In this document: in pieces, positions 1-64,000 of the stretch | Layout of the letters: each line of letters begins with the position of its first letter | How positions within the stretch are numbered: the first letter of the stretch is position 1 | From: Kineosporia succinea | GTDB lineage: Bacteria; Actinomycetota; Actinomycetes; Actinomycetales; Kineosporiaceae | Assembly (NCBI RefSeq): GCF_030811555.1 | Contig: NZ_JAUSQZ010000001.1 | Span: 6,197,241 to 6,261,240 of the forward strand | Length of the DNA stretch: 64,000 bases | Reading direction: 5' to 3' | The notes under the pieces: model-generated | What the model was told of the DNA's origin: nothing | Databases searched by the model: none | Seen by the model: only the letters and a program-made list of their open reading frames with translations | Position numbers and translations under genes: made by a program

Positions 1-237
1 CAACCGGCGGTGTGCCTGCTGGTGGACGAGTACCACGACGACTGGACCCACCTGTGGTGGGCGCGCGCCGACGGAGCCGCCACCATCCACGACAGCGACG
101 AGGCCGCCGTCGACGCACTCGCCGCTCGCTACCCGGCCTACCAGGAGCGCCGGCCCTGCGGTCCGGTCGTGTCGGTCGAGGTGAGCCGTTGGAGCGGCTG
201 GAGCTTCACCCCGCCCGACGGCCACCGATCGCACTGA
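1..237 (+). CDS. PPOX-class F420-dependent oxidoreductase, C-terminal fragment
   Basis: The frame is open from the window edge, so only the last 78 residues are present. The W/Y-rich end ([18 protein letters not shown], then [17 protein letters not shown] and a final WSGW) resembles the C-terminus of the split-barrel PPOX family reductases of the Rv0121 type, which are predicted to bind F420 or flavin. Substrate is unknown. It stops about 50 bases before the convergent secreted-protein gene. Family placement comes from remembered motif resemblance only. Confidence 0.75.
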
Positions 238-289
238 TGTCCTTTCCGCGGGCACCGCACGGGCTGAGGGCGGTGGTGGTTTCCGGCGT

Positions 290-1822
290 TCAGCAGGTCT
301 CGGGCGCCGGTTGGGTGTACGGGTTGTAGGTGTAGTTCAGGTCGAACGGGGTGGCTGACCTGTGGTAGATCCGCATCAGCAGCGCCGGATCGGTAGCCAG
401 TGCGCCGTGCGGCAACTGGTCGCTGTGGTCGTCCCAGCGCCACGGCGCGTTGGCGGCGTTCGCATTGAAATTGTCTCCCCGGAAGACGCCCCAGCTGGCA
501 AAGGTTTTCGGGCAGTTGCGGTGCTGCCACAGCCCGCCGGGGGCGAAGATGCTGACCAGTTCGTAGTCGGGCTTGGCGATGTCCACGTCGTTCGGCACCT
601 GACCGGTGGCTCCGGGCCAGTACTCGACGCGAGAACCGCTCACGTACCGGCCCAGCGGGGGCGTCCAGTCGTCTCGGTGGGCGACCCGGACGGCGTGTGA
701 CTTGGGGTCGATGTCGATCAGCGGGCGGCGCGGGCCGACCGTGGGCATCGGGAACCCCACGGTGCTCCCGCCCCGCGTCAGGGGCTCGATCATCAGCCGG
801 CCGTCGATGCTCTCGGTGAGCTTGGACAGTTCGCTGCCCTCGGGAGTGAACGAGAAGAAGTCGTGGTGAGCCACCGTGACCGCGGCCTGCAGCGACCCGA
901 CGGGGGTGCCGTCCCGTTTCACCGTGAGCAGGACGCCCTCCATGTCGTTCTCGTGCTTGTCGTAGGTGTTCCAGCCCTGCGACTCCCAGTCTCGCGGGTG
1001 GTAGAACGCGTACAGCACGAACCAGTGCGAGGGGGTCTCGACCACGGAGAAGTAGGCGGTGCCCTTGAGCAGTTCCCGGCGGTCGGCGTTCTCCCAGTTG
1101 TTCCGGGTGTCCCAGTCCCCGTCGTAGTCCACCGGTGCCAGATAGTCCCAGTGCCTGGTCGGTGCCGTGCGCTGGAGAATGTACGGCGCCCAGTACGAGG
1201 CCACGAACCGGTCGTACGGGCGCTCGGTCACCACCGGAGGTGGTGGTGGCGGCGGTGGGAGCGGTGGTGCGGTGACGGACGAGAGCTCGGCGTACGCCGC
1301 CCGGACGTTCGAATCGCCGCCCTCCAGGGCCGTGAACCGGATCCGGAGGTCGTTCAGGCGCGCCTGCTCCAGTGCCGGCAGCGGGAGGGAACGCCACGTG
1401 TACCCCTGCCCGGAGGGGACAGTCGTGGTGGCGATCCCGGCCCCGAGGCTGACGGCCTCGACCCGCAAGCGGGTGCCGGCACCGGTATTGGCATAGAACC
1501 AGAGCACCGGTGTGGCCGTCCCGGCACCGATCGCGTGGTCGGCCAGGTGCATCTCGGTCACCCGGCCGGGCTGGGAGCCGTAGATGAAGTCGTCGTGCTC
1601 GACCGGTGCCGGCTGCCGGACGTCGTCGTCGACCGCCGACCAGGCCGGGCCGGTGGTGCCGGTCCACTGCCGCAGGACGTCGGCCGTCGGCCGCAGGACC
1701 ACCCGGGCCTGTGCCTGTGCCGGGCTGGACCCCGAACCGGTGGACGTCACGGTGAGGGCGACGGCGACGGCGAGGCCGACGGCGATCAGCCGGCCAGGAC
1801 GCATACGGATCCATCGAGTCAT
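290..1822 (-). CDS. Secreted protein of unknown function with poly-proline linker
   Basis: A 510-residue protein. Residues 1-37 form a Sec-type signal peptide: Arg-rich start, hydrophobic core, Ala-x-Ala near 34-38. Residues 40-180 look like a beta-rich module. A run of prolines at about 186-197 separates it from a C-terminal domain rich in Trp, Tyr, His and Asp (about 200-510, with HPRDWESQGWNTYDKHEND). That domain vaguely recalls Vps62/DUF946-like proteins, but I cannot name it. The ATG at 1822 is chosen because GAGGG lies 6 bases upstream and the signal peptide begins there; longer forms add an Arg/Pro-rich extension. Probably exported or surface bound; no enzyme motif recognised. Confidence 0.75.
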   Translation of the reverse strand: MTRWIRMRPGRLIAVGLAVAVALTVTSTGSGSSPAQAQARVVLRPTADVLRQWTGTTGPAWSAVDDDVRQPAPVEHDDFIYGSQPGRVTEMHLADHAIGAGTATPVLWFYANTGAGTRLRVEAVSLGAGIATTTVPSGQGYTWRSLPLPALEQARLNDLRIRFTALEGGDSNVRAAYAELSSVTAPPLPPPPPPPPVVTERPYDRFVASYWAPYILQRTAPTRHWDYLAPVDYDGDWDTRNNWENADRRELLKGTAYFSVVETPSHWFVLYAFYHPRDWESQGWNTYDKHENDMEGVLLTVKRDGTPVGSLQAAVTVAHHDFFSFTPEGSELSKLTESIDGRLMIEPLTRGGSTVGFPMPTVGPRRPLIDIDPKSHAVRVAHRDDWTPPLGRYVSGSRVEYWPGATGQVPNDVDIAKPDYELVSIFAPGGLWQHRNCPKTFASWGVFRGDNFNANAANAPWRWDDHSDQLPHGALATDPALLMRIYHRSATPFDLNYTYNPYTQPAPETC

Positions 1823-2032
1823 CGGGCATCCCTCGGTGATCGTGATCGAGCTGATGTGAAGGCAGCCTGACCCACCGAGGACGGGGCCATGAGGAGTACT
1901 CGTGGGAAACCCTTCGCGGTCCCGCCTCGGACGTGGGTCACTCACGGGCCGTCCGTCGAAGAGGACGTCGTGGGACGATCCTCCGCCGGCCCCGTCCGCG
2001 GCGCCCCGCCATCGGCGACGAAAGAGGTTCGC

Positions 2033-2389
2033 ATGCGCGCCCTCAGTGAGCATGTCAACGTGTACGACGATGCTCTGGAGATGTGGGACGCCAAGGGTTT
2101 CGACCTGTGGTTCGACGAGAGTCAGGATTCGTCCTTCTGTCAGAAGGACGGGTGGGACTCCATGGCCGACGACCCGATCGGGCTGCTGGGGCTTCCCGGG
2201 CATCGTTGTCGCCGGATAGCGTCGGCACCAGGCGTCCGTCACTCCTCCCGCCGGAGGGCATCATGGCCGAACCCCGTCTTCCCCCGCGCTGGTTCATCCG
2301 TCTGGCCTGGCAGGTGCACCGGCGGCTTTACCGCTGGTCGGGCGGGCGGCTGGGTCTGCGGACGCCGGGGGAGGGGCGCTACGGCCTGA
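2033..2389 (+). CDS. Small hypothetical gene, probably truncated or frameshifted
   Basis: The ATG at 2033 follows AAAGAGG by a normal spacing. The first ~55 residues look like a real acidic protein (ALEMWDAKGFDLWFDESQDS, DDPIGLLGL). After about nt 2200 the translation turns Arg/Gly/Ser-rich and runs 127 bases into the reductase gene at 2263, which is typical of a wrong frame. Another frame ends at 2219 after FPGIVVAG, so one indel near 2195-2200 would give a compact protein of about 62 residues. Function unknown. Confidence 0.4.
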   Translation: MRALSEHVNVYDDALEMWDAKGFDLWFDESQDSSFCQKDGWDSMADDPIGLLGLPGHRCRRIASAPGVRHSSRRRASWPNPVFPRAGSSVWPGRCTGGFTAGRAGGWVCGRRGRGATA

Positions 2390-2709
2390 TGCGCCTGACC
2401 ACGCTCGGGCGCCGCTCGGGGACGCCGCGTCCGGTGATCCTGGCCTATCTGGAAGACGGCCCGCTGCTGCACACACTGGCCATGAACGGCTGGGACGCGC
2501 CGGAACCGGCGTGGTGGCTCAACCTGCGGGCCGCGCCGGACGTGAGCGTCGATCTGCCCGGCGGCCCGCGCGAGGTGCGCGCACCGGAGGCCTCGCCCGA
2601 GGAACGGGAACGGCTGTGGGAACAGTGGCGCCACGTGGACCGGCATCTGGATGCCTACGCGGCCCGGCGGCCCGGCCCGACGGCCGTCGTGATCCTGGAA
2701 CCGCGCTGA
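2263..2709 (+). CDS. DDN-type F420-dependent nitroreductase/quinone reductase family protein
   Basis: A 148-residue split-barrel protein. The central motif LTTLGRRSGTPRPVILAY, followed by DGPLLHTLAMNGW and WWLNLRAAPDVSV, is the signature of the deazaflavin-dependent nitroreductase (DDN/DUF385) family, whose members pass hydride from F420H2 to quinones or nitro compounds. The ATG at 2263 has GGAGG 5 bases upstream; longer in-frame starts give only low-complexity sequence. The substrate cannot be told. The Fgd gene near 52 kb fits an organism that makes and recharges F420. Confidence 0.85.
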   Translation: MAEPRLPPRWFIRLAWQVHRRLYRWSGGRLGLRTPGEGRYGLMRLTTLGRRSGTPRPVILAYLEDGPLLHTLAMNGWDAPEPAWWLNLRAAPDVSVDLPGGPREVRAPEASPEERERLWEQWRHVDRHLDAYAARRPGPTAVVILEPR

Positions 2710-2920
2710 GCGCGCGTGAGGACCGGGCGTCGACGACCGCGAGAACGACGATCACGCCCCGCCGTCCGGAGCACGACTGCGTAGGCGATCGTTCACCACG
2801 CCGGGGAGAGAACCCGGTCCACGGAAGGGTTCACCTGCGCGACGGGGACCGGCCTCGAGCCACACCTCGAGCCCACGATCCACCGCCGGTGAGAGATCCC
2901 GTTGGGTGACCCGCCGGCTC

Positions 2921-2948
2921 CGGCTGCCCCTCGTCCGAGGGGCAGCCG
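2921..2948 (-). terminator. Hairpin downstream of cold-shock gene
   Basis: A perfect 13-bp inverted repeat (CGGCTGCCCCTCG at 2921-2933, complement at 2936-2948, 2-base loop) starts 15 bases past the cold-shock stop codon. There is no U-tract, which is usual for terminators in high-GC actinomycetes. It could also stop read-through from the rightward reductase gene. Confidence 0.7.
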
Positions 2949-2962
2949 TGCGTCCGCGGAAC

Positions 2963-3166
2963 TCAGTTGACGGTGATGTTCTCGGCCTGCGGGCCCTTGT
3001 TGCCCTGACCGACGTCGAAGGTCACCGACTGCCCCTCCTTGAGCTCGCGGTAGCCGCTGGCGGTGATGTTGGAGTAGTGGGCGAAGACGTCCGGGCCCCC
3101 GCCGTCCTGCTCGATGAAGCCGAAACCCTTTTCGGCGTTGAACCACTTGACGATTCCGGTGGCCAT
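2963..3166 (-). CDS. CspA-family cold-shock protein
   Basis: A 67-residue single cold-shock domain. It has the aromatic nucleic-acid-binding motifs [13 protein letters not shown] (RNP1, about 6-18) and VFAHYS (RNP2, about 27-32), and the family ending PQAENITVN. It binds single-stranded RNA/DNA and acts as an RNA chaperone. Two in-frame ATGs exist at 3172 and 3166. GGGGGA abuts the first but sits 6 bases before the second, so I choose 3166. Monocistronic, with a hairpin after its stop and about 280 bases of leader/intergenic DNA upstream, as is common for csp genes. Confidence 0.95.
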
Positions 3167-3449
3167 GGCCATTCCCCCAGGGGCGCTCGATGGACGGCGC
3201 GGATCGGCGCCGCCACGCGTTCGTGTGAACGCCGAGAGTGACCATACCGAAGTACTCGCGAGAAATCAGGATTGCCGGCGATGCCGGTCCGGGTCGCAGA
3301 TTCGCGCCCTCCCTCGCCCGGTCCGGTCGGAGGTCGTCCGTGCGTGACGGAAGGCGTTCGGTCGTCCCCGGCGCGGGAACCATTGCCCTGAGGCCGTCCG
3401 GTATGCCACCTTCTGCACCACAGGGCGACTCGACGGGGAGGAGTGCCTC

Positions 3450-4613
3450 TTGTTGGCGGACGTGACGATCGTGGGCGCCGGGGCAGCGGGCCTGGGTGTG
3501 GCGGCACAGCTGAAGCGCCACGGGGTGGACAGTGTCGTCCTCGAACGGGGGGACGGTGTCGGGGCCAGCTGGCGGGGCCGCTACGACCGTCTGCGTCTTC
3601 ACACCACGCGGCCGCTGTCCGGACTGCCCGGCCTGGCGATCCCTCGCGGGTACGGCCGGTGGGTCCGGCGCGACGACCTGGTCAGCTACCTGCAGACGTA
3701 CGCCGAGACGTTCGGTCTCGACGTGCGGACGGGCACATCCGTGGAGCGCATCGAGGCGGCGGACGACGGCATCTGGGCCCTGCGCCTGGCCGACGGGACC
3801 ACCCACCGCACCCGCGTCCTGGTCGTCGCCGTCGGATACCTGCACACCCCCGTCACACCGCAGTGGCCAGGGCGTGAAACTTGGCCCGGGACCATCATTC
3901 ACTCGTCCCGGTACCGCAACGCCGAGCCGTTCCGGGGCCAGGACGTTCTGGTCGTCGGGTCCGGCAACAGCGGCGCCGAGATCGCCACTGACCTCGCCGA
4001 GGGCGGCGCCGCGTCGGTGAGTCTCGCGGTGCGCACCCCGCCGCACATCGTCCCCCGCGCGGTCGCGGGCTGGCCCGCGCAGATGAACGGCATCCTCCTG
4101 GGGGACCTGCCGGAGCGGGTCTTCGATCCCCTGGCGGCCGGGCTGATGCGCGTCCAGATACCCGATCTGCGGCCGTACGGACTCCCGCGCCCGGCCGAGG
4201 GACTCAAGAAGCGGCTGCGCACCGCACGTTACGTGCCACTGCAGGACGTCGGGATCGTCGCGGACATCCGGCAGGGGCGAGTGCGCCCGGTCGCCGCCGT
4301 GCAGAGTTTCACCGCCGAGGCGGTGGTCCTGGCGGACGGCACGAGCCTGCGTCCGGACGCCGTCGTGGCGGCCACCGGCTACACGACGGGGCTGCGTGAC
4401 CTCCTCGCCGATCCGGAACTGCTGGACGCCGAGGGACTTCCGCTGGTGCACGGGGGAGCGCCCGCCCGGCCGGGGCTGTACTTCATGGGCTACGACGTGA
4501 CGTTGGGCGGGATGCTGCGCCAGGTCCGGATCGAGGGCAAGCGCGTGGCCGCGAGTATCGCCCGGTCGGCACGGCCCCGTGGTGCTGCCTCTGGCCGGGA
4601 CCGGTCGAACTGA
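3450..4613 (+). CDS. FAD-dependent monooxygenase (flavin-containing monooxygenase type)
   Basis: A 387-residue two-dinucleotide-domain flavoprotein. The FAD motif GAGAAG is at 9-14 and the NADP motif GSGNSG at 170-175. Between them WPGTIIHSSRYR (145-156) matches the FMO fingerprint FxGxxxHxxxY/W, and VVAATGYTTG near the C-terminus is the usual ATG motif. Members oxygenate N- or S-nucleophiles or ketones with NADPH and O2; substrate unknown. There is no ATG. The TTG at 3450 is chosen because GGGGAGGAG lies 7 bases upstream. It stands alone, divergent from the cold-shock gene. Confidence 0.85.
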   Translation: MLADVTIVGAGAAGLGVAAQLKRHGVDSVVLERGDGVGASWRGRYDRLRLHTTRPLSGLPGLAIPRGYGRWVRRDDLVSYLQTYAETFGLDVRTGTSVERIEAADDGIWALRLADGTTHRTRVLVVAVGYLHTPVTPQWPGRETWPGTIIHSSRYRNAEPFRGQDVLVVGSGNSGAEIATDLAEGGAASVSLAVRTPPHIVPRAVAGWPAQMNGILLGDLPERVFDPLAAGLMRVQIPDLRPYGLPRPAEGLKKRLRTARYVPLQDVGIVADIRQGRVRPVAAVQSFTAEAVVLADGTSLRPDAVVAATGYTTGLRDLLADPELLDAEGLPLVHGGAPARPGLYFMGYDVTLGGMLRQVRIEGKRVAASIARSARPRGAASGRDRSN

Positions 4614-4762
4614 TCGCCGAGCGCGTTACCGTGGCACGATGACCGGCGCGTACCTCCGGAGTGATGAGTTCCGTGGTGCCCGCACCATCAGGCCGCAGCG
4701 TGACCCGGACCGGCGCTGAAATCCGAGGCCGTGAATCGCCGGGAGCCAGTAGTTTGCCCGGT

Positions 4763-5230
4763 ATGACCGGTGGGAGAGTACGTGTCGCGACCTTGTCGGA
4801 TCTCGACGCCCTGATCGAGCTGCGCACCGAGATGTTCCGGGCCACCGGTGAGCACACGGCCCACCCGGAGTGGCCCGGCCGGGCCGCGCGCTGGTTCACC
4901 GCCCGCATCGACCATCCGGATCACCACCTGAGCGTCGTGGAGGTCCAGGGGCAGGCGGTGGCGTGCGCCCTGGGTTCCCTGAGCGAGTCCCAGCCCCGCC
5001 CGGCCCGTCCCTTCGGTCTGGACCTGCACGTCAGCAACGTGGTGACGCTGCCGGAGTTCCGGGGGCGTGGGCACGCGGGGGCGGCTCTGCGGGCCGTCCT
5101 GGATTGGGGACGCTCGCGGCCGGGACCGGTGCGGGCACGCCTGTTCGCGACGCCCGAGGGCAAGAGCCTGTACGAGCGGGAGGGTTTCCGGGTGTCGGCC
5201 TGGCCCTCCATGGGGGCGGAGCTGAGCTGA
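4763..5230 (+). CDS. GNAT-family N-acetyltransferase
   Basis: A protein of about 155 residues with the GNAT acetyl-CoA site: strand LHVSNVVTLPEFRGRGHAGAAL carries the R/Q-x-x-G-x-G/A pyrophosphate loop (RGRGHA), followed by LFATPEGKSLYEREGFR, the typical C-terminal beta-bulge. Substrate unknown. The ATG at 4763 has no good ribosome site. A TTG at 4754 in the same frame lies 8 bases after GGGAG and may be the true start; upstream extension looks non-coding. A strong hairpin follows at 5279. Confidence 0.85.
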   Translation: MTGGRVRVATLSDLDALIELRTEMFRATGEHTAHPEWPGRAARWFTARIDHPDHHLSVVEVQGQAVACALGSLSESQPRPARPFGLDLHVSNVVTLPEFRGRGHAGAALRAVLDWGRSRPGPVRARLFATPEGKSLYEREGFRVSAWPSMGAELS

Positions 5231-5278
5231 ACCGGACGGCGCAGCGGCCCTGCCCGCCACGCAGCGCCCGGCTGTCGC

Positions 5279-5302
5279 GGCCGGCCCGGTTCCGGGCCGG
5301 CC
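5279..5302 (+). terminator. 24-bp palindromic hairpin after GNAT gene
   Basis: GGCCGGCCCGG at 5279-5289 is followed by TT and its exact complement at 5292-5302: an 11-bp all-GC stem 48 bases past the acetyltransferase stop. Likely a U-less terminator, separating this gene from the diguanylate cyclase gene. Confidence 0.6.
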
Positions 5303-5456
5303 GCTGCGGCACCCGGTGACACGCCTCGCGCCCGGCACTGTCCCTACGCCGGCCCGGCGCTGCCTCGGCCCTGTTCCGGCACGTCAGAGCCTCCGACCGA
5401 GGCCGAACGGGTGGCCCGGACTCAGCCCGGCTCACCGCCCCGTCGATCCAGCCACG

Positions 5457-6974
5457 GTGAGCGCTGCCCGCCCGGAGGCCCTGTTCCGCCTGCACCTGGT
5501 CACGGGTGCGGTGCTGTCGGTGGTGTGTGTCTGCCTGCCGCGCAGCCTGGGCCGGGACGGCCTCTACACCCTCATCAGCTGTGGGTGCGTGGTCATGTTC
5601 GTCGTGGGCGTGCGGCGTCACCGGCCGGTCCGCGCCCGCAGCTGGTGGCTGATCACGGCCGGGCTCGTGGTGTGGGCCGCCGCCGACCTGCTCTGGGCGG
5701 TCTACACCTGGATCCTGGACATCTCCCCGTTCCCCTCGCCGGCCGACGTCCTCTACCTGACCAGCTATGTCCTGATCGCCGGGGGATTCTGGAGTTTCGT
5801 ACGGGCCCGGCGCGGGGAGAACGAACGCGAGGGGCTGACGGACGCGGCCATCTTCACGGTCGGGTGCACCCTGATCAGCTGGGTGCTGCTGATGCGCCCC
5901 GGGCTGGAGGCGGCCCAGGGCTCGACGACCGCGCAGGTGCTGGCCGCCGCCTATCCCCTGGGTGACGTGCTGATGCTGGCTCTGCTGGTGCGGCTCCTGA
6001 CCACCAACGGGGCGCGGAACGCGGCTTTCCGCTGGCTGGTGGCCGGCAACACGCTGCTGCTGATCGCCGACAGCGCCTACCAGTACACGACCCGCACCGA
6101 GACCTACACCGCCGGGCTCATCACGTTGCCGTGGTTGCTGTCGTACGTCTGTTTCGCGGCGGCGGCGCTGCATCCCTCGATGCGTCACATCACCGACGGC
6201 ACCGGCACCGACGAGACGGCCCACTTCACCCGGGGGCGGCTGGTCGCCCTGACCGTCGCGAGCCTGGTGGCGCCCGGGACCCTGCTGCTGCAGCTGACGT
6301 TCGCCGTGAGTATCGCGGCCTGGGCGGTCGGGCTCGCGTCCGTCGTCCTGTTCCTGCTCGTGGTGTACCGGATGTCCGGACTGCTGACGCGACTGGACGC
6401 CCAGGCGTCCCAGCTGGCTGCTCTGGCCCGCACCGACGCGCTCACGGGCCTGCCGAACCGGCGCACCAGCGACGCCGAGCTGCAACGTCTGCAGACCCGG
6501 GCCCGCACCGAGGGGGTCCCCCTGTGCGTGGGGGTGCTGGACCTGGACCGCTTCAAGGCGTTCAACGACACCTACGGCCACCAGGCCGGCGACGGGCTGC
6601 TCGTGACGGCGGCCGCCGCCTGGCACGAGCATCTCGAATCGGCGCGCGTGGGAGTCGGTCTGGGCCGATCGATGATGCTGGGCCGATGGGGCGGGGAGGA
6701 GTTCGTGCTGCTCCTGCTGGGGCACGACCTGGCCGGTGCCGCCGCGGTGCTGGATTCCCTGCGCGCCACCACCCCGGCGGGCCAGACGTTCTCGGCCGGA
6801 GTGGCGTGCTGGGACGGGCTGGAGTCGGCGGGCGAGGTCTTCGCGCGGGCGGATGCGGCTCTGTACACGGCGAAGAGCTCAGGACGTGACCGGGTGCACG
6901 CGGCCGCGTCCGCCCCGGCGGCCCCGGTCTCGGTGGACGATCCCCGGTCCGGGGAGACCCTGGGCCGGTCCTGA
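5457..6974 (+). CDS. Membrane-bound diguanylate cyclase (GGDEF)
   Basis: About 505 residues. Residues 10-305 hold roughly nine hydrophobic segments forming a membrane sensor region. Residues 318-485 are a GGDEF domain: DALTGLPNRR, LDLDRFKAFNDTYGHQAGD, and the active-site GGEEF at 412-416, a fully functional variant. No RxxD inhibitory I-site precedes it. The product, c-di-GMP, would link to motility or surface growth. A GTG at 5316 gives a longer form, but the extra 47 residues are Arg/Pro-rich, so I use the GTG at 5457; neither has a clear ribosome site. The C-terminal 30 residues are a disordered tail. Confidence 0.85.
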   Translation: MSAARPEALFRLHLVTGAVLSVVCVCLPRSLGRDGLYTLISCGCVVMFVVGVRRHRPVRARSWWLITAGLVVWAAADLLWAVYTWILDISPFPSPADVLYLTSYVLIAGGFWSFVRARRGENEREGLTDAAIFTVGCTLISWVLLMRPGLEAAQGSTTAQVLAAAYPLGDVLMLALLVRLLTTNGARNAAFRWLVAGNTLLLIADSAYQYTTRTETYTAGLITLPWLLSYVCFAAAALHPSMRHITDGTGTDETAHFTRGRLVALTVASLVAPGTLLLQLTFAVSIAAWAVGLASVVLFLLVVYRMSGLLTRLDAQASQLAALARTDALTGLPNRRTSDAELQRLQTRARTEGVPLCVGVLDLDRFKAFNDTYGHQAGDGLLVTAAAAWHEHLESARVGVGLGRSMMLGRWGGEEFVLLLLGHDLAGAAAVLDSLRATTPAGQTFSAGVACWDGLESAGEVFARADAALYTAKSSGRDRVHAAASAPAAPVSVDDPRSGETLGRS

Positions 6975-7096
6975 CCGGGTGAGGCGAAAGCGGCCCATGG
7001 GGGACGTGGTGGTAGCCGCGCGGGGGACCGTCGGGACAGCGGGTCGCTCACCCGGAACAGCCTGAACCGCAGACGCGTTCGGCGTCGCACGCCGGG

Positions 7097-7666
7097 TCAG
7101 AGGGCCTCGCCGGGAAGGGGCCCGGCGAGGTAGTGCGCGAACACGGGTGTGAGCCAGCCGATGAGCTCGTCGTCCGTCAGGTCGGCCAGGGCGGGGATGC
7201 CGATGATGTGCCGCGCGACCGCGATCCCGACCAGGTGCGCGCCGATGAGGCTGATGCGCTGCTCGGGACGGTCTTTCGCCAGCGGGCTCAGGCCCGGGCG
7301 GACGTGGTCGAGGAAGACGTCCCGCAGGGTCTCGGCGGCGGCGGTGTTCGACGCGGCGGCCCGGAGCAGCGGCAGCAGGGGACCGTCCGGCCCCCAGAGA
7401 CTGGCGAACAGCGGGACCAGGACCCCGGCGGCCTCCTCGGGCTCGACCCCGGACAGGTCCGGGATCTGGATCCTCAGCTGCGCGGCGGCCGTGAACAACC
7501 CGTGCTTGTTGCGGAAGTAGTGCATGACCAGCGCCGGGTCGACCCCCGCGGCACCCGCGACGGAGCGGATCGTGGTGCGGTCGAAGCCGTTCTCCCCGAA
7601 CTGGGTGCGCGCGGCGGTCAGGATCGCCGCGCGGGTCGCCTCCGGATCCACCGATCTCGATGCCAC
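7097..7666 (-). CDS. TetR-family transcriptional regulator
   Basis: 189 residues. An N-terminal helix-turn-helix (about 12-58: ILTAARTQFGENGFDRTTIR through VMHYFRNKHGLF) is the TetR DNA-binding domain; the rest is a helical ligand-binding domain ending in a TetR_C-like region. It is divergent from an FAD monooxygenase gene, and the 98-bp gap holds two copies of an inverted repeat, so it very likely represses both genes until an aromatic or antibiotic-like ligand binds. Ligand unknown. Confidence 0.93.
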   Translation of the reverse strand: MASRSVDPEATRAAILTAARTQFGENGFDRTTIRSVAGAAGVDPALVMHYFRNKHGLFTAAAQLRIQIPDLSGVEPEEAAGVLVPLFASLWGPDGPLLPLLRAAASNTAAAETLRDVFLDHVRPGLSPLAKDRPEQRISLIGAHLVGIAVARHIIGIPALADLTDDELIGWLTPVFAHYLAGPLPGEAL

Positions 7667-7687
7667 GGCCGCAGTCTACGCGGTCAG

Positions 7688-7746
7688 TTCAACGCTTGTT
7701 GACAGCCCGGTGGGCCCGGCCTAGTTTGGATTCAACGCTTGTTGAA
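7688..7746 (+). promoter_or_regulatory. Monooxygenase promoter flanked by two TetR-type operators
   Basis: TTCAACGCTTGTTGA occurs at 7688-7702 and, as the full palindrome TTCAACGCTTGTTGAA, at 7731-7746. The arms are TTCAAC/GTTGAA around GCTT. Between them a rightward sigma-70 type promoter is visible: TTGACA at 7699-7704, a 17-base spacer and TAGTTT at 7722-7727. The first operator overlaps the -35 box and the second covers the likely start point, which is a classical repression layout. Confidence 0.75.
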
Positions 7747-7764
7747 CTGAATGGGGGTTCAGAC

Positions 7765-9258
7765 ATGCACGCACCAGCGAACGAGGTGCCGGTGGACGTC
7801 CTCGTCGTCGGCGGTGGGCCGGTGGGCATGACCGTCGCCGGAGACCTCGCCGCTTACGGGCGATCCGTCACCGTCCTCGAGAAATGGCCCCGCATCAACC
7901 CTTCCAGCCGTGCCTTCGCCACCATGGCCCGCACCCTCGAGATCCTCGACAGCCGCGGCCGGGCCGACGACCTACTGGCCACGGGCAGCACCGCCACCCG
8001 GGTCAGCCTCTTCCGCCGCGCCCGCCTCGACCTCGGCCACCTGCGCTCGCACTACCCGTACGTCCTGGTCACCCCGCAGACCAACGTGGACCAGGCCCTG
8101 GGCCGCTACGCGCTCGAGGCCGGCGCCGACATCCGGCGGGGCGTCGAGGCCGTCGGCCTGACCCAGGACGCGAACGGCGTGAGGGTGACCGCCCGCCCCA
8201 AGGGTGACCCGGACCCGGCCCGGCAGCAGACGTTCCGTGCCCGCTACGTGGTGGCCTGCGACGGGGCCCACAGCACGGTCAGAAGCCTTCTGGACCTGCC
8301 CTTCCCCGGCCGCGCGGTGCTGTCGTCGGTGGTCCTGGCCGACGTCAGGCTCACCGACAGCCCCGTCCGCGAAGGCCTCCTGCTCAGCAACACCCCCCAC
8401 GTCTTCGGCTTCCTGGCGGCCTACGGGCGAGAGGACGCGGGGGGCCAGTGGTTCCGCTCGATGACCTGGGACCGTGGGCACCAGGTCGAGGACTCGGTAC
8501 CGGTCGGCGACGACGAGATCGTGGCCGTGCTGAACCAGGCGATGGGCCGCGACGTCGGCGTCGCCGAGATCGGCTGGCACTCGCGCTTTCACAGCGAGGA
8601 ACGCCAGGTGCCGCGTTACCGGGTGGGCCGGGTCCTGCTGGCCGGCGACGCCGCCCACATCCACTCGCCGGTCGGCGGCCAGGGGATGAACACCGGCATC
8701 CAGGACGCCGCGAACCTCAGCTGGAAACTGGACGCCGTCCTGGGCGGCGCCGACGACGCCGTGCTCGACACCTATCACGCCGAACGCCATCCGATCGGCC
8801 GGCGGGCCCTGCGCCGCTCCGGCCTCCTGATGCGCGCCGTCACCCTGCGCTCCGCACCCGCCCGCGTCCTGCGTGACCGGATCGCCCCGCTGCTGCTCAG
8901 CTTTCCGCGCACCCGCGACCGGATCGCCGGGAGCCTGGCCGGGACGGAACTGCGCTACCGCCGCCCCCGGGGCGCGCACCCGCTGGTCGGGACCCGGGCC
9001 ACCGAAGTGCCGCTGGCCGAAGGCCGGCTGACCGAGGTGCAGCGCCGCCCGGGGTGGGTGCTGGTCACCGGGCAGAACGACCCGCAGGCCCGGACCGGGC
9101 CGGACGGCATCCGGCGGGTCCACCGCACCGACGCCGGGCCCTGCCTGCTGGTACGCCCCGACGGGTACATCGCCTGGGCCGGCCCGGAGGGCGACGGCAC
9201 CTGGGTCAGCACCTGGGAACGGTGGGCGGGCCCGGCGCGGATCGAGCGCATCAGGTAG
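7765..9258 (+). CDS. FAD-dependent aromatic-ring hydroxylase (PheA/TfdB type)
   Basis: 497 residues of the class A flavin monooxygenase family. Visible are the FAD motif GGGPVG (16-21), the DG motif ACDGAHSTVRS (165-173) and the GD motif LLAGDAAHIHSPVGGQGMNTG (292-311, Asp295). The C-terminal thioredoxin-like part is present. It would hydroxylate a phenolic or polyketide-like ring using NAD(P)H and O2. The ATG at 7765 has GGGGG 7 bases upstream. It is controlled by the divergent TetR through two operators, suggesting inducible detoxification or resistance. The substrate cannot be told. Confidence 0.9.
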   Translation: MHAPANEVPVDVLVVGGGPVGMTVAGDLAAYGRSVTVLEKWPRINPSSRAFATMARTLEILDSRGRADDLLATGSTATRVSLFRRARLDLGHLRSHYPYVLVTPQTNVDQALGRYALEAGADIRRGVEAVGLTQDANGVRVTARPKGDPDPARQQTFRARYVVACDGAHSTVRSLLDLPFPGRAVLSSVVLADVRLTDSPVREGLLLSNTPHVFGFLAAYGREDAGGQWFRSMTWDRGHQVEDSVPVGDDEIVAVLNQAMGRDVGVAEIGWHSRFHSEERQVPRYRVGRVLLAGDAAHIHSPVGGQGMNTGIQDAANLSWKLDAVLGGADDAVLDTYHAERHPIGRRALRRSGLLMRAVTLRSAPARVLRDRIAPLLLSFPRTRDRIAGSLAGTELRYRRPRGAHPLVGTRATEVPLAEGRLTEVQRRPGWVLVTGQNDPQARTGPDGIRRVHRTDAGPCLLVRPDGYIAWAGPEGDGTWVSTWERWAGPARIERIR

Positions 9259-9294
9259 AGGATCGGGCTCCCGCCAAAGGGGTAGGATCGGCGC

Positions 9295-10107
9295 ATGAGC
9301 GACCTCGGGGACTTCCTGCGCCACAGTCGTTCTCGCATCGAACCGGCCGAGGCCGGGCTCGCCGGGGGCACCCTGGGGCGCCGGGTGCCCGGCCTGCGCC
9401 GCGAGGAGGTCGCGGTGCTGGCCGGGGTCAGCGCCGACTACTACGCCCGCCTCGAGCAGGGGCGCGAGCGCAATCCCTCCGCCCCGGTCGTCGACGCCAT
9501 CGGCCGGGCTCTGCACCTGAGTCCGGAGGCCCGCGAGCACCTGTTCCGCCTCGCGGCGCTGAACCCCCGTCCGGCGGTGGTGCCCCCGCCCGAGCTCGTC
9601 GCTCCCGCGTTGCTCGACGTGCTGGAGGCCTTCCCGTCGGCGGCGGCCTACGTCCTGGGCCCGGCGCTGGACGTGCTGGCCGAGAACGCGATCGCCGGGG
9701 CGCTGCTGTCCCCGTTCGGTCGTGAGCGCAGCATGCCCCGCATCCTGTTCACCCATCCGCAGACCGCTACCGTGTTCACGGGCTGGGAGATGCTTCGCCG
9801 GGCCACGGTTCACGCGCTGCGGCTGAACGCGGGGCGCTTCCCCCACCACCCGGCCATCGGGTCGCTGGTGCAGGAGCTGACGGCGAGTTCCCCGGAGTTC
9901 ACGGCGCTGTGGAACGATCACGAGGTGGCCGCCCTCACCCGGGCGTTCAAGGTGTTCGTGCACCCTGACGCCGGGCGCATCGAGCTGACGTACCAGACGT
10001 TCGAGGTCGACGACGCGCCGGGCCAGCAGCTGCTGGTCGGCACCCCGGCCCCGGGATCGCCCAGTCAGGAGGCACTGGCGTCCCTCGCGCCGGCGGGCCG
10101 GACGTGA
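9295..10107 (+). CDS. XRE-family regulator with MmyB-like ligand-binding domain
   Basis: 270 residues. The N-terminal helix-turn-helix (about 8-75) has the typical MmyB signature RVPGLRREEVAVLAGVSADY and YARLEQGRERNPS. Residues about 100-255 form the PAS-like MmyB domain (LFTHPQTATVFTGWE, FKVFVHPDAGRIELTYQTF), which in structures binds a fatty-acid-like ligand. These regulators often control a neighbouring SDR. Here an SDR gene converges on it with one base between the stop codons. Confidence 0.93.
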   Translation: MSDLGDFLRHSRSRIEPAEAGLAGGTLGRRVPGLRREEVAVLAGVSADYYARLEQGRERNPSAPVVDAIGRALHLSPEAREHLFRLAALNPRPAVVPPPELVAPALLDVLEAFPSAAAYVLGPALDVLAENAIAGALLSPFGRERSMPRILFTHPQTATVFTGWEMLRRATVHALRLNAGRFPHHPAIGSLVQELTASSPEFTALWNDHEVAALTRAFKVFVHPDAGRIELTYQTFEVDDAPGQQLLVGTPAPGSPSQEALASLAPAGRT

Positions 10108-10108
10108 C

Positions 10109-10840
10109 TCAGCCCTGGGCGGTGGGCCGGATCACCAGTTCGTTCACGTCCACGTCGGCCGGCTGCCCGATCGCGAAGGCGATGGCCGCCGCGATTGCCC
10201 CGGGGGAGATGGCCAGCTGGTCGGTGGCGGCCCGGGCCGCCTGCTGCGCCTGAGGGCTGCCTCCGGTGTGGGTGAGCTCGGTGCGGGTGAAGCCGGGGCA
10301 GACCACGGTGACCCGCACGTCCTGGCTCTCCTGCCGCAGCCCTTCGGAGATGGCGCGCACGGCGAACTTCGTGGCGCTGTAGACGGCCGCCGTCGGGTCG
10401 ACCCGCAGCCCGGACACGGATGCGACGTTCACGACATGCCCACCGCCCTGCGCCCGCATCACCGGCAGCACGGCGGCGATGCCGTGCAGGACACCGCGGA
10501 CGTTGACGTCGATCATCTGGTTCCACTCGTGCAGGCGCCTTTCGTGCAGGGGCGACAACGGCATGACGCCGGCGTTGTTGACCAGGACGTCGATCCGCCC
10601 GAACTGCTCGAGGGCGAGGTCGGCGAAGGCCTGTACCGAGTCCGGATCGGTCACGTCGAGGGACGCGTGGCGCACGTCGGCGCCGTCGGCCCGGAGTGAA
10701 CCGGCCAGCTCCGTGAGGCGTTCGGTGCGACGGGCCCCGGCCAGCACCCGGTGACCCTCCCGGGCCAGCCGGGCGGCGGTGGCCGCGCCGATCCCGCTGC
10801 TGGCGCCGGTGACGAGGACGACCTTGGACTGTGTGCTCAT
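10109..10840 (-). CDS. Short-chain dehydrogenase/reductase
   Basis: 243 residues, classical SDR. It has the cofactor motif TGASSGIG (11-18), NNAG (88-91), and catalytic Asn114, Ser141, Tyr154 and Lys158 (YSATK). The Arg pair after strand 2 (GARRTER) suggests NADP(H). MmyB regulators frequently sit next to such SDRs, so this is its likely target. The ATG at 10840 follows GGAAGGA by 6 bases; the longer open frame upstream translates a hairpin and is not coding. Substrate unknown. Confidence 0.92.
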   Translation of the reverse strand: MSTQSKVVLVTGASSGIGAATAARLAREGHRVLAGARRTERLTELAGSLRADGADVRHASLDVTDPDSVQAFADLALEQFGRIDVLVNNAGVMPLSPLHERRLHEWNQMIDVNVRGVLHGIAAVLPVMRAQGGGHVVNVASVSGLRVDPTAAVYSATKFAVRAISEGLRQESQDVRVTVVCPGFTRTELTHTGGSPQAQQAARAATDQLAISPGAIAAAIAFAIGQPADVDVNELVIRPTAQG

Positions 10841-10898
10841 GAGGGGTTCCTTCCGGAGGGGGGTTGCGAGAACTCCACCGCAACCGTCCCCGCAGGCC

Positions 10899-10945
10899 CA
10901 GGCCGCTGCTGCCTGGGTGTGCGGCACCCAGGCAGCAGCGGCCTG
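10899..10945. repeat. Perfect 21-bp inverted repeat between divergent genes
   Basis: Arms at 10899-10919 and 10925-10945 are exact reverse complements (left arm begins CAGGCCGCTGCTG and ends CTGGGTG) with a 5-base loop TGCGG. It lies between the SDR start (10840, leftward) and the NTF2-like gene start (about 10968, rightward), within 25 bases of the latter. It could be an operator, a leader hairpin or a mobile palindromic element. The function cannot be told. Confidence 0.8.
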
Positions 10946-10967
10946 TCCCGCCCGGCGGCCGGGACCC

Positions 10968-11312
10968 ATGATGGTGAGTATGACGAAGGAAGACATCGCG
11001 ACGACGTGGGTCGAGACCCTCAACGCCCACGAGACCACCTGTTTCCTGGAGCTTTTCAGTGAGGACGCGGTGCTCGACGATCCGTCGGTCGGTCACCGTT
11101 TCGAGGGGCGGGCGGGGATCGGGCAGTACTACCGCGACTACTTCATCGGATACCGCACCCGCACCCGGCTCACCGCTACGACCCCCACCCCCGGGGGAGC
11201 GCACCTGAAGGTCCACTTCACCGGCGACTTCCCCGGCGGGCAGACCGACGGGATCTTCGACCTCACCCTCGACGGCGACCTGATCACCCACGTCCACGCC
11301 GACCTGGCCTGA
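10968..11312 (+). CDS. NTF2-fold / SnoaL-like small protein
   Basis: About 114 residues, or 110 if the ATG at 10980 is used; neither start has a clear ribosome site. The pattern WVETLNAHETTCFLELFSED, DPSVGHRFEGRAGIGQYY and FDLTLDGDLITHVHADL is typical of the NTF2/SnoaL cone fold, whose members include isomerases, cyclases and many uncharacterised proteins. Catalytic residues cannot be assigned. Upstream is the 21-bp inverted repeat, and the stop codon lies inside a three-copy 20-bp tandem repeat. Confidence 0.75.
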   Translation: MMVSMTKEDIATTWVETLNAHETTCFLELFSEDAVLDDPSVGHRFEGRAGIGQYYRDYFIGYRTRTRLTATTPTPGGAHLKVHFTGDFPGGQTDGIFDLTLDGDLITHVHADLA

Positions 11313-11362
11313 TCCCGCCCGGCCTGGCCTGATCCCGCCCGGCCTGGCCTGATCCCGCCCGG
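11303..11362. repeat. 20-bp tandem repeat, three copies, across a stop codon
   Basis: The 20-base unit CCTGGCCTGATCCCGCCCGG is repeated three times without change. The first copy contains the last codons and TGA stop of the NTF2-like gene, so the repeat seems to have grown out of the gene's 3' end by slippage. No hairpin forms within a unit. It may vary in copy number between strains. Confidence 0.85.
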
Positions 11363-11519
11363 CCCGCGGAAGGACCGGGACCGGACCTCCGTCCCACGGG
11401 CTATGCGTCCCCCGTGAGACGGACCCGGGCGGACCCCCTGCGGGGGGACGACGCCAGTCCGGCTGGTCCCTAGCGTGGAGCCGTGGCGAAGACGCTTCGC
11501 CGAGAAGGGGATCTCACTG

Positions 11520-12776
11520 ATGAAGCGCTCCAGCATCCTGGCTCTGGCCGCCGTGATCGGCGGCCTCACCCTCACCGGCCCATCTGCGCAGGCCCGGCCG
11601 GCCCCACCCAGCGATCTGCAGCAGGCAGCCCAGGCCGTGGTCGACTCCGGCCCGGCCGGATTCCTGGCCCGGGTCGACAGCCGGAAGGGCACCAGCACCG
11701 CCACCGCCGGGCTGGCCGACCGCTCCACCCAGCGCCGTCTCAAGAACAACGACCAGTACGAGGCCGGCAGCCAGACCAAGACCTTCGTGGCGGTGCTGGT
11801 GCTGCAGCTGGTGGCCGAGAAGAAGGTGGCCCTGGACGCCCCGATCGAACGCTATCTGCCCGGCGTCGTGCCGAACGGCGCGAACATCACGGTGCGCATG
11901 CTGCTGCAGCACACCAGCGGGCTGTTCAACTACACCAACGACAGCGACTTCGCCGTCCGGGCCCTCAACGACCCGAACACGCCGATCCCGGTGAAAGACA
12001 TCCTCGCGACTGCCTTCTCGCACCCCGCCGACTTCGCCCCCGGAACCAGCTGGTCCTACTCCAACACCGGCTACGTGATCCTCGGCCAGATGCTGCACGA
12101 GGTGACCGGCCGCCCGGTCGGCGATCTCCTGCACCGCCGCATCGTCAAGCCCCTGCACCTCAAGGACACCTACCTCGCCGACCCGTTCCCCGGCGACACC
12201 GGCCGCGGCTACGCCCACGCCTACATCGGAGACCTCAGCACCGACCCCGCGACCTACGTCGACACCGCCGGCTGGTCACTCAGCTGGGCCGGCTCCGCCG
12301 GAGCCGTCGTCTCCACGGCGCGTGACCTGAGCACGTTCTACTCGGCCCTGCTCTCCGGCCAGGTGCTCCCGAAGGCCCAGCTGAAGCAGATGCGCACCAC
12401 GATCGATGTCACCGAGGAGATGAGCTACGGCCTGGGCCTGTACTCACTGCAGACGCCGTGCGGGACGATGTGGGGACACGACGGCGCCACCTTCGGCAGC
12501 GCCAGCACCACCTTCACCACACCCGACGGAAAGCACTCCAACGCGACCGACGTCACCACCCGGCTCTACGCGCTCGACCCCACCGATCCCCGCCAGCAGG
12601 CATTCACCCAGGCCTACGGCCAGGCCCAGATCACCGCTATCTGCGGGATGTTCGGCCAGCCGGTCCCGACCACCTCCACGGCCCGGAGCGCGACACCGGC
12701 CGGCCCCGAGTTCCTCGACCAGAACGCGCAGACGACTGCCGTCACCCAGGCGCTCGCGAACGCCGCGGCCGGGTGA
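11520..12776 (+). CDS. Secreted serine hydrolase (class C beta-lactamase / DD-peptidase fold)
   Basis: 418 residues with a Sec signal peptide (about 1-26, ending AQA). The penicillin-binding fold motifs are present: SxxK as SQTK (Ser84, Lys87), YxN as YSN (180-182) and a third motif HDG (320-322). Members are D-alanyl-D-alanine carboxypeptidases, esterases or class C beta-lactamases, and sequence alone does not decide. The ATG at 11520 has AAGGGGA upstream. It is monocistronic and convergent with the chemoreceptor gene. Confidence 0.9.
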   Translation: MKRSSILALAAVIGGLTLTGPSAQARPAPPSDLQQAAQAVVDSGPAGFLARVDSRKGTSTATAGLADRSTQRRLKNNDQYEAGSQTKTFVAVLVLQLVAEKKVALDAPIERYLPGVVPNGANITVRMLLQHTSGLFNYTNDSDFAVRALNDPNTPIPVKDILATAFSHPADFAPGTSWSYSNTGYVILGQMLHEVTGRPVGDLLHRRIVKPLHLKDTYLADPFPGDTGRGYAHAYIGDLSTDPATYVDTAGWSLSWAGSAGAVVSTARDLSTFYSALLSGQVLPKAQLKQMRTTIDVTEEMSYGLGLYSLQTPCGTMWGHDGATFGSASTTFTTPDGKHSNATDVTTRLYALDPTDPRQQAFTQAYGQAQITAICGMFGQPVPTTSTARSATPAGPEFLDQNAQTTAVTQALANAAAG

Positions 12777-12833
12777 CGGTGCTCGCCGGTTGGGGCCGCC
12801 CGGCCTTGTGGTGAAGAGCCGTGCGGTGACCGG

Positions 12834-14444
12834 CTAGAGCTCGAACCGGGACACCGCGGTGCTGAGTTCGGCGCTCATCCGGGCCAGTTCGAGCGTGGCC
12901 TGGTCGGCCTCGGTCACGCCGGTGGTCGTGATCGAGGCATTGCCGGCGACCCCGGTGATGTTCTGGCTGACCTGGGTGCAGGCATGTGCCGCGGCACTGA
13001 CGCTGGCCCCGATCTCGTTCGTGGTGGCCGACTGCTCCTCCACGGCCGCGGCGATGATGTTCTGGTAGTCGCTGATCGTCGAGATCACCTGGGTGATACC
13101 GGTGATCGCGTCGACCGCCCCGGCCGCGTCGACGCGCAGGGTGTCGATGCGCCCGGTGATCCGGGCGGTGGCGCCGGCCGTCTGCTGGGCCAGCTGCTTG
13201 ACCTCGTCGGCGACCACGGCGAACCCCTTGCCGGCGGTCCCGGCGCGGGCCGCCTCGATGGTGGCGTTCAGGGCCAGCAGGTTGGTCTGGGCGGCGATCG
13301 CGGTGATCGTGTTGATGACGTCGCTGATCTCGGTGGAGGAACGGCCGAGCCGGTCGACGGTGGTGCCGGCGGCCTGGGCGGTGGCGACCGCCTCGCCCGC
13401 GACGGCCGAGGCGCGTCCGGCGTTGTCGGCGATCTCCCGGATCGCCGCGGTCATCTCCCCGGAGGCGGCCGACACGGCCTGGATGCTCGCGGTGATCTCC
13501 GCGGCCGATCCGGCGGCCACCGTGGCCTGGGAGGCGGTGTCGGTCGCGGAGGAGCGAATGGACGTGGTGGTCGCGTTGAGCTGCTCGGCGGCGGCCGCCA
13601 GCGACTCGGCACTGCGCCCGATCAGCGTCATCGACTCCCGCGTCACGTCAACGACCTGGCCCACGGCGCGGGCCATCTCGGTGATCTCGTCGTGCCCGGC
13701 CACCGTCGGCCGGCCCCGCAGGTCGCCGCGGGCCAGCCGGTCGAGGTCGGACACCAGCCGGCGCACCGGATCCGTCACCGACCGGGTGATCAGCCCGGCC
13801 AGGACGCCGGCCAGGAGCAGGGCGACCAGGGCCGCCGCCACGATCAGCACCTTGGCGCGGGTGGCGGCGGCCGAGGAGTCGGAGACGGTTGCCGCCGCCG
13901 TGGCGTGCACGTCCTTCGTGAAGTCGGACAGAGGCGCGGTCACGGCCTGGTACAGGGTGATCGCCCGGCCCAGGACCAGGTCGTCCGCCCGGGAACGCGC
14001 GGCCTGCGTGCCGTTCCGGTACTCGGCGATGATGGTGGTGTCGAGCTGCATGAACGCGTCGAACGCCGTGGAGGTCCGCCCGAGAAGGGCGCGCTGCCGG
14101 GCGGTCAGGGCATAGCCACCCAGCCTGGCCAGATCCTCCCGGAAGGCCGTGGCGGAAGCCAGGAACTGACGGCGTGAGTCCCCGGAGTCGGCGGTGGCGC
14201 CCGCGACCCCGCGGCCGATGTCGAACGCGTAGGCGGTCTGCCAGCCGTTGAAGTCGGCCGTGCGGTACGTCGCGGTGCCGGCGTCCGCCTGCAGCGACCC
14301 GGCCGTGGCGATCCGGCGCGAGGCGTCGCCCTGCCGGTCGATCGCGACGAGCCCCGCGACGGCCACCACGCACAGCAGGAGCGCCACGGCGGCGAAGGCG
14401 GAGACCAGACGCACGCCCAGCCGCATCGATCGGGCCAGACTCAT
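12834..14444 (-). CDS. Methyl-accepting chemotaxis protein
   Basis: 536 residues. TM1 (about 12-33), a periplasmic four-helix-bundle-like sensor (34-195), TM2 (about 197-220), a HAMP domain (220-273, with [18 protein letters not shown]) and a cytoplasmic signalling coiled coil. The highly conserved tip [15 protein letters not shown] followed by [16 protein letters not shown] (about 380-418) contacts CheA/CheW. The ligand is unknown. Its presence implies chemotaxis and a motile stage. No che genes are nearby, so it is an orphan receptor. Confidence 0.95.
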
Positions 14445-14527
14445 GAACCGATCATCGGGGCGGCCCGGGACGCACCTGAGAGGTACCTAGCGGTAGGGCA
14501 CGGGCGGCGTCAGCGGGCCGCGGCCCG

Positions 14528-17239
14528 TCAGCTCCCGACCCGGCTGCTCCCGAGCCCGCCCGCAGCAGCCCGCCGCTGCACGATCTCGTCGAAGATGTCC
14601 GTCAGGTCGCTCTTGCGGATCGGCTTGGTCAGGAACGAGTTCATCCCGGCCCGCAGGCACGCGTCCCGGTCCTCGGTCAGCGCGCTCGCGGTCAGGGCGA
14701 TGATCGGGACCTCGCGCCGGCCGGCCGGGGCCTGCGCGCGGATGAGCTCGGTGGCCCGCAGGCCGTCCATCTCGGGCATGTGCACGTCCATGAGGACGAC
14801 GTCGTAGGCGATGCGGGCGACCGCCTCCACGGCCTCCTGCCCGTTGCCGACGACGTCGACCTGGTGACCCAGCCGCGTGATCATGACGTGGGCGACCTTC
14901 TGGTTGATCTGGTTGTCGTCCGCCACCAGGACCCTCAGGGTGCCCGGCCCCGGGACGGGCACCGGGACCGGATCGGGCCGCCGACCGGCGACCCGATCAG
15001 CTCGCGGACCGGGGTCCGGATCGGGCCGCAGATCCAGTGGTGGGTCGCTCTCGCGCCGGCCGCCGGTCGTCTCCACCTGTCGCAGGGTGGAGGCGACGGG
15101 GGAGAAGATCTCCTCCAGGTGCGCCCGTAACTGCCGGGCCCGCACAGGTTTGGTCACAACCGCCGAGAAGAGCCGGCCCTCGTCGGCGGGCCGGGCCGTG
15201 AAGGTGCTGAGCAGGACCATCGGCAGGTCACGGCCGCCCGGCAGTTCGCGCAGGTGGGCGGCCGTGGCGGGGCCGTCCATCCCGGGCATCTGCAGGTCGA
15301 TCAGGGCGACCTGCACGGGGCGGCCACCGGCGAGCAGGTCGACGGCCGCCTGCGGCCCGTCCGCCACGAGCGTCTCCAGGCCCCAGCGCTCCAGCTGCGA
15401 CTGCAGCGCCCGGCGGCTGGTCGCGTTGTCGTCGACCACCAGGGCCCGCCGCCCGGCCAGCGCCGCGGAGAGCACGCCGGTGTCCTGACGGCGTTGCGGC
15501 CCCGTCCCCAGGACGGCGGTGAACGTGAACGTGGAGCCGATGCCCGGGGTGCTCTCGGCGACCAGGTCGCCGCCCTGGGCCCGGGCCAGCCGGCGGCTGA
15601 TGACCAGGCCCAGGCCGGTTCCCCCGTGGACGCGGGTCGTGGAGGAGTCGACCTGGGAGAAGGGCTGGAAGAGACGATCGGTGCGGTCGGCCGGGATGCC
15701 GATCCCGGTGTCGCGCACCTGGACCCGCAGCGTCACCCGTTCCGGCTGGTCCGGCGCGACGGGCTCCTCGGCCCGGGACACGTCCACGAGCACCTCACCG
15801 CGCTCGGTGAACTTGACCGCGTTGCTGAGCAGGTTGACGATCACCTGCCGGAAGCGGGTCACGTCACCCACGAGCACCGGTGGGCACCGCGGGTCGACGT
15901 GGACCACGAGCTCGAGGCCCTTGCGGCTGGCGGCCAGGGCCATCACGGCGGCGGCGCTGTCGACGGCCTCGTCCAGCTCGAAGGGGTGCTCCTCCAGGTC
16001 CAGGCTGCCGGACTCGATCTTGGAGAAGTCCAGGATGTCGTTGATGACGGTGAGCAGAGCCTCGCCGCTGTCGCGGATGGTCTGGGCGAACTCGCGTTGC
16101 TGCGCGTCCAGGGGCGTGTCCATCATCAGGCCGGACATCCCGATCACCGCGTTCATCGGGGTGCGGATCTCGTGGCTCATGGCCGCCAGGAACGCGGACT
16201 TGGCCTCGGTGGCGGCGATCGCCTCGCGGGCCCGGCCCCGCACCTGGAACAGCAGCACGTCGCGTTCGTCGCGGCCCAGGGCCAGGGCCAGCCCGATCAC
16301 GGCGACCAGGCCGACGAACGCCTGCACGATCAGGGCCCGCGTCGCGAAGTCCGGCACCGCGGTGAAGGGGCCGTGCCCGGCGAGGGTGAACGCGACCGCC
16401 GCCGACCCGGCGACGAAGTCGTGCATGACCACGATCGTGGTGTCGAAGCGCAGGGCCGCCCAGACCGTCAGCGCGATCAGGGGGAAGGCGATCGGGAGGG
16501 TGGGCAGGACGACGAACACCACCACGTACGCGGCGACCGAGACGGCCACCAGCGCAGCCAGTTCCAGGCGCTGGATCTGGTTGAGCCGCTTGAAGGGCAG
16601 GACGACCGCCGGACGGGCGCCGGTGTCGGCCCGGGCCCGTCGGTGGGCGCTGATCAGGTAGCCCACGCGCAGTCCCAGGCCGAGAACCAGGAGCACCGAG
16701 ACGGTGTTGCGCACCATCCACACCACGGCCAGCAGCAGCGACCAGGTCCCGTCGATGAGCCCCACGGCCAGCGGGCCCAGCAGGCCCCCGGCCGCGGTCG
16801 CCACCAGGGTGGCCAGGATCAGCCCGGTCAGCTGCGGCATCCCGGTCAGCGGCTCGTCGCCACCGGCTCCCCACATGCGGGGGTTCCAGCGACGCAGCAG
16901 ATACATGAGCAGACCGACCTGCAGCAGGTTCGCCCCGGCGAAGCACAGCGCCAGCGCCGGCGCGGCCCCGGTCGCCCAGTTCAGCGCCAGCGTCAGGGAT
17001 CCCAGCAGCAGGTGGTCCAGGCGCGCGGTGCCGGCCTCTCGCTGGCAGGCGAACCACAACGCGGCGACCCCGGCGGCCGGCCACACCAGACTCAGGCTGG
17101 TGCCGTCCATCACGGTCAGGCGGCCCAGGAACACCGCGACGCCGAAGCACACCGCGAAGGCGGCGCTGCGCGTGAGCGCCGCCGGCGTGGGTGAGGTGGA
17201 TCCGAGCAGGCTGCGCCCTCGTAACGGCCGATCTGCCAC
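14528..17239 (-). CDS. Hybrid sensor histidine kinase with two receiver domains
   Basis: About 903 residues. Residues 10-335 hold about eight to nine membrane helices resembling a MASE1-type sensor. HisKA has [14 protein letters not shown] with phospho-acceptor His near 355. The HATPase region (about 455-575) shows [15 protein letters not shown] and GGTGLGL. Receiver 1 (about 600-715, Asp in [11 protein letters not shown] near 646) and receiver 2 (about 775-895, [11 protein letters not shown], Asp near 816) are joined by a Pro/Asp/Arg-rich linker. A phosphorelay output protein is not adjacent. GTG at 17239 is chosen because GGGAGAGG lies 6 bases upstream; longer forms to 17308 lack a site. 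Confidence 0.92.
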
Positions 17240-17461
17240 CGTGGCCCTCTCCCGTTCTCCGACCGGTGCGCGCGGGTGGCGCCCTCGAGACATCGGACCG
17301 GCGGGCACACCGGTTGAACGGGCGTCCGGCGCGGGGGGTCGTGCTCATCCGGACGGCGTAGGAACCACATTCACAGGTTGCTCCCGGCAACCTTTGGCCG
17401 GGCCTCGACGACCAGGACGCGTCCTCCCAGCCCACCACCTCACCACCACCGGGGAAATCGA

Positions 17462-19285
17462 ATGACGAAACTCCGCCTCGCCCGCCGCCGGCAGATCGCC
17501 GGCGCTGCCGGCCTGGTCACCCTGATCGGGGCCGGCGTCACCGTCGTCGGGGCCCACGCGGCGCAGACCAGTACGTTCACCGCCGACTTCGAGTCCGGCA
17601 GCACCAGCGCCTGGTCGAAGTCGGGCGGCACCTGGTCGGTCGTCAGCGACGGCTCCAAGGTGCTCAGCCAGACCAGCGCCACCAGTGAGAACGCCCGCGA
17701 GTTCGCCGGCGACACCTCCTGGACCGACTACACCGTCTCCGGCCGGGTCAAGGCACTCTCCCTGGGCACAGGCGGTTTCGCCGGTCTCCTGGCCCGGGCC
17801 CAGAGCTCCACCACCTTCTACCGCCTGGCCCTGGTCTCCGGCCACGCCCAGCTGCAGGCCGTCAACAGCGGCGCCGTGACCGTGCTGGCCACCTCCACGA
17901 GCACCGTCACGACCGGCACCTGGTACACGCTCAGCCTCACGGTCTCCGGCTCCACGATCAGCGGCAGCATCAACGGGGTCAGCATCGGCTCGGCCGGCAA
18001 CGCGCTCGCCTCCGCCGGCCGGATCGGCCTGCAGACGGCGAACGCCACCGCCAGCTTCGACGACATCACCGTGACCACCGGCACGACCAGCGCTCCCACG
18101 ACCCCCGCGTCCTCGAATCCGGCGACGACGACCCCCGCCGCCACGACCCCGGCCACCACGACCCCCGCCGTCACCCCGACCACCGGCACCCCCGTCAGCG
18201 GTGCCCTCTACGTCTCACCCACCGGCAGCGCCACCGCCGCCGGCACCCAGGCGGCCCCCACCACCCTGGCCACCGCGATCACCAAGGTCGCCGCCGGCGG
18301 CACGATCTACCTGCGCGGCGGCACCTACGCGCTCTCGGCCACCCAGACCATCGCCGAGGGCAACGACGGCACCGCGAGCGCGCCCAAGACCATCGCCGCG
18401 TACCCGGGGGAGAGCCCGGTGCTCGACTTCTCCGCGCAGGCGGTCGCGGACTCGAACCGCGGCCTGGCCCTGAACGGCGACTACTGGCACCTGACCGGTT
18501 TCACGGTCCAGCACGCCGGGGACAACGGCATCGCGATCGGCGGGAGCCACAACACCGTCGAGCGGATCGTGACCGCCTTCAATCACGACAGCGGCCTGCA
18601 GATCTCGAGGGTCTCCTCGGCGACCGCGAAGGCGGACTGGCCGGCGGGCAACCTGGTGATCAGCTCGGAGTCGCACGACAACGCCGACCCCGACGGTGAG
18701 GACGCCGACGGTTTCGCCGCCAAGCTCACCGTGGGCGCGGGCAACGTGTTCCGCTACGACGTCTCGCACCACAACATCGACGACGGCTGGGACCTCTTCG
18801 CCAAGGCCGACACCGGCGCGATCTCCCCGGTGACGATCGAGGACTCGCTGTCCTACACCAACGGCACCCTCACCGACGGCACCGTGAACGCCGAGGGCGA
18901 CCGCAACGGCTTCAAGCTCGGTGGCTCCGACATCAAGGTCAACCACGTCGTGCGGCGCAGCATCGCCTACGGCAACGGCCACCACGGCTTCACCTACAAC
19001 AGCAACCCGGGCGCGATGACGATCGCGAACAACCTCGCCGTCAGCAACGCCGAGCGGAACTTCGCGTTCGACGAGGGCACGCACACCTTCACGTCCAACA
19101 CCTCGTGCCGCTTCACCGGCACCGCGACCAGCGACAAGATCTCCGGCACCGCCGACAGCACCAACCAGTTCTGGTCGGGGAGCAACGGTTCCCGCTGCTC
19201 CTCCTACAGCGGCGCGCTGGCCTGGTCGTTCGCCACCGACGGCAAGCTCGTCACCACCCTGGGCGGCAAGACGGTCACCTTCTGA
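17462..19285 (+). CDS. Secreted pectate-lyase-like protein with N-terminal beta-sandwich domain
   Basis: 607 residues. The signal peptide (1-34) starts with an Arg-rich stretch. Residues 37-215 look like a LamG/concanavalin-type carbohydrate-binding or glycoside-hydrolase-16-like sandwich. A Thr/Pro-rich linker (216-260) leads to a right-handed parallel beta-helix (about 260-607) with repeated N-x-V/I turns (GGSHNTVERIV, GFKLGGSDIKVNHVV), like family 9 pectate lyases. Asp-rich segments (NADPDGEDADG, NIDDGWD) could bind calcium. Likely exported to cleave plant pectin-type polysaccharide. ATG at 17462 follows GGGGAAA. Confidence 0.85.
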   Translation: MTKLRLARRRQIAGAAGLVTLIGAGVTVVGAHAAQTSTFTADFESGSTSAWSKSGGTWSVVSDGSKVLSQTSATSENAREFAGDTSWTDYTVSGRVKALSLGTGGFAGLLARAQSSTTFYRLALVSGHAQLQAVNSGAVTVLATSTSTVTTGTWYTLSLTVSGSTISGSINGVSIGSAGNALASAGRIGLQTANATASFDDITVTTGTTSAPTTPASSNPATTTPAATTPATTTPAVTPTTGTPVSGALYVSPTGSATAAGTQAAPTTLATAITKVAAGGTIYLRGGTYALSATQTIAEGNDGTASAPKTIAAYPGESPVLDFSAQAVADSNRGLALNGDYWHLTGFTVQHAGDNGIAIGGSHNTVERIVTAFNHDSGLQISRVSSATAKADWPAGNLVISSESHDNADPDGEDADGFAAKLTVGAGNVFRYDVSHHNIDDGWDLFAKADTGAISPVTIEDSLSYTNGTLTDGTVNAEGDRNGFKLGGSDIKVNHVVRRSIAYGNGHHGFTYNSNPGAMTIANNLAVSNAERNFAFDEGTHTFTSNTSCRFTGTATSDKISGTADSTNQFWSGSNGSRCSSYSGALAWSFATDGKLVTTLGGKTVTF

Positions 19286-19408
19286 GACGTGTGAGCCACA
19301 GGAAAAGTGCCTGAGGACGCCGTGGTCGCGTCGGTCGGGAGACCGGCACGACCGCGGCGCCCGGGTGTCCCCGGTCACATCTTCCGTTCTGATGCAGCGT
19401 TTCCGGCC

Positions 19409-19444
19409 CGGCGACCACTACGGCGACCACTCCAACGACCACTC
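19409..19444. repeat. 12-bp imperfect tandem repeat, three copies
   Basis: Units CGGCGACCACTA, CGGCGACCACTC and CAACGACCACTC follow each other directly upstream of the ECF sigma gene. They could be promoter-region direct repeats or neutral slippage; nothing more can be said. Confidence 0.6.
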
Positions 19445-19474
19445 CGACGGCAGTGGGCAGGAAAGGATGCAGTG

Positions 19475-20059
19475 GTGATTGTCGACGAACAACTCGGCGT
19501 CGGTCCGGCGACCGACGCCCAGTTGCTGGCCTCGATCCGGGCGGGGGACCAGGACGCGTTCACCGAGCTCTTCGAACGGTATGCGCAGATCGTCTGGAAC
19601 TACGCCTACCGGCTGACCGCCTCCTGGGCCGAGGCCGAGGACGTGGCCGGAGCGGTGTACCTGGTGCTGTGGCGGCGCCGGGGCGCGGTGCGCATCGTCA
19701 ACGGCAGCGCGCTGCCGTGGCTGCTGAAGGTGACGAACACGCTGGTGCGCAACGAGCGACGCCGGCTGGCGCGCTACCTGCGCGCGCTGCCCCGGATCGC
19801 CTCGCACCCGGCCCAGCGCGACCACGCCGAGGAGCTCAGCGAGCAGGCGGCCGCGAAAGCCCGGCTGGAGCAGGTCCTGCACGCCGTGCGCCGCCTGCCC
19901 CGCGCCGAACGCGAGGCCGTCGAGTACTGCGCCCTGGGCCGGATGGCCACCGCGGACGTCGCCGAACTGCTCGGCATCACCGAGGCCTCCGTGCGCTCGC
20001 GGCTCTCACGCGCCCGGGCCCGCCTGCACACCCTGACCGCCGCGAACGACGAGGCCTGA
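19475..20059 (+). CDS. ECF-type RNA polymerase sigma factor
   Basis: 194 residues. Sigma region 2 (about 20-90) reads AFTELFERYAQIVWNYAYRL with SWAEAEDVAGAVYLVLWRRR; region 4 (about 125-180) reads LPRAEREAVEYCALGRMATA and LLGITEASVRSRLSRARARL, a clear helix-turn-helix. It directs transcription of an unknown regulon. There is no ATG. GTG at 19475 lies 7 bases after GAAAGGA; GTG at 19472 is the alternative. It is followed after 3 bases by a membrane-anchored protein gene. Confidence 0.93.
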   Translation: MIVDEQLGVGPATDAQLLASIRAGDQDAFTELFERYAQIVWNYAYRLTASWAEAEDVAGAVYLVLWRRRGAVRIVNGSALPWLLKVTNTLVRNERRRLARYLRALPRIASHPAQRDHAEELSEQAAAKARLEQVLHAVRRLPRAEREAVEYCALGRMATADVAELLGITEASVRSRLSRARARLHTLTAANDEA

Positions 20060-20062
20060 ACC

Positions 20063-21388
20063 ATGAGGAATGACATGAAGGACGCGCTGGACGAGGTCGC
20101 GCTCGCGGCGGACCGGCCGATGCCGCACGACGTGCGACGCCGCTTGCACGGCCGGGTCTCGGCCCGGCCCGCTCCGGCCCGGCCCGCTCCGGCCCGGCCC
20201 ACACCGGCCCGCACCCACCTGGTCACGGTGCTCAGCGCGACCGCGGTCGCCGGGGTCGCCGTGCTGGCGATGCTGGGCGGCCAGCAGTGGCGCAGCGCCG
20301 GCGGCTCGGTCGCGGCCGCCGCCGGCGGACCGGGCGACCCCGACCTGGCCGCGCAGGGCGGCTGGACGCAGGAGGACACGCGCCGGGGCAACCACTTCTG
20401 GAGCGCCGCGGAACGCTACGACGCGGTCGCGAACTGGGCCCCCGCCGAGGCGGTCGAGCGGTGCTCGGCCGGCCCGGGCTGGGAACCCCTGCTGACCACC
20501 TCCGCGCGGGGCGTCACGGCCGTGGCCTTCGCCGACGGCGACGAGCGGATCTTCTGCGAGCTGACGACCGACACGGTCACCCTCTCCCGGCCCGTCCCCG
20601 CCGAGCGGAGCGCCGGCGACGCCACCATCGACCTCGTCTCCCCTCTGGGCACCGTGGCCGGCGTGGTCTCCACCGACGTCTCGCAGGTGCTCCTGTCGGC
20701 GGGCTCCACCCCCGATCAGTCGGACGCGGCCGTGATCAGCAACGGCGTGTTCCTGCGTCCCAACTCGGTTCCCGCGGGCAGCACGTCGTTCGCGGTGAAG
20801 GTCGACGGCACGCTCGAGACGCAAAGCCCGTCCTCGGGCATCCTGAGCCACACGGGCACACACCCCGAAGAGGGGACGAACGACCTGGCCGCCTGCACGG
20901 GAGGCACCGACCTGCCGGTGGCCGACCCGGGACGCTGGGAACGCGGCGCCACCGGCGACATCGACGGTGAGCAGCTGCAGCTGTGGAGCTACGGCGGGAT
21001 GCTGGCGATCTGCCGTACCGACGCCGCGGGCACCGGCTCGGTGCAGGTCGTGTCCAAGGACGACCCCACGACCACCACCGAGCCGGAACTGGCCGCCACC
21101 AGGGATCTCGGCGCCACCCGGGAGATCTTCTACGACTTCCGGCCCGACTCCGGCGGCGAGTCCAGCGACACGGTGGCCCTCGCCGGGGCCGGCCTGCCCG
21201 CCGGTGCGGCCCTCGTCGAGGTCACCCGTCCCCGGACGGGCCTGCTGAGCGCCCGCGTCGTGGGGGACACGTTCGTGCTCACCGGGATCCGGCTGAACGA
21301 GACCGGCACCGGGACCGACCCCTCGACCCTGACCGTCCGCGACGCGGACGGTGCGGTGCTGGTCCGCATCGACCTGGCCGACCTCTGA
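20063..21388 (+). CDS. Membrane-anchored protein co-encoded with ECF sigma factor
   Basis: 441 residues. A charged N-terminal part (1-30), a repetitive Ala-Pro-Arg stretch (about 33-48), one membrane helix (about 53-72) and a large outer domain with no recognised motif and few cysteines. It begins 3 bases after the sigma gene, so it is probably translationally coupled. In actinomycetes such a partner is often an anti-sigma factor or a stress sensor; the short cytoplasmic part lacks a HxxxCxxC zinc motif, so an anti-sigma role is only inference. Confidence 0.75.
   Translation: MRNDMKDALDEVALAADRPMPHDVRRRLHGRVSARPAPARPAPARPTPARTHLVTVLSATAVAGVAVLAMLGGQQWRSAGGSVAAAAGGPGDPDLAAQGGWTQEDTRRGNHFWSAAERYDAVANWAPAEAVERCSAGPGWEPLLTTSARGVTAVAFADGDERIFCELTTDTVTLSRPVPAERSAGDATIDLVSPLGTVAGVVSTDVSQVLLSAGSTPDQSDAAVISNGVFLRPNSVPAGSTSFAVKVDGTLETQSPSSGILSHTGTHPEEGTNDLAACTGGTDLPVADPGRWERGATGDIDGEQLQLWSYGGMLAICRTDAAGTGSVQVVSKDDPTTTTEPELAATRDLGATREIFYDFRPDSGGESSDTVALAGAGLPAGAALVEVTRPRTGLLSARVVGDTFVLTGIRLNETGTGTDPSTLTVRDADGAVLVRIDLADL
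20161..20205. repeat. 15-bp in-gene tandem repeat encoding Ala-Pro-Arg
   Basis: Three copies of GGCCCGGCCCGCTCC, the last with a changed end, lie inside the membrane partner gene and encode a short ARPAP-type repeat just before the membrane helix. Multiples of three keep the frame, so length variation would be tolerated. Confidence 0.75.
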
Positions 21389-21413
21389 AACGGGAGCCTG
21401 TCAGACTACGAGG

Positions 21414-21947
21414 ATGGACGGCAGCTTCTTCCCCTCGTGGCGGCGCGCTCCCGAAGGGGACCAGCTTCGCGGGCCCCAGGGGCGCGACGACCTGGCCGAC
21501 GCGGTCGACCGGGCCGCGTTCGGTCGCCCGGTCGAGCACGAACTGAGCGCCCTGGCCGCGCTGCTCGACGACGACGAGACCGTTCAGCAGGTCGTCGAGG
21601 GCGGCACCGGCGTGGCCGTGCTGACCACCCGGCGCATCCTCGTCAAGGTCGAGGGCATCGACCCGGCCCTGATCATCGAGCGGGCCGACGTCATCCGGGC
21701 GGCCGGCCGCACCCACCGCGGCATGGGCACCCTCACCCTCAAGACCCGTTCCGGCAACCTGGTGGTCGACCAGATCCTGGGCACCCAGGCCGAGACCTTC
21801 GCCGCCAACGTCACCGCACCGGTGCCCGAGGTCGCCCCGGCCGACCCGATCGCGGCGCTCGCCGATCTGCGGGCGGCCCACCGGGCCGGCACGATCGGCG
21901 ACGACGAGTTCGAGACCCGGAAACGTCAGCTGGTCGAAGAGATCTGA
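21414..21947 (+). CDS. PH-like domain protein with C-terminal SHOCT motif
   Basis: 177 residues. The middle (about 60-125: VLTTRRILVKVEG, GTLTLKTRSGNLVVDQIL) resembles a bacterial pleckstrin-homology-like domain. The last 35 residues (DPIAALADLRAAHRAGTIGD, DEFETRKRQLVEEI) are a textbook SHOCT (short C-terminal) motif, thought to mediate oligomerisation. Molecular role unknown. ATG at 21414 has no spaced ribosome site, so the start is uncertain. Confidence 0.75.
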   Translation: MDGSFFPSWRRAPEGDQLRGPQGRDDLADAVDRAAFGRPVEHELSALAALLDDDETVQQVVEGGTGVAVLTTRRILVKVEGIDPALIIERADVIRAAGRTHRGMGTLTLKTRSGNLVVDQILGTQAETFAANVTAPVPEVAPADPIAALADLRAAHRAGTIGDDEFETRKRQLVEEI

Positions 21948-21959
21948 CTCGTTCCCGAT

Positions 21960-21994
21960 CGCCTTCGTGACCGCTGACGCCGGTCACGAAGGCG
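21960..21994. terminator. Hairpin between convergent genes
   Basis: CGCCTTCGTGACC at 21960-21972 pairs perfectly (13 bp) with 21982-21994 across a 9-base loop. It lies between the SHOCT-protein stop (21947) and the TetR stop (22010), so it can end both transcripts. Confidence 0.8.
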
Positions 21995-22009
21995 CGAGGC
22001 GGACGAAAC

Positions 22010-22609
22010 CTACTGCGCGGAGGACGTTCCCAGGGCGAGTGCCCGGTCGAAAGCGGTGCGGGTCGCCTCGGCCAGTGCCTCGGGGGCGTCGCCGCAGATG
22101 TCCCGGGCCGTCGCGAAGCAGGCGATGGCGACGTGCCCGGCGAACGTGGCCACGTCACTCTCCCAGCCCTTCTCGACGAGCAGGGCGGTCAGCCGCTGGG
22201 CGATGAGCTGTGCCTTGGCCGCGCTGCGGGCCTGGAGCTCCGGACTGCCCGCGACCAGGCGGGTGTGACTGCGGTACTCGTCCGGATCGGACGCGACGAG
22301 GGTGCCCAGCCGCACCACGAACGGCTGAAGGGCCAGCAGGGCATCGGCCGCGGTGCGGGTGCCGCCGGGCGTGGCCCGGACGGCGTCGGCGTCGAGGCTG
22401 CCGAGCAGCTCGCGCTCGTGCGCGAAGACGACCTCCTGCTTGTCGCCGAAGTGGCGGAAGAAGGTGGTGCGGCCGACCTCCGCGCGCTCGGCGATGTCGG
22501 ACACCGAGACGCCGTCGAAGCCGTGCGCCGCGAACAGCTCGGCAGCTGCCCGCACGATGCGCTGACGGGCCTGCTGCTGCTTGCGTTCGACGAGCCGGCC
22601 CGAGGTCAT
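22010..22609 (-). CDS. TetR-family transcriptional regulator
   Basis: 199 residues. The helix-turn-helix is clear at about 14-62 (RIVRAAAELFAAHGFDGVSV, SDIAERAEVGRTTFFRHFGD), followed by a helical effector domain. It is divergent from a SnoaL-like gene; the shared gap contains two GGAAC/GTTCC palindromes, one inside a likely promoter, so it probably represses that gene and itself. Ligand unknown. Start at the ATG at 22609 by family alignment; upstream extension is low complexity. Confidence 0.93.
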   Translation of the reverse strand: MTSGRLVERKQQQARQRIVRAAAELFAAHGFDGVSVSDIAERAEVGRTTFFRHFGDKQEVVFAHERELLGSLDADAVRATPGGTRTAADALLALQPFVVRLGTLVASDPDEYRSHTRLVAGSPELQARSAAKAQLIAQRLTALLVEKGWESDVATFAGHVAIACFATARDICGDAPEALAEATRTAFDRALALGTSSAQ

Positions 22610-22624
22610 GGCCCCGAGTGTACG

Positions 22625-22672
22625 GGAACGCGTTCCGGAGGGGCTTGCGTTCCGTTTGGAACTGCGTACCAT
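22625..22672 (+). promoter_or_regulatory. Two GGAAC/GTTCC palindromes and promoter of SnoaL-like gene
   Basis: GGAACGCGTTCC (perfect, 22625-22636) and GTTCCGTTTGGAAC (22649-22662) share the same half site in different arrangements. A candidate rightward promoter is TTGCGT (22645-22650), 16 bases, TACCAT (22667-22672), with the second palindrome in its spacer. This suits repression by the adjacent TetR. Confidence 0.6.
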
Positions 22673-22717
22673 TTCTCGGGTCGGACCGACCGGCGAACCT
22701 CTGGAAGGGGCATTCCC

Positions 22718-23128
22718 ATGAACACGGACGACCGATGGGCGATCACCGAGACCCTGGCCCTGGCCGGGCACGTCGTCGACAGCGGCGATCTCGACCGGCT
22801 GAGCGCGGTTTTCGCGTCCGACGTGGTCTACGACATGAGCGCCGTCGGCGCCGGCATGCCGGTGATCACCGGCACCGAGGCCGTGCGGCAGGGGGCGCTG
22901 AGGATGGGGGCGAACGGTCCCGTCGCGCACCACGTCACCAACGTGGTCGTCGTTCGCGAGGACGGGGCTCAGGCCGAGGTGGACTCCAAGGGCCTGCTGC
23001 TGATGCCCGACGGCACGGTGCAGAGCGTCGTGCACCACGACGTCCTGCGCCGCGGTGACGACGGGTGGCGCATCGCCCGCCGGGTCATCGTCCCCCAGCG
23101 GGCCGCGCTCGGCGCCCTCGCCTCGTGA
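22718..23128 (+). CDS. SnoaL-like / NTF2-fold protein
   Basis: 136 residues. The pattern DRWAITETLALAGHVVDSGD, FASDVVYDMSAVG, HHVTNVVVVREDG and WRIARRVIVPQR is typical of SnoaL_4-type proteins related to scytalone dehydratase and limonene epoxide hydrolase. No catalytic set can be assigned. ATG at 22718 follows GGAAGGGG by 7 bases. Under the divergent TetR. Confidence 0.85.
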   Translation: MNTDDRWAITETLALAGHVVDSGDLDRLSAVFASDVVYDMSAVGAGMPVITGTEAVRQGALRMGANGPVAHHVTNVVVVREDGAQAEVDSKGLLLMPDGTVQSVVHHDVLRRGDDGWRIARRVIVPQRAALGALAS

Positions 23129-23200
23129 CCGTCGCCTTCCGGGCCGTCGCCGTCCTCGTCAGGGTGTGACGCCCGAAGGCCGGAAGGCCCGGGGGCCGGG

Positions 23201-23437
23201 TCAGTTCTCCGGCAGGGCGGCGAAGTCGCGCTTGGCCTGGCGGTACCAGCCCAGGCCGGCGACGGGGCGCCTCCACCGGCCCTGCATCTCCTTCAGGGCC
23301 GGCTCGTGGGCCACGTCGCCGGCGGCCACGGCCTCCTTCAGGTGGGCGTCCTGCGCGTTGATCACCACGTTGGCGTCCTTGCCCACGTGGGGCTGGTCGC
23401 AGGGCCCGCCCAGCTGGCGGCACGTCATCGTCTTCAT
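23201..23437 (-). CDS. DUF1059-type small protein
   Basis: 78 residues. It begins MKTMTCRQLGGPCDQPHVG, the Cys-containing opening of the DUF1059 family of small, possibly metal-binding proteins, then has a basic C-terminal tail (GRWRRPVAGLGWYRQAKRDF). No role is known to me. CGGAG lies 8 bases before the ATG. It stands alone between the SnoaL-like gene and the epimerase gene. Confidence 0.7.
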   Translation of the reverse strand: MKTMTCRQLGGPCDQPHVGKDANVVINAQDAHLKEAVAAGDVAHEPALKEMQGRWRRPVAGLGWYRQAKRDFAALPEN

Positions 23438-23589
23438 GTCCCTGGCTCCGTCCGTGCCCGCGGTCACCGGTGCCCGCTGTCGATCGGGACGCCGGGCGCG
23501 TCCCCTGCGATCACGGTAGGAGGGCGGGCAGGAGCGGCGCTTCTTCATTCCTGATCCGTCCTCCGTCCGGAGCCCTCACGACGGGGTGC

Positions 23590-24537
23590 CTACCGCTCGT
23601 GGCCGGCCCGCAGCCAGGCGATGTAGTCCGCCGCCGCGGCCGCGGTGTCGTACTCCGGCTCGAACCCCGTGTCCTCGCGCAGCCGGGTGATGTCCAGCCA
23701 GCTGACCGGCTTCGCCCCCGCCGAGGGCAGCTCGACCGCGAAACCGGGCTCGACCGAGGCGATCGCGGCGATCACGTCGGCGGTGCTCGTCGCCCGGCCC
23801 GAGGCGACGTTGTAGGTGCCGTGCCGCAGGGTCCCGGCCAGCTGCAGCAGCGCCAGGGCGCGGCCGGTGTCCTTGACGTACATCAGGTCGAGGGCGTCCT
23901 CGGCGTGAGCCGGGGCCAGCTGCCCGCTCAGGTCGGGCTCACGGTGCCGGGCGGCCGCCTCGATCAGTGACGGCGCGGGGAAGAACGGATCCGGCAGGTG
24001 CCCGCCCGGACCCCAGGTGCCCGAGATGCGGGCGCTGACGATCTCGACGTCGGTCACGCTCGAGAGATGGCCCGCGGCCAGCTCGGTGATCTTCTTGAAC
24101 GTCGGGATGGCGTGGGTGAAAGCCATCGGCAGCGGCTGGTCCTCGCTGAGCGCTCCCTCGGCCGGGACACCGGCGTACACGCCGATGGTGCTGGCCGTCA
24201 CCACACGGCGCACACCCCAGGCCCGCGCGGCGCGCACGATGTTGAGGAACCCCTCCAGCGACCGGCCGAACGAGCCGACCGGGTCGTCGTCGGTCGCCGC
24301 CCAGGGAACCGAGACGGCCAGGTGCACGATGCCGGTGATCGGGTGCTTCTCGCCGACGGCCAGGAGCGCGTCGAGGTCGGCCGCGTCGGCCTGCACGACG
24401 TGCACGGGCAGGCCGGCCAGGTGGTCGGGCAGCTCGGGGGAGCGGCGCTGCAGGAGCACGCACTCCTGGCCGGCGTCGGTCAGGGCGCGGACGGTGTGGG
24501 AGCCGATGAAGCCGAGTCCGCCGGTCACGAGGATCAT
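23590..24537 (-). CDS. NAD-dependent epimerase/dehydratase-like protein, atypical active site
   Basis: 315 residues of the extended SDR fold. Rossmann motif GGLGFIG (8-14) and conserved GVRRVVTASTIGVYAG are present, but where the catalytic Tyr-x-x-x-Lys is expected the sequence is THAIPTFKK, without the tyrosine. It may use another residue, or act as a binding or regulatory protein. ATG at 24537 is 7 bases after AAAGG; a GTG at 24543 is too close to that site. Divergent from a MarR gene with an 11-bp inverted repeat between. Confidence 0.85.
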   Translation of the reverse strand: MILVTGGLGFIGSHTVRALTDAGQECVLLQRRSPELPDHLAGLPVHVVQADAADLDALLAVGEKHPITGIVHLAVSVPWAATDDDPVGSFGRSLEGFLNIVRAARAWGVRRVVTASTIGVYAGVPAEGALSEDQPLPMAFTHAIPTFKKITELAAGHLSSVTDVEIVSARISGTWGPGGHLPDPFFPAPSLIEAAARHREPDLSGQLAPAHAEDALDLMYVKDTGRALALLQLAGTLRHGTYNVASGRATSTADVIAAIASVEPGFAVELPSAGAKPVSWLDITRLREDTGFEPEYDTAAAAADYIAWLRAGHER

Positions 24538-24560
24538 GAACACACCTTTCGTTAGGAATC

Positions 24561-24587
24561 CTGATCGTCAGGATCACTGACGATCAG
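24561..24587. promoter_or_regulatory. MarR-type operator between MarR and epimerase genes
   Basis: CTGATCGTCAG at 24561-24571 and its exact complement at 24577-24587 form an 11-bp inverted repeat around GATCA. It is centred in the 70-bp gap between the two divergent start codons, so a bound regulator would cover both promoters. Confidence 0.75.
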
Positions 24588-24607
24588 CGTAAGCGTATGC
24601 TGAGGTC

Positions 24608-25033
24608 GTGTCCACCGAAGCCGACCCCCGCGACGTCCTCGCCTATCTGCTCAAGCACGCCACGGCGAAGCTCACGGCCGCCACGGACACGGCGCTGGAG
24701 CCGTTCGGCATCGACAGCAAGGACTTCGGGGCCCTGCGCGTACTGGCCCACCGCGAGCCCGCCTCGCAACTGCAGGTCGCGCGCACGCTGGGCATCGACC
24801 GCACCACCATGGTGGCGCTGCTGGACGCGCTCGAGCGCAAGGGCGTCGTCGCACGCCGTCCCGACCCGGCCGACCGGCGGCGCAACGTGGTCGAGCTGAC
24901 GGCCGAGGGGCTGACGACGTTCGAGGCCGCGCAGAAGGCCTACGGCCGGGCCGAGAAGGCCTTCCTGGCCGGCGTCGGCGCCGACGGGGTGGCCGGGTTA
25001 CGGCGCACGCTGCGCACTCTGCTCGACGACTGA
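24608..25033 (+). CDS. MarR-family transcriptional regulator
   Basis: 141 residues. The winged helix has LQVARTLGIDRTTMVALLDA, LERKGVVARRPDPADRRRN and a dimerisation helix at the C-terminus, typical MarR. Start is GTG at 24608. It probably binds the inverted repeat just upstream and controls itself and the divergent epimerase-like gene in response to a small phenolic or electrophile. Confidence 0.93.
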   Translation: MSTEADPRDVLAYLLKHATAKLTAATDTALEPFGIDSKDFGALRVLAHREPASQLQVARTLGIDRTTMVALLDALERKGVVARRPDPADRRRNVVELTAEGLTTFEAAQKAYGRAEKAFLAGVGADGVAGLRRTLRTLLDD

Positions 25034-25108
25034 CCCGGCGGCCGGCCGCGGTGACCCGGCCCCGACCGCATAGGGTCGGCAGCAGCGTCCCCGACCCCGG
25101 AGCCCTCG

Positions 25109-26143
25109 TTGACCGCCCAGATCCTGCCGTTCGACCCCACCGCGATCCCCGCCGCGATCCCCGCCGGGACCCAGACGCTGCTCCCGCCGCACGTCCGCGA
25201 CCGATGGAGCACGGCCGGCCCTGCGCACCTGGTCCTCGGGCACGACGCGGCCCTCCTGGTCAGTGCCCGCCCGCACACCGCCTACCTCAAGATCGTCGAC
25301 GCCGCCGGCTCCGCCCCGGCGATCGCCGCCCTGGTCGAGGCGCTCGCCGCGAAGGCCCGCGCCGACGGCCTGGTGCAGCTGAAATGGCAGGGCACACCGC
25401 CCACCCCGGTCGCGGGGTTCACCCCGCTCACCCCGCCGCTGCCCTCCGGGCCGGGCACCGACGTCCCCTCGACGGGTGCGGTGCGCTGGCTGGTGCCCGA
25501 CGTCACCGTGCGCCCGGCGCCCTACTACGCGCAGACCACCCACTACTCCTGCGGTGCGGTCAGCGCCCTCACCGCCGTCGGGGTCCTGACCCTCACGCCG
25601 GGGCTGAATGCCGCCCGGGAGATGGCCTTCTGGGAGGAGGCCACCAACCACCCGGCCTGTGAGCCGGTCGGGCTCGGAGTCGCGCTGGCCCGCCGTCACC
25701 CGGACCTCGACGTCACGATCGCCCTGGACATCGACCGGCCGGTGGTGCTCGAACACCTGGAACAGGCCGAGCAGGACTGGCGCGCGGCCCTTCAGGTCGC
25801 CTCACGCACCGAGGCGGCCGGGCTCGGGGTGCCCGTCTCGCCCGAGCGCCTGAGCGTGACCGAGTTGATCGAGGCCGCGCGCGCCGGCACCGAGGCGCTG
25901 ATGCTCATCTCGCTGGAACTCATGCGGTCGTTCGCGGTACCGCACTGGGTGCGCTGCTGCGGCACGGCCGGCGGGGCCGTCGTCATCGACGACCCCTCCG
26001 TCGACCCGGCCCGCGGCGAGAGCTGGGTCGACGGACACCTGCTGCCGGTGCGGGGCGAGGAGTTCGACCGGATGGCGGCGTACGGCCCGGAGGGTTACCG
26101 CGGAGCGGTGCTGCTCAGGTCACGGGCCGAAACAACCAGCTGA
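25109..26143 (+). CDS. C39-like cysteine peptidase family protein
   Basis: 344 residues. The C-terminal half has a papain-like set: Gln142 and Cys148 in YYAQTTHYSCGAVSALTA, His279 in VPHWVRCCG, and an Asp in VVIDDPSVD (about 294-295), as in the C39/DUF3335 peptidase-like family. The N-terminal 120 residues may be a diverged GNAT-like domain, but acetyl-CoA motifs are not visible. No signal peptide and no transporter are next to it, so it probably acts in the cytosol. Start is TTG at 25109 after CGGAG. Confidence 0.75.
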   Translation: MTAQILPFDPTAIPAAIPAGTQTLLPPHVRDRWSTAGPAHLVLGHDAALLVSARPHTAYLKIVDAAGSAPAIAALVEALAAKARADGLVQLKWQGTPPTPVAGFTPLTPPLPSGPGTDVPSTGAVRWLVPDVTVRPAPYYAQTTHYSCGAVSALTAVGVLTLTPGLNAAREMAFWEEATNHPACEPVGLGVALARRHPDLDVTIALDIDRPVVLEHLEQAEQDWRAALQVASRTEAAGLGVPVSPERLSVTELIEAARAGTEALMLISLELMRSFAVPHWVRCCGTAGGAVVIDDPSVDPARGESWVDGHLLPVRGEEFDRMAAYGPEGYRGAVLLRSRAETTS

Positions 26144-26157
26144 AAGCCGTCTTTCAG
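26140..26157. terminator. Bidirectional hairpin containing both stop codons
   Basis: CTGAAAG-CCGT-CTTTCAG. The rightward peptidase stop (26141-26143) and the leftward oxidoreductase stop (26154-26156) both lie inside the 7-bp stem, so one element ends two convergent genes. Confidence 0.6.
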
Positions 26158-27296
26158 GAGGCGGCGATGAGCCGGTCCGGCCCCAGGTCGGCCACGTCGA
26201 CCGGGGTCGGCTCCCCGAGCACCAGTGCGGCCAGCGTGTCCGCCCACAACGGCGCGAACGTGAAGGCGTACGTGCCGCCCGCCACGAGCAGCCCGTCGGC
26301 GCCGGGCACGGCCCCGATCACCGGCATCTCGTCGGGCGTGGCGGCCAGCGGCCCGGCCCACATCCGCAACAGCGAGAGCCGGCCCAGCGCGGGCAGAATC
26401 CGCACCGCCTCGGCCAGGTTGCCCGCCATCGAGGGCAGGGACGCGTGACTGCGGGCGTCCAGGTCGAGCGACCCGGCCGGCCATCCACCGCCGACCAGCA
26501 CGTTGCCCGCCGTCACCTGCTTCACGCTCAGCCCTCGCCCGATGTGCTGCACCAGGCACGGCAGGAGCGGGGGGACGCGGACGGTCACGTGCATCTGGAT
26601 GGCCACCGGCCGCATCCGCAGCGAGACCCCGGCCATGGCGGTCAAGGGCTGGATCCAGGGACCGGCCGTGTTGACCACCCAGCGGCAGGACGTCTCACCC
26701 GACGGCGTCGAGACCACCCACCCGTCACCGGCCCGGTGCAAGCCCGTGACCGGGGTCCCCGGGCGCAGCCGCACGCCGCGGCGCTCCCCGGCCCGCAGCC
26801 AGGCCGGCCCGGCCAGCAGCGGATTCGCGTACCCGTCGTCCGGGCACCAGGTGGCCGCCCGCACCGTCGGGCCCAGCACCGGCAGCTCGGCGCGGGCCGC
26901 GTCACCGTCGAGAATCTCGGTGCGGATCCCGATCTCGCGCTCCCAGGCCGCCTTCGTCGTCAGCTGTTCCAGGTCGTCGTCGCTCTCGGCGACCATGAAG
27001 CCACCCGGGCGCCGCACCTCGAGATCCTCGTCGAGCTCGGCCTCGACCTTGCTCCACCGGTCGCTGGCCGCCTTCTGCAACGGCAGGAAACGCCGGCTGT
27101 CGACCGGCACGGCCTGCCCGGGACGACGCGTGTGGATGGCCTGGATGTGCAGGTTGCCGGCGGTGGTGCCCGACCCCTCCCGGTTCGGGGCGCCCCGCTC
27201 CAGAACCTCGACGCTGAGCCCTCTTCCGGCCAGCCGGAAGGCGGCGGCGGCACCCAGCACACCGGCCCCCACGACCACCACGTCCGCTGTGCCCAT
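26154..27296 (-). CDS. FAD-dependent amine/amino-acid oxidoreductase, DAO-type subunit
   Basis: 380 residues. N-terminal FAD motif VVVGAGVLGAAAAFRLAGRG (about 6-25), a DAO-fold catalytic part (FMVAESDDDLEQL, DDGYANPL) and a C-terminal GGTYAFTFAPLWADTLAALV FAD contact. With the next two genes upstream it matches the three-subunit dehydrogenases of the HcnABC, opine oxidase and D-hydroxyproline dehydrogenase (LhpBEF) type; this is the catalytic HcnC-like subunit. Start at ATG 27296 or 27299, overlapping the previous stop; AGGAGG lies just upstream. Confidence 0.88.
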   Translation of the reverse strand: MGTADVVVVGAGVLGAAAAFRLAGRGLSVEVLERGAPNREGSGTTAGNLHIQAIHTRRPGQAVPVDSRRFLPLQKAASDRWSKVEAELDEDLEVRRPGGFMVAESDDDLEQLTTKAAWEREIGIRTEILDGDAARAELPVLGPTVRAATWCPDDGYANPLLAGPAWLRAGERRGVRLRPGTPVTGLHRAGDGWVVSTPSGETSCRWVVNTAGPWIQPLTAMAGVSLRMRPVAIQMHVTVRVPPLLPCLVQHIGRGLSVKQVTAGNVLVGGGWPAGSLDLDARSHASLPSMAGNLAEAVRILPALGRLSLLRMWAGPLAATPDEMPVIGAVPGADGLLVAGGTYAFTFAPLWADTLAALVLGEPTPVDVADLGPDRLIAAS

Positions 27297-28687
27297 CATG
27301 CCTCCTGAACGGTGTCGGTGAGCTCGCCGGACGAGAGCAGCGGCGAGGCCACCAGATCGGCGACCGGCACGGGCCGCAACGGCACCCGTGAGGCCAGCGA
27401 CTCCGGTGTCGTGCCCCGCAGCGCACACAGCGCGGGCGCGCAGTAGCGACCCTGGCACGGGCCCATCCCGGCCCGGGTCAGCGTCTTGGCGGCACTGACG
27501 TCCGCCGACGACCCGGCGTCGGCCGCCCGGACCTGCCCGACCGTGGTGCCCTCGCACCGGCACAGCTGTGTCTCGTCCGGCGCCGAATCCATCAGCTTGC
27601 GGGCCAGTTCACCCGCCCCCGGGTACAGCGAGCGGCTCAGCGCGGCGAACGCGTGCTCACGCCGCGCCCGGCGCACCGCCGCGGGCGGCGCGGACAGCGC
27701 CCGCCCGGACGCGTCCGCCACCACCGCCGCGGCCACCAGGGCCCCTTCGGCCCGTGCCGCGAGACTGCCCGCGATGCCGGTGGTCTCACCGGCCGCGTAC
27801 CATCCCGGAACCGACGTGCGTCCGTACGCGTCGACGTCCACCGTCAGGTCGTTGTCGTGCTCGTCGACCACGCACCGCGCCCCGGCCAGGCGCAGCAGAT
27901 CGACCTGCGCGCGGAACCCGTACCCCACGACCAGCGTGTCGGCCGCCACCCGGAAGGGCGATGAATTCCCGTCCAGGGCCGAGATCTCGACGCTCTGCAG
28001 CTCGGACCCCGAGGTCTGGACACCCCGCACCACCGACCCCTGGACCAGGCGCGTGCCCGAGCGCAGCAACGGCCACAGCTCCCGCGCGAACTGCACGAGC
28101 TTGCCCGGGTGACGCAGCGAGCGGATCTGCGCCGCGCCCACCCCGTACGGGTGCCCCGCCTCGACCAGGGCGACCACGCGCCCACCGGCCCGCGTGATCG
28201 CCGCCGCCACCGGCAGCAGGAACGGCCCCGACCCGGCGACCACGACCCGCGCCCCCACGGCCACCCCGTCGGACGAAGCCAGGTGCTGCGCGAAACCACC
28301 CGAGACCACGCTCGGGTGCTGCCAACCCGGGAACGGCAGCGAACGCTCGGTCGCCCCCGTGGCCACCACGACCCGCTCGGCGCGCACGGCGTGCACCCCC
28401 GCCGGGTCCGAACGCACCCACAGCGTCGAGCTCTCGGCCGCCCACACCGTGGTGCCCGTCAGTACCTCGACGCCGGCGGCCACCACCTGCCCGGCCAGAA
28501 CTCTTCCCTCCGGCCGGTGTTCACCCAGCCGCGCCCGGACCGACGCGGCCCGGGGATGGAAGTACTGCCCACCCAGCTCGTGGTGCTCGTCGATCAGGAC
28601 GACCGAGAGGCCCGCCCGGGCGGTCGCGAGCGCGGCCTCCATCCCGGCCGGCCCGCCCCCGACCACGGCGACGTCGTAGGTGGTCAC
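27296..28687 (-). CDS. FAD/NAD-binding subunit of amine dehydrogenase with Cys-rich C-terminus
   Basis: 463 residues. First dinucleotide motif VVGGGPAGMEAALATARAG (about 8-26), second VVVAGSGPFLLPVAA, and a C-terminal BFD-like segment with CRCEGTTVGQV and GMGPCQGRYC (four cysteines, expected to hold a 2Fe-2S cluster). This is the HcnB/OoxA-like subunit that carries electrons from the DAO-type subunit. GTG at 28687 has GAGGA 7 bases upstream and overlaps the small ferredoxin gene. Electron acceptor unknown. Confidence 0.9.
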   Translation of the reverse strand: MTTYDVAVVGGGPAGMEAALATARAGLSVVLIDEHHELGGQYFHPRAASVRARLGEHRPEGRVLAGQVVAAGVEVLTGTTVWAAESSTLWVRSDPAGVHAVRAERVVVATGATERSLPFPGWQHPSVVSGGFAQHLASSDGVAVGARVVVAGSGPFLLPVAAAITRAGGRVVALVEAGHPYGVGAAQIRSLRHPGKLVQFARELWPLLRSGTRLVQGSVVRGVQTSGSELQSVEISALDGNSSPFRVAADTLVVGYGFRAQVDLLRLAGARCVVDEHDNDLTVDVDAYGRTSVPGWYAAGETTGIAGSLAARAEGALVAAAVVADASGRALSAPPAAVRRARREHAFAALSRSLYPGAGELARKLMDSAPDETQLCRCEGTTVGQVRAADAGSSADVSAAKTLTRAGMGPCQGRYCAPALCALRGTTPESLASRVPLRPVPVADLVASPLLSSGELTDTVQEA

Positions 28688-28923
28688 GGGGTGGTCCTCA
28701 CGTCGAGCCCGTCGCGCACGGCGGTCAGGCAGGCGCGGGTGCCGGGCTGCCCGTCGATCTCGACCAGGCACTCGAAGCAGGTGCCCATCCCGCACCACGG
28801 GCCGCGCGGCTCGGAGGTCACGAGATGCCGGCGTACTGCTTTCACGTCGAGGGTGCGCAGGGCGGCCGTGACCGAGATCCCCGCCTCCACCTCGTGCGGG
28901 GTGCCGTCGACGGTGATCCTCAT
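28684..28923 (-). CDS. Small 2Fe-2S ferredoxin-like subunit of amine dehydrogenase
   Basis: 79 residues. WCGMGTCFECLVEIDG, then ACL about 18 residues later, supplies the cysteines of a plant-type 2Fe-2S cluster, as in HcnA, OoxC or LhpE-like subunits. It overlaps its neighbours on both sides by 4 bases, so the three dehydrogenase genes are translationally coupled with the PLP enzyme gene ahead of them. Confidence 0.9.
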   Translation of the reverse strand: MRITVDGTPHEVEAGISVTAALRTLDVKAVRRHLVTSEPRGPWCGMGTCFECLVEIDGQPGTRACLTAVRDGLDVRTTP

Positions 28924-29801
28924 ACGGTGCGCCGCAGCAGCTGGTCGTTGAGGCGGTCGGTCAGCTCCCGGTCGACCGTCACGTCCTTGCCGTCGAGGGT
29001 GTGCACCGGCGTGGCCAGGCGCTGCGAGTTCGTCATCCACAGGGCGTCGGCCGCGGCCAGCTCGTCGAGGGTCACGTCGCGGATCCGGGTGGTGAAACCC
29101 TCGGCCGCCAGCAGGTCGAGCATGTCCATCTGTGCGGTGCCGGGCAGGATCCCGCTCTCCGGCGGCGTGGTCACGAAAATGCCGTCCAGACGCAGAACGA
29201 CGGACGACGTGGGCCCCTCGAGCAGGAACCCGTCGGTGGTCGTGAACAGCACGTCGTCGGCCCCACGGCGCACGGCCTCGCGCAGCACCGACCGGTTGAC
29301 CGCGTAGGAGAGGGTTTTCGCGCCCTGCAGCAACCAGGGGGCGGTCTCGGCGATGTCGCGGGCGTACCCCCGCGAGAGCGTCACCACCGAGATACCGGTG
29401 GTGCGCTCACGGCTCCAGGCCGGGTTGACGTCGAGGTGCACGAAGCCGCGCGCCCCGGGGACGCCGCTGTACTCCTCGCCGCGGGTGAGCACGTACTTGG
29501 CGAAAGCGTCCTTCACCGGCCCGAGTTCACGGATACCGGCCTGCACGGCGTCGCGGTAGGCGTCGAGGTCGGGCTCGGGCAGGTCGAGCATGCGCGCCGA
29601 GCGGGCGAAACGCTGCAGGTGCGCCTCGGCGGCGTGCACGTAGCCGTCGTGGATGGCCACGGTCTCGAAGATGCCGTCACCGCGGGTGATCCCGAGGTCG
29701 GTGGCGGTGATGACCGGGGTGCCGACCGGCAGCACGCGGAAGGCGGGACCATCGCCGGGCATACCGATCGCGGGACGGTCGATGAGGATGAGCGCGGGCA
29801 A
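28920..29801 (-). CDS. Class IV PLP enzyme (D-amino-acid / branched-chain aminotransferase or ADC lyase type)
   Basis: 293 residues. The PLP lysine is Lys162 in LLQGAKTLSYAVNRS and the conserved glutamate is Glu195 in GFLLEGPTSSVV; GITRGDGIFETV is the family N-terminal motif. It could be a D-amino-acid transaminase, branched-chain transaminase or aminodeoxychorismate lyase. The dehydrogenase context favours amino-acid catabolism. No ATG; TTG at 29801 follows GGAGG by 5 bases. Confidence 0.85.
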   Translation of the reverse strand: MPALILIDRPAIGMPGDGPAFRVLPVGTPVITATDLGITRGDGIFETVAIHDGYVHAAEAHLQRFARSARMLDLPEPDLDAYRDAVQAGIRELGPVKDAFAKYVLTRGEEYSGVPGARGFVHLDVNPAWSRERTTGISVVTLSRGYARDIAETAPWLLQGAKTLSYAVNRSVLREAVRRGADDVLFTTTDGFLLEGPTSSVVLRLDGIFVTTPPESGILPGTAQMDMLDLLAAEGFTTRIRDVTLDELAAADALWMTNSQRLATPVHTLDGKDVTVDRELTDRLNDQLLRRTV

Positions 29802-29820
29802 CGGTACCTCCGTGGGGGTT

Positions 29821-30837
29821 TCAGGCTCTGGGGGGTGCGCACGAGGACCGCAGCAGCAGCTCGGCCCCGACCCGGTAGGTGCGGGTGTCACGGTGGGCCG
29901 GGTCGCGTCGGCGCAACTGGTCCATCAGCAGGTTGACGGCCAGATCGGCCATCGCCTGGGCGCCGTTGTCGACGACCGTGACCGGCGGCTGCCACATCTG
30001 CAGCACCGGCATGTCTTCGTAGCAGACCAGGGACAGGTCGTGGGGAATGCTCACGCCGCGGGCCACCAGGGCCGGCAGCACGCCGAAGGAGGCCTCGTGG
30101 TTGGCCGACAGCAGCGCGGTGATGCGGCGGTCCTGCGAGAGTAGCCGATCCACGGCCGAACTGCCGAACTCGGGGGTGAAAGGCCCTCGCTCGACGAGGG
30201 ATTCGTCCAGGTCGATCCCCTCGGAGGCCAGGGCCTCCCGGTAGCCGCGCAGCCGCTCGCGGCCGGAGTCGGCGGTGTCCAGGGCCCCGATGAAACCGAT
30301 GGCGCGGTGGCCCAGTTCGAGCAGGTAGCGGGTGGCCTGGTAGGAGCCGTCGCGGTCGGCGGCCAGCACGGTGGGGGAGGCGCTGTCGCGGGATGAGCGG
30401 ATCACGTTGACGACCGCGGTGCCGGAGCTCTGCAGCTGGTTGGTGATGGCCGAGTTCTGCCCGGAGCCGATGACGACGACACCGTCGACGCCGTGGTCGG
30501 CGAGGGTCTCCAGCAGGTTGCGCTCGGTGGTGACGTCGGCGTCGGTGGTGCAGAGGATGAGCTGGTAGCCCTCGGAGGCCAGCCGGCGCTGCACGACCTG
30601 GGCGATGGTGTGGAACGACGCGTTGAGCAGGTTGTTCAGCACCAGGCCGACCAGGCGGGACTCCCGCGAGCGCAGCGACCGGGCGGCGCGGTTGACGCGG
30701 TAGCCCAGCTCGCCGGCGGCGGCCATCACCCGGGCGCGGGTCTCCTCGGAGATCGAGGCGGAGCCGCCGAGGGCGCGTGAGGCGGTGGAGACCGAGACGC
30801 CGGCGTGCTCGGCGACCTCGCGCATGGTCACGGACAT
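29821..30837 (-). CDS. LacI-family transcriptional regulator
   Basis: 338 residues. HTH at 1-50 (MREVAEHAGVSVSTASRALG with hinge RAARSLRS) and a periplasmic-binding-protein-like effector domain (LVGLVLNNLLNASFHTIAQ, GHRAIGFIGALDTADSGRER). First gene of the leftward operon with the PLP enzyme and amine dehydrogenase, divergent from the lyase/hydantoinase operon. Two near-identical 16-bp sites in the shared gap make it the evident regulator of both arms. ATG at 30837 chosen by family start. Confidence 0.93.
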   Translation of the reverse strand: MSVTMREVAEHAGVSVSTASRALGGSASISEETRARVMAAAGELGYRVNRAARSLRSRESRLVGLVLNNLLNASFHTIAQVVQRRLASEGYQLILCTTDADVTTERNLLETLADHGVDGVVVIGSGQNSAITNQLQSSGTAVVNVIRSSRDSASPTVLAADRDGSYQATRYLLELGHRAIGFIGALDTADSGRERLRGYREALASEGIDLDESLVERGPFTPEFGSSAVDRLLSQDRRITALLSANHEASFGVLPALVARGVSIPHDLSLVCYEDMPVLQMWQPPVTVVDNGAQAMADLAVNLLMDQLRRRDPAHRDTRTYRVGAELLLRSSCAPPRA

Positions 30838-30917
30838 CGGGCGGGACCCCCCAGGGATTCGGGCATCGGGGACGGCGGGAGCGTGCTGGGACATCCCTAC
30901 CATCGCCGGGAAGCGTT

Positions 30918-30933
30918 GTGCAATCGTTCCCAC
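30918..30933. promoter_or_regulatory. LacI-type operator 1
   Basis: GTGCAATCGTTCCCAC, a 16-bp pseudopalindrome with the central CG typical of LacI operators, 81 bases upstream of the LacI start codon. It differs from operator 2 at one position. Confidence 0.7.
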
Positions 30934-31026
30934 GGATGGCTTCCTGAGTGGCGAGTTAACAAGAGTTTCGGCGTGTAAACATCAAGTTTCGCGGCTTGAT
31001 TGCTCGTTCATGGCCCATGCAAGAGT

Positions 31027-31042
31027 GTGCAAACGTTCCCAC
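31027..31042. promoter_or_regulatory. LacI-type operator 2
   Basis: GTGCAAACGTTCCCAC in the same orientation as operator 1, 109 bases away, about 40 bases before the rightward lyase start. Its placement near the start of the rightward transcript suits direct repression. Confidence 0.7.
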
Positions 31043-31084
31043 TAAGCGACAGGTGTGGACGACGCATTCGAACCGAGAGTGATC

Positions 31085-32026
31085 ATGGACCGCGACGACG
31101 TGACCTGGAGCGGCTACTGGCCCGCTGCCCCCACCCCGTTCACCGCCGGGCTCGAGCTCGACGAGGCCGGCCTGGCCGCCCTGCTGGAGATGTACGCCGG
31201 TGACGGTGTGCACGGGGTGCTGCTCAACGGCAGCACGGGGGAGTGGTTCAGCCAGAGCCCGGCCGAGCGCCGCCGGGTCGCCGAGGTCGGCGTCGAGGCG
31301 GTCGCCGGCCGCTACCCGGTCGTGGTCGGCGTCTCCGCGTTCACCGCGGCCGAGGCCGCCGAGCTGGCCCGGCACGCGAAGGCGGCCGGCGCCGACGGTG
31401 TCCTGGCCACGGTGCCGCCGTACGTGCACCCCTCCCCGGCGGAGGTGCTCGCCTTCTACCGTGAGGTGAGCGAGGCCACCGACCTGCCGTTCATGGTCTA
31501 CAACTGGCCGCGCGGGGTGGCCGTCGACCTGGCCGCGGTGCCGGGCCTGATGTCCGGCCTGGCCGACCTGCCGAACGTGGCCGCGATCAAGGACTCCACC
31601 GGCGACTGGCTCGCCATGCTCGCCACCGTCGAGGCGGTCAGCGACCGGGTGCGGGTCTTCGGTTCCCTCACCCACCGGCGCGGCCTGGCCCTGATGGCCG
31701 GCGGGCTCGGCGGTGACGGCGCCATCGACGGCGGCGGCATCGGGGCCCGCTACGGCGTCCCCTTCTTCGAGGCCGCCCTCCGGGGCGACATCGCCACCGC
31801 CCGCACCTGGGCCGACCGTTACCAGAAGCTGTCCGCCGGGATGATCGCCCCGGACTACTCCGGTCGCTTCGCCTCCCCGATCAGCCAGCTCAAGGCCGCG
31901 ATGAACCTTCTCGGTCAGCCGGGCGCCGGTTCGGTGCGCCCGCCGCTGCTGCCGGTGACCGACCCGATCGTCCTCAAGCAGATTGCCGGCGTCCTGACCG
32001 ACGCCGGTTTCACACCGGAGGCCTGA
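31085..32026 (+). CDS. Dihydrodipicolinate synthase-family lyase/aldolase
   Basis: 313 residues, TIM barrel. The Schiff-base lysine is Lys169 in AAIKDSTGDW, the catalytic tyrosine Tyr139 in PFMVYNWP, and the carboxylate-binding loop is NGSTGEW (49-55). The family includes biosynthetic DapA, sialate lyase, keto-deoxy sugar aldolases and the hydroxyproline-pathway deaminase LhpC. The catabolic context argues against lysine biosynthesis. ATG 31085 is chosen; GTG at 31055 adds ten residues. Gene order and operators mark it as first of the rightward operon. Confidence 0.88.
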   Translation: MDRDDVTWSGYWPAAPTPFTAGLELDEAGLAALLEMYAGDGVHGVLLNGSTGEWFSQSPAERRRVAEVGVEAVAGRYPVVVGVSAFTAAEAAELARHAKAAGADGVLATVPPYVHPSPAEVLAFYREVSEATDLPFMVYNWPRGVAVDLAAVPGLMSGLADLPNVAAIKDSTGDWLAMLATVEAVSDRVRVFGSLTHRRGLALMAGGLGGDGAIDGGGIGARYGVPFFEAALRGDIATARTWADRYQKLSAGMIAPDYSGRFASPISQLKAAMNLLGQPGAGSVRPPLLPVTDPIVLKQIAGVLTDAGFTPEA

Positions 32027-32031
32027 CCCGC

Positions 32032-33339
32032 ATGCTCAACACCAACCCCCGCCCGGCGCGTCCCGGCATGCCGGGACACCCGGCCACCCTGTGGCTGACC
32101 GGCGGCCACGTCGTGGACGTGGTCACCAGCACCGTCAGCCCGAACGACGTGGCCGTGTTCGACGGCAGGATCAGCTGGATCGGCCCCGCGAACCCGCAGG
32201 AGGGCGACGCGGTCGTCGACCTGGACGGCCGGTACCTGGTGCCCGGTCTGGTCTCCGTGCACACCCACCTGACCATCGTGTACCCGTTCGACGACACCGA
32301 CGTGAACGAGAGCTCGGCCGCCTCGGCGCTGCGCGCGGCCAGCCGGGCCCGCGACGCCCTGTGGGCCGGCGTCACCACCGTGCGCACCCTCGACGAGCAG
32401 AACCGCGCCGACATCGAGCTGCGCCGGGCCGCCGTGAGCAACCGCTGGGCCCTGGACGTGCCCCGGATCCTGGCCTCCGGCCGCGCGATCGGGATCACCG
32501 GTGGCCACGGCAAGGGCATGGCCTGCTCCTACGCCGACGGTCACGACGAGTTCCTCAAGGCCGCGCGCCAGGAGCTGGAGGCCGGCGCCGACCACATCAA
32601 GGTCTTCATCACCGGCGGCATCGCGCACGCCGGGGAGTCGTTCAACGGCGCGCAGATGACGACCGACGAGATGAAGGCCGTGGTGCGGGCCACCGGCGAG
32701 CACGGCACCTACGTGGTCGCGCACGCCGGGGGCGGCGAGGCGATCCGCGAGGCGATGAGCGTCGGCATCACCCGCTTCGAGCACGGCTACGACCTGGACG
32801 AGCAGACCGTCACCGAGATGGCCTCCCACCGCGCCTATCTCACTCCCACCCTGTCGGTCACCAGCTGCCCGCAGTGGATGCTCGACCACGGCTTCACCCA
32901 GGGCCAGGTCGACGTGGCCCGGCGCGTGCACCCGATCCACCTGGCCTCGATCCAGCGGGCCTTCGGGAAGGCCGTCGTGACGGCCGGGGAGCTGGACGGT
33001 GACGGCATCCGCATCGTGGCCGGCACCGACTACCTGCCCGGCGAGCCGAACGACGGAACCTCCTGCGCGGTGCGGGAGATCGAGCTGCTCGAGCAGGCCG
33101 GCCTGCCCACGCCGGCGGCGCTGCGCGCCGGGACCTGGGAGGCCGCCCGCCTGCTGGGACGCGAGGACGAGTTCGGGTCGGTCCGCGAGGGACTCGCGGG
33201 CGACCTGCTGATCATCGAGGAGGACCCCACCGTGACCGTCTCCGCGCTGCGGACCATCGGCACCGTCATCCAGGCCGGGCGCCTGGTGCGCTCGGACCTG
33301 CCCGGCACCCAGGACCTGACCAGGGCGGTGTACGCGTGA
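32032..33339 (+). CDS. Metal-dependent amidohydrolase
   Basis: 435 residues. The binuclear-metal set is complete: His77/His79 (HTH), Lys190 (HIKVFITGG, likely carbamylated), His231 (VAHAGG), His251 (FEHGYD) and Asp333 (AGTDYL). Nearest relatives by pattern are Xaa-Pro dipeptidase-like and imidazolonepropionase-like amidohydrolases. It starts 5 bases after the lyase stop and overlaps the next gene, placing amide or ring hydrolysis in the pathway. Confidence 0.88.
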   Translation: MLNTNPRPARPGMPGHPATLWLTGGHVVDVVTSTVSPNDVAVFDGRISWIGPANPQEGDAVVDLDGRYLVPGLVSVHTHLTIVYPFDDTDVNESSAASALRAASRARDALWAGVTTVRTLDEQNRADIELRRAAVSNRWALDVPRILASGRAIGITGGHGKGMACSYADGHDEFLKAARQELEAGADHIKVFITGGIAHAGESFNGAQMTTDEMKAVVRATGEHGTYVVAHAGGGEAIREAMSVGITRFEHGYDLDEQTVTEMASHRAYLTPTLSVTSCPQWMLDHGFTQGQVDVARRVHPIHLASIQRAFGKAVVTAGELDGDGIRIVAGTDYLPGEPNDGTSCAVREIELLEQAGLPTPAALRAGTWEAARLLGREDEFGSVREGLAGDLLIIEEDPTVTVSALRTIGTVIQAGRLVRSDLPGTQDLTRAVYA

Positions 33340-35375
33340 GCGTCAAGGTCGCCGTCGACATCGGCGGCACGTTCGTCGACGCTGTCGCCTACGACACCGC
33401 CACCGGGGCCATCCGGGTGCACAAGGTGTCCACCACCCCGGCCGCCCCGGCCGAGGGCGTGCTGCAGGGCGTCGCCGCCCTGCAGGCCGACCTGTCCGAG
33501 GTCGAGTCCTTCGCCCACGGAACCACTCTCGGGCTGAACGCGATCCTGCAGCGCAACGGCGCCCGGGTCGGTGTCATCACCACCGAGGGCTTCTCCGACG
33601 TGCTGGAGATCGCCCGGGCCGGCATCCCCGCCGACCGGATGTACGACTTCGTCTACCAGCGTCCCCGCCCGCTCGTGCCCCGCCGTCACCGCCTCGGGGT
33701 GCCGGAGCGCCTGGACGCCTCGGGCGCCGTGGTGGTCCCGCTCGACGAGGCCGCCGTGCTCGAGGCCGGCCGCACCCTGGTGGAGCAGCACGGCCTGAGG
33801 TCGATCGCGGTGTGCTTCCTGCACTCCTACGCCAACCCGGCGCACGAGCAGCGCGCCGCGCAGGTGCTGCGCGAGGCGTTCCCGGGCGTGGCCGTCTCGG
33901 TCTCCAGCGACCTCACCCGCGAGTACCGCGAGTACGAGCGCACCTCCACCGTCGTGCTCGACGCGTACATCCGCCCGGTGCTCAACGACTACCTCGACCA
34001 GCTCGAGAAGGGCCTGGCCGGGCTGGGTCTCACCGAGCACCTGCACATCATGCGCTCGGGCGGTGGCGCGATGACCGCGGCCCTGGCCAAGCAGGCGCCG
34101 CTGCACACCGTGCTGTCCGGCCCGGCCGGCGGCGTGGTCGGCGCGACCTTCCTGGCCCGCGAACTCGGGCTCGACAACGTCCTCAGCTTCGACGTCGGCG
34201 GCACCAGCGTGGACGCCTGCGTGATCGTCGACGGCAGCCCCACCGAGGTGCACGAGGCCGAGATCGACGGCCTGCCGCTGCTGATCCCGATCTACGACAT
34301 CCGCACCATCGGCGCCGGCGGCGGCTCGATCGCCTGGATGGACGCCGGTCTGCTCAAGGTCGGCCCGCGCTCGGCCGGCGCCGTGCCCGGCCCGGTCGCC
34401 TACGGCAAGGGCGGCACCGAGCCCACCGTCACCGACGCCGCGTTCGCCCTCGGCTGGCTCGACCCGGGAGCGTTCCTGGGCGGCGCCATGACCGTCAGCG
34501 CCGACGCCGCCCGCGCCGCGATCGCGCAGAAGGTCGCGGGCCCGCTCGGGCTGGACGAGACCGCGGCCGCCGCCAGCATTCTCGAGATCCTGGTCGCCCG
34601 TACCGTCGGCGCGATGCGCGAGATCACCATCGAGCGCGGCCTCGACCCGCGCGAGTTCACCCTGATGGCCTTCGGCGGCGCCGGCCCGCTGATCGCGCCG
34701 ATGCTGGCCCGCGAGATGGACCTCGGTACCACCCTGGTACCGGCCGTCCCGGCCGCGTTCTCGGCCTTCGGCATGCTGATGTCCGACCTGGAGTACGAGT
34801 TCGCGGCCACCACCATGGTCCCGCTGAGCGACTCCTCGCTGGCGGACCTGGCCCCGACCTTCGCCGAGCTGCAGGCCCGGGCGGTCGAGGCCCTCGACGC
34901 CCAGCACGTCCCGGACGAGAACCGGCGCCTGGTGCGCACGGTCGACGTGCGCTACCTCGGCCAGGAGCACTCCCTGCCGGTCGAGCTGCGCGAGGGCGAC
35001 ACCGCCGCCGACGTGCTCGCCCGCTTCGGTGAGCTGCACCAGGCCCGCCACGGGCACGCGATGGACGTGGCCGGGCAGATCTTCTCGGTGCGCCTGAAGG
35101 CGGTCGGCGAGGAACCCAAGCCGGGCCTGGTCACGCTCCCCGGGAAGCCCGGGAGTCCCGAAGCCGCCGGTTCACGAAGGGCTTTCGACATGGCGGCCCG
35201 TGACTGGGCCGACTTCCCGGTGTACGAGCGGGCGGGTTTCGGGGCCGGGCAGGTCGTCCAGGGCCCCGCGATCGTCGAGGAGGGCACCTCCACGACCGTC
35301 TTCTTCTCCGACCAGACCCTACGGGTGGACGCCCACGGTCACCTTCTCATCACGTCGAACGGAGCCGGGGAATGA
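33336..35375 (+). CDS. hyuA: Hydantoinase/oxoprolinase alpha subunit (HyuA family)
   Basis: 679 residues. The N-terminal ASKHA motif VAVDIGGTFVDAVAYD, the second ATP segment VLSFDVGGTSVDACVI and MAFGGAGPL are typical of HyuA. With HyuB it forms ATP-dependent N-methylhydantoinase, 5-oxoprolinase or acetone/acetophenone carboxylase type enzymes. GTG start overlaps the amidohydrolase stop (GTGA); its own stop overlaps HyuB. Which ring it opens cannot be told. Confidence 0.93.
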   Translation: MSVKVAVDIGGTFVDAVAYDTATGAIRVHKVSTTPAAPAEGVLQGVAALQADLSEVESFAHGTTLGLNAILQRNGARVGVITTEGFSDVLEIARAGIPADRMYDFVYQRPRPLVPRRHRLGVPERLDASGAVVVPLDEAAVLEAGRTLVEQHGLRSIAVCFLHSYANPAHEQRAAQVLREAFPGVAVSVSSDLTREYREYERTSTVVLDAYIRPVLNDYLDQLEKGLAGLGLTEHLHIMRSGGGAMTAALAKQAPLHTVLSGPAGGVVGATFLARELGLDNVLSFDVGGTSVDACVIVDGSPTEVHEAEIDGLPLLIPIYDIRTIGAGGGSIAWMDAGLLKVGPRSAGAVPGPVAYGKGGTEPTVTDAAFALGWLDPGAFLGGAMTVSADAARAAIAQKVAGPLGLDETAAAASILEILVARTVGAMREITIERGLDPREFTLMAFGGAGPLIAPMLAREMDLGTTLVPAVPAAFSAFGMLMSDLEYEFAATTMVPLSDSSLADLAPTFAELQARAVEALDAQHVPDENRRLVRTVDVRYLGQEHSLPVELREGDTAADVLARFGELHQARHGHAMDVAGQIFSVRLKAVGEEPKPGLVTLPGKPGSPEAAGSRRAFDMAARDWADFPVYERAGFGAGQVVQGPAIVEEGTSTTVFFSDQTLRVDAHGHLLITSNGAGE

Positions 35376-37105
35376 GTTCCCAAGCCGATAACAGGCTCGA
35401 CGGCGCGACCGTCGAGGTCATCCGCAACTACGTGGTCTCGGCCGCCGAGCAGATGCGCCGCACCCTGGTGCGCAGCGCGTTCAACCCGGTGATCTACGAC
35501 GTCCTGGACTTCGGCATCTCGATCTACGACGGCGCCCAGCAGCTGATGGCCGAGGCCAGCGGCATCACGCACTTCCTCGGCGCGAACGACCGGGCGCTGG
35601 TGATGGCCAGCGACTACATCGGGATCCCGACGATGGAGCCCGGCGACGTCTACCTGCTGAACTACCCGTACTGGAACGGCGCCCACTCCTACGACGCGAT
35701 GCTGTTCTGCCCGGTCTTCGCGGACGGGCGCGCCGAGCCGGCCGCGTTCCTCGCGGTGCGGGCGCACTGGATGGACCTGGGCGCGAAATCGCCCGGCTAC
35801 GTGCTCGACTCGACCGACATGCACCAGGAGGGCCTGATCTTCCCGGGCACCCGGATCGTGCACCGGGGCGAGGTCGTGCGTGACATCACCGAGCTGATCC
35901 GCTTCAACTCCCGCCTGCCCGACCTGACCCTGGGCGACTTCCACGCCCAGCTGGCCGCGCTGCGGGTCGGCGAGCGCAACCTGCACCAGATCTGGGGCAA
36001 GTTCGGCATCGAGACCGTCGAGCAGGCCATGCGCCAGGTCATCGAGCACGGCGAGCAGGTCGCCCGCCGCGCGGTGGCGGCCCTGCCCGACGGCACCTGG
36101 ACCGCCACCGACTACATCGACGACGACAACATCACCGACGACCTGATCGAGATCACCGTGCGGGTGACCATCGACGGCGAGCGCATCGTCGTCGACTACA
36201 CCGGCTCGTCACCGCAGGTGCTCGGCCCGGTCAACCTGCCCATCGGATCCACCGAGGGCATCGTCAAGGCGTCGTTCAAGGCGCTGACCACGCCCTGGGA
36301 ACCGACCAACGCCGGGCACTTCGCGCCGGTCGAGATCATCGCCGAGCCCGGGTCGGTGTTTCACGCGCAGTACCCGGCGGCGACCTTCACCCAGTGGAGC
36401 GCCATCGTCGCCACCGAGCTGATGCACAAGGCCCTGGCCCAGGCGATGCCCGAGATCCCGGCCTCCTCCGGCGGTGACGAGCCCGGCTTCATGGCGGTGG
36501 GCCACGACCCGCGCACCGGCAAGGACTTCGTGGTCTCGAACAACGAGGGCATCGGCTGGGGCGCGACCCGCGACCACGACGGCGGCGACGCCCAGCAGCA
36601 TCCCTCGCAGACCACCGTGCGCAACACCCCGGTCGAGGTGCTCGAGCACAAGGCGCCGCTGCTGCACGAGCGCCTCGAGCTGATCCCGGACTCGGCCGGC
36701 CCCGGCCGTTTCCGCGGTGGCGTCGGCGTGCTGCGCCAGGTGCGCTACACCGCGCCGGGCGAGGTGCTGTCGATGAAGAAGAAGACCAAGACCCGGCCCT
36801 GGGCCCTGGACGGCGGCCACGAGCCCGAGCCCAGCGAGATGGTGCTGTGGCCGGGCACCGACAAGCACCAGCGCGTCGGCATGTACCGGGCCTCGATGGA
36901 GGCCGGCGAACGGTTCGTCAACCGCACCGCCGGTGGCGGCGGCCACGGTGACCCGCTCGACCGCGACCCGCTGGCCGTCGTCGAGGACGTGCTCGACGGC
37001 TACGTGTCGATGAAGGCGGCCCGGGACGCGTACGGCGTCGTGGTCGCCCCCGACGGCACCTGGCAGCCCACCCCTGAACGCCAGGCCCGCAGCGAAGCGG
37101 ACTGA
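35372..37105 (+). CDS. hyuB: Hydantoinase/oxoprolinase beta subunit (HyuB family)
   Basis: 577 residues. Typical HyuB segments: TLVRSAFNPVIYDVLDFGIS near the N-terminus, DVYLLNYPYWNGAHSYDAML, and a Gly-rich C-terminal NRTAGGGGHGDPLDRDP. Partner of HyuA. Start overlaps the HyuA stop (ATGA). A 13-bp hairpin follows 21 bases after its stop and separates it from the transporter genes. Confidence 0.93.
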   Translation: MSSQADNRLDGATVEVIRNYVVSAAEQMRRTLVRSAFNPVIYDVLDFGISIYDGAQQLMAEASGITHFLGANDRALVMASDYIGIPTMEPGDVYLLNYPYWNGAHSYDAMLFCPVFADGRAEPAAFLAVRAHWMDLGAKSPGYVLDSTDMHQEGLIFPGTRIVHRGEVVRDITELIRFNSRLPDLTLGDFHAQLAALRVGERNLHQIWGKFGIETVEQAMRQVIEHGEQVARRAVAALPDGTWTATDYIDDDNITDDLIEITVRVTIDGERIVVDYTGSSPQVLGPVNLPIGSTEGIVKASFKALTTPWEPTNAGHFAPVEIIAEPGSVFHAQYPAATFTQWSAIVATELMHKALAQAMPEIPASSGGDEPGFMAVGHDPRTGKDFVVSNNEGIGWGATRDHDGGDAQQHPSQTTVRNTPVEVLEHKAPLLHERLELIPDSAGPGRFRGGVGVLRQVRYTAPGEVLSMKKKTKTRPWALDGGHEPEPSEMVLWPGTDKHQRVGMYRASMEAGERFVNRTAGGGGHGDPLDRDPLAVVEDVLDGYVSMKAARDAYGVVVAPDGTWQPTPERQARSEAD

Positions 37106-37125
37106 CGGCTCCTGCCCGTCCCTCC

Positions 37126-37156
37126 CGGTTCGAGGTGCTGCCCGCACCTCGAACCG
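37126..37156 (+). other. Intra-operon hairpin upstream of binding-protein gene
   Basis: CGGTTCGAGGTGC (37126-37138), loop TGCCC, exact complement at 37144-37156. It is followed by further GCACCTCG direct repeats up to 37200. It lies in the only long gap of the rightward operon and may be a terminator/attenuator or a processing site. Confidence 0.7.
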
Positions 37157-37235
37157 CACCTCGAAACCGCACCAGCACCTCGCACTCCAGCACCTCGCAC
37201 CGTGAACCTCCTCTCGAAGCAGGAAGCAGGTCCCC

Positions 37236-38798
37236 ATGCGTTCCCGTACCTTCCTCAGTGTCGGTGCCTTCTTCGGCGCCGCCGCGATGCTGGCCGCCTG
37301 TTCCGGCGGCTCGTCCTCCGCGAGCGGCGGCTCGGCCCGTGACCAGGCGCTGGTCATCGCCGAGAACGAGCCGCCCGCCTCGTTCGACCCGGTCCAGGCC
37401 GACAACTCCACCGTCGACGAGGTCGTGATCCCGGCCTACGACAGCCTTCTCACCTACGGCGACGACGGGAACCTGGCCGGCGTGCTGGCCTCGGACTGGA
37501 AGGTCTCCGACGACGGCCTGACCGTCACCCTGACCCTGCGCGACGACGTGACCTTCCACGACGGCGCCAAGCTGACGGCCACCGACGTGAAGTACACGCT
37601 CGACCGGATCAAGACCCTGAACATCGGCGTGGCCTCGTTCCTGACCGCGTACGACTCCTCCGAGGCGACCTCCGACACCGAGCTGACGATCACGCTCAGC
37701 ACGCCCGACGCGGTGTTCCCGGCCGCGCTGACCCGCGTGTACGTGGTGAACTCGGCGCTGGTCGAGAAGAACGCCGGTGACGACCAGGGCCAGTCCTGGC
37801 TGGCCACCAACGACGCCGGCTCGGGCCCCTACCAGCTGACCCAGTACAGCTCGAACCAGAGCGCCGACTACGAGCAGTACGCCGACTACTGGCAGGGCTT
37901 CACCGGGCAGGCCAAGTCGGTCCAGTTCCAGTACATCTCGGACGCCTCGACGCAGAAGTCGGCGCTGGAGTCCGGTGACGTCGACGTGGCCATGGACATC
38001 GCGCCCACCGACTGGGCCTCGTTCGACGGCCAGGCCGGGTTCACCACCGACAAGTCCGACACGAACGTCGTGCTCTACACCTTCTTCAACATGAACGACG
38101 CCACCACCAAGAACAAGGCCCTGCGCGAGGCGATCGCCTCCTCCTACAACTACCAGGAGCACATCGACCAGATCCTGCTCGGCGCCGGCAAGAAGGTGAC
38201 CGGCCCGCTGCCCAGCGGAATGCAGTGCGCCACCACCGATGTCACCCAGCCGACCTACGACCTGGACAAGGCCAAGCAGCTGGTCGCGGACAACGGTCTC
38301 GACGGCACCAGCGTCACGATGACCTACCTGGAGGCCACCTCGGAGATGGAGCAGGCCGCGACCCTGCTGCAGTCCAACCTGGCCGAGGTCGGCATCGACC
38401 TGAAGCTGCAGGCCGTCACCTACCCGCAGTACGTCGAGATGAACGCCAAGGACGAGACCCGCCCGCAGCTGGGCATGATCTACGCCTTCCCGGCCTTCCC
38501 CGACGCCAGCGCGATCATGTACCAGAACTTCAACTCGAAGATGATCGGCTCGCAGAACTGGGGCGCGTACGACAACGCCGAGGTCGACAAGCTCACCGAC
38601 GACGCGCAGACCGAGTCCGACCAGGCCACCCGCTGCGCCGACTACGAGAAGGCCCAGGCCCTGGTGGCCGACGACGTCCCGTCGATCAACATGGCCAACG
38701 CCCAGACCGTCGCGATCATGAACGAGCGGGTCAAGGACTTCGCCTACCGCTCGTGGCACCACCAGACGGTCGACGTCTACAGCATCCAGGTCAGCTGA
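37236..38798 (+). CDS. ABC transporter substrate-binding lipoprotein, peptide/nickel (family 5) type
   Basis: 520 residues. Lipobox LAAC with acylated Cys22, then a Ser/Gly linker. The body has the family 5 pattern WKVSDDGLTVTLTLRDDVTF, FHDGAKLTATDVKYTLDRI and ALREAIASSYNY. These proteins bind oligopeptides, opines, heme or other bulky amides. It starts the transporter block of five genes ending in the hydantoinase, which suggests the imported solute is the hydantoinase-pathway substrate. Confidence 0.92.
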   Translation: MRSRTFLSVGAFFGAAAMLAACSGGSSSASGGSARDQALVIAENEPPASFDPVQADNSTVDEVVIPAYDSLLTYGDDGNLAGVLASDWKVSDDGLTVTLTLRDDVTFHDGAKLTATDVKYTLDRIKTLNIGVASFLTAYDSSEATSDTELTITLSTPDAVFPAALTRVYVVNSALVEKNAGDDQGQSWLATNDAGSGPYQLTQYSSNQSADYEQYADYWQGFTGQAKSVQFQYISDASTQKSALESGDVDVAMDIAPTDWASFDGQAGFTTDKSDTNVVLYTFFNMNDATTKNKALREAIASSYNYQEHIDQILLGAGKKVTGPLPSGMQCATTDVTQPTYDLDKAKQLVADNGLDGTSVTMTYLEATSEMEQAATLLQSNLAEVGIDLKLQAVTYPQYVEMNAKDETRPQLGMIYAFPAFPDASAIMYQNFNSKMIGSQNWGAYDNAEVDKLTDDAQTESDQATRCADYEKAQALVADDVPSINMANAQTVAIMNERVKDFAYRSWHHQTVDVYSIQVS

Positions 38799-38805
38799 CC
38801 TTCCC

Positions 38806-38833
38806 GGGCGGGGACGTGAGAACGTCCCCGCCC
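38806..38833 (+). terminator. Hairpin with GAGA tetraloop after binding-protein gene
   Basis: GGGCGGGGACGT (38806-38817), GAGA loop, exact complement at 38822-38833: a 12-bp stem 7 bases after the binding-protein stop and 30 bases before the permease. Such hairpins commonly give partial termination or protect the upstream mRNA, raising binding protein over permease. Confidence 0.75.
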
Positions 38834-38863
38834 ACCACCCATTCACGGAAAGGAGGACGTGTC

Positions 38864-39910
38864 GTGGACGTGGCACGCTACGTCGCCCGGCGCACGATGC
38901 TGTCGGCCGTGGTCTTCTTCGGCCTCGTCGTGCTGGCGTTCGTCCTGGTCACGGTGCTGCCCGGCGACCCGGCGCGGGCCGCGGCCGGCCGCAACGCCAC
39001 GGCGGCCCAGGTCGAGGACGCGCGCACGCGGCTGGGTCTGGACGACCCGGTGCTCGCGCAGTTCTGGCACTACCTGACCAACGTCCTGCAGGGCGACCTG
39101 GGCAACTCGGTCTTCACCCACCGGGCCGTCCTGGCCGACATCGCGGACGTCCTGCCGTCCTCCCTCGAACTGGTCGCCGCGGCGATGATCGTCAACATCG
39201 CGGTCGGCGTGCCCCTCGGCGTCCTGGCCGCCTACCGGCGCGGGCGGCTGCTCGACCTGCTGGCCCGCGTCGTGGCCCTGCTCGGCGCCACCATGCCGGT
39301 CTTCTGGCTCGGCCTGCTGCTGCAGCTGGTGCTGGCCAGCCGCCTGGGCTGGTTCCCGCTGTACGGCCAGCTCGGTTTCGGCGAACGGGTTCCCGACATC
39401 ACCGGTGTCACCACCCTCGACGCCCTGCTGTCCGGGAACCCGGCCCTCTTCCTCTCGGCCCTGACCCACCTGATCCTGCCCGCGCTGACCCTGGCGGCCA
39501 GTTTCGTGGCGGTGATCGCCCGCACCGTGCGCTCGTCGATGATCACCTCGCTGGACGCCGACTACGTCACCCTCGCCCGTGCCACCGGCGCCGGTGAGGT
39601 CCGCGTCGTGGTGCGCCACGCCCTGCGCAACGCCCTGGTGCCGATGTCCACGATCCTGGGCATGCAGCTGGGCTGGATGCTCGGCGTCACCGTGCTGGTC
39701 GAGAGCACCTTCTCGCGCAAGGGAATCGGCGCCTACATGGTGGACGCGGTGCTCCAGAACGACCTGTACGCGGTGATCGGCTCGATCCTCGTCATCGGTG
39801 TCGTCTTCATCGTCACCAACCTCGTCGTCGACGTCGTCCAGCTGTGGATCAACCCGCGCCTGCGCGACGGACTCGTCCCCGCCCGCCCGGCGCCGGAGGC
39901 GGTCCGATGA
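38864..39910 (+). CDS. ABC transporter permease, DppB/OppB type
   Basis: About 348 residues, six membrane helices. N-terminal VFVLVTVLPGDPARAAAGR is typical of DppB-type permeases, and the EAA loop is in LARATGAGEVRVVVRHALRN. GTG at 38864 with AGGAGG 7 bases upstream. The stop overlaps the next permease. Confidence 0.92.
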   Translation: MDVARYVARRTMLSAVVFFGLVVLAFVLVTVLPGDPARAAAGRNATAAQVEDARTRLGLDDPVLAQFWHYLTNVLQGDLGNSVFTHRAVLADIADVLPSSLELVAAAMIVNIAVGVPLGVLAAYRRGRLLDLLARVVALLGATMPVFWLGLLLQLVLASRLGWFPLYGQLGFGERVPDITGVTTLDALLSGNPALFLSALTHLILPALTLAASFVAVIARTVRSSMITSLDADYVTLARATGAGEVRVVVRHALRNALVPMSTILGMQLGWMLGVTVLVESTFSRKGIGAYMVDAVLQNDLYAVIGSILVIGVVFIVTNLVVDVVQLWINPRLRDGLVPARPAPEAVR

Positions 39911-40806
39911 GCACCCCTACCCCCGGGAGCCCCTCGGTGACCCCGACGCCCGACGCGACCACCACGTCCACCATCGCCGTCAGGAAGCGCCGGCGCACCC
40001 CGATCGTCGACCGGATCGCCCTGGGCGTCTGCGGGCTCGTCGTTCTCCTCGCCGTGATCGGCCCCTGGATCGCCCCGCACGACCCCTACACCGTCGATCT
40101 GGGCAACCGGCTGCTCGGCCCGGGCCCGGGACACTGGCTCGGCACCGACATCAACGGCCGGGACGTGCTCTCGCGCATCCTGACCGGCGCCCGCACCACG
40201 CTTCTGGCCACGGCCGTCGTGCTCGCGGTCACCGTCGTAGTGGGCGTGGTCGTCGGCACGGCCGCCGCGGTCGGGGGACGCGTGGTGGACGAGATCATCA
40301 TGCGGATCACCGATGTCGGGCTCGCGGTGCCCTCGATCATCCTGGCCCTCGGCTTCGCGGTCGCCCTGGGGCCGGGCATCGGGTCGGCGATCATCGCCGT
40401 GAGTGTCAGCTGGTGGCCCGGTTACGTGCGGCTGATCCGCACCGTGGTGCGCGAGACGATGCAGGCCGAGTTCGTCGAGTCGGCCGTCGCGCTGGGCGTG
40501 GGCCGGCGGCGCCTGATCCTGCGCCACGTGCTGCCCAACTCGCTCGACATCCTCTACGTGCAGGTCACTCTCGACGTCGCGGCGGTGATGCTGGTCATCT
40601 CCGGCCTGTCGTTCATCGGCGTCGGCGCCCAGGTGCCCTCGGCCGAGTGGGGCGCGATGATCGCGGCCGCCGCGGACAACGTCACCTCCGGCTGGTGGGC
40701 CCTGGTCTTCCCGGGCCTGGCCATCGCGCTCACCGCGATCGCGTTCTCGCTCGTGGGCGACTGGCTGCGCGTGCTGCGGGACCCGACCCTGAGGGAGCAG
40801 AGCTGA
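39907..40806 (+). CDS. ABC transporter permease, DppC/OppC type
   Basis: 299 residues with an N-terminal Thr/Pro-rich cytosolic tail (1-28), then DppC-type helices; HWLGTDINGRDVLSRILTGA is the family's hallmark and ALGVGRRRLILRHVLPNS the EAA loop. ATG overlaps the previous stop. Heterodimer partner of the DppB-type permease. Confidence 0.92.
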   Translation: MSTPTPGSPSVTPTPDATTTSTIAVRKRRRTPIVDRIALGVCGLVVLLAVIGPWIAPHDPYTVDLGNRLLGPGPGHWLGTDINGRDVLSRILTGARTTLLATAVVLAVTVVVGVVVGTAAAVGGRVVDEIIMRITDVGLAVPSIILALGFAVALGPGIGSAIIAVSVSWWPGYVRLIRTVVRETMQAEFVESAVALGVGRRRLILRHVLPNSLDILYVQVTLDVAAVMLVISGLSFIGVGAQVPSAEWGAMIAAAADNVTSGWWALVFPGLAIALTAIAFSLVGDWLRVLRDPTLREQS

Positions 40807-41624
40807 TGAGTTTGCTGTCGGTGGAGGACCTCCGGGTCTCCTACGGTTCCCGCGAGGTGGTGCACGGGGTGTCCTTCTCGCTCGAGAAGGGTTCCCGTAC
40901 CGCCCTGGTCGGGGAGTCCGGGTCGGGCAAGTCGGTCACGGCCCGGGCGGTGCTGCAGCTGGACGTCGCGGCCCGGCTGCGGGGGTCGGTCCGGCTGGAG
41001 GGTCAGGAGCTGGTGGACGCGTCGGCGAAAGTCGTGCGCTCGGTGCGGGGTTCGCGGGTCGGCCTGGTCTTCCAGGACCCGCTGACCTCGCTCAACCCGG
41101 TGATGACGATCGGCTGGCAGATCATGCAGCCCCTGGTCATCCGCGGCGTGAAGAAGAAGGAGGCCCGCGAGCGCGGCATCGCGCTGCTGAGCCGGCTGGG
41201 CGTGAAGGACGCGTCGGGGCGCTTCGACGACTACCCGCACCAGTTCTCGGGCGGGATGCGCCAGCGGGTGGTCATCGCGATCGCGGTGATCGCCGAGCCG
41301 GAACTGCTGATCGCCGACGAGCCGACCACGGCCCTGGACGTGCGGGTGCAGGCGGCGGTGCTGGACCTGCTGCACGAGGTCGCGCAGGAGCGGGGCATGG
41401 CGGTGCTGCTGATCACCCACGACCTGGGGGTGGTCGCCGGTTTCGCCGACGACGTGGTGGTCATGCGGCACGGCAGGATCGTCGAGACCGCGCCCGTCGG
41501 GCCGCTGTTCGCGGACCCGCAGCATCCCTACACGAAGGGCCTGCTGGGAGCGGTGCCGCGGCTGGACCGCGACCCGTCGCAGCGCCTGGTGTCGGTGGAG
41601 GAGATCGAGGCGGTGTCCCGGTGA
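40806..41624 (+). CDS. ABC transporter ATPase, DppD/OppD type
   Basis: 272 residues. Walker A GESGSGKSVT, signature FSGGMRQR, Walker B LLIADEPTTALDV, H-loop THDLGVVAG, and the oligopeptide-type C-terminal DPQHPYTKGLLGAVPR. Start overlaps the permease stop by one base (TGATG). Drives uptake with the following ATPase. Confidence 0.93.
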   Translation: MSLLSVEDLRVSYGSREVVHGVSFSLEKGSRTALVGESGSGKSVTARAVLQLDVAARLRGSVRLEGQELVDASAKVVRSVRGSRVGLVFQDPLTSLNPVMTIGWQIMQPLVIRGVKKKEARERGIALLSRLGVKDASGRFDDYPHQFSGGMRQRVVIAIAVIAEPELLIADEPTTALDVRVQAAVLDLLHEVAQERGMAVLLITHDLGVVAGFADDVVVMRHGRIVETAPVGPLFADPQHPYTKGLLGAVPRLDRDPSQRLVSVEEIEAVSR

Positions 41625-42454
41625 GCGTCAACGGTTCCGTGAAGAAGATCCTCGAGGTCGACGGCCTCACCAAGACCTATCCGGGCGCCTCGCGCCCGGC
41701 GGCCGCCGACGTCGGGTTCAGCATGCTCGAGGGCACGGCCCTGGGGCTGGTCGGGGAGTCCGGCTCGGGCAAGTCGACGACCGCCCGGATGATCGCCGGC
41801 CTGGAGAAGCCCGACGCCGGCTGGGTGCTGCTGGGCGGCAAGCAGATCGACGGGGTCTCGCGGCGGGCGATGCGGCAGGTGCGGCGGGACATGCAGGTCG
41901 TGTTCCAGGACCCGTACTCGTCGCTGAACCCGCGCATGAACGTCGAGCAGCTCGTCGGGGAGGGCCTGCTCGTGCACGGCATCCTGCCCGACCGGGCCGC
42001 GCGCCGCGCCGAGGTCGAAAGACTGCTCGGCCTGGTCGGTCTCGGCCACGCCGACCTGGGGGCCTACCCGCGCTCGTTCTCCGGCGGGCAGCGTCAGCGC
42101 CTGGCGATCGCCCGGGCCCTGGCCGTGCGCCCGCGTCTGCTGATCTGTGACGAGCCGGTCTCCTCGCTCGACGTCTCGGTGCAGGCGCAGGTGCTGAACC
42201 TGCTGCGCGACCTGCAGGCCGAACTCGGCCTGTCGATCCTGTTCATCGCCCACGACCTGGCCGTGGTCCGCTACCTGTGCGACCAGGTCGTCGTGATGAG
42301 TGAGGGCCGCGTGGTCGAGCAGGGCAGCCGGGAGCAGATCTACGGCGACCCCCAGCACGAGTACACCCGGGACCTGCTCGCCGCGGTCCCGGTTCCCGAT
42401 CCCGCGCACTCCCGGCGGGTCCGTTCCGATTCTGTCGTGGAGGAGAAGCAATGA
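41621..42454 (+). CDS. ABC transporter ATPase, DppF/OppF type
   Basis: 277 residues. Walker A GESGSGKSTTARM, signature FSGGQRQR, Walker B LLICDEPVSSLDV, H-loop AHDLAVVRY, and DPQHEYTRDLLAAVP at the end. GTG start overlaps the previous stop; its stop overlaps the hydantoinase ATG, coupling import to the enzyme. Confidence 0.93.
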   Translation: MSVNGSVKKILEVDGLTKTYPGASRPAAADVGFSMLEGTALGLVGESGSGKSTTARMIAGLEKPDAGWVLLGGKQIDGVSRRAMRQVRRDMQVVFQDPYSSLNPRMNVEQLVGEGLLVHGILPDRAARRAEVERLLGLVGLGHADLGAYPRSFSGGQRQRLAIARALAVRPRLLICDEPVSSLDVSVQAQVLNLLRDLQAELGLSILFIAHDLAVVRYLCDQVVVMSEGRVVEQGSREQIYGDPQHEYTRDLLAAVPVPDPAHSRRVRSDSVVEEKQ

Positions 42455-43821
42455 GCGACCTGGTGGTCCGTGGCGGCACCCTGGTGCAGCCGGACTGGTC
42501 CGGCCCGGCCGACCTGCACCTGGCCGACGGCGTGGTCAGGGCCGTGGTGGCCCCCGGCACCCCGCTGCCCGCCGGGGCCGAGGTCCTCGACGCCACCGGC
42601 AGACTGGTGATGCCCGGGGGAGTGGACCCGCACTGTCACGTCGGTTTCACCAGCGGCGGCTACACCTCGCTCGACGGGTACGCCGAGTGCACCACCGCCG
42701 CCGTCCTGGGCGGCACCACCACGATCGTCGACTTCGCCATCCCGCAGCCGGGCCAGCGGCCGGTCGACGTGGCCGCCGCCCAGCGGGCCAAGGTGCCGCA
42801 GGGCCTGTGCGACGCGGCCGTCCACGCCTCCGTCGTGGAGTGGGACGACACCACGGCCGACCAGCTGCGCTCCCTGGTGGCCGACGGCCTGGCGACGGTG
42901 AAGATGTTCACCACCTACCGTGGCGAGAGCATGGCCAGCGCCGACACCATCCTGAAGACCATGCAGGTGCTGAAGGAGTCGGGCGGCATGGTGGTGATCC
43001 ACTGCGAGGCCAACCCGATCATCGAGGAGGATCAGCGCCGGGCCGCCGAGCGCGGCGAGATCGACGCCGCGCACATGGCCGGCACCCGCTCGGAACTGGC
43101 CGAGACCGCCGCGGTCGCCGAGGTCCTCGCGATCGCCGAGACCCTCGACGCCCCGGTCTACTTCGTGCACCAGTCCACGCCCGCCGCGGTCGAGCTGGTC
43201 GCCGCCGCCCGCCGCCGCGGGCTCCGTGCGTACACCGAGTCCGTCGCCCACCACCTCGTGCTCGACGACTCGCTCTACGACGGCCCGAACCCCGAGCGCT
43301 GGGTCTGCTGCCCGCCGCTGCGTGACCGGGCGACGGTCGAGGCCCTGGGCGGCTACCTGGCCAACGGTGAGATCACCACGGTCGCCTCCGACCACTGCTG
43401 CTACGACACCGCGCAGAAGGTCTCGCACCGGCACGACGTGCGGCACATGCCCAACGGCCTGCCCGGCGTCCAGACCCGCCTGCCCGTCATCTTCTCGACC
43501 TACGTCGCCACCGGCCGGATCACGCCGTCACGCTTCGTCGAGCTCACCGCCGCGAACCCGGCCCGCACCAACGGGATCTACCCGCGCAAGGGCACCCTGG
43601 CCCCGGGCAGCGACGCCGACCTGGTGCTGTGGGACCCCTCGGCCCGCTGGACGATCACGGCCGGCGACCTGGCCCAGGCCACGGACTACACGCCGTACGA
43701 GGGCATCGAGGTCACCGGCCGTCCCGAGACCGTCGTGGTCGGCGGGCGCGTGATCGCCGGCGGCGGGCGGATCCTGGACGCGACCCCGCGGGGCCGCTTC
43801 CTGCCGGCCTCCCTGGCCTGA
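42451..43821 (+). CDS. Dihydropyrimidinase / D-hydantoinase family amidohydrolase
   Basis: 456 residues. The metal set is complete: His61/His63 (HCH), carbamylated Lys151 (VKMFTTY), His184 (VVIHCEA), His240 (YFVHQS), Asp314 (VASDHCCY). It matches the cyclic-amidohydrolase family of dihydropyrimidinase, D-hydantoinase and phenylhydantoinase. It would open a hydantoin or dihydropyrimidine ring to an N-carbamoyl amino acid. Last gene of the rightward operon; an N-carbamoylase is not seen nearby. Confidence 0.92.
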   Translation: MSDLVVRGGTLVQPDWSGPADLHLADGVVRAVVAPGTPLPAGAEVLDATGRLVMPGGVDPHCHVGFTSGGYTSLDGYAECTTAAVLGGTTTIVDFAIPQPGQRPVDVAAAQRAKVPQGLCDAAVHASVVEWDDTTADQLRSLVADGLATVKMFTTYRGESMASADTILKTMQVLKESGGMVVIHCEANPIIEEDQRRAAERGEIDAAHMAGTRSELAETAAVAEVLAIAETLDAPVYFVHQSTPAAVELVAAARRRGLRAYTESVAHHLVLDDSLYDGPNPERWVCCPPLRDRATVEALGGYLANGEITTVASDHCCYDTAQKVSHRHDVRHMPNGLPGVQTRLPVIFSTYVATGRITPSRFVELTAANPARTNGIYPRKGTLAPGSDADLVLWDPSARWTITAGDLAQATDYTPYEGIEVTGRPETVVVGGRVIAGGGRILDATPRGRFLPASLA

Positions 43822-43824
43822 GCC

Positions 43825-44574
43825 TCAGACCTGGGTGGCGCCGCCGTCCACGTACAGGGCCGAGCCGGTCATGAAGCTGCTCTGGTCGCCGGCCAGGAAC
43901 AGCACCGTGGCGGCGATCTCCTCGGGCCGGGCGAGGCGTCCCAGCGGGACGGCGGCGGCCATGCCCTCCTTGAACGCCGCGGCCTGGTCGGCGGGGATGA
44001 GCCCGTTCAGGCCGGGGGTCTGCGTCGCGCCGGGCATCACGGCGTTGACCCGGATGCCCCGCCCCTTGAGCTCGTTCGCCCAGGTGCGGGTGAACGAGCG
44101 CTGGGCGGCCTTGGTCGCCGAGTACAGGCCGAACGCGGGGGCCCCGATGTCGGCGTTGGCCGAGCCGTTCAGCACGATCGAGGCGCCGTCGTTGAGCACC
44201 GGAAGGGCCTTCTGCACGGTGAAATAGGTTCCGCGCACGTTGATGTCGAAGTGCTGGTCGAACTGCGCCCCGGTGCTCGCCTCGAGGGTGACGAACTCGC
44301 CGATCGAGGCGTTGGCGAACAGCACGTCCAGTCCCTGCCCCCGGGCCCGGATCGCGTCGTAGAGCCGGTCGAGGTCGTCGAGATCCGAGATGTCGGCGAC
44401 CACCGCGGTCGCCGAGCCGGCCCCGATGACCTCGACCGCCTCGTCGAGTGTGCCCTGACGGCGGCCGGTGATGAAGACGTGGGCCCCCTCGGCGGCCATC
44501 CGCACCGCGGCCGCCCGTCCGATGCCCGTGCCCCCGCCGGTGACCAGGGCGGTCTTGCCTTCGAGCTGTCCCAT
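43825..44574 (-). CDS. Short-chain dehydrogenase/reductase
   Basis: 249 residues, classical SDR: TGGGTGIG near 13-20, NAS instead of NNAG (LFANASIGE), catalytic Ser in LNGSANAD and YSATK. Arg pair in TGRRQGT suggests NADP(H). Two ATGs (44580, 44574); GGGAG is 2 bases from the first and 8 from the second, so 44574 is preferred. Divergent from a TetR gene; the gap contains three matching operators. Confidence 0.93.
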   Translation of the reverse strand: MGQLEGKTALVTGGGTGIGRAAAVRMAAEGAHVFITGRRQGTLDEAVEVIGAGSATAVVADISDLDDLDRLYDAIRARGQGLDVLFANASIGEFVTLEASTGAQFDQHFDINVRGTYFTVQKALPVLNDGASIVLNGSANADIGAPAFGLYSATKAAQRSFTRTWANELKGRGIRVNAVMPGATQTPGLNGLIPADQAAAFKEGMAAAVPLGRLARPEEIAATVLFLAGDQSSFMTGSALYVDGGATQV

Positions 44575-44600
44575 GTCCATCGCTCCCACACGCGATCCAT

Positions 44601-44622
44601 TTCCGCATCGATTGATGCGGAA
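44601..44622. promoter_or_regulatory. TetR-type operator, copy 1 of 3
   Basis: TTCCGCATC-GATT-GATGCGGAA, a perfect 9-bp inverted repeat. It lies 27 bases before the SDR start and fits the shared form TTCYGCA-N8-TGCRGAA. Confidence 0.75.
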
Positions 44623-44637
44623 GTAGGACCGTAACAC

Positions 44638-44659
44638 TTCTGCAGCGATCGATGCAGAA
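44638..44659. promoter_or_regulatory. TetR-type operator, copy 2 of 3
   Basis: TTCTGCA-N8-TGCAGAA, perfect arms and the same 22-bp length as copy 1. Starts 37 bases after copy 1. Confidence 0.75.
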
Positions 44660-44660
44660 C

Positions 44661-44682
44661 TTCCGCATCGGTCACTGCAGAA
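44661..44682. promoter_or_regulatory. TetR-type operator, copy 3 of 3
   Basis: TTCCGCA-N8-TGCAGAA, a hybrid of the arms of copies 1 and 2, 18 bases before the TetR start codon. It starts 23 bases after copy 2, about two helical turns, so adjacent dimers would lie on nearly the same face. Confidence 0.7.
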
Positions 44683-44699
44683 GGGCGTAGCATGCGGGG

Positions 44700-45332
44700 A
44701 TGGCGACCAGGAAGGACACGCGGCAGACAGCGATCGGGCGGCCCCGGGCGTTCGACACCGACGCGGCGCTCGAGAAGGCCATGGTGTTCTTCTGGGCGCA
44801 CGGCTACGAGGGGGCGAGCCTGTCCGGCCTGACCAGGGCCATGGGCATCTCGACCACCAGCATGTACGCGGCCTTCGGCAACAAGGAGGAACTCTTCCGC
44901 AAGGCCCTGCAGCGCTACAGCGAGCATCCCGACTCGTACCTGGAGCAGGGCCTCGACCAGCCCACCGCCCTCGAGGTCGCCACCGCAATGCTCAACGGCG
45001 TCGTGCGCGGCACCACGCGGCCGGACATGCCCTCGGGCTGCCTGGGCGTGCAGAGCGCCCTGGTCACCGGGGAGGGGGCCACCGGCGTGCGTGACCTGCT
45101 CGTGCAGTGGCGCACCGGCATCTACGACCGGCTCCGGGAGCGTTTCGAGCGGGCGGTCGCCGAGGGCGATCTGCCGCCCGGCACCGATCCGGGCGTTCCG
45201 GCCCGCTACCTGGCCACGCTCGTGGCCGGTGTCGCGGTGCAGGCCGCCGGGGGCGTGCCCCGCGAGGACCTGCAGGCCATGGTCGACGCGGCGCTGCTGA
45301 GCTGGCCCCCGGGCGGCCGCTCGCCCGGCTGA
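44700..45332 (+). CDS. TetR-family transcriptional regulator
   Basis: 210 residues. HTH about 18-66 (ALEKAMVFFWAHGYEGASLS, TRAMGISTTSMYAAFGNKEE), with a C-terminal domain of the TetR_C_16/YcnC-like type. It is divergent from an SDR gene and preceded by three copies of a 22-bp operator, so it probably represses both. Known relatives sense quinones or aldehydes, consistent with an SDR target. Confidence 0.93.
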   Translation: MATRKDTRQTAIGRPRAFDTDAALEKAMVFFWAHGYEGASLSGLTRAMGISTTSMYAAFGNKEELFRKALQRYSEHPDSYLEQGLDQPTALEVATAMLNGVVRGTTRPDMPSGCLGVQSALVTGEGATGVRDLLVQWRTGIYDRLRERFERAVAEGDLPPGTDPGVPARYLATLVAGVAVQAAGGVPREDLQAMVDAALLSWPPGGRSPG

Positions 45333-45409
45333 GAGTGCCCCGGCGGGAACGGCCCTCGTCCGTCACGGCTCTCGCGCCGGTGCGACGAGGGGTTACCAGG
45401 GGCCGGGAA

Positions 45410-46252
45410 TCAGGCCTTCCGGAAGGTCCACAGGTGGTCGTCGCTGGGGTCGCAGGTCCACAGCTGCATGTTCTTGCCGACGGCCATGTCGGTGCCGTCG
45501 GCGACCCCGCCCTGGACCTCCAGGCACAGCTGCGACAAGGTGTTGACCACGAAATACTGCACGAGGCCGTTCTTCACCCGGCCGCTGTTGCGCAGCGTCC
45601 ACTCCTGGTTGTCGGTGCTGCTCGGCTCGTAGCAGATCGTCGCGCCGACACCGTCGCCCTCGACCGGGGTGCCGCCACCCGGAGGGTCGAGGCACAGGCC
45701 GCCGGAGGAGTCCTTGATCTGGAACACCGGCACGCCGTTGACCGTGCGGGCCCGCGCGATCTGGACCCGCACGGAGTCGGCGCAGTTCTGCTGGGTGCTC
45801 GTGGTGCTCTCGGCCATCGTGCCCAGGCACCGCCCGGTCACCCCGTTGACCAGCCGGTAGTTCACGCCGATGGCGGCCTTCACCGGCGCCGGCGTGGTCT
45901 TCCTCGTCTCCCGGGTCGTGGGCTCCTGTGCCACCGGCACGCCGGGCGTGGTGGCGGTGACCGTGCGCGTCCTCGTCGCCGGGGCCTTCGCCGGCTCGGC
46001 CTCCTGCGTCTTCTCGGCCCGGGCGGACGCGGTCGGCACCGTGGTGGGACGGGCCGTCGCCTTCGCGCCGGGGGGCTCCACGGGCCCGGCGACGAACGTG
46101 ACCTCCTCGCCCTTGACCTTGCCCCCGACGGTCTGCGCCACGGTCGCGGTGATCGCGGCGACACCGACCGCGACGAGGGCGACGCCACCGATCACGGCCC
46201 AGGAAAAAGGCTTTCGGGGACGCTCGGAAGAGGTGGGCTCGTCGTTGCTCAT
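45410..46252 (-). CDS. Membrane-anchored protein with ricin-type lectin domain
   Basis: 280 residues. A short cytosolic start (1-16), one membrane helix (about 17-40), a Pro/Thr/Ala-rich stalk (about 55-125), and a C-terminal beta-trefoil (about 128-280) with ricin B-like repeats: YRLVNGVTGRCLG, GGLCLDPPGGG, SQLCLEVQGG and a final QLWTCDPSDDHLWTFR. Paired cysteines suit an extracellular fold. Probably binds a wall or environmental glycan. ATG at 46252 chosen. Confidence 0.85.
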   Translation of the reverse strand: MSNDEPTSSERPRKPFSWAVIGGVALVAVGVAAITATVAQTVGGKVKGEEVTFVAGPVEPPGAKATARPTTVPTASARAEKTQEAEPAKAPATRTRTVTATTPGVPVAQEPTTRETRKTTPAPVKAAIGVNYRLVNGVTGRCLGTMAESTTSTQQNCADSVRVQIARARTVNGVPVFQIKDSSGGLCLDPPGGGTPVEGDGVGATICYEPSSTDNQEWTLRNSGRVKNGLVQYFVVNTLSQLCLEVQGGVADGTDMAVGKNMQLWTCDPSDDHLWTFRKA

Positions 46253-46666
46253 CGGTTCCCTAGTCGGAGTAGCGATGCCGGGCGCACGCGGGCCGGAATC
46301 GGTGGGCCGGGACAGGTACGGTTCCGCGACCTCCGCCGGAGGGGCCGCTCGTCACTTTGCGCACAATATAAGGACGAAGTGACCACGGATCCAGCCCGGT
46401 TCGGGGACTCGTCGGCCGGGGAGGGGCATTTTCCCGGAAAGGGCTGCGAGGCAGGCGGTTCGGGGTGCCAGAGGCAGGGGCGGGTCAGGGCAATCCCCAC
46501 GCCCGATCGCCTGGTGCACCGGTGAGCGGGTGACGGGCTGTCGGGGATCAGGTCCGGGCGGCCTCGGGCACCGACTCGCCGGAGTCCCCGGGAGAGCTGG
46601 GGCGGCCCGAGGCCACCACCTGCCGGCCCCACGAACCGGCCGCTCGGCGCCGTCCGGGTCAGGGAG
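46253..46666. other. 414-bp gap, no gene seen
   Basis: Between the lectin start and the esterase stop I see no convincing coding frame. The only structure is a 7-bp inverted repeat GTCACTT/AAGTGAC (46351-46383) enclosing an unusually AT-rich ACAATATAA, which may belong to the lectin promoter. The rest is ordinary GC-rich sequence. Confidence 0.5.
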
Positions 46667-47578
46667 TCACAGCGACCGCATCACCGCGATCCGCCGCTCG
46701 ATCACGTCGGGCCGCAGACCGGGCGCGAAGTGGTCCCAGCCGTGGATCAGGCCCGGCAGCACCTGCAGTTCGGCGTCGACCCCGGCGGCCCACAACCGCC
46801 GGGCCCAGTCGATCGTCTCCTCACGCAGCGGGTCGAGCGCTCCCACCTCCAGGTAGGCGGGGGCCAGGCCGCGGAAGTCCCGTAGCCGGGCCGGGACCAC
46901 CGTGGCCGGGGCGTCCCCGGCGTGGTCGTCACCCAGAACGGCCCGCCAGGCAGTGGTCTTCAGCGGGTACAGGTCCGCCGCGAAGGGGAGAAGGTGCGGG
47001 TCGGGCTCGAGCTCCTGGTTGTCCAGCAGCGGGTAGACGAGGATCTGCCGGGCCAGGGGGAGGCCCTCGTCGCGGGCACGCACGGCCGTTCCCGCAGCCA
47101 GGGTCGCCCCGGCGCTCTCACCCCAGACCGCGATGCGGGCCGGGTCCACCCCGAGCTCCGCCGCGTTCGCGATCAGCCAGGTTAGGCCCGCGTACACGTC
47201 GTCCGTCAGGGTTCTCGACTCCGGGGCCAGGCGGTACTCGACCGAGAGCACCGGCACGCCGGACGCTTCCACGTGCCGGGCGATGAACGGGGCGAAGTGC
47301 TCCACCTGCCCGGCGACGAGGCCGCCGCCGTGGGCGTGGACGAGGGCGGCACCGGTTAGTCCGCCGACGGGGACGAACCAGTGCAGCTCGAGGTCGTGCC
47401 CGTCGCCGGTCGTGGTGGTGAAGACCTTCCGGTCGACATTCGCCGGGGGCAGGCCGGCGGTGATTGCCGGGTACATGGCGGCGACGGTGTCGCGCCAGGA
47501 CTTCCAGTCCCCGGCCCGGTGCGGCGGCAGGGGTTCAGCGGTGCTCAGGACGGCTGCGAGGTCGGGGTCGAGATTCAT
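46667..47578 (-). CDS. Alpha/beta hydrolase, HSL-type esterase
   Basis: 303 residues. Oxyanion-hole motif HAHGGG (81-86), nucleophile Ser155 in GESAG, acid Asp249 (GALDPLR) and base His279 (IHGWDHF) complete the hormone-sensitive-lipase-type triad. Short-chain ester hydrolysis is likely. There is no ribosome site before the ATG at 47578, and a 19-bp-spacer promoter lies so close that the message is probably leaderless. Regulated by the divergent MerR. Confidence 0.9.
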   Translation of the reverse strand: MNLDPDLAAVLSTAEPLPPHRAGDWKSWRDTVAAMYPAITAGLPPANVDRKVFTTTTGDGHDLELHWFVPVGGLTGAALVHAHGGGLVAGQVEHFAPFIARHVEASGVPVLSVEYRLAPESRTLTDDVYAGLTWLIANAAELGVDPARIAVWGESAGATLAAGTAVRARDEGLPLARQILVYPLLDNQELEPDPHLLPFAADLYPLKTTAWRAVLGDDHAGDAPATVVPARLRDFRGLAPAYLEVGALDPLREETIDWARRLWAAGVDAELQVLPGLIHGWDHFAPGLRPDVIERRIAVMRSL

Positions 47579-47586
47579 GTCGCCGG

Positions 47587-47617
47587 ACGCTAGGACCTAG
47601 AGTCGACTCTAGATCAA
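47587..47617 (-). promoter_or_regulatory. MerR-type promoter with 19-bp spacer and palindromic operator
   Basis: Leftward: TTGATC at 47617-47612, a 19-base spacer, TAGCGT at 47592-47587. The spacer region contains the perfect palindrome CTAGAGTCGACTCTAG (47597-47612). A 19-bp spacer with a central dyad is the classical layout activated by DNA-distorting MerR proteins. The ATG of the esterase is 9 bases beyond the -10 box. Confidence 0.75.
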
Positions 47618-47634
47618 GTCGACGGGAGTGACGG

Positions 47635-48174
47635 ATGCACGACGGCCTGAGCATCGGCGAGGTCAGCGAGCGCACCGGTATCGGCGTGCACGCGCTGCGC
47701 TACTACGAGCGGGAGGGGCTGCTGCTGGGCTCGGTGGCCCGCGGTGACGGCGGGCGGCGCCGGTACTCGTACGAAGACGTGGAATGGCTGCGCATGTGCA
47801 GCCGCTTCCGGGCCGGCGGTATGCCTCTGGCCGACATTCGGCGATACACCGAGCTGGTGGCGGCCGGGCCGGGCAACGAGGGCGAGCGCCTGCGGCTGCT
47901 GCGCGAGCACGAGGCCCGGGTGCGCGCCGAGATGGACGCGCTGGCAGAGAGTCTCGCGGTGATCGAGTACAAGTCCCGGCTGTACGCCGAGCACGTCGAG
48001 GCGGGAACGGCCTCCACCCTGTGGACCGGTGAGACGCTGTCGTGCATGGCCAGTGCGGCGCAGGGGGCACGTGAGCAGGACCGGTCGGCGCCGCGGGCGT
48101 TTCGCTCGGCACCGTCTCCCACGCCCCGTCCGTCAACCTCGACCGGACGAACCCCTTCGACGCGTACGCCGTGA
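47635..48174 (+). CDS. MerR-family transcriptional regulator
   Basis: 179 residues. N-terminal winged helix (LSIGEVSERTGIGVHALRYY, EREGLLLG) and a dimerisation coiled coil (about 80-115); no metal-binding cysteine pattern, so the inducer is probably organic. ATG at 47635 follows GGGAG by 7 bases. The last ~40 residues are Ser/Pro/Arg-rich and look unlike a normal effector domain; the gene may have lost its original end. Confidence 0.88.
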   Translation: MHDGLSIGEVSERTGIGVHALRYYEREGLLLGSVARGDGGRRRYSYEDVEWLRMCSRFRAGGMPLADIRRYTELVAAGPGNEGERLRLLREHEARVRAEMDALAESLAVIEYKSRLYAEHVEAGTASTLWTGETLSCMASAAQGAREQDRSAPRAFRSAPSPTPRPSTSTGRTPSTRTP

Positions 48175-48224
48175 CCCTCCCCACCTGAACTCCGGCGAGA
48201 GTCCGGGGGCCGAAAGAGTTCTCG

Positions 48225-48851
48225 CTACAGGCCGAGCACGAGCTTGTCGCACGTGAAGGCCTCTGCGTACCGCGCGCGGCACTCCATGCCCCGCAGCCGG
48301 GCCAGCCCGAGGAACATCTCGTCGTCCCACCAGTCGCGCCCGTGCTGCGAGGGGTACACCTCGTTCAGCAACGCGACCTTGCGCCGCGCCACCTCGTCGC
48401 TCATCGGCACGTACACCGAGCGGCGGGTGAGATCACCGTCCCACTTGGGAATCTCGTACTGCAGGTGCACCGAGTCCCGCCACACCGTCGGCGCCATGGT
48501 GCCCAGCAGCCGGTGATCCTGGTGCAGATCGGTGGCCGACGGGGTGAGCACCAGATCGGGCACCGGCCCGGCGACCGACTCCAGGACGTCCTTCACCGTG
48601 CCGGCGTGCTCGGGAAGACGCCCGTCGGGCAGGCTTTCGGCCCGGAAGGTGACGTCGGCGTGCCCGAGGAAGGTCGCGGCCGCCGCCCGTGCCTCCTCGT
48701 GCCGCACCGGGCTGCCGGTGAGCACGAGGTACCGCACCTGCACCCCCGCGGGCAGGGCCAGCAACAAGCCGCCCGCCCCGATCTCGATGTCGTCCGGATG
48801 CGCCCCGACCACCACCACCGACCGCAGCTCACCGATCGTGAAGGGCCTCAC
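48225..48851 (-). CDS. PIG-L/LmbE-family N-acetyl-sugar deacetylase
   Basis: 208 residues. Zinc motif AHPDDIEIG near the N-terminus and a later LHQDHRLLG supply the His/Asp/His ligands of the LmbE fold, which deacetylates GlcNAc-type sugars (MshB, PIG-L, antibiotic aglycones). GTG at 48851 overlaps the stop of the upstream nucleotidyltransferase, so the two work together, probably in a cell-surface or glycolipid sugar pathway. Confidence 0.9.
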   Translation of the reverse strand: MRPFTIGELRSVVVVGAHPDDIEIGAGGLLLALPAGVQVRYLVLTGSPVRHEEARAAAATFLGHADVTFRAESLPDGRLPEHAGTVKDVLESVAGPVPDLVLTPSATDLHQDHRLLGTMAPTVWRDSVHLQYEIPKWDGDLTRRSVYVPMSDEVARRKVALLNEVYPSQHGRDWWDDEMFLGLARLRGMECRARYAEAFTCDKLVLGL

Positions 48852-49639
48852 AGCGGCACCGTCGACAGGGCGCCGTCCCGTGCGCGCACCTCGTTCTCCC
48901 ACACCATCCACGGACGATGCCCGCGCCAGTACAGGTCGTCGACCTCGGTCTGGTCGCGCACCGTGTCGATCGCCCGCCAGAACCCGGCATGGCGCCGCGC
49001 CACGATCTGCCGGCTCTGCGTCAGCCGGGTCAGCGCCTGCGGCACCAGGTCCTCGCCGGGCCGCAGCGCGTCGAAGATCTGCGGCCGGAAGATGAAGTAA
49101 CCGCCGTTCTGCCAGGGCACCGCCGAGCGCAGCGAGACGATCCCGGAGATGCCCCCGTCGTCGTCGATCTGCACCGCGTGATGCGTCAGCACCGGTTCCA
49201 CCGCCAGCAGACTCGCCACGGCACCGGAACGCCGGAAGTCCCGCACCGCCGTCTGCAGATCCGCGTCGGTCAGGGTGTCGGCGTAGTTCGCCAGGATCAG
49301 CTCGTCACCCTCGACGAACTCCCGCACCCGCAGGAGGCGCTCGCCGATGCTGGCGTTCATCCCGGTGTCCACGAGCGTGAGCCGCCAGTCGCCGTGCTCC
49401 CGGGGGAGTCGGAGGTGGGGCCCGTCGGGCCGGGCCCCCTGCTCGAGGAACCAGTGCTGGATGGCCCGCGCGCCGTAGCCCAGGCACAGCACGAACTCCC
49501 GCACCCCGAAATGCGCGTAGTACCGCATGATGTGCCAGATCATCGGCTGCTCGCCGATCCGGGCCAGAGGCTTGGGCGGGCTGTCCGGGCTCTGCCGCAG
49601 GCGCGTGCCCTGACCCCCGCAGAACAAGACGGCCTTCAC
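48848..49639 (-). CDS. Sugar-1-phosphate nucleotidyltransferase (glucose-1-phosphate cytidylyltransferase type)
   Basis: 263 residues. N-terminal nucleotide loop CGGQGTRL, then PKPLARIGEQPMIWHIM, GDELILANYADTLTD and WQNGGYFIF resemble the RfbF-type CTP:glucose-1-phosphate cytidylyltransferases, though dTDP-type relatives cannot be excluded. It activates a sugar for the surface glycan to which the overlapping PIG-L deacetylase contributes. Confidence 0.85.
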   Translation of the reverse strand: MKAVLFCGGQGTRLRQSPDSPPKPLARIGEQPMIWHIMRYYAHFGVREFVLCLGYGARAIQHWFLEQGARPDGPHLRLPREHGDWRLTLVDTGMNASIGERLLRVREFVEGDELILANYADTLTDADLQTAVRDFRRSGAVASLLAVEPVLTHHAVQIDDDGGISGIVSLRSAVPWQNGGYFIFRPQIFDALRPGEDLVPQALTRLTQSRQIVARRHAGFWRAIDTVRDQTEVDDLYWRGHRPWMVWENEVRARDGALSTVPL

Positions 49640-49846
49640 CGCTCACCTCGGCCTGAAGTGGGGGCGTCGCGGGGCACACCTGACGGCATGGTGGGTCACT
49701 GTCTCCTGAACGGGGCCGGTCTGCCGGTGGGCAGTCCCTTCGGGCAACGGCGCGACAGCGCCGCGACTTGAGCCTCAGGGTGGACGACGTGGTCGCCCGG
49801 CCGGCACGGGCCACCGTCCGCGCACCGAACGAGCTACGCTCCCCGA

Positions 49847-51142
49847 ATGTCCGACAACGTCCGCCTTCCGCTGTGGGCGGGCCGGACGGCCGCGCTCGCG
49901 GGCATCGTGCTCGTGGCGTTCACCCTACGCCAGGCCGTCGCGGCCATGTCCCCGATCCTCGGTGACATCCGCACGGACATCCCGATCTCGACCCTCGGTG
50001 CCGGCCTGCTCGGCACCCTGCCCCCGATCCTGCTCGCGATCTCCGGGTTCGCCGCACCCCGCGTCGCCCGCCGCCTCGGCCTCGACGGCGGCATCGTCCT
50101 CGCCCTGCTGCTCATGACCCTCGGCCACCTCGTGCGCGCGTCCGCCCCAGGGTTCGCCGCGCTGCTCGGCGGCAGCGTGATCGCGCTGACCGGCACCGGT
50201 CTCGGCAACGTGCTGCTGCCCCCGGTCGTGCGGCGGTGGTTCCCCGACCGGGTGGCCCTGCTGACCGCCGTCTACGTCGGCGTCGTGGGTGTCAGCACCG
50301 CCGTGCCGGCCGCGCTCGCCGCCCCCGTCGCCGAACGCGCCGGCTGGCGGTTCTCGCTCGGCATCTGGGCGGTGACCGCGCTCGTCGCACTCGTGCCGTG
50401 GACCGTCGTCGTGGTGCGCGAGCGCCGCCTCCGGCGTTCCGACGAGGTCCCCACCGAGCCCCCGGCCCTCCTGAGGGGGCTGTGGCGCTCGCGGGTGGCC
50501 GTATCGATCACCGTCGTCTTCTCCACCAGCACGGTGCTGACCTACGCGGCTTTCGCCTGGCTGCCCGAGATCCTCGGCGACGTCGCCGGTTCCACCCCGA
50601 CCGAGGCCGGTGTCCTGCTCGCCGTCACCGGCTTCGTCAGCACGCCCATCGCCCTCGTCGCACCCCTGCTCGTGACCCGGCTACGCCGTCCCGCCGCACT
50701 GATCGCCGCCGGCGTCGCGTGTTTCGTGCTCGGCTACCTCGGTCTGCTGCTCGCGCCCGCGCCCCTCACACTGGTGTGGGTACTGCTCATCGGCTCGGGT
50801 TCGATCCTGTTCCCGGTCAGCCTCGTGCTCATCAACGACCGCACCCGCACGCCCGGCGGCACCGTCGCCCTGAGCGGCTTCGCCCAGGGGGTCGCCTACG
50901 GGTTCGGTGCGCTCGGCCCGCTGGTCGTCGGTCTGCTGCACGACGTGAGTCACGGCTGGACTCTGCCCCTGCTGTTCCTGCTCGCGGTCGCCCTGGTGGC
51001 GGCGGTCCCCGTGTTCACCCTGACCCGGCCGGTCTTCGTGGAGGACGACCTCGGGCGGGCCGGTGGGCGGCGCCTCAGGAGCCGTAGACCTCCACCCGGA
51101 GGTCGAAGTTCCCCGAGCCGTTGCCGGGACTGTCGTCGTTGA
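49847..51142 (+). CDS. MFS transporter, CynX/NimT family
   Basis: 431 residues, about twelve membrane helices. LRQAVAAMSPILGDIRTDI near the start and NVLLPPVVRRWFPDR in helix 4 are typical of CynX/NimT (cyanate or nitroimidazole resistance) transporters. The substrate is unknown. The last ~22 residues (RRLRSRRPPPGGRSS onward) are basic and run antisense over a lectin-like remnant, so the native end may have been replaced. Confidence 0.9.
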   Translation: MSDNVRLPLWAGRTAALAGIVLVAFTLRQAVAAMSPILGDIRTDIPISTLGAGLLGTLPPILLAISGFAAPRVARRLGLDGGIVLALLLMTLGHLVRASAPGFAALLGGSVIALTGTGLGNVLLPPVVRRWFPDRVALLTAVYVGVVGVSTAVPAALAAPVAERAGWRFSLGIWAVTALVALVPWTVVVVRERRLRRSDEVPTEPPALLRGLWRSRVAVSITVVFSTSTVLTYAAFAWLPEILGDVAGSTPTEAGVLLAVTGFVSTPIALVAPLLVTRLRRPAALIAAGVACFVLGYLGLLLAPAPLTLVWVLLIGSGSILFPVSLVLINDRTRTPGGTVALSGFAQGVAYGFGALGPLVVGLLHDVSHGWTLPLLFLLAVALVAAVPVFTLTRPVFVEDDLGRAGGRRLRSRRPPPGGRSSPSRCRDCRR

Positions 51143-51176
51143 TGCGGACGAACAGCTTGCTCCCTGCCCGTGGACC
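51075..51176 (-). pseudogene. C-terminal remnant of a lectin-like secreted protein
   Basis: On the minus strand the last ~30 codons before a stop at 51075 read GSKLFVRINDDSPGNGSGNF then DLRVEVYGS, a convincing beta-sandwich ending like PA-IL/LecA-type or related calcium-binding lectins. Upstream in the same frame the sequence becomes Arg/Pro-rich with no start or domain. It lies antisense to the end of the MFS gene. Confidence 0.45.
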
Positions 51177-51255
51177 TGATGCCCGTGGCCGGGACCGACG
51201 AGCGCCGAGGTACTCACCCACCCGCCCGGGGAGGCGACCACGGCGTCCTGAAATC

Positions 51256-52248
51256 TCAGAGCGCACGCAGGGCGGGCGCCACGTCCTGGGTGAACTGGGT
51301 CAGGAAGCGTTCCTGGTCGTTGCCCGGCCCGTGGAAGACCAGGTGGGTGAAACCGGCGTCGGTGTAGCTCTTCACGGCCGCGACCACCTCGGCCGGGTCG
51401 GACGCCACGATCCAGCGCTTCGCGACCTGCTCGATCGGGAGCTCGTCGGCCAGGCGGGCCATCTCGACCGGGTCGTGGACCGAGGCCTTCTGCTCCGGCG
51501 AGAGCGACAACGGCGCCCAGAACCGGGTGTTCTCCAGCGCCCGGGCCGGGTCCTCGTCGAACGACAGCTTGATCTCGATCGTGCGGTCGATGTCACCCTC
51601 GGAACGCTCCGAGAGGGCAAGGCCCTCGCGCAGAGCCGGCAGCAGCGTCTGGGAGTACAGGTCCATGCCCTTGCCCGAGGTACAGATGTACCCGTCCCCG
51701 GCGCGCCCGGCGTACTTGGTCACGCCCGGGCCGCCACCGGCGATGTAGATCGGCACCGGCTGCTCGGGACGGTCGTAGACGGTCGCGTCGTGCAGCCGGT
51801 AGAACTCGCCCTCGAACGTGACCCGCTCGTGCGTCCACAACTGCCGGATCAGGCGCACCGCCTCCCGAAGACGCGCGAAACGCGTGCGCGGCTCGGGGAA
51901 CTCGACCCCGACCGCGGTCTCGTTCAGCGCCTCACCGGTGCCGATCCCCAGGATCACCCGCCCCGGCGCCAGGCACCCCAGCGTCGCGAACGCCTGCGCG
52001 ATCACCGCCGGGTTGTACCGCAGCGTCGGCGTCAGCACCGACGTGCCCAGCTGCACCCGCGACGTGCGCGCGGCCACCCACGGCAACCACACCAGCGCCG
52101 AGGGCGCGTGCCCGTCGACATGCCGCCAGGGCTGGAAATGATCCGAGATCCACACCGAGTCCAGACCCTGGTCCTCGGCCTGCACCGCGAAATCGGCCAG
52201 CTGTCCGGGAGCGAACTGCTCCGCCGACGCCTTGTAGCCCAGCTTCAC
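51256..52248 (-). CDS. fgd: F420-dependent glucose-6-phosphate dehydrogenase
   Basis: 330 residues, luciferase-like TIM barrel. It matches mycobacterial Fgd nearly end to end in the conserved segments: [21 protein letters not shown] (catalytic His), [69 protein letters not shown]. It oxidises glucose-6-phosphate and reduces F420, feeding the F420-dependent enzymes of the cell. Ends 2 bases before the ald stop region; same strand as ald. Confidence 0.96.
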
Positions 52249-52250
52249 GG

Positions 52251-53360
52251 TCAGCGGGCCAGGACGTCGACGTGGGGGAGGCCGTGCGCCTGCGCCACCG
52301 GTGCGTAGGTGAGGTCACCGGCGTGCGTGTTCAGGCCCCGGGCCAGGGTGGCGTCGGCCCGCAGGGCCTTCTCCCAGCCGTGGTCGGCCAGGGCCAGGGC
52401 GTAGGGCAGGGTGACGTTCGTGAGGGCGTTGGTGGACGTGTTGGCCACCGCGCCGGGCATGTTCGCGACGCAGTAGAAGACGGTGTCGTGCACGGCGTAG
52501 GTCGGCTCGGCGTGGGTGGTCGGGCGGGAGTCCTCGAAGCAGCCGCCCTGGTCGATGGCGATGTCCACCAGCACGGCGCCGGGACGCATCCGCGAGACCA
52601 GGTCGTTCGAGATCAGTTTCGGCGCGCGGGCACCGGGGACGAGCACGGCGCCGATCACCAGATCGGCGTCCAGCGCGGCCTTCTCGACCTCGTACGCGCT
52701 CGAGGCGATGGTCTGCACCCGGCCGCCGAAGATCCGGTCGGCCTCCCGCAGCCGGTTCACGTCGAGGTCGAGGAGCTGGACGTCGGCGCCCATCCCGACC
52801 GCGATCGTGGCCGCGTTCAGGCCCGAGATGCCCGCTCCGATCACGACCACCCGGGCGGGGCGCACGCCGGGCACGCCGCCGAGCAGCACACCCCGCCCGC
52901 CGGCCGAGCGCATCAGGTGCTGCGCGCCGACCTGGGGGGCGAGGCGTCCCGCGACCTCGCTCATCGGCGCCAGGAGAGGCAGGGCGCCCGAGGAGGTCTG
53001 GACGGTCTCGTAGGCGATCGCGGTCGTGCCCGCCGCCAGCAGGGCGTCGGTGCAGGGCCGGGACGCGGCCAGGTGCAGGTAGGTGAACAGGGTCTGCCCG
53101 GCCCGCAGGTGACCGTACTCGCTCTCCACCGGCTCCTTGACCTTGAGCACGAGTTCGGCCGCGCCCCAGACCTCCTGGGCGGAGCCGGCGATCTTCGCGC
53201 CCGCCGCCTCGTAGTCGGCGTCGGGGATCGACGAGCCGGTGCCCGCCCCCTGCTCGACGAGCACGTCGTGACCCCGCAGCGTCAGTTCGCGCACCCCGGC
53301 GGGGGTGATGGCGACGCGGTACTCGTGGTTCTTGATCTCCTGGGGAACTCCGACCAGCAT
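52251..53360 (-). CDS. ald: Alanine dehydrogenase
   Basis: 369 residues. Start [18 protein letters not shown] is the family signature; catalytic Lys75 and His96 (TYLHLA), NAD motif GAGISG (175-180) and Asp270 in DIAIDQGG are present. Converts L-alanine to pyruvate and ammonia reversibly. Divergent from an Lrp/AsnC regulator, the usual arrangement for ald. The kynureninase operon 1 kb away would release L-alanine. Confidence 0.97.
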
Positions 53361-53506
53361 GCTGTGCTCCGTTTCAGAGGGGGGACCGGGTGGGGGAGAG
53401 CATGCCCCGCGGTTTCGTTACGAGGTTGTTTCGCCGAACAAGATTTGGCGATAAGGACCTACCCTGGTGGAGTGTTCGAGAATGGCCAGGTCAGGGAGTG
53501 CTCGTC

Positions 53507-54019
53507 GTGAACAATCGTCGATCCGTGCAGGGGCCGGTCGAACTGGACGACGTCGATCGCCAGATCCTCGACGTGCTGGCCCGCGACGCTCGGGTGGCCA
53601 ACAGCACGCTGGCCGGGATGGTCGGGGTGGCGCCGTCCACGTGCCTGATGCGCGTGCGCCGTCTGCAGGAGACCGGCGTCATCAACGGGTTTCGCGCCGA
53701 TCTGTCCCCCGAGGCGCTCGGGCGCCCGCTGCAGGCGCTGATCGCGGTGCGGCTGGGCACGCCGTCACGCAACCGGGTCGGGGCGTTCGCCCGGGAGATG
53801 GCGGCGCTGCCGGGCGTGCTCAACGTGTACTTCCTCGGGGGCGCGAACGACTTCCAGATCCACATCGCCGTCGAGACACCGGGCGCCCTGCGCGATTTCG
53901 TGGTGGAGCACCTGAGTGCCCGTCGGGAGGTCGCGTACACCGAGACGAACGTGGTGTTCGAGCATCTCAGCGGGGGAGTCGCGGCGAGCGCACCGGGGGC
54001 GGATCCCCACCCCCGGTGA
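53507..54019 (+). CDS. Lrp/AsnC-family regulator of alanine dehydrogenase
   Basis: About 170 residues. HTH about 12-60 (DVDRQILDVLARDARVANS, GVAPSTCLMRVRRLQETGVI) and a C-terminal RAM ligand-binding domain with LPGVLNVYFLGGANDFQIHI. Divergent from ald, so it probably activates ald with alanine as effector, as AldR-type proteins do. GTG at 53507 is 8 bases after GGGAG; GTG 53498 is possible. A weak TCGCC/GGCGA dyad (53431-53451) lies in the shared gap. Confidence 0.9.
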   Translation: MNNRRSVQGPVELDDVDRQILDVLARDARVANSTLAGMVGVAPSTCLMRVRRLQETGVINGFRADLSPEALGRPLQALIAVRLGTPSRNRVGAFAREMAALPGVLNVYFLGGANDFQIHIAVETPGALRDFVVEHLSARREVAYTETNVVFEHLSGGVAASAPGADPHPR

Positions 54020-54025
54020 CGGTGC

Positions 54026-54307
54026 TCAGACGTCGTACTGGGTGAATCCGGGCGGGGCGGCCGCGGCGCCGCTGATGAACGCGGTCCAGGCCACGGTGTG
54101 CGGCTGCAGCTTGTGCGTCTCGTGGTCGTCGGCGGTGTCCCAGATCTCCAGCAGGCGCAGGTTCTCGTCCTCGCCGAGCTTCCACGACAGCTGGTACTCC
54201 ACACAGCCGTCTTCCTGTGCGCAGAGCTTCTGGAACGTCGCGCCCTCGGCCGTGACCTCGGCGACCCGCTCGGGGGTGACGCTGATACCGCCGTGAACGA
54301 TCCTCAT
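54026..54307 (-). CDS. ABM-domain (antibiotic biosynthesis monooxygenase-like) small protein
   Basis: 93 residues. GATFQKLCAQEDGCVEYQLS, LLEIWDTADDHETHK and a final QYDV are typical of the dimeric ABM/YgiN ferredoxin-like fold: cofactor-free quinol monooxygenases and heme or substrate handlers. Last gene of the leftward kynureninase operon; its start overlaps the luciferase-like gene stop, so it is part of the pathway. Confidence 0.85.
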   Translation of the reverse strand: MRIVHGGISVTPERVAEVTAEGATFQKLCAQEDGCVEYQLSWKLGEDENLRLLEIWDTADDHETHKLQPHTVAWTAFISGAAAAPPGFTQYDV

Positions 54308-55320
54308 GGGTGTGCCTTTCCGGTGAGCCGCCGCAGGGCCGGCAGCACGGTGCTGCCGATCAGCCGGACGGCGGAGGTGGGGTCGGGGCCCATCGGCGGG
54401 CCGAACGAGATGTGCCGGACCCCGGCGTCGATCAGCTGGGCGCACTGCTCGATCACGTCGCCGGCGCCGCCGACGATGCCCAGCTGCAGCATGGAGTCGG
54501 TGACCGACGCGACCGCGTCGTCCTCGCGTCCCTCGAGCATGAGCTTCTGGGTGCGCGCGAACTCCTGCGGGTCGAGGCCGTTGGCCGCGAGCGCGTCGGT
54601 GGACAGGGAGCCGCTGTAGAGCGCGATGTGGCGCGCCATCAGGGTTCTGGCCTCGTCCCGGTCGTCGGAGATGCTGGCCCACACACAGGCGGCGACGTCG
54701 AGGTCGTCGATGGTGCGCCCGGTCTTGGCGGCACCGGCCCTCAGTTGCTCGACCACCCCGTAGACGTGACGCGGCGGCAGGCACAGCGGCAGGGCGCCGT
54801 CGGCGATGCGGCCGGTCAGGTCGAGCATCTTCGGGCCCATCGCGCCGATGTAGATGGGGACGGGACGGTGGTAGCGCAGGCGGGCGTTCGGCGTCCAGTG
54901 CTCGCCGGTGCCGGGGACGCCCGCGGGGGTGCGCCCGTGGGTGAGCTCGCGGATGGCGAGCACGGCTTCACGGGTGCGCACGACCGGTTTCGGCGGGGTG
55001 ATCCCCGCCCAGCTGAAGAAGACGTCGGAGCCGGCGCCCAGGCCGAGCAGGAAGCGGTCGCCGGAGATCTCCTGCAGGCCGGAGGCGAACATGGCGATCT
55101 GGGCCGGGTTGAGCGAGACCGGGTCGATGACGCCGGACCCGAAGCGGATGCGGGTGGTGCGCAGGGCGATGGCGGCCAGGGTGACGAGGCCGGGTTCGCC
55201 GAACAGGTCGTTGCCGGTCCAGACCTGGTCGAAGCCGGCTTCCTCGGCCAGGAGCGCCTTCTCGACCACCGGCATCACGCCCTGGCCGCCGATGCGGATG
55301 CTGAAGGTCAACTCGCTCAT
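54304..55320 (-). CDS. Luciferase-like (LLM class) flavin/F420-dependent oxidoreductase, copy 2
   Basis: 338 residues, TIM barrel. QVWTGNDLFGEPGLVTLAAI, DPVSLNPAQIAMFASGLQEI, LLGLGAGSDVFF and VPIYIGAMGPKMLDLTGRIA mark an LLM protein closer to methylene-H4MPT reductase-like/F420 enzymes than to bacterial luciferase. It is a clear paralog of the LLM gene at 59609. Overlaps neighbours on both sides. Cofactor and substrate not determinable. Confidence 0.88.
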   Translation of the reverse strand: MSELTFSIRIGGQGVMPVVEKALLAEEAGFDQVWTGNDLFGEPGLVTLAAIALRTTRIRFGSGVIDPVSLNPAQIAMFASGLQEISGDRFLLGLGAGSDVFFSWAGITPPKPVVRTREAVLAIRELTHGRTPAGVPGTGEHWTPNARLRYHRPVPIYIGAMGPKMLDLTGRIADGALPLCLPPRHVYGVVEQLRAGAAKTGRTIDDLDVAACVWASISDDRDEARTLMARHIALYSGSLSTDALAANGLDPQEFARTQKLMLEGREDDAVASVTDSMLQLGIVGGAGDVIEQCAQLIDAGVRHISFGPPMGPDPTSAVRLIGSTVLPALRRLTGKAHP

Positions 55321-55595
55321 GCGTTCTCCGGGGTGACGGGCTCGACGCGGATGTGCAGGTTCTCGGGCGGGTCGGGGCAGGCGATCAGGGGACGCCCGGT
55401 CAGGTAGGCGTCGGGCGTCGCGGTGTCGAGGTGGCCGAGGACGGCGGGGATCACGGAGGCAATGGCGAAGTAGCAGAACCGTTTTCCCTCCGGGACGGTG
55501 AGCCCGGTGGGGGACAGCTCGAACCAGTCGCCGACCTGCAGGGCGCAGGCCGAGTAGTTCATGTCCTCCACGGTGCAGCGGACGGTGACGCTCAC
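55317..55595 (-). CDS. TIGR04076-type small protein, copy B
   Basis: 92 residues. YSACALQVGDWFELSPTGL, then GKRFCYFAIASVIPAVLGHL and IACPDPPENLHIRVEPV match the TIGR04076 pattern (Gly-rich turn, C-x-x-A-l-x-s-v-i-P, CPDP). The family has no established function to my knowledge. GTG start overlaps the stop of copy A. Confidence 0.8.
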   Translation of the reverse strand: MSVTVRCTVEDMNYSACALQVGDWFELSPTGLTVPEGKRFCYFAIASVIPAVLGHLDTATPDAYLTGRPLIACPDPPENLHIRVEPVTPENA

Positions 55596-55870
55596 AGGGC
55601 CTCCAGTCGCAGGACGACGTTCTCGGTGGCGTCGGGACAGGTGAGGTACGGCTTGCGGGCGAGCCAGTCGTCGGCGGGCAGGGCGTTCTGGCGCATGCCG
55701 AGCACCGGGATCACACCCATGAGAGCCAGTGGGCAGAAGGGCTTCCCGTCGGTGGACAGGCCCGGCCCGTCCACGTCGACGCTGTCGCCGACCCGGATCC
55801 CGCAGCGTGGTGCGTCGGCCCGGTCGACGACGATGCGGACCCTCGGCGAGGGCGGGAGCATCTCAGACAC
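55592..55870 (-). CDS. TIGR04076-type small protein, copy A
   Basis: 92 residues, same layout as copy B: CGIRVGDSVDVDGPGL, GKPFCPLALMGVIPVLGMRQ, LTCPDATENVVLRLEAL. The shared FC and TCPD/ACPD cysteines could bind a metal or cofactor. GTG start at 55870 overlaps the SDR stop (55863). The pair probably forms a heterodimer or is a recent duplication. Confidence 0.8.
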   Translation of the reverse strand: MSEMLPPSPRVRIVVDRADAPRCGIRVGDSVDVDGPGLSTDGKPFCPLALMGVIPVLGMRQNALPADDWLARKPYLTCPDATENVVLRLEAL

Positions 55871-56819
55871 CGATCGGCTCCCCTCCGGTCAGCCACAGCG
55901 TCTGCCCGGTGACGGCGGGTGACTCGACGAGAGTGACCACGGCCCGGGCGATGTCGGCTGGCGACGGGAAGACACCCAGCGCCATCCGCTGCAGCAGGCG
56001 CTCGGACAGGTCGGCCTGCTCGGGCGTGAGATCTTCCGGTTCGCCGGGGTCGACCACCCGGCCGGGCGCCACGATGTTGGCGGTGATGCCGTGGGTGCCC
56101 TCCTCGAGCGCGAGGTAGCGGGTGAGGGTGGTGGCGGCGGCCTTGGCGGCGCCGTAGTACCCGAACCCGGGCGCCGGGCGGGCCATCAGGGCTCCGGAGA
56201 GGTAGACGACGCGTCCGTTCCCGGCCTTGCGCATGCCGGGCACGACCCGGGCGCACAGGGCGGCGTGCGCGGCGACGGCCGCCAGCTGCCCGGCGAGGGC
56301 GCCGGGGTCGGGGTCGGCCATCGGGACGGGCGCCGAGAGCCCCGGATGGGCGGCGTTGACCAGCACCGCGACGGGGCCGAGGGCCTCCTCGACGGTGGCG
56401 ACCAGGGCCTCGACGGCTCCGGGCGCGGTCAGGTCGGCCCCGACGGCCAGATGGACCGGTTGGACCGGTTGGACTGTTACGGACCGGCCGGTTTCGGGCG
56501 AGTCGCCCGCGAGCGGGGCGGCGCTGGGCTGAGCGGTACTGGGCCGGGTCATGAGGGACGCGTCGGCCGGTTCGGGCGCGGACGGTGGGGGTGGGGTGGG
56601 AAGAGACGTGGGCGGGGCCGACGCGCCGGGGGACGCCGGTGGGGGAGCGGGCAGGCCGGCGACCAGGGCCTGGGCCGTGTCCGGGCGGCTGCGGTAGTGC
56701 ACCGCCACCCGGAATCCACGGGCCGCGAGGGCGGTGGCCACCGCCCTCCCGATCGGCCCGGTGCCCCCGGCGACCAGAGCGACCGGGCCGGCCGGCGCGT
56801 GCGCCGTCGGGCCCGTCAC
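55863..56819 (-). CDS. SDR-family oxidoreductase with proline-rich insertion
   Basis: 318 residues against about 250 for a normal FabG-type SDR. Cofactor motif GGTGPIG (18-24), Tyr/Lys in YYGAAK and a C-terminal [11 protein letters not shown] are intact. Residues about 57-123 are an Ala/Pro/Ser-rich insertion placed after the second Rossmann strand/helix, ending with a VQPVQPV repeat. Start ATG overlaps the ABC ATPase stop. It would reduce or oxidise an intermediate of the operon's pathway. Confidence 0.85.
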
Positions 56820-57583
56820 CGCAGCACCGCCGACAGGAAGGCCTGGGTGCGCTCGTGCGTGGGGTTGCCGAGGACCTCGTCGGGGGTGCCCTGCTCGACG
56901 ACGCGCCCGGCGTCCATGAAGACCACCCGGTCGGCGACCTCGCGGGCGAAACCCATCTCGTGGGTGACGACGACGACCGTGATGCCGCCGGTGCGGGCCA
57001 GGTCTTTCATGACGGCCAGCACCTCACCGACGAGCTCGGGGTCGAGGGCACTGGTGGGCTCGTCGAACAGCATCACCTGCGGGCGCATTGCCATGGCCCG
57101 GGCGATCGCGACGCGCTGCTGCTGGCCGCCGGACAGCTTGGACGGGTACGAGTTCGCCTTGCCGGCCAGACCGACGCGGGTGAGCAGCTCCAGCCCGTAG
57201 GCCCGGGCCTCGGCGGCGTTCTCGCCCTTCACCTTGACCGGTGCGAACGAGACGTTCTCCAGGGCGGTCATGTGCGGGAAGAGGTTGAACTGCTGGAACA
57301 CCATGCCGATGCCGAGGCGCTGGGTGCAGGCCTCGCTCTCGCGCAGCTCGTGCAGGCGCCCGTTGTGCTCGCGGTAGCCGACGAGCTGGCCGTCGACCGA
57401 GATGCTGCCGGCGTTGATGTCCTCGAGATGGTTGACGGTGCGCAGCAGGGTGCTCTTGCCGGATCCGGAAGGCCCGATGATGCAGACCGTCTCACCGCGC
57501 GCGACCTGGAGGTCGACGCCGAACAGGACCTGGGTGGAGCCGTACCACTTGTCGACGCCCTGGATGTCGATCATGGAGGTCAT
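56816..57583 (-). CDS. Polar amino-acid ABC transporter ATPase
   Basis: 255 residues. Walker [12 protein letters not shown]-loop [10 protein letters not shown], signature LSGGQQQR, Walker [15 protein letters not shown]-loop THEMGFARE: the GlnQ/HisP type. Start overlaps the permease stop (ATGA). With the permease and the lipoprotein at 60584 it forms a full importer for an amino-acid-like solute, plausibly kynurenine or tryptophan. Confidence 0.93.
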
Positions 57584-58431
57584 CGTTCGGCCGCCCGTCG
57601 CTCGAGGAAGAACTGGGCCGTCGAGTAGATGACGATCACCAGCAGGTACCAGATGGTCGCCACGATGAGCATCTCGATGGTGCGGAAGTTGATGCCCGAG
57701 ATGCCCAGGGCCACGGTGAGCAGGTCGCCGCCGGCGATCACGGAGACGATGGCCGAGGCCTTGAGCATGCCGATGAACTCGTTGCCCAGCGGCGGGATGA
57801 TCACCCGCAGGGCCTGCGGGAGCACGATGTGGCGCAGGGTCTTCGTGCGGTTGAGGCCGAGGGCCTTGGCGGTCTCGTGCTGGCCCTGCCCGACCGCGAG
57901 CAGGCCGCTGCGCACGATCTCGGCCATGTACCCGGAACCGGCCAGCGACAGCCCGATCACCGAGGCCACGAAGGGGGTCACGACCTCGCCGACCGGGGCC
58001 GACCAGAACGTCACGCCGGTGAACGGGATGCCGAGGCTGAACTCCCGGAAGAACAGGCCGAGGTTGCCGACGAAGATCAGCAGCACGATGAGCGGGACGC
58101 CGCGGAAGACGAAGACCCACACCGACGCGGCCCCGGCGATGACCCGGCTCGGCGACATCCGCATGACCCCCACGACGATCGCCAGCAGCAGGGCGAAGAC
58201 CATGCCCACGACGGTCATCTCGAGGGTCAGCAGCAGGCCCTTGAGCACGGACCGGGCGAACAGGTACTGCCCGACCACGCTCCACTCGAAGTTCGGGTTG
58301 GTGGCCAGGCCCCAGAGCATCCACAGCACCAGCAGCACGACCACGGTGGCGCCGGCGGCGCGCCCGTAGTGCCGCACCGGGACCACGTCGCGGCGCGGGG
58401 CCTTCACGGTCTCGAGCCGCACGTCGGTCAT
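57580..58431 (-). CDS. Polar amino-acid ABC transporter permease
   Basis: 283 residues. After a 25-residue cytosolic tail come membrane helices with the HisM/GlnP signature [20 protein letters not shown] (EAA loop) and [17 protein letters not shown]. No second permease gene is present, so it probably works as a homodimer. ATG overlaps the monooxygenase stop. Confidence 0.92.
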
Positions 58432-59588
58432 GCCGCCTCCTGCGGGTGGGCGCTCACCAGGGCCTGCCCGACCGACTGCCAGCGGCTGCGCCAGGTCGAG
58501 GCGTGGGCGGTCAGGCCGGTGGCGTCGCGCACCAGCTTCTCGAACGGGTAGCGCTCGTAGATGGCCGCGGAGCCGAGGATCTCACCGACCCGGTCGAGGA
58601 CCTGACGGGTGAACTCCTGGGCCAGCGGTGCGTCGCCACGGGCCATGACGCTGTCGTCGGGGACCACGCCGGGGGTGAAGATGGCCTGGTCGATGGCGCT
58701 GACGCCGTCGATGACCAGGCTCCGGGCGGCGCGGACGTAGGTGGACGCCTCGCCGAGCAGGTTGAGCTGGCGCTCGGACGGCCGGCGCCCGCGCATCCCG
58801 GTGAGGTGGGCGGTGGCGATGTCCACGGCGTGCTGGGCGATGCCGACGGAGATCCCGGCCATGCTGTAGAAGGGCAGGTCGACGTGCTTGTTCAGGGGCT
58901 CGGCGTCGGCGGTGGGGGTGAAGAGCCGGTCGAAGGAGTGGTTCCCGGGCACGAACACGTCGGTCACGCTGTAGCCCTGGCTGGCCGAGGCCCGCAGCCC
59001 GATGACGTGCCAGTCGTCGAGCAGCGTGACCTGGTCGGTGGGCAGCCACACGCCGAGGGTCAGGACGCTGCCGTCGGCCTTGCGCACCTTCTCGCCGGTC
59101 TCGGTCTCCACCTCGACGCCGCCGAGAATGCGCTCGGCCGTGCGGATCCCGCTGCCGAACTTCCAGGTGCCGGTGACCCGGTAGCCGCCGGGAACCTGCA
59201 CGGCCCGGGCCTTGGGGTGGAACGAACCGCAGGTGGGGATGTCGAGCTCGGGGTACAGCTCGTCGTAGGCCTGGGGGTCCAGGCGCCCGGCGTAGAAGCC
59301 GGTGGCCGCGAGAACGCAGACGTTCCAGGCGATCCCGGCGTCGGCGGTGGCGATGGTCTCGATCATCCGGGTCTGGTCGGCCAGGCTCATCTGCGGGCCG
59401 CCGTGGGCGGTGGAGAACCCGACGCGGTAGGTGCCCGCGGCGCGGAACCCCTCTTTCAGCCGGTCGGTCAGGTGGCCCTGGGCCTCGCAGGTGGCGGCGT
59501 CCTCCCGCACCATCGGCAGCAGGGCCTCGACGTTGGTGAGGATGTCGCCCGGGGCGAGGTGCGCGGGCCGGACGGTTTCGGTCGTCAT
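58428..59588 (-). CDS. Acyl-CoA-dehydrogenase-fold flavin monooxygenase (DszC/HsaA-like)
   Basis: 386 residues. It has the ACAD fold but no acyl-CoA catalytic glutamate context. [20 protein letters not shown] then [17 protein letters not shown] resembles group D monooxygenases (HsaA, DszC, HpaB-like), which hydroxylate aromatics with reduced flavin from a partner. The flavin reductase gene at 61908 in the same operon is the likely partner. ATG at 59588 follows AAGGAG by 6 bases. Confidence 0.88.
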
Positions 59589-59608
59589 GACGTTCTCCTT
59601 CGAATCTT

Positions 59609-60580
59609 TCACGCCGCCCGCAGGGCGGGAAGCACGTGCTGGCCGAGCAGGGAGATGGCCTGCGCGGGTGATGCCCCCAGGGGCTGGCCGAACGACAGAT
59701 GGTGGACGCCCCGGGACACGAGTTCCTTGCAGCGTTCGGTGACGTCGTGGATGTCTCCGGCGACGCCCAGGCGCAGCATGCCCTCGTCCACGGCTCTCAC
59801 CGCGGCCTCGGTGTCACCGGCGCTCATCAGGGCCTGCACGTGGGCGAAGCGTTCCACGTCCAGGCCGGCCGCCTCCAGGGCGTCGGGGGCGAGAGACCCG
59901 GCGTAGGGCGCGATCTTGGTGGCGAGCCGGTGCCGGGCGGCGTCGCGGTCGTCGTCGATCGACACCCACAGGCAGCAGGCGAGGTCGAACGTGCCCGGGC
60001 GCCCGTCGCGCCCGCCCTCGACCTGCTCGGCCACCCAGGCGACCCGGTCGGGCGGGAGGCACAGGGCGAGGACCCCGTCGGCCTCCCGCCCGGCCAGGGC
60101 CAGCATCTTCGGGCCCATCGCGCCGATGTAGACCGGGGTCGGCATCGCCGGGCCGTCTTTCAGCGATGCGCGCTCGTGCCAGCCCGGCGGCACCTCACCG
60201 GCCAGCAGGGCCCGGATCTCGCGCAGGGCCTTGCGGGTGCGGGTGACCGGTGGGGCCGGGTCGAGCCCGGCCCAGCGCAGGAACACCTCGGATCCCGCGC
60301 CCAGCCCGAGCAGGTAGCGCCCGCCGGAGATCTCCTGCAGCTGGGCCGCGAGCATGGCGATCTCGGCCGGGTGCAGGCTGACGGGGTTGAGCACGCTGGA
60401 GCCGACCCGGATCCGGCGGGTGGCCGTGAGGGCGACCGTGACGGGCACGATGCCGGAGCGGCGCAGCAGGTCGTTGCCCGTCCAGATCTGGTCGAAGCCC
60501 AGCTCCTCGGCGAGCACCGCGCACTCCGTGAACAGCGGCACCGGGGTGCCGCTGCTCAGACGGACGCTGAAGGTCGGCAC
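59609..60580 (-). CDS. Luciferase-like (LLM class) flavin/F420-dependent oxidoreductase, copy 1
   Basis: 323 residues. QIWTGNDLLRRSGIVPVTVA, NPVSLHPAEIAMLAAQLQEI, LLGLGAGSEVFLRWAG and YIGAMGPKMLALAGREADG align throughout with the LLM protein at 54304, so they are paralogs within one operon. GTG start, 3 bases after the binding-protein stop. Probably uses reduced flavin or F420; substrate unknown. Confidence 0.88.
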   Translation of the reverse strand: MPTFSVRLSSGTPVPLFTECAVLAEELGFDQIWTGNDLLRRSGIVPVTVALTATRRIRVGSSVLNPVSLHPAEIAMLAAQLQEISGGRYLLGLGAGSEVFLRWAGLDPAPPVTRTRKALREIRALLAGEVPPGWHERASLKDGPAMPTPVYIGAMGPKMLALAGREADGVLALCLPPDRVAWVAEQVEGGRDGRPGTFDLACCLWVSIDDDRDAARHRLATKIAPYAGSLAPDALEAAGLDVERFAHVQALMSAGDTEAAVRAVDEGMLRLGVAGDIHDVTERCKELVSRGVHHLSFGQPLGASPAQAISLLGQHVLPALRAA

Positions 60581-60583
60581 GGG

Positions 60584-61531
60584 TCAGGACTTCTCGCCGA
60601 CCGGCGTCTGCGTGACCGGGTTGACGACGAGCTCGTCGGCCGTGATGGCGGCGTCACCCAGGTCGTACTGGTCCATGACCTTGGCGTAGGTGCCGTTCTC
60701 GATGATGGTCTTCATGGCGCCGAGCAGGGCCTTGGTCAGGCCGGGCTGGGTCTTGGAGACCGCAATGGTGGTGTACTGCGTCTCGAACTCGTTCTCGGGC
60801 ACGTCCACGACCGCGAAGGTCTCGCCGCTCTCCTTGGCCACCTGGTTCTGGCTGGTGACCGAGTCCATCCAGGCGGCGATGGTGCCGGCCCGCACGGCGC
60901 TGATCGCGGCGGTGGCGCCGGAGTACTCGGCCAGCGAGATGGCGTTGCCGGCGCAGGAGGCCTCGCTGGCCTTCTTCACCGCGTCGCCCTGGATCGAGCC
61001 GACCGGCACACCGACCTTCTTGCCGCACAGGCTCGCCAGGCCGCTGACGCCGGAGGCGCCGTCCTTGGTCATCAGCAGGCCCATCGAGGACTTGTAGAAC
61101 GGGATCAGGTCGACCACGCTCTGCTCGCGCTCGGCGGTGGCCGAGACCTGGCCGAAGAGCGCGTCGACGTTGCCCGACTGCACGCCGGGCAGCTGGGCGG
61201 GCCACTGCATGTTCTTCCAGGACGCCTCCACGCCCAGCACCGGGGCGAGCGCGGCGGCCAGGTCGGGGGCGACGCCGACCGGGGCCGAGGTGTCGGAGGT
61301 GGTGACGCTGATGATGGGCGGGGTCTCCCAGAGGGCGCCGAAGCTGATGGTTTTCGACGACCGGACCGCCTCGGGCAGTTCGGCGATCAGGGCGCTGTCG
61401 GCGGCCGCGGCCGGCGCGGAGCTCTCGGCCGGGGTGGTCGTGGCCTCGTCGGTGGGGGTGGAGCAGGCGGCCAGGGTGAGCACGGCCAGGCCGGCGAGAA
61501 GGCGGACGGGCGTGCTGGGCAGAGCAGGCAT
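60584..61531 (-). CDS. Amino-acid ABC transporter substrate-binding lipoprotein
   Basis: 315 residues. Lipobox LAAC with Cys23, an Ala/Thr-rich linker, then a family 3 solute-binding domain: TSAPVGVAPDLAAALAPVLG, LCGKKVGVPVGSIQGDAVKK, FAVVDVPENEFETQY. Family 3 proteins bind polar or aromatic amino acids. It is apart from its permease/ATPase by two oxidoreductase genes but in the same operon. Confidence 0.92.
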   Translation of the reverse strand: MPALPSTPVRLLAGLAVLTLAACSTPTDEATTTPAESSAPAAAADSALIAELPEAVRSSKTISFGALWETPPIISVTTSDTSAPVGVAPDLAAALAPVLGVEASWKNMQWPAQLPGVQSGNVDALFGQVSATAEREQSVVDLIPFYKSSMGLLMTKDGASGVSGLASLCGKKVGVPVGSIQGDAVKKASEASCAGNAISLAEYSGATAAISAVRAGTIAAWMDSVTSQNQVAKESGETFAVVDVPENEFETQYTTIAVSKTQPGLTKALLGAMKTIIENGTYAKVMDQYDLGDAAITADELVVNPVTQTPVGEKS

Positions 61532-61581
61532 GACAGGTCCGTTCGGTCGGGGTGGGAGGCACCGAGTGACGCTGGGGGAAC

Positions 61582-61911
61582 TTACGGGAGGGGTACGACG
61601 ACCAAGGCACACTGCTCGTCGCGGCAGGCCTTCTCGACCTGCGGGGAGAGCATGTCCGGGGTGAGTACGACGGTGGTGTACTCGTGGCCGAAGCGCTCGA
61701 CGAACCAGGCGGCGTCGTGGGGCCTGGTCGTGTTCTCGCCGGGCCGGGGACGGAGCCGGGCGAGACGGCGCAGCGGTGGCTGGCCGGATGCTTCGAGGAT
61801 GGCGGAGATCTGATTCAGAAGTGTTTCGTCGAGGGGCATTCCGGCGATAATGCCGAGTCTGCGCCCGGCGGGCCGGTGGGCAATGCGGATCTGCTCGGGA
61901 ACTGTGGTCAT
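61582..61911 (-). CDS. Hypothetical protein of the kynureninase operon
   Basis: 109 residues, start ATG overlapping the flavin reductase stop. It reads like a folded small protein (AGMPLDETLLNQISAILEAS, EYTTVVLTPDMLSPQVEKAC, CALVVVPLP) with basic patches (RRLARLRPRPGEN) and two cysteines near the end. I do not recognise the family. The tight coupling says it belongs to the pathway. Confidence 0.75.
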   Translation of the reverse strand: MTTVPEQIRIAHRPAGRRLGIIAGMPLDETLLNQISAILEASGQPPLRRLARLRPRPGENTTRPHDAAWFVERFGHEYTTVVLTPDMLSPQVEKACRDEQCALVVVPLP

Positions 61912-62414
61912 GCGGTCCTCTGCAGTCGGCGGAAGGCGGAACCGTGGAAGACGAGCGGGTCTTCGGCGGCCTCGTCGTGCCAGAGGGTGTGCACCTCGAG
62001 CAGCACCACGCGGTGGTCGCCGGCGGGCATCTCGCCGTAGACCGAGCAGTCGAGCCAGAGCGAGGCGCCGGAGAAGAGCACCGCACCGTCTTCGGTGAGG
62101 GTGAGAACGTCGTCCTGGAAACGGGTCTCGGCGTCGGCCCCGGCCAGGCGGCGGCACAGGCCCGCCTGGTCGGCGCCCAGCAGTGAGATGCCGATGCGGG
62201 GGCTGCGCCGCAGCAGCGGCCAGGTGCGGGACTCGTTGCGGGCGCTGAACAGCACCAGCGGCGGGTCGAGCGAGACCCCGACGGCGAACGAGGAGGCGAC
62301 CATGGCGACCGGGCCGGCGTCGCCGCGGGCGGCCAGGGCCACGACGCCGGAAGGGTAACGGGCGAACGCCTTCCGGATGAGGGAGGTGTCACGGTTGTGG
62401 GCGGCGAGGGTCAT
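61908..62414 (-). CDS. Flavin reductase (HpaC/HsaB-like)
   Basis: 168 residues, split-barrel FMN-binding fold. RKAFARYPSGVVALAARGD, AMVASSFAVGVSLDPPLVLF, GISLLGADQAGLCRRLAG and a GDHRVVLLEV motif are typical of flavin reductases feeding two-component monooxygenases. The ACAD-fold oxygenase at 58428 is the evident partner. ATG overlaps the PaaX-type regulator stop. Confidence 0.92.
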   Translation of the reverse strand: MTLAAHNRDTSLIRKAFARYPSGVVALAARGDAGPVAMVASSFAVGVSLDPPLVLFSARNESRTWPLLRRSPRIGISLLGADQAGLCRRLAGADAETRFQDDVLTLTEDGAVLFSGASLWLDCSVYGEMPAGDHRVVLLEVHTLWHDEAAEDPLVFHGSAFRRLQRTA

Positions 62415-63271
62415 GCCGGTGCCTCCAGGGGTTGCGGGGCGGCGACGACCTCGTCGACGAACGTCTGGGCGACCGGCCGGATGCGGTCGCGCAGGTCGTG
62501 GAAGATCGGCACGCTGCGCCGGCCGGGCCAGTCCTCGGGCAGCAGGTCCAGGGCCAGGCCGGGGTCGAGGTAGGGGATGGTGCGCCAGTCGTCCAGGCCC
62601 CGCACCCAGGCCGAGAACGCCCGGCGCGGATCGGGATCCGGGCCGAGGGCGCGGACCTCGTCCTCGTGGGCGGCCAGGAAGTCGTTGTGCAGGGCCCGCA
62701 CGGCCTCGAGGTCCCACCAGCCGGCCACGGCCTCGCGGGGGCTGCGGGGCCCGCGCACCTCGTCGGACAGGAACAGCGTGGCGTTGCGGCTCAGGCCCAG
62801 GTCGGTGAGCACCTCCTCGACCTCGTCGGTGAGGTAGGCCGGGCAGATCCAGAGCGCGGCCGAGACCGATCCGCAGCCGATCCAGGTGAGACGACGGCGC
62901 AGCTGGTGGCGCAGGTCGCGCTTCTCCTCCGGCACCGACCAGGAGATCAGGCACCAGCGCCCGTCGCGGTCCATGGTGCGGGGGCTGTAGATGCGCCTGT
63001 CGCCACGCTCGAGCATCGGCACGGCGGCCTCGGTGAGCCGGTAACCGGGCACGCCGTGGCGGTTCTCGGCCTCCAGCAGTCCCTTGGCCTTGACCCGGGT
63101 CAGCGCGGTGCGGGTGCGGGTGACCGGGACGTCGACGGCCTCCATCAGCTCGACCAGGTCGGCCACGGCGATCCAGCCGCCCAGGCGCCGCAGCGACGTC
63201 CCGACGACCGAGCGCAGCAGGGAGGTGGCGCTGCCGGGGGCCGACTCGAAGTCGTCGAGAACCGGCTTCAC
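62411..63271 (-). CDS. PaaX-family transcriptional regulator
   Basis: 286 residues. N-terminal winged helix (TRTRTALTRVKAKGLLEAEN), the middle RRIYSPRTMDRDGRWCLISW and the C-terminal VFHDLRDR-like PIFHDLRDRIRPVAQTFVDE are PaaX signatures. PaaX regulators respond to aryl-CoA or other aromatic catabolites, which fits the operon. GTG start overlaps the kynureninase stop (GTGA), so it is co-expressed with the pathway it likely controls. Confidence 0.9.
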   Translation of the reverse strand: MKPVLDDFESAPGSATSLLRSVVGTSLRRLGGWIAVADLVELMEAVDVPVTRTRTALTRVKAKGLLEAENRHGVPGYRLTEAAVPMLERGDRRIYSPRTMDRDGRWCLISWSVPEEKRDLRHQLRRRLTWIGCGSVSAALWICPAYLTDEVEEVLTDLGLSRNATLFLSDEVRGPRSPREAVAGWWDLEAVRALHNDFLAAHEDEVRALGPDPDPRRAFSAWVRGLDDWRTIPYLDPGLALDLLPEDWPGRRSVPIFHDLRDRIRPVAQTFVDEVVAAPQPLEAPA

Positions 63272-64000
63272 CGCCGGGCTCCCAGCATCTCGGCGACCAC
63301 CAGCAGGGCCCGGGCGACCTCGGTGAAGCTGGTGCTCAGCGGCGACAGTCCCACCCGCATGCCCTGCGGCGGGCGGAAGTCGGGGATGACGCCGCGCTCC
63401 CAGAGCCGGGGCACCAGCTCGCGGAAGGCCGGGTGCGAGAGCATGACGTGCCCGCCGCGGCGCTCCGGTTCGCGGGGGCCGGTGACCTCGACGCCGTGGC
63501 GGGTCAGCAGGGTCTCCGCCAGCTCGAGCACGTACGCGGTGAGGGCGAGCGACTTGGTGCGCACCGCGTCCAGCCCGGCTTCTTCGATGAGCTCGAGCAT
63601 GTCGCGCATGGCCAGCATGCCGACCACCGGCGGGGTGCCGCTGATGAACCGGCGCATGCCCTCGCCCGGGGTGTAGCCGGGGCCCATCGTGAACGGCTCG
63701 GCGTGGCCCATCCAGCCCTGGATCGGCTGGCGCAGCTCGCTCTGCAGGCGCTGGGCGACGTAACCGAAGGCGGGGGAGCCCGGCCCGCCGTTGAGGTACT
63801 TGTAGGTGCAGCCGACCGCGAGATCGACGTCCCAGGCGTCCAGTTCGACGGGCACGACCCCGGCCGAGTGGCACAGGTCCCACAGCACGAGAGCGCCGTG
63901 TCGATGAGCGATCGCGGTGATGGCGGGAGCGTCGGCCAGGTAGCCCGACTTGAACGCGACGTGGCTGAGCACGACCAGCGCGGTGTCGGGCCCGGTGACC
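63268..64000 (-). CDS. kynU: Kynureninase, C-terminal part (cut by window edge)
   Basis: About 244 residues visible; the frame is open to the edge. The PLP lysine is in VGCTYKYLNGGPGSPAFGYV, and LSHVAFKSGYLAD, LWDLCHSAGVVPVEL, WMGHAEPF and RRFISGTPPVVGMLAM match kynureninase along its length. It cleaves kynurenine or 3-hydroxykynurenine to (3-hydroxy)anthranilate and L-alanine. It is upstream of all operon genes seen here; further pathway genes may lie beyond the edge. Confidence 0.93.
   Translation of the reverse strand, partial: VTGPDTALVVLSHVAFKSGYLADAPAITAIAHRHGALVLWDLCHSAGVVPVELDAWDVDLAVGCTYKYLNGGPGSPAFGYVAQRLQSELRQPIQGWMGHAEPFTMGPGYTPGEGMRRFISGTPPVVGMLAMRDMLELIEEAGLDAVRTKSLALTAYVLELAETLLTRHGVEVTGPREPERRGGHVMLSHPAFRELVPRLWERGVIPDFRPPQGMRVGLSPLSTSFTEVARALLVVAEMLGARR

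Follow-up and report, generated by a model that had tools for sequence, protein, structure and literature searches.

Three putative TetR operators between divergent SDR and tetR genes of Kineosporia succinea: a proposed enlargement of a two-site switch

Introduction

Regulators of the TetR family with two or three binding sites in a divergent promoter region are already known, as the available text of two articles documents for the Tn10 tetR/tetA pair (PMC3511530) and for SAV576 from Streptomyces avermitilis (PMC3742746). According to the first of these, TetR-type regulators usually control their neighbour when the intergenic region is shorter than 200 bp (PMC3511530). The Tn10 genes diverge from operators lying between them, as in the locus presented here, but the operators are two and 15 bp long, the target is an efflux gene and the inducer is tetracycline (PMC3511530). 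SAV576 is likened to our regulator by its published description: it is a TetR protein for which three sites were footprinted within a bidirectional promoter region, and it represses itself and its neighbour (PMC3742746). By contrast with our locus, the same description gives a 15-bp motif of another sequence, a P450/reductase target, and a third site at the start codon of the regulator's own gene (PMC3742746).

The best solved relative with a named function is CifR of Pseudomonas aeruginosa (6nsn, 6nsm, 6nsr; 4.6e-59), although 2i10, an unnamed TetR regulator, scores above it. CifR is also divergent from its target and is described as being released from DNA by certain epoxides (PMC8244358). 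It differs in having the cif operon as target, where our locus has three operators and an SDR (short-chain dehydrogenase/reductase) gene, and in its recognition helix, which reads RPPS instead of STTS. A study of CifR by Ballok in 2012 reportedly states two binding sites in its title. Two further TetR repressors, NemR of E. coli (PMC5297802) and AltR of Pantoea ananatis (PMC13178969), are described in the available text as de-repressed through a conserved cysteine; likened on that description, they nevertheless have other operator sequences, and NemR is encoded in an operon with its target. CssR (PMC8176726) and a TetR protein of A. avenae (PMC4204640) were considered as close parallels and set aside as unlike, judging from the portions of these articles available. 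No paper on the 22-bp operator presented below was found in literal or subject searches, whose scope excluded most subscription journals, and the seven papers containing one core string of the motif included none on this TetR family, as judged by title and opening of the abstract.

Results

Three operator-like sites between an SDR gene and a tetR gene

The window, that is, the whole 64,000-nucleotide stretch of the K. succinea contig that was analysed, had been given a first-pass annotation claiming three copies of the palindrome TTCYGCA-N8-TGCRGAA between divergent SDR and TetR genes. Exact matches of 22 bp do lie at all three places. The features of the locus are as follows.

43825–44580, minus strand: SDR gene, 251 aa, start at 44580 (adh_short_C2, 1.9e-56); predicted target
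44601–44622, no strand: candidate operator 1 (TTCCGCATCGATTGATGCGGAA), spanning the predicted SDR start point and 5' leader; equivalent to operator 1 of relatives
44628–44636, minus strand: predicted extended -10 of the SDR promoter (TGTTACGGT, minus strand), hexamer 44628–44633, 4 bp from operator 2
44638–44659, no strand: candidate operator 2 (TTCTGCAGCGATCGATGCAGAA), on the upstream side of the SDR -10; highest score of the three
44661–44682, no strand: candidate operator 3 (TTCCGCATCGGTCACTGCAGAA), on the upstream side of the tetR -10; an extra site compared with most relatives; lowest score
44688–44693, plus strand: predicted tetR -10 (TAGCAT), separated by 5 bp from operator 3 and by 6 bp from the start codon
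44700–45332, plus strand: TetR-family regulator gene, 210 aa, with recognition-helix residue Thr52 and a single cysteine, Cys114

The intergenic stretch measures 119 bp, with centre-to-centre spacings of 37 bp between operators 1 and 2 and 23 bp between operators 2 and 3. Transcription is predicted to begin near 44621 for the SDR gene and at or beside 44700 for tetR. The regulator carries an N-terminal TetR_N helix-turn-helix domain (PF00440, 36.3 bits, cut-off 24) and a C-terminal TetR_C_13 domain (PF16925, 34.9, cut-off 27), and the family profile matches 2i10 and CifR over nearly the full length. On the other side of the locus, an amidohydrolase gene (Amidohydro_1, 42451–43821), with an ABC transporter ATPase gene upstream of it, stops 3 bases short of the convergent SDR gene, so that antisense effects are possible.

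At the G+C content of the window (0.72), about 0.0003 exact matches would be expected in 64 kb. With up to two mismatches allowed, a single further match was found in the window (49239); in 100 dinucleotide shuffles the same scan found 0.18 on average and 2 at most. The first-pass annotation had proposed a genome search for the motif, and this search returned no fourth exact match: in the 8.07-Mb genome (8,065,021 bases, one contig), the exact pattern occurs at these three places only. Two sites have a single mismatch, both within open reading frames. Up to two mismatches are found at 74 places, compared with 111 for a reversed control pattern, and this count therefore gives no sign of a wider regulon. 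Copy 3 indeed combines the arms of copies 1 and 2, as had been described: 10 of 11 bases of its left half agree with the corresponding half of copy 1, and its right half, once reverse-complemented, shares 10 of 11 bases with the left half of copy 2. Since the six half-sites of the window already agree pairwise at 7 to 10 of 11 bases, this resemblance requires no recombination.

The sites go with the regulator

A set of 135 relative loci was assembled from three sources: 26 loci from 98 related genomes, including the window itself (locus L007); 80 loci from named genome contigs, being the best 80 of 572; and 29 loci from genomes of the class, 394 in number, 106 of which had a match (29 of the 30 loci given were used, the remaining one being the window). 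A 22-bp matrix was built from these best 80 of 572 named loci, leaving the window and the class loci outside the build. In its own 80 loci it finds 145 sites, against 0.0–0.2 per shuffled replicate at thresholds of 9–13, and it gives operators 1, 2 and 3 of the window scores of 27.3, 34.0 and 25.0, respectively. In the 29 class loci it finds 45 sites, distributed over 26 loci, and 0.0 after shuffling. The best 80 of 572 named loci comprise 66 with two sites, 7 with one, 2 with three and 5 with none, so that at least one site is present in 75 of them, and in 123 of the 135 loci overall. A further 22 loci were held out: 21 plasmid loci, mostly proteobacterial, and L144, which was the one extra orthologue recovered from genomes of the family (13) and the order (396) and has one detected site. 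A matrix that ignores base 8 located 26 sites in 19 of these 22 loci, against 0.2 in shuffled sequence, with several proteobacterial sites scoring below 15. Four of the plasmid loci (L147, L156, L157, L162) are alpha- or gammaproteobacterial, with a relative of the regulator divergent from an annotated SDR or 3-oxoacyl-ACP reductase.

Sites are kept where the divergent gene is replaced by one for an alpha/beta hydrolase (L034), a SnoaL-like protein (L046), another type of SDR (L051), an aldo/keto reductase (L104) or an MFS protein (L009). In L044, L048 and L062 no SDR match lies divergently upstream, and a single site persists beside tetR; L011 and L102 are counter-cases, their single detected site being on the SDR side. 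On this sequence comparison, which establishes the identity of the sites, their conservation, their geometry and their link to the regulator gene, the sites go with tetR rather than with the SDR gene.

The regulator and the site also covary. Among 199 residues and 11 half-site bases, the highest mutual information links residue 52, which by TetR-family structures sits in the recognition helix, with base 8. Arg or Lys at residue 52 goes with C at base 8, and other residues with T, G or A, a rule that agrees in 114 of 117 loci (eight long or distant rows left out). In the 22 held-out loci, eight Arg/Lys proteins have C (one is tied, and L150 and L153 have the same identical site), eight proteins with other residues lack a C majority, and three proteins with the helix VERPA are mixed. 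Pooled agreement reaches 133 of 135 loci, with the tie counted as C and five rows left out. After correction for kinship the association is not significant, with about three independent switches on the tree; as residue 52 changed only about three times, kinship alone could generate the tie to base 8. Four paralogues of the regulator in the same genome (L020, L026, L029, L031; 37–57% identical) each have operator-like sites of their own, and possibly make up a group of repressors free of cross-reaction.

These comparisons bear on whether the sites might belong to some other DNA-binding protein acting on the locus. The assignment to TetR is drawn from sequence, but the sites accompany tetR across lineages and targets, proteobacterial plasmids included, and their base 8 tracks the recognition helix, so that we regard such a protein as very improbable.

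Usual promoter layout and layout of the window

In relatives the sites stand in a fixed relation to predicted promoters, which are here consensus matches. Of the 102 loci with at least two sites, 71 have a first spacing of 36 or 37 bp. On the tetR side, scanning for TANNNT in the 101 loci with sites from L033 onward put the distance from the last operator to the start of the -10 box at 4 bp in 65 loci, at 3 or 5 bp in 17 and at a greater value in 3, and found no box within 22 bp in 16. On the opposite strand, 62 of the 87 loci with at least two sites have a TANNNT starting 4 bp from operator 2. The -10 of the divergent gene is of the extended type (TGnTANNNT) in 68 of the 69 loci that combine the usual spacing with a box (71 share that spacing). 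The first in-frame start codon follows 6 or 7 nt after the tetR box in 79 of the 90 loci with a box, which points to a probably leaderless tetR transcript. The two divergent -10 boxes are 29–31 bp apart in all 70 two-site loci with both boxes (out of 97 two-site loci), a uniformity partly due to the offset filter, which admitted 27–34 bp. As predicted from these matches, the usual layout is one in which a single operator between back-to-back promoters serves both, while a second covers the start point of the divergent gene. The claim that the operators serve both divergent genes holds at this level, as a prediction from a recurring site, fixed -10 offsets and persistence beside tetR.

This interlocked two-operator arrangement, with operators 36–37 bp and boxes about 30 bp apart, is not that of the window, which has three operators and boxes 54 bp apart. 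The boxes are 53–54 bp apart in the window, in L009 and in the four-site L008, a distance which implies that each promoter would have an operator of its own. We propose that the window layout is a derived form of the two-operator layout. An additional operator between the promoters is found in the window, L008, L009 and L034. L008, the closest relative, has a fourth operator-like site about 155 bases upstream of tetR, further toward the SDR gene. L034 departs from the others in its spacings (three sites, 33 and 24 bp) and its -10 offset of 1, and its box distance falls outside the measured set. Another three-site locus, L066 of Mycolicibacterium austroafricanum, sits on a different branch of the tree, with sites at positions -126, -92 and -59 relative to the start of the tetR match, spacings of 34 and 33 bp and boxes 63 bp apart. 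The window, L008, L034 and L009 group together, with the two-site L033 beside them (81/58) or, in the other tree, among them; L012, L028 and L096 were left out of the protein set and thus of that other tree. From this grouping the three-site layout likely arose once, with weak clade support (81/58). Abutting operator pairs matching the strict pattern occur in the window only among the 394 class genomes, a set in which the genomes of L008 (G004) and L009 (G002) are unlisted. A separate subgroup (L101, L104, L109, L110, L111) has spacings of 30–31 bp, an aldo/keto reductase neighbour having been seen in L104, and a degenerate third site, visible by eye and below threshold, at the tetR start.

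Perhaps no more than one or two of the sites matter, operator 3 being a duplicate that has decayed and lost its effect. Operator 3 has the lowest score in the window, and only 7 of its 11 pairs are palindromic, but with the relatives' matrix it reaches 25.0, far above the threshold of 10, a third site recurs at the same place in L008, L009 and L034, and the one-site loci L044, L048 and L062 keep precisely the tetR-side site (L011 and L102 keep the SDR-side one). Decay thus appears a poor explanation. At the other end of the array, operator 1 could double as a hairpin in the leader of the SDR mRNA: a 9-bp stem is predicted, and palindromy in 70 relative loci is higher for operator 1 (9.3 of 11) than for operator 2 (8.3 of 11). 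The fold z-score is just -1.8, operators are expected to be palindromic in any case, and operator 2 is additionally constrained by the promoters, all of which makes a role as RNA improbable, even more so than decay of operator 3.

Spacing and strength of the operators

From the presence of three sites within 82 bp, the first-pass annotation had concluded that binding is cooperative and control of both genes graded. Contacts between three dimers, giving a steep or stepped response, would suit the crowding of the sites and the near abutment of operators 2 and 3, and there is a precedent in CalR3, whose binding to site I is described as dependent on site II (PMC5712553). Against this, no 10.5-bp periodicity is present among the 31 loci with a first spacing other than 36 or 37 bp (R 0.06), and the usual spacing follows from promoter geometry. 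In the window, spacings of 37 and 23 bp correspond to about 3.5 and 2.2 helical turns, from which we infer that neighbouring dimers would not lie on one face of the DNA. A cooperative module is accordingly an unlikely reading, if less so than the two alternatives just discussed.

For grading, there is a weak hint in the predicted operator strengths. Among the main three operators, the one beside tetR is the weakest by score in the window, L008 and L009, though not in L034, and a lowest-scoring operator 3 would fit weak autorepression combined with tight repression of the SDR gene. In two-site loci, operator 1 outscores operator 2 in 48 of 68 and the reverse holds in 17; among the relatives with Thr, Ala or Ser at residue 52, this bias is absent (25 loci, p 0.73).

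A conserved cysteine and the predicted role of the SDR

Cys114, the sole cysteine of the window regulator, is kept in all 132 aligned sequences, the window included and L012, L028 and L096 left out, as well as in all 22 held-out sequences. It aligns with the GCL cysteine in the ligand domain of CifR, the one described repressor against which its position was compared. By this homology, thiol sensing through Cys114 is likely. In the available descriptions, Cys106 of NemR is needed for the response to reactive chlorine (PMC5297802) and Cys100 of AltR for that to thiosulfinate (PMC13178969); a contrary case is CssR, a TetR regulator of stress genes whose cysteines 17 and 58 are described as having no redox role (PMC8176726). 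Among solved structures, the SDR is closest to alcohol dehydrogenases such as 4bms and 6ihi, which makes reduction of a reactive carbonyl a plausible activity.

Discussion

The explanation that best joins these observations, to which we assign a probability of about 0.8, is that the three palindromes are operators of the adjacent TetR repressor, which would repress the divergent SDR gene and itself, that one operator unit has been added, and that de-repression proceeds through Cys114. The predicted SDR -10 would be flanked by operator 2, over its upstream (-35) side, and operator 1, over its start point, while operator 3 would cover the upstream side of the tetR promoter. Insertion of a further operator unit of 23–24 bp between the promoters would have removed their overlap and left each with its own site. 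An electrophile or oxidant would probably modify Cys114 and thereby lift repression, and the SDR, a predicted ketone or aldehyde reductase, may help to clear that compound. The switch of the window would then be a two-site actinobacterial switch enlarged by one part, and mostly an ordinary on/off device.

A broader proposal is more tentative, and we consider it somewhat less probable than its negation: that the 23–24-bp unit freed two interlocked promoters, and that the family is a series of repressors with a single sensor cysteine whose choice of DNA depends largely on residue 52. If true, the single shared operator of the ancestor would have restricted polymerase to either one of the promoters at any given time, whereas the version in the window would set the levels of tetR and of its target separately; Arg or Lys at residue 52 would read C at base 8, and Thr, Ala, Ser or Pro would read T or G.

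The locus offers a testable case of a divergent repressor switch that may have gained one operator, with two-, three- and four-site relatives available for comparison. The regulator group is widespread and likely senses reactive electrophiles, and for this group the residue 52 rule would provide a simple proposal for DNA recognition.
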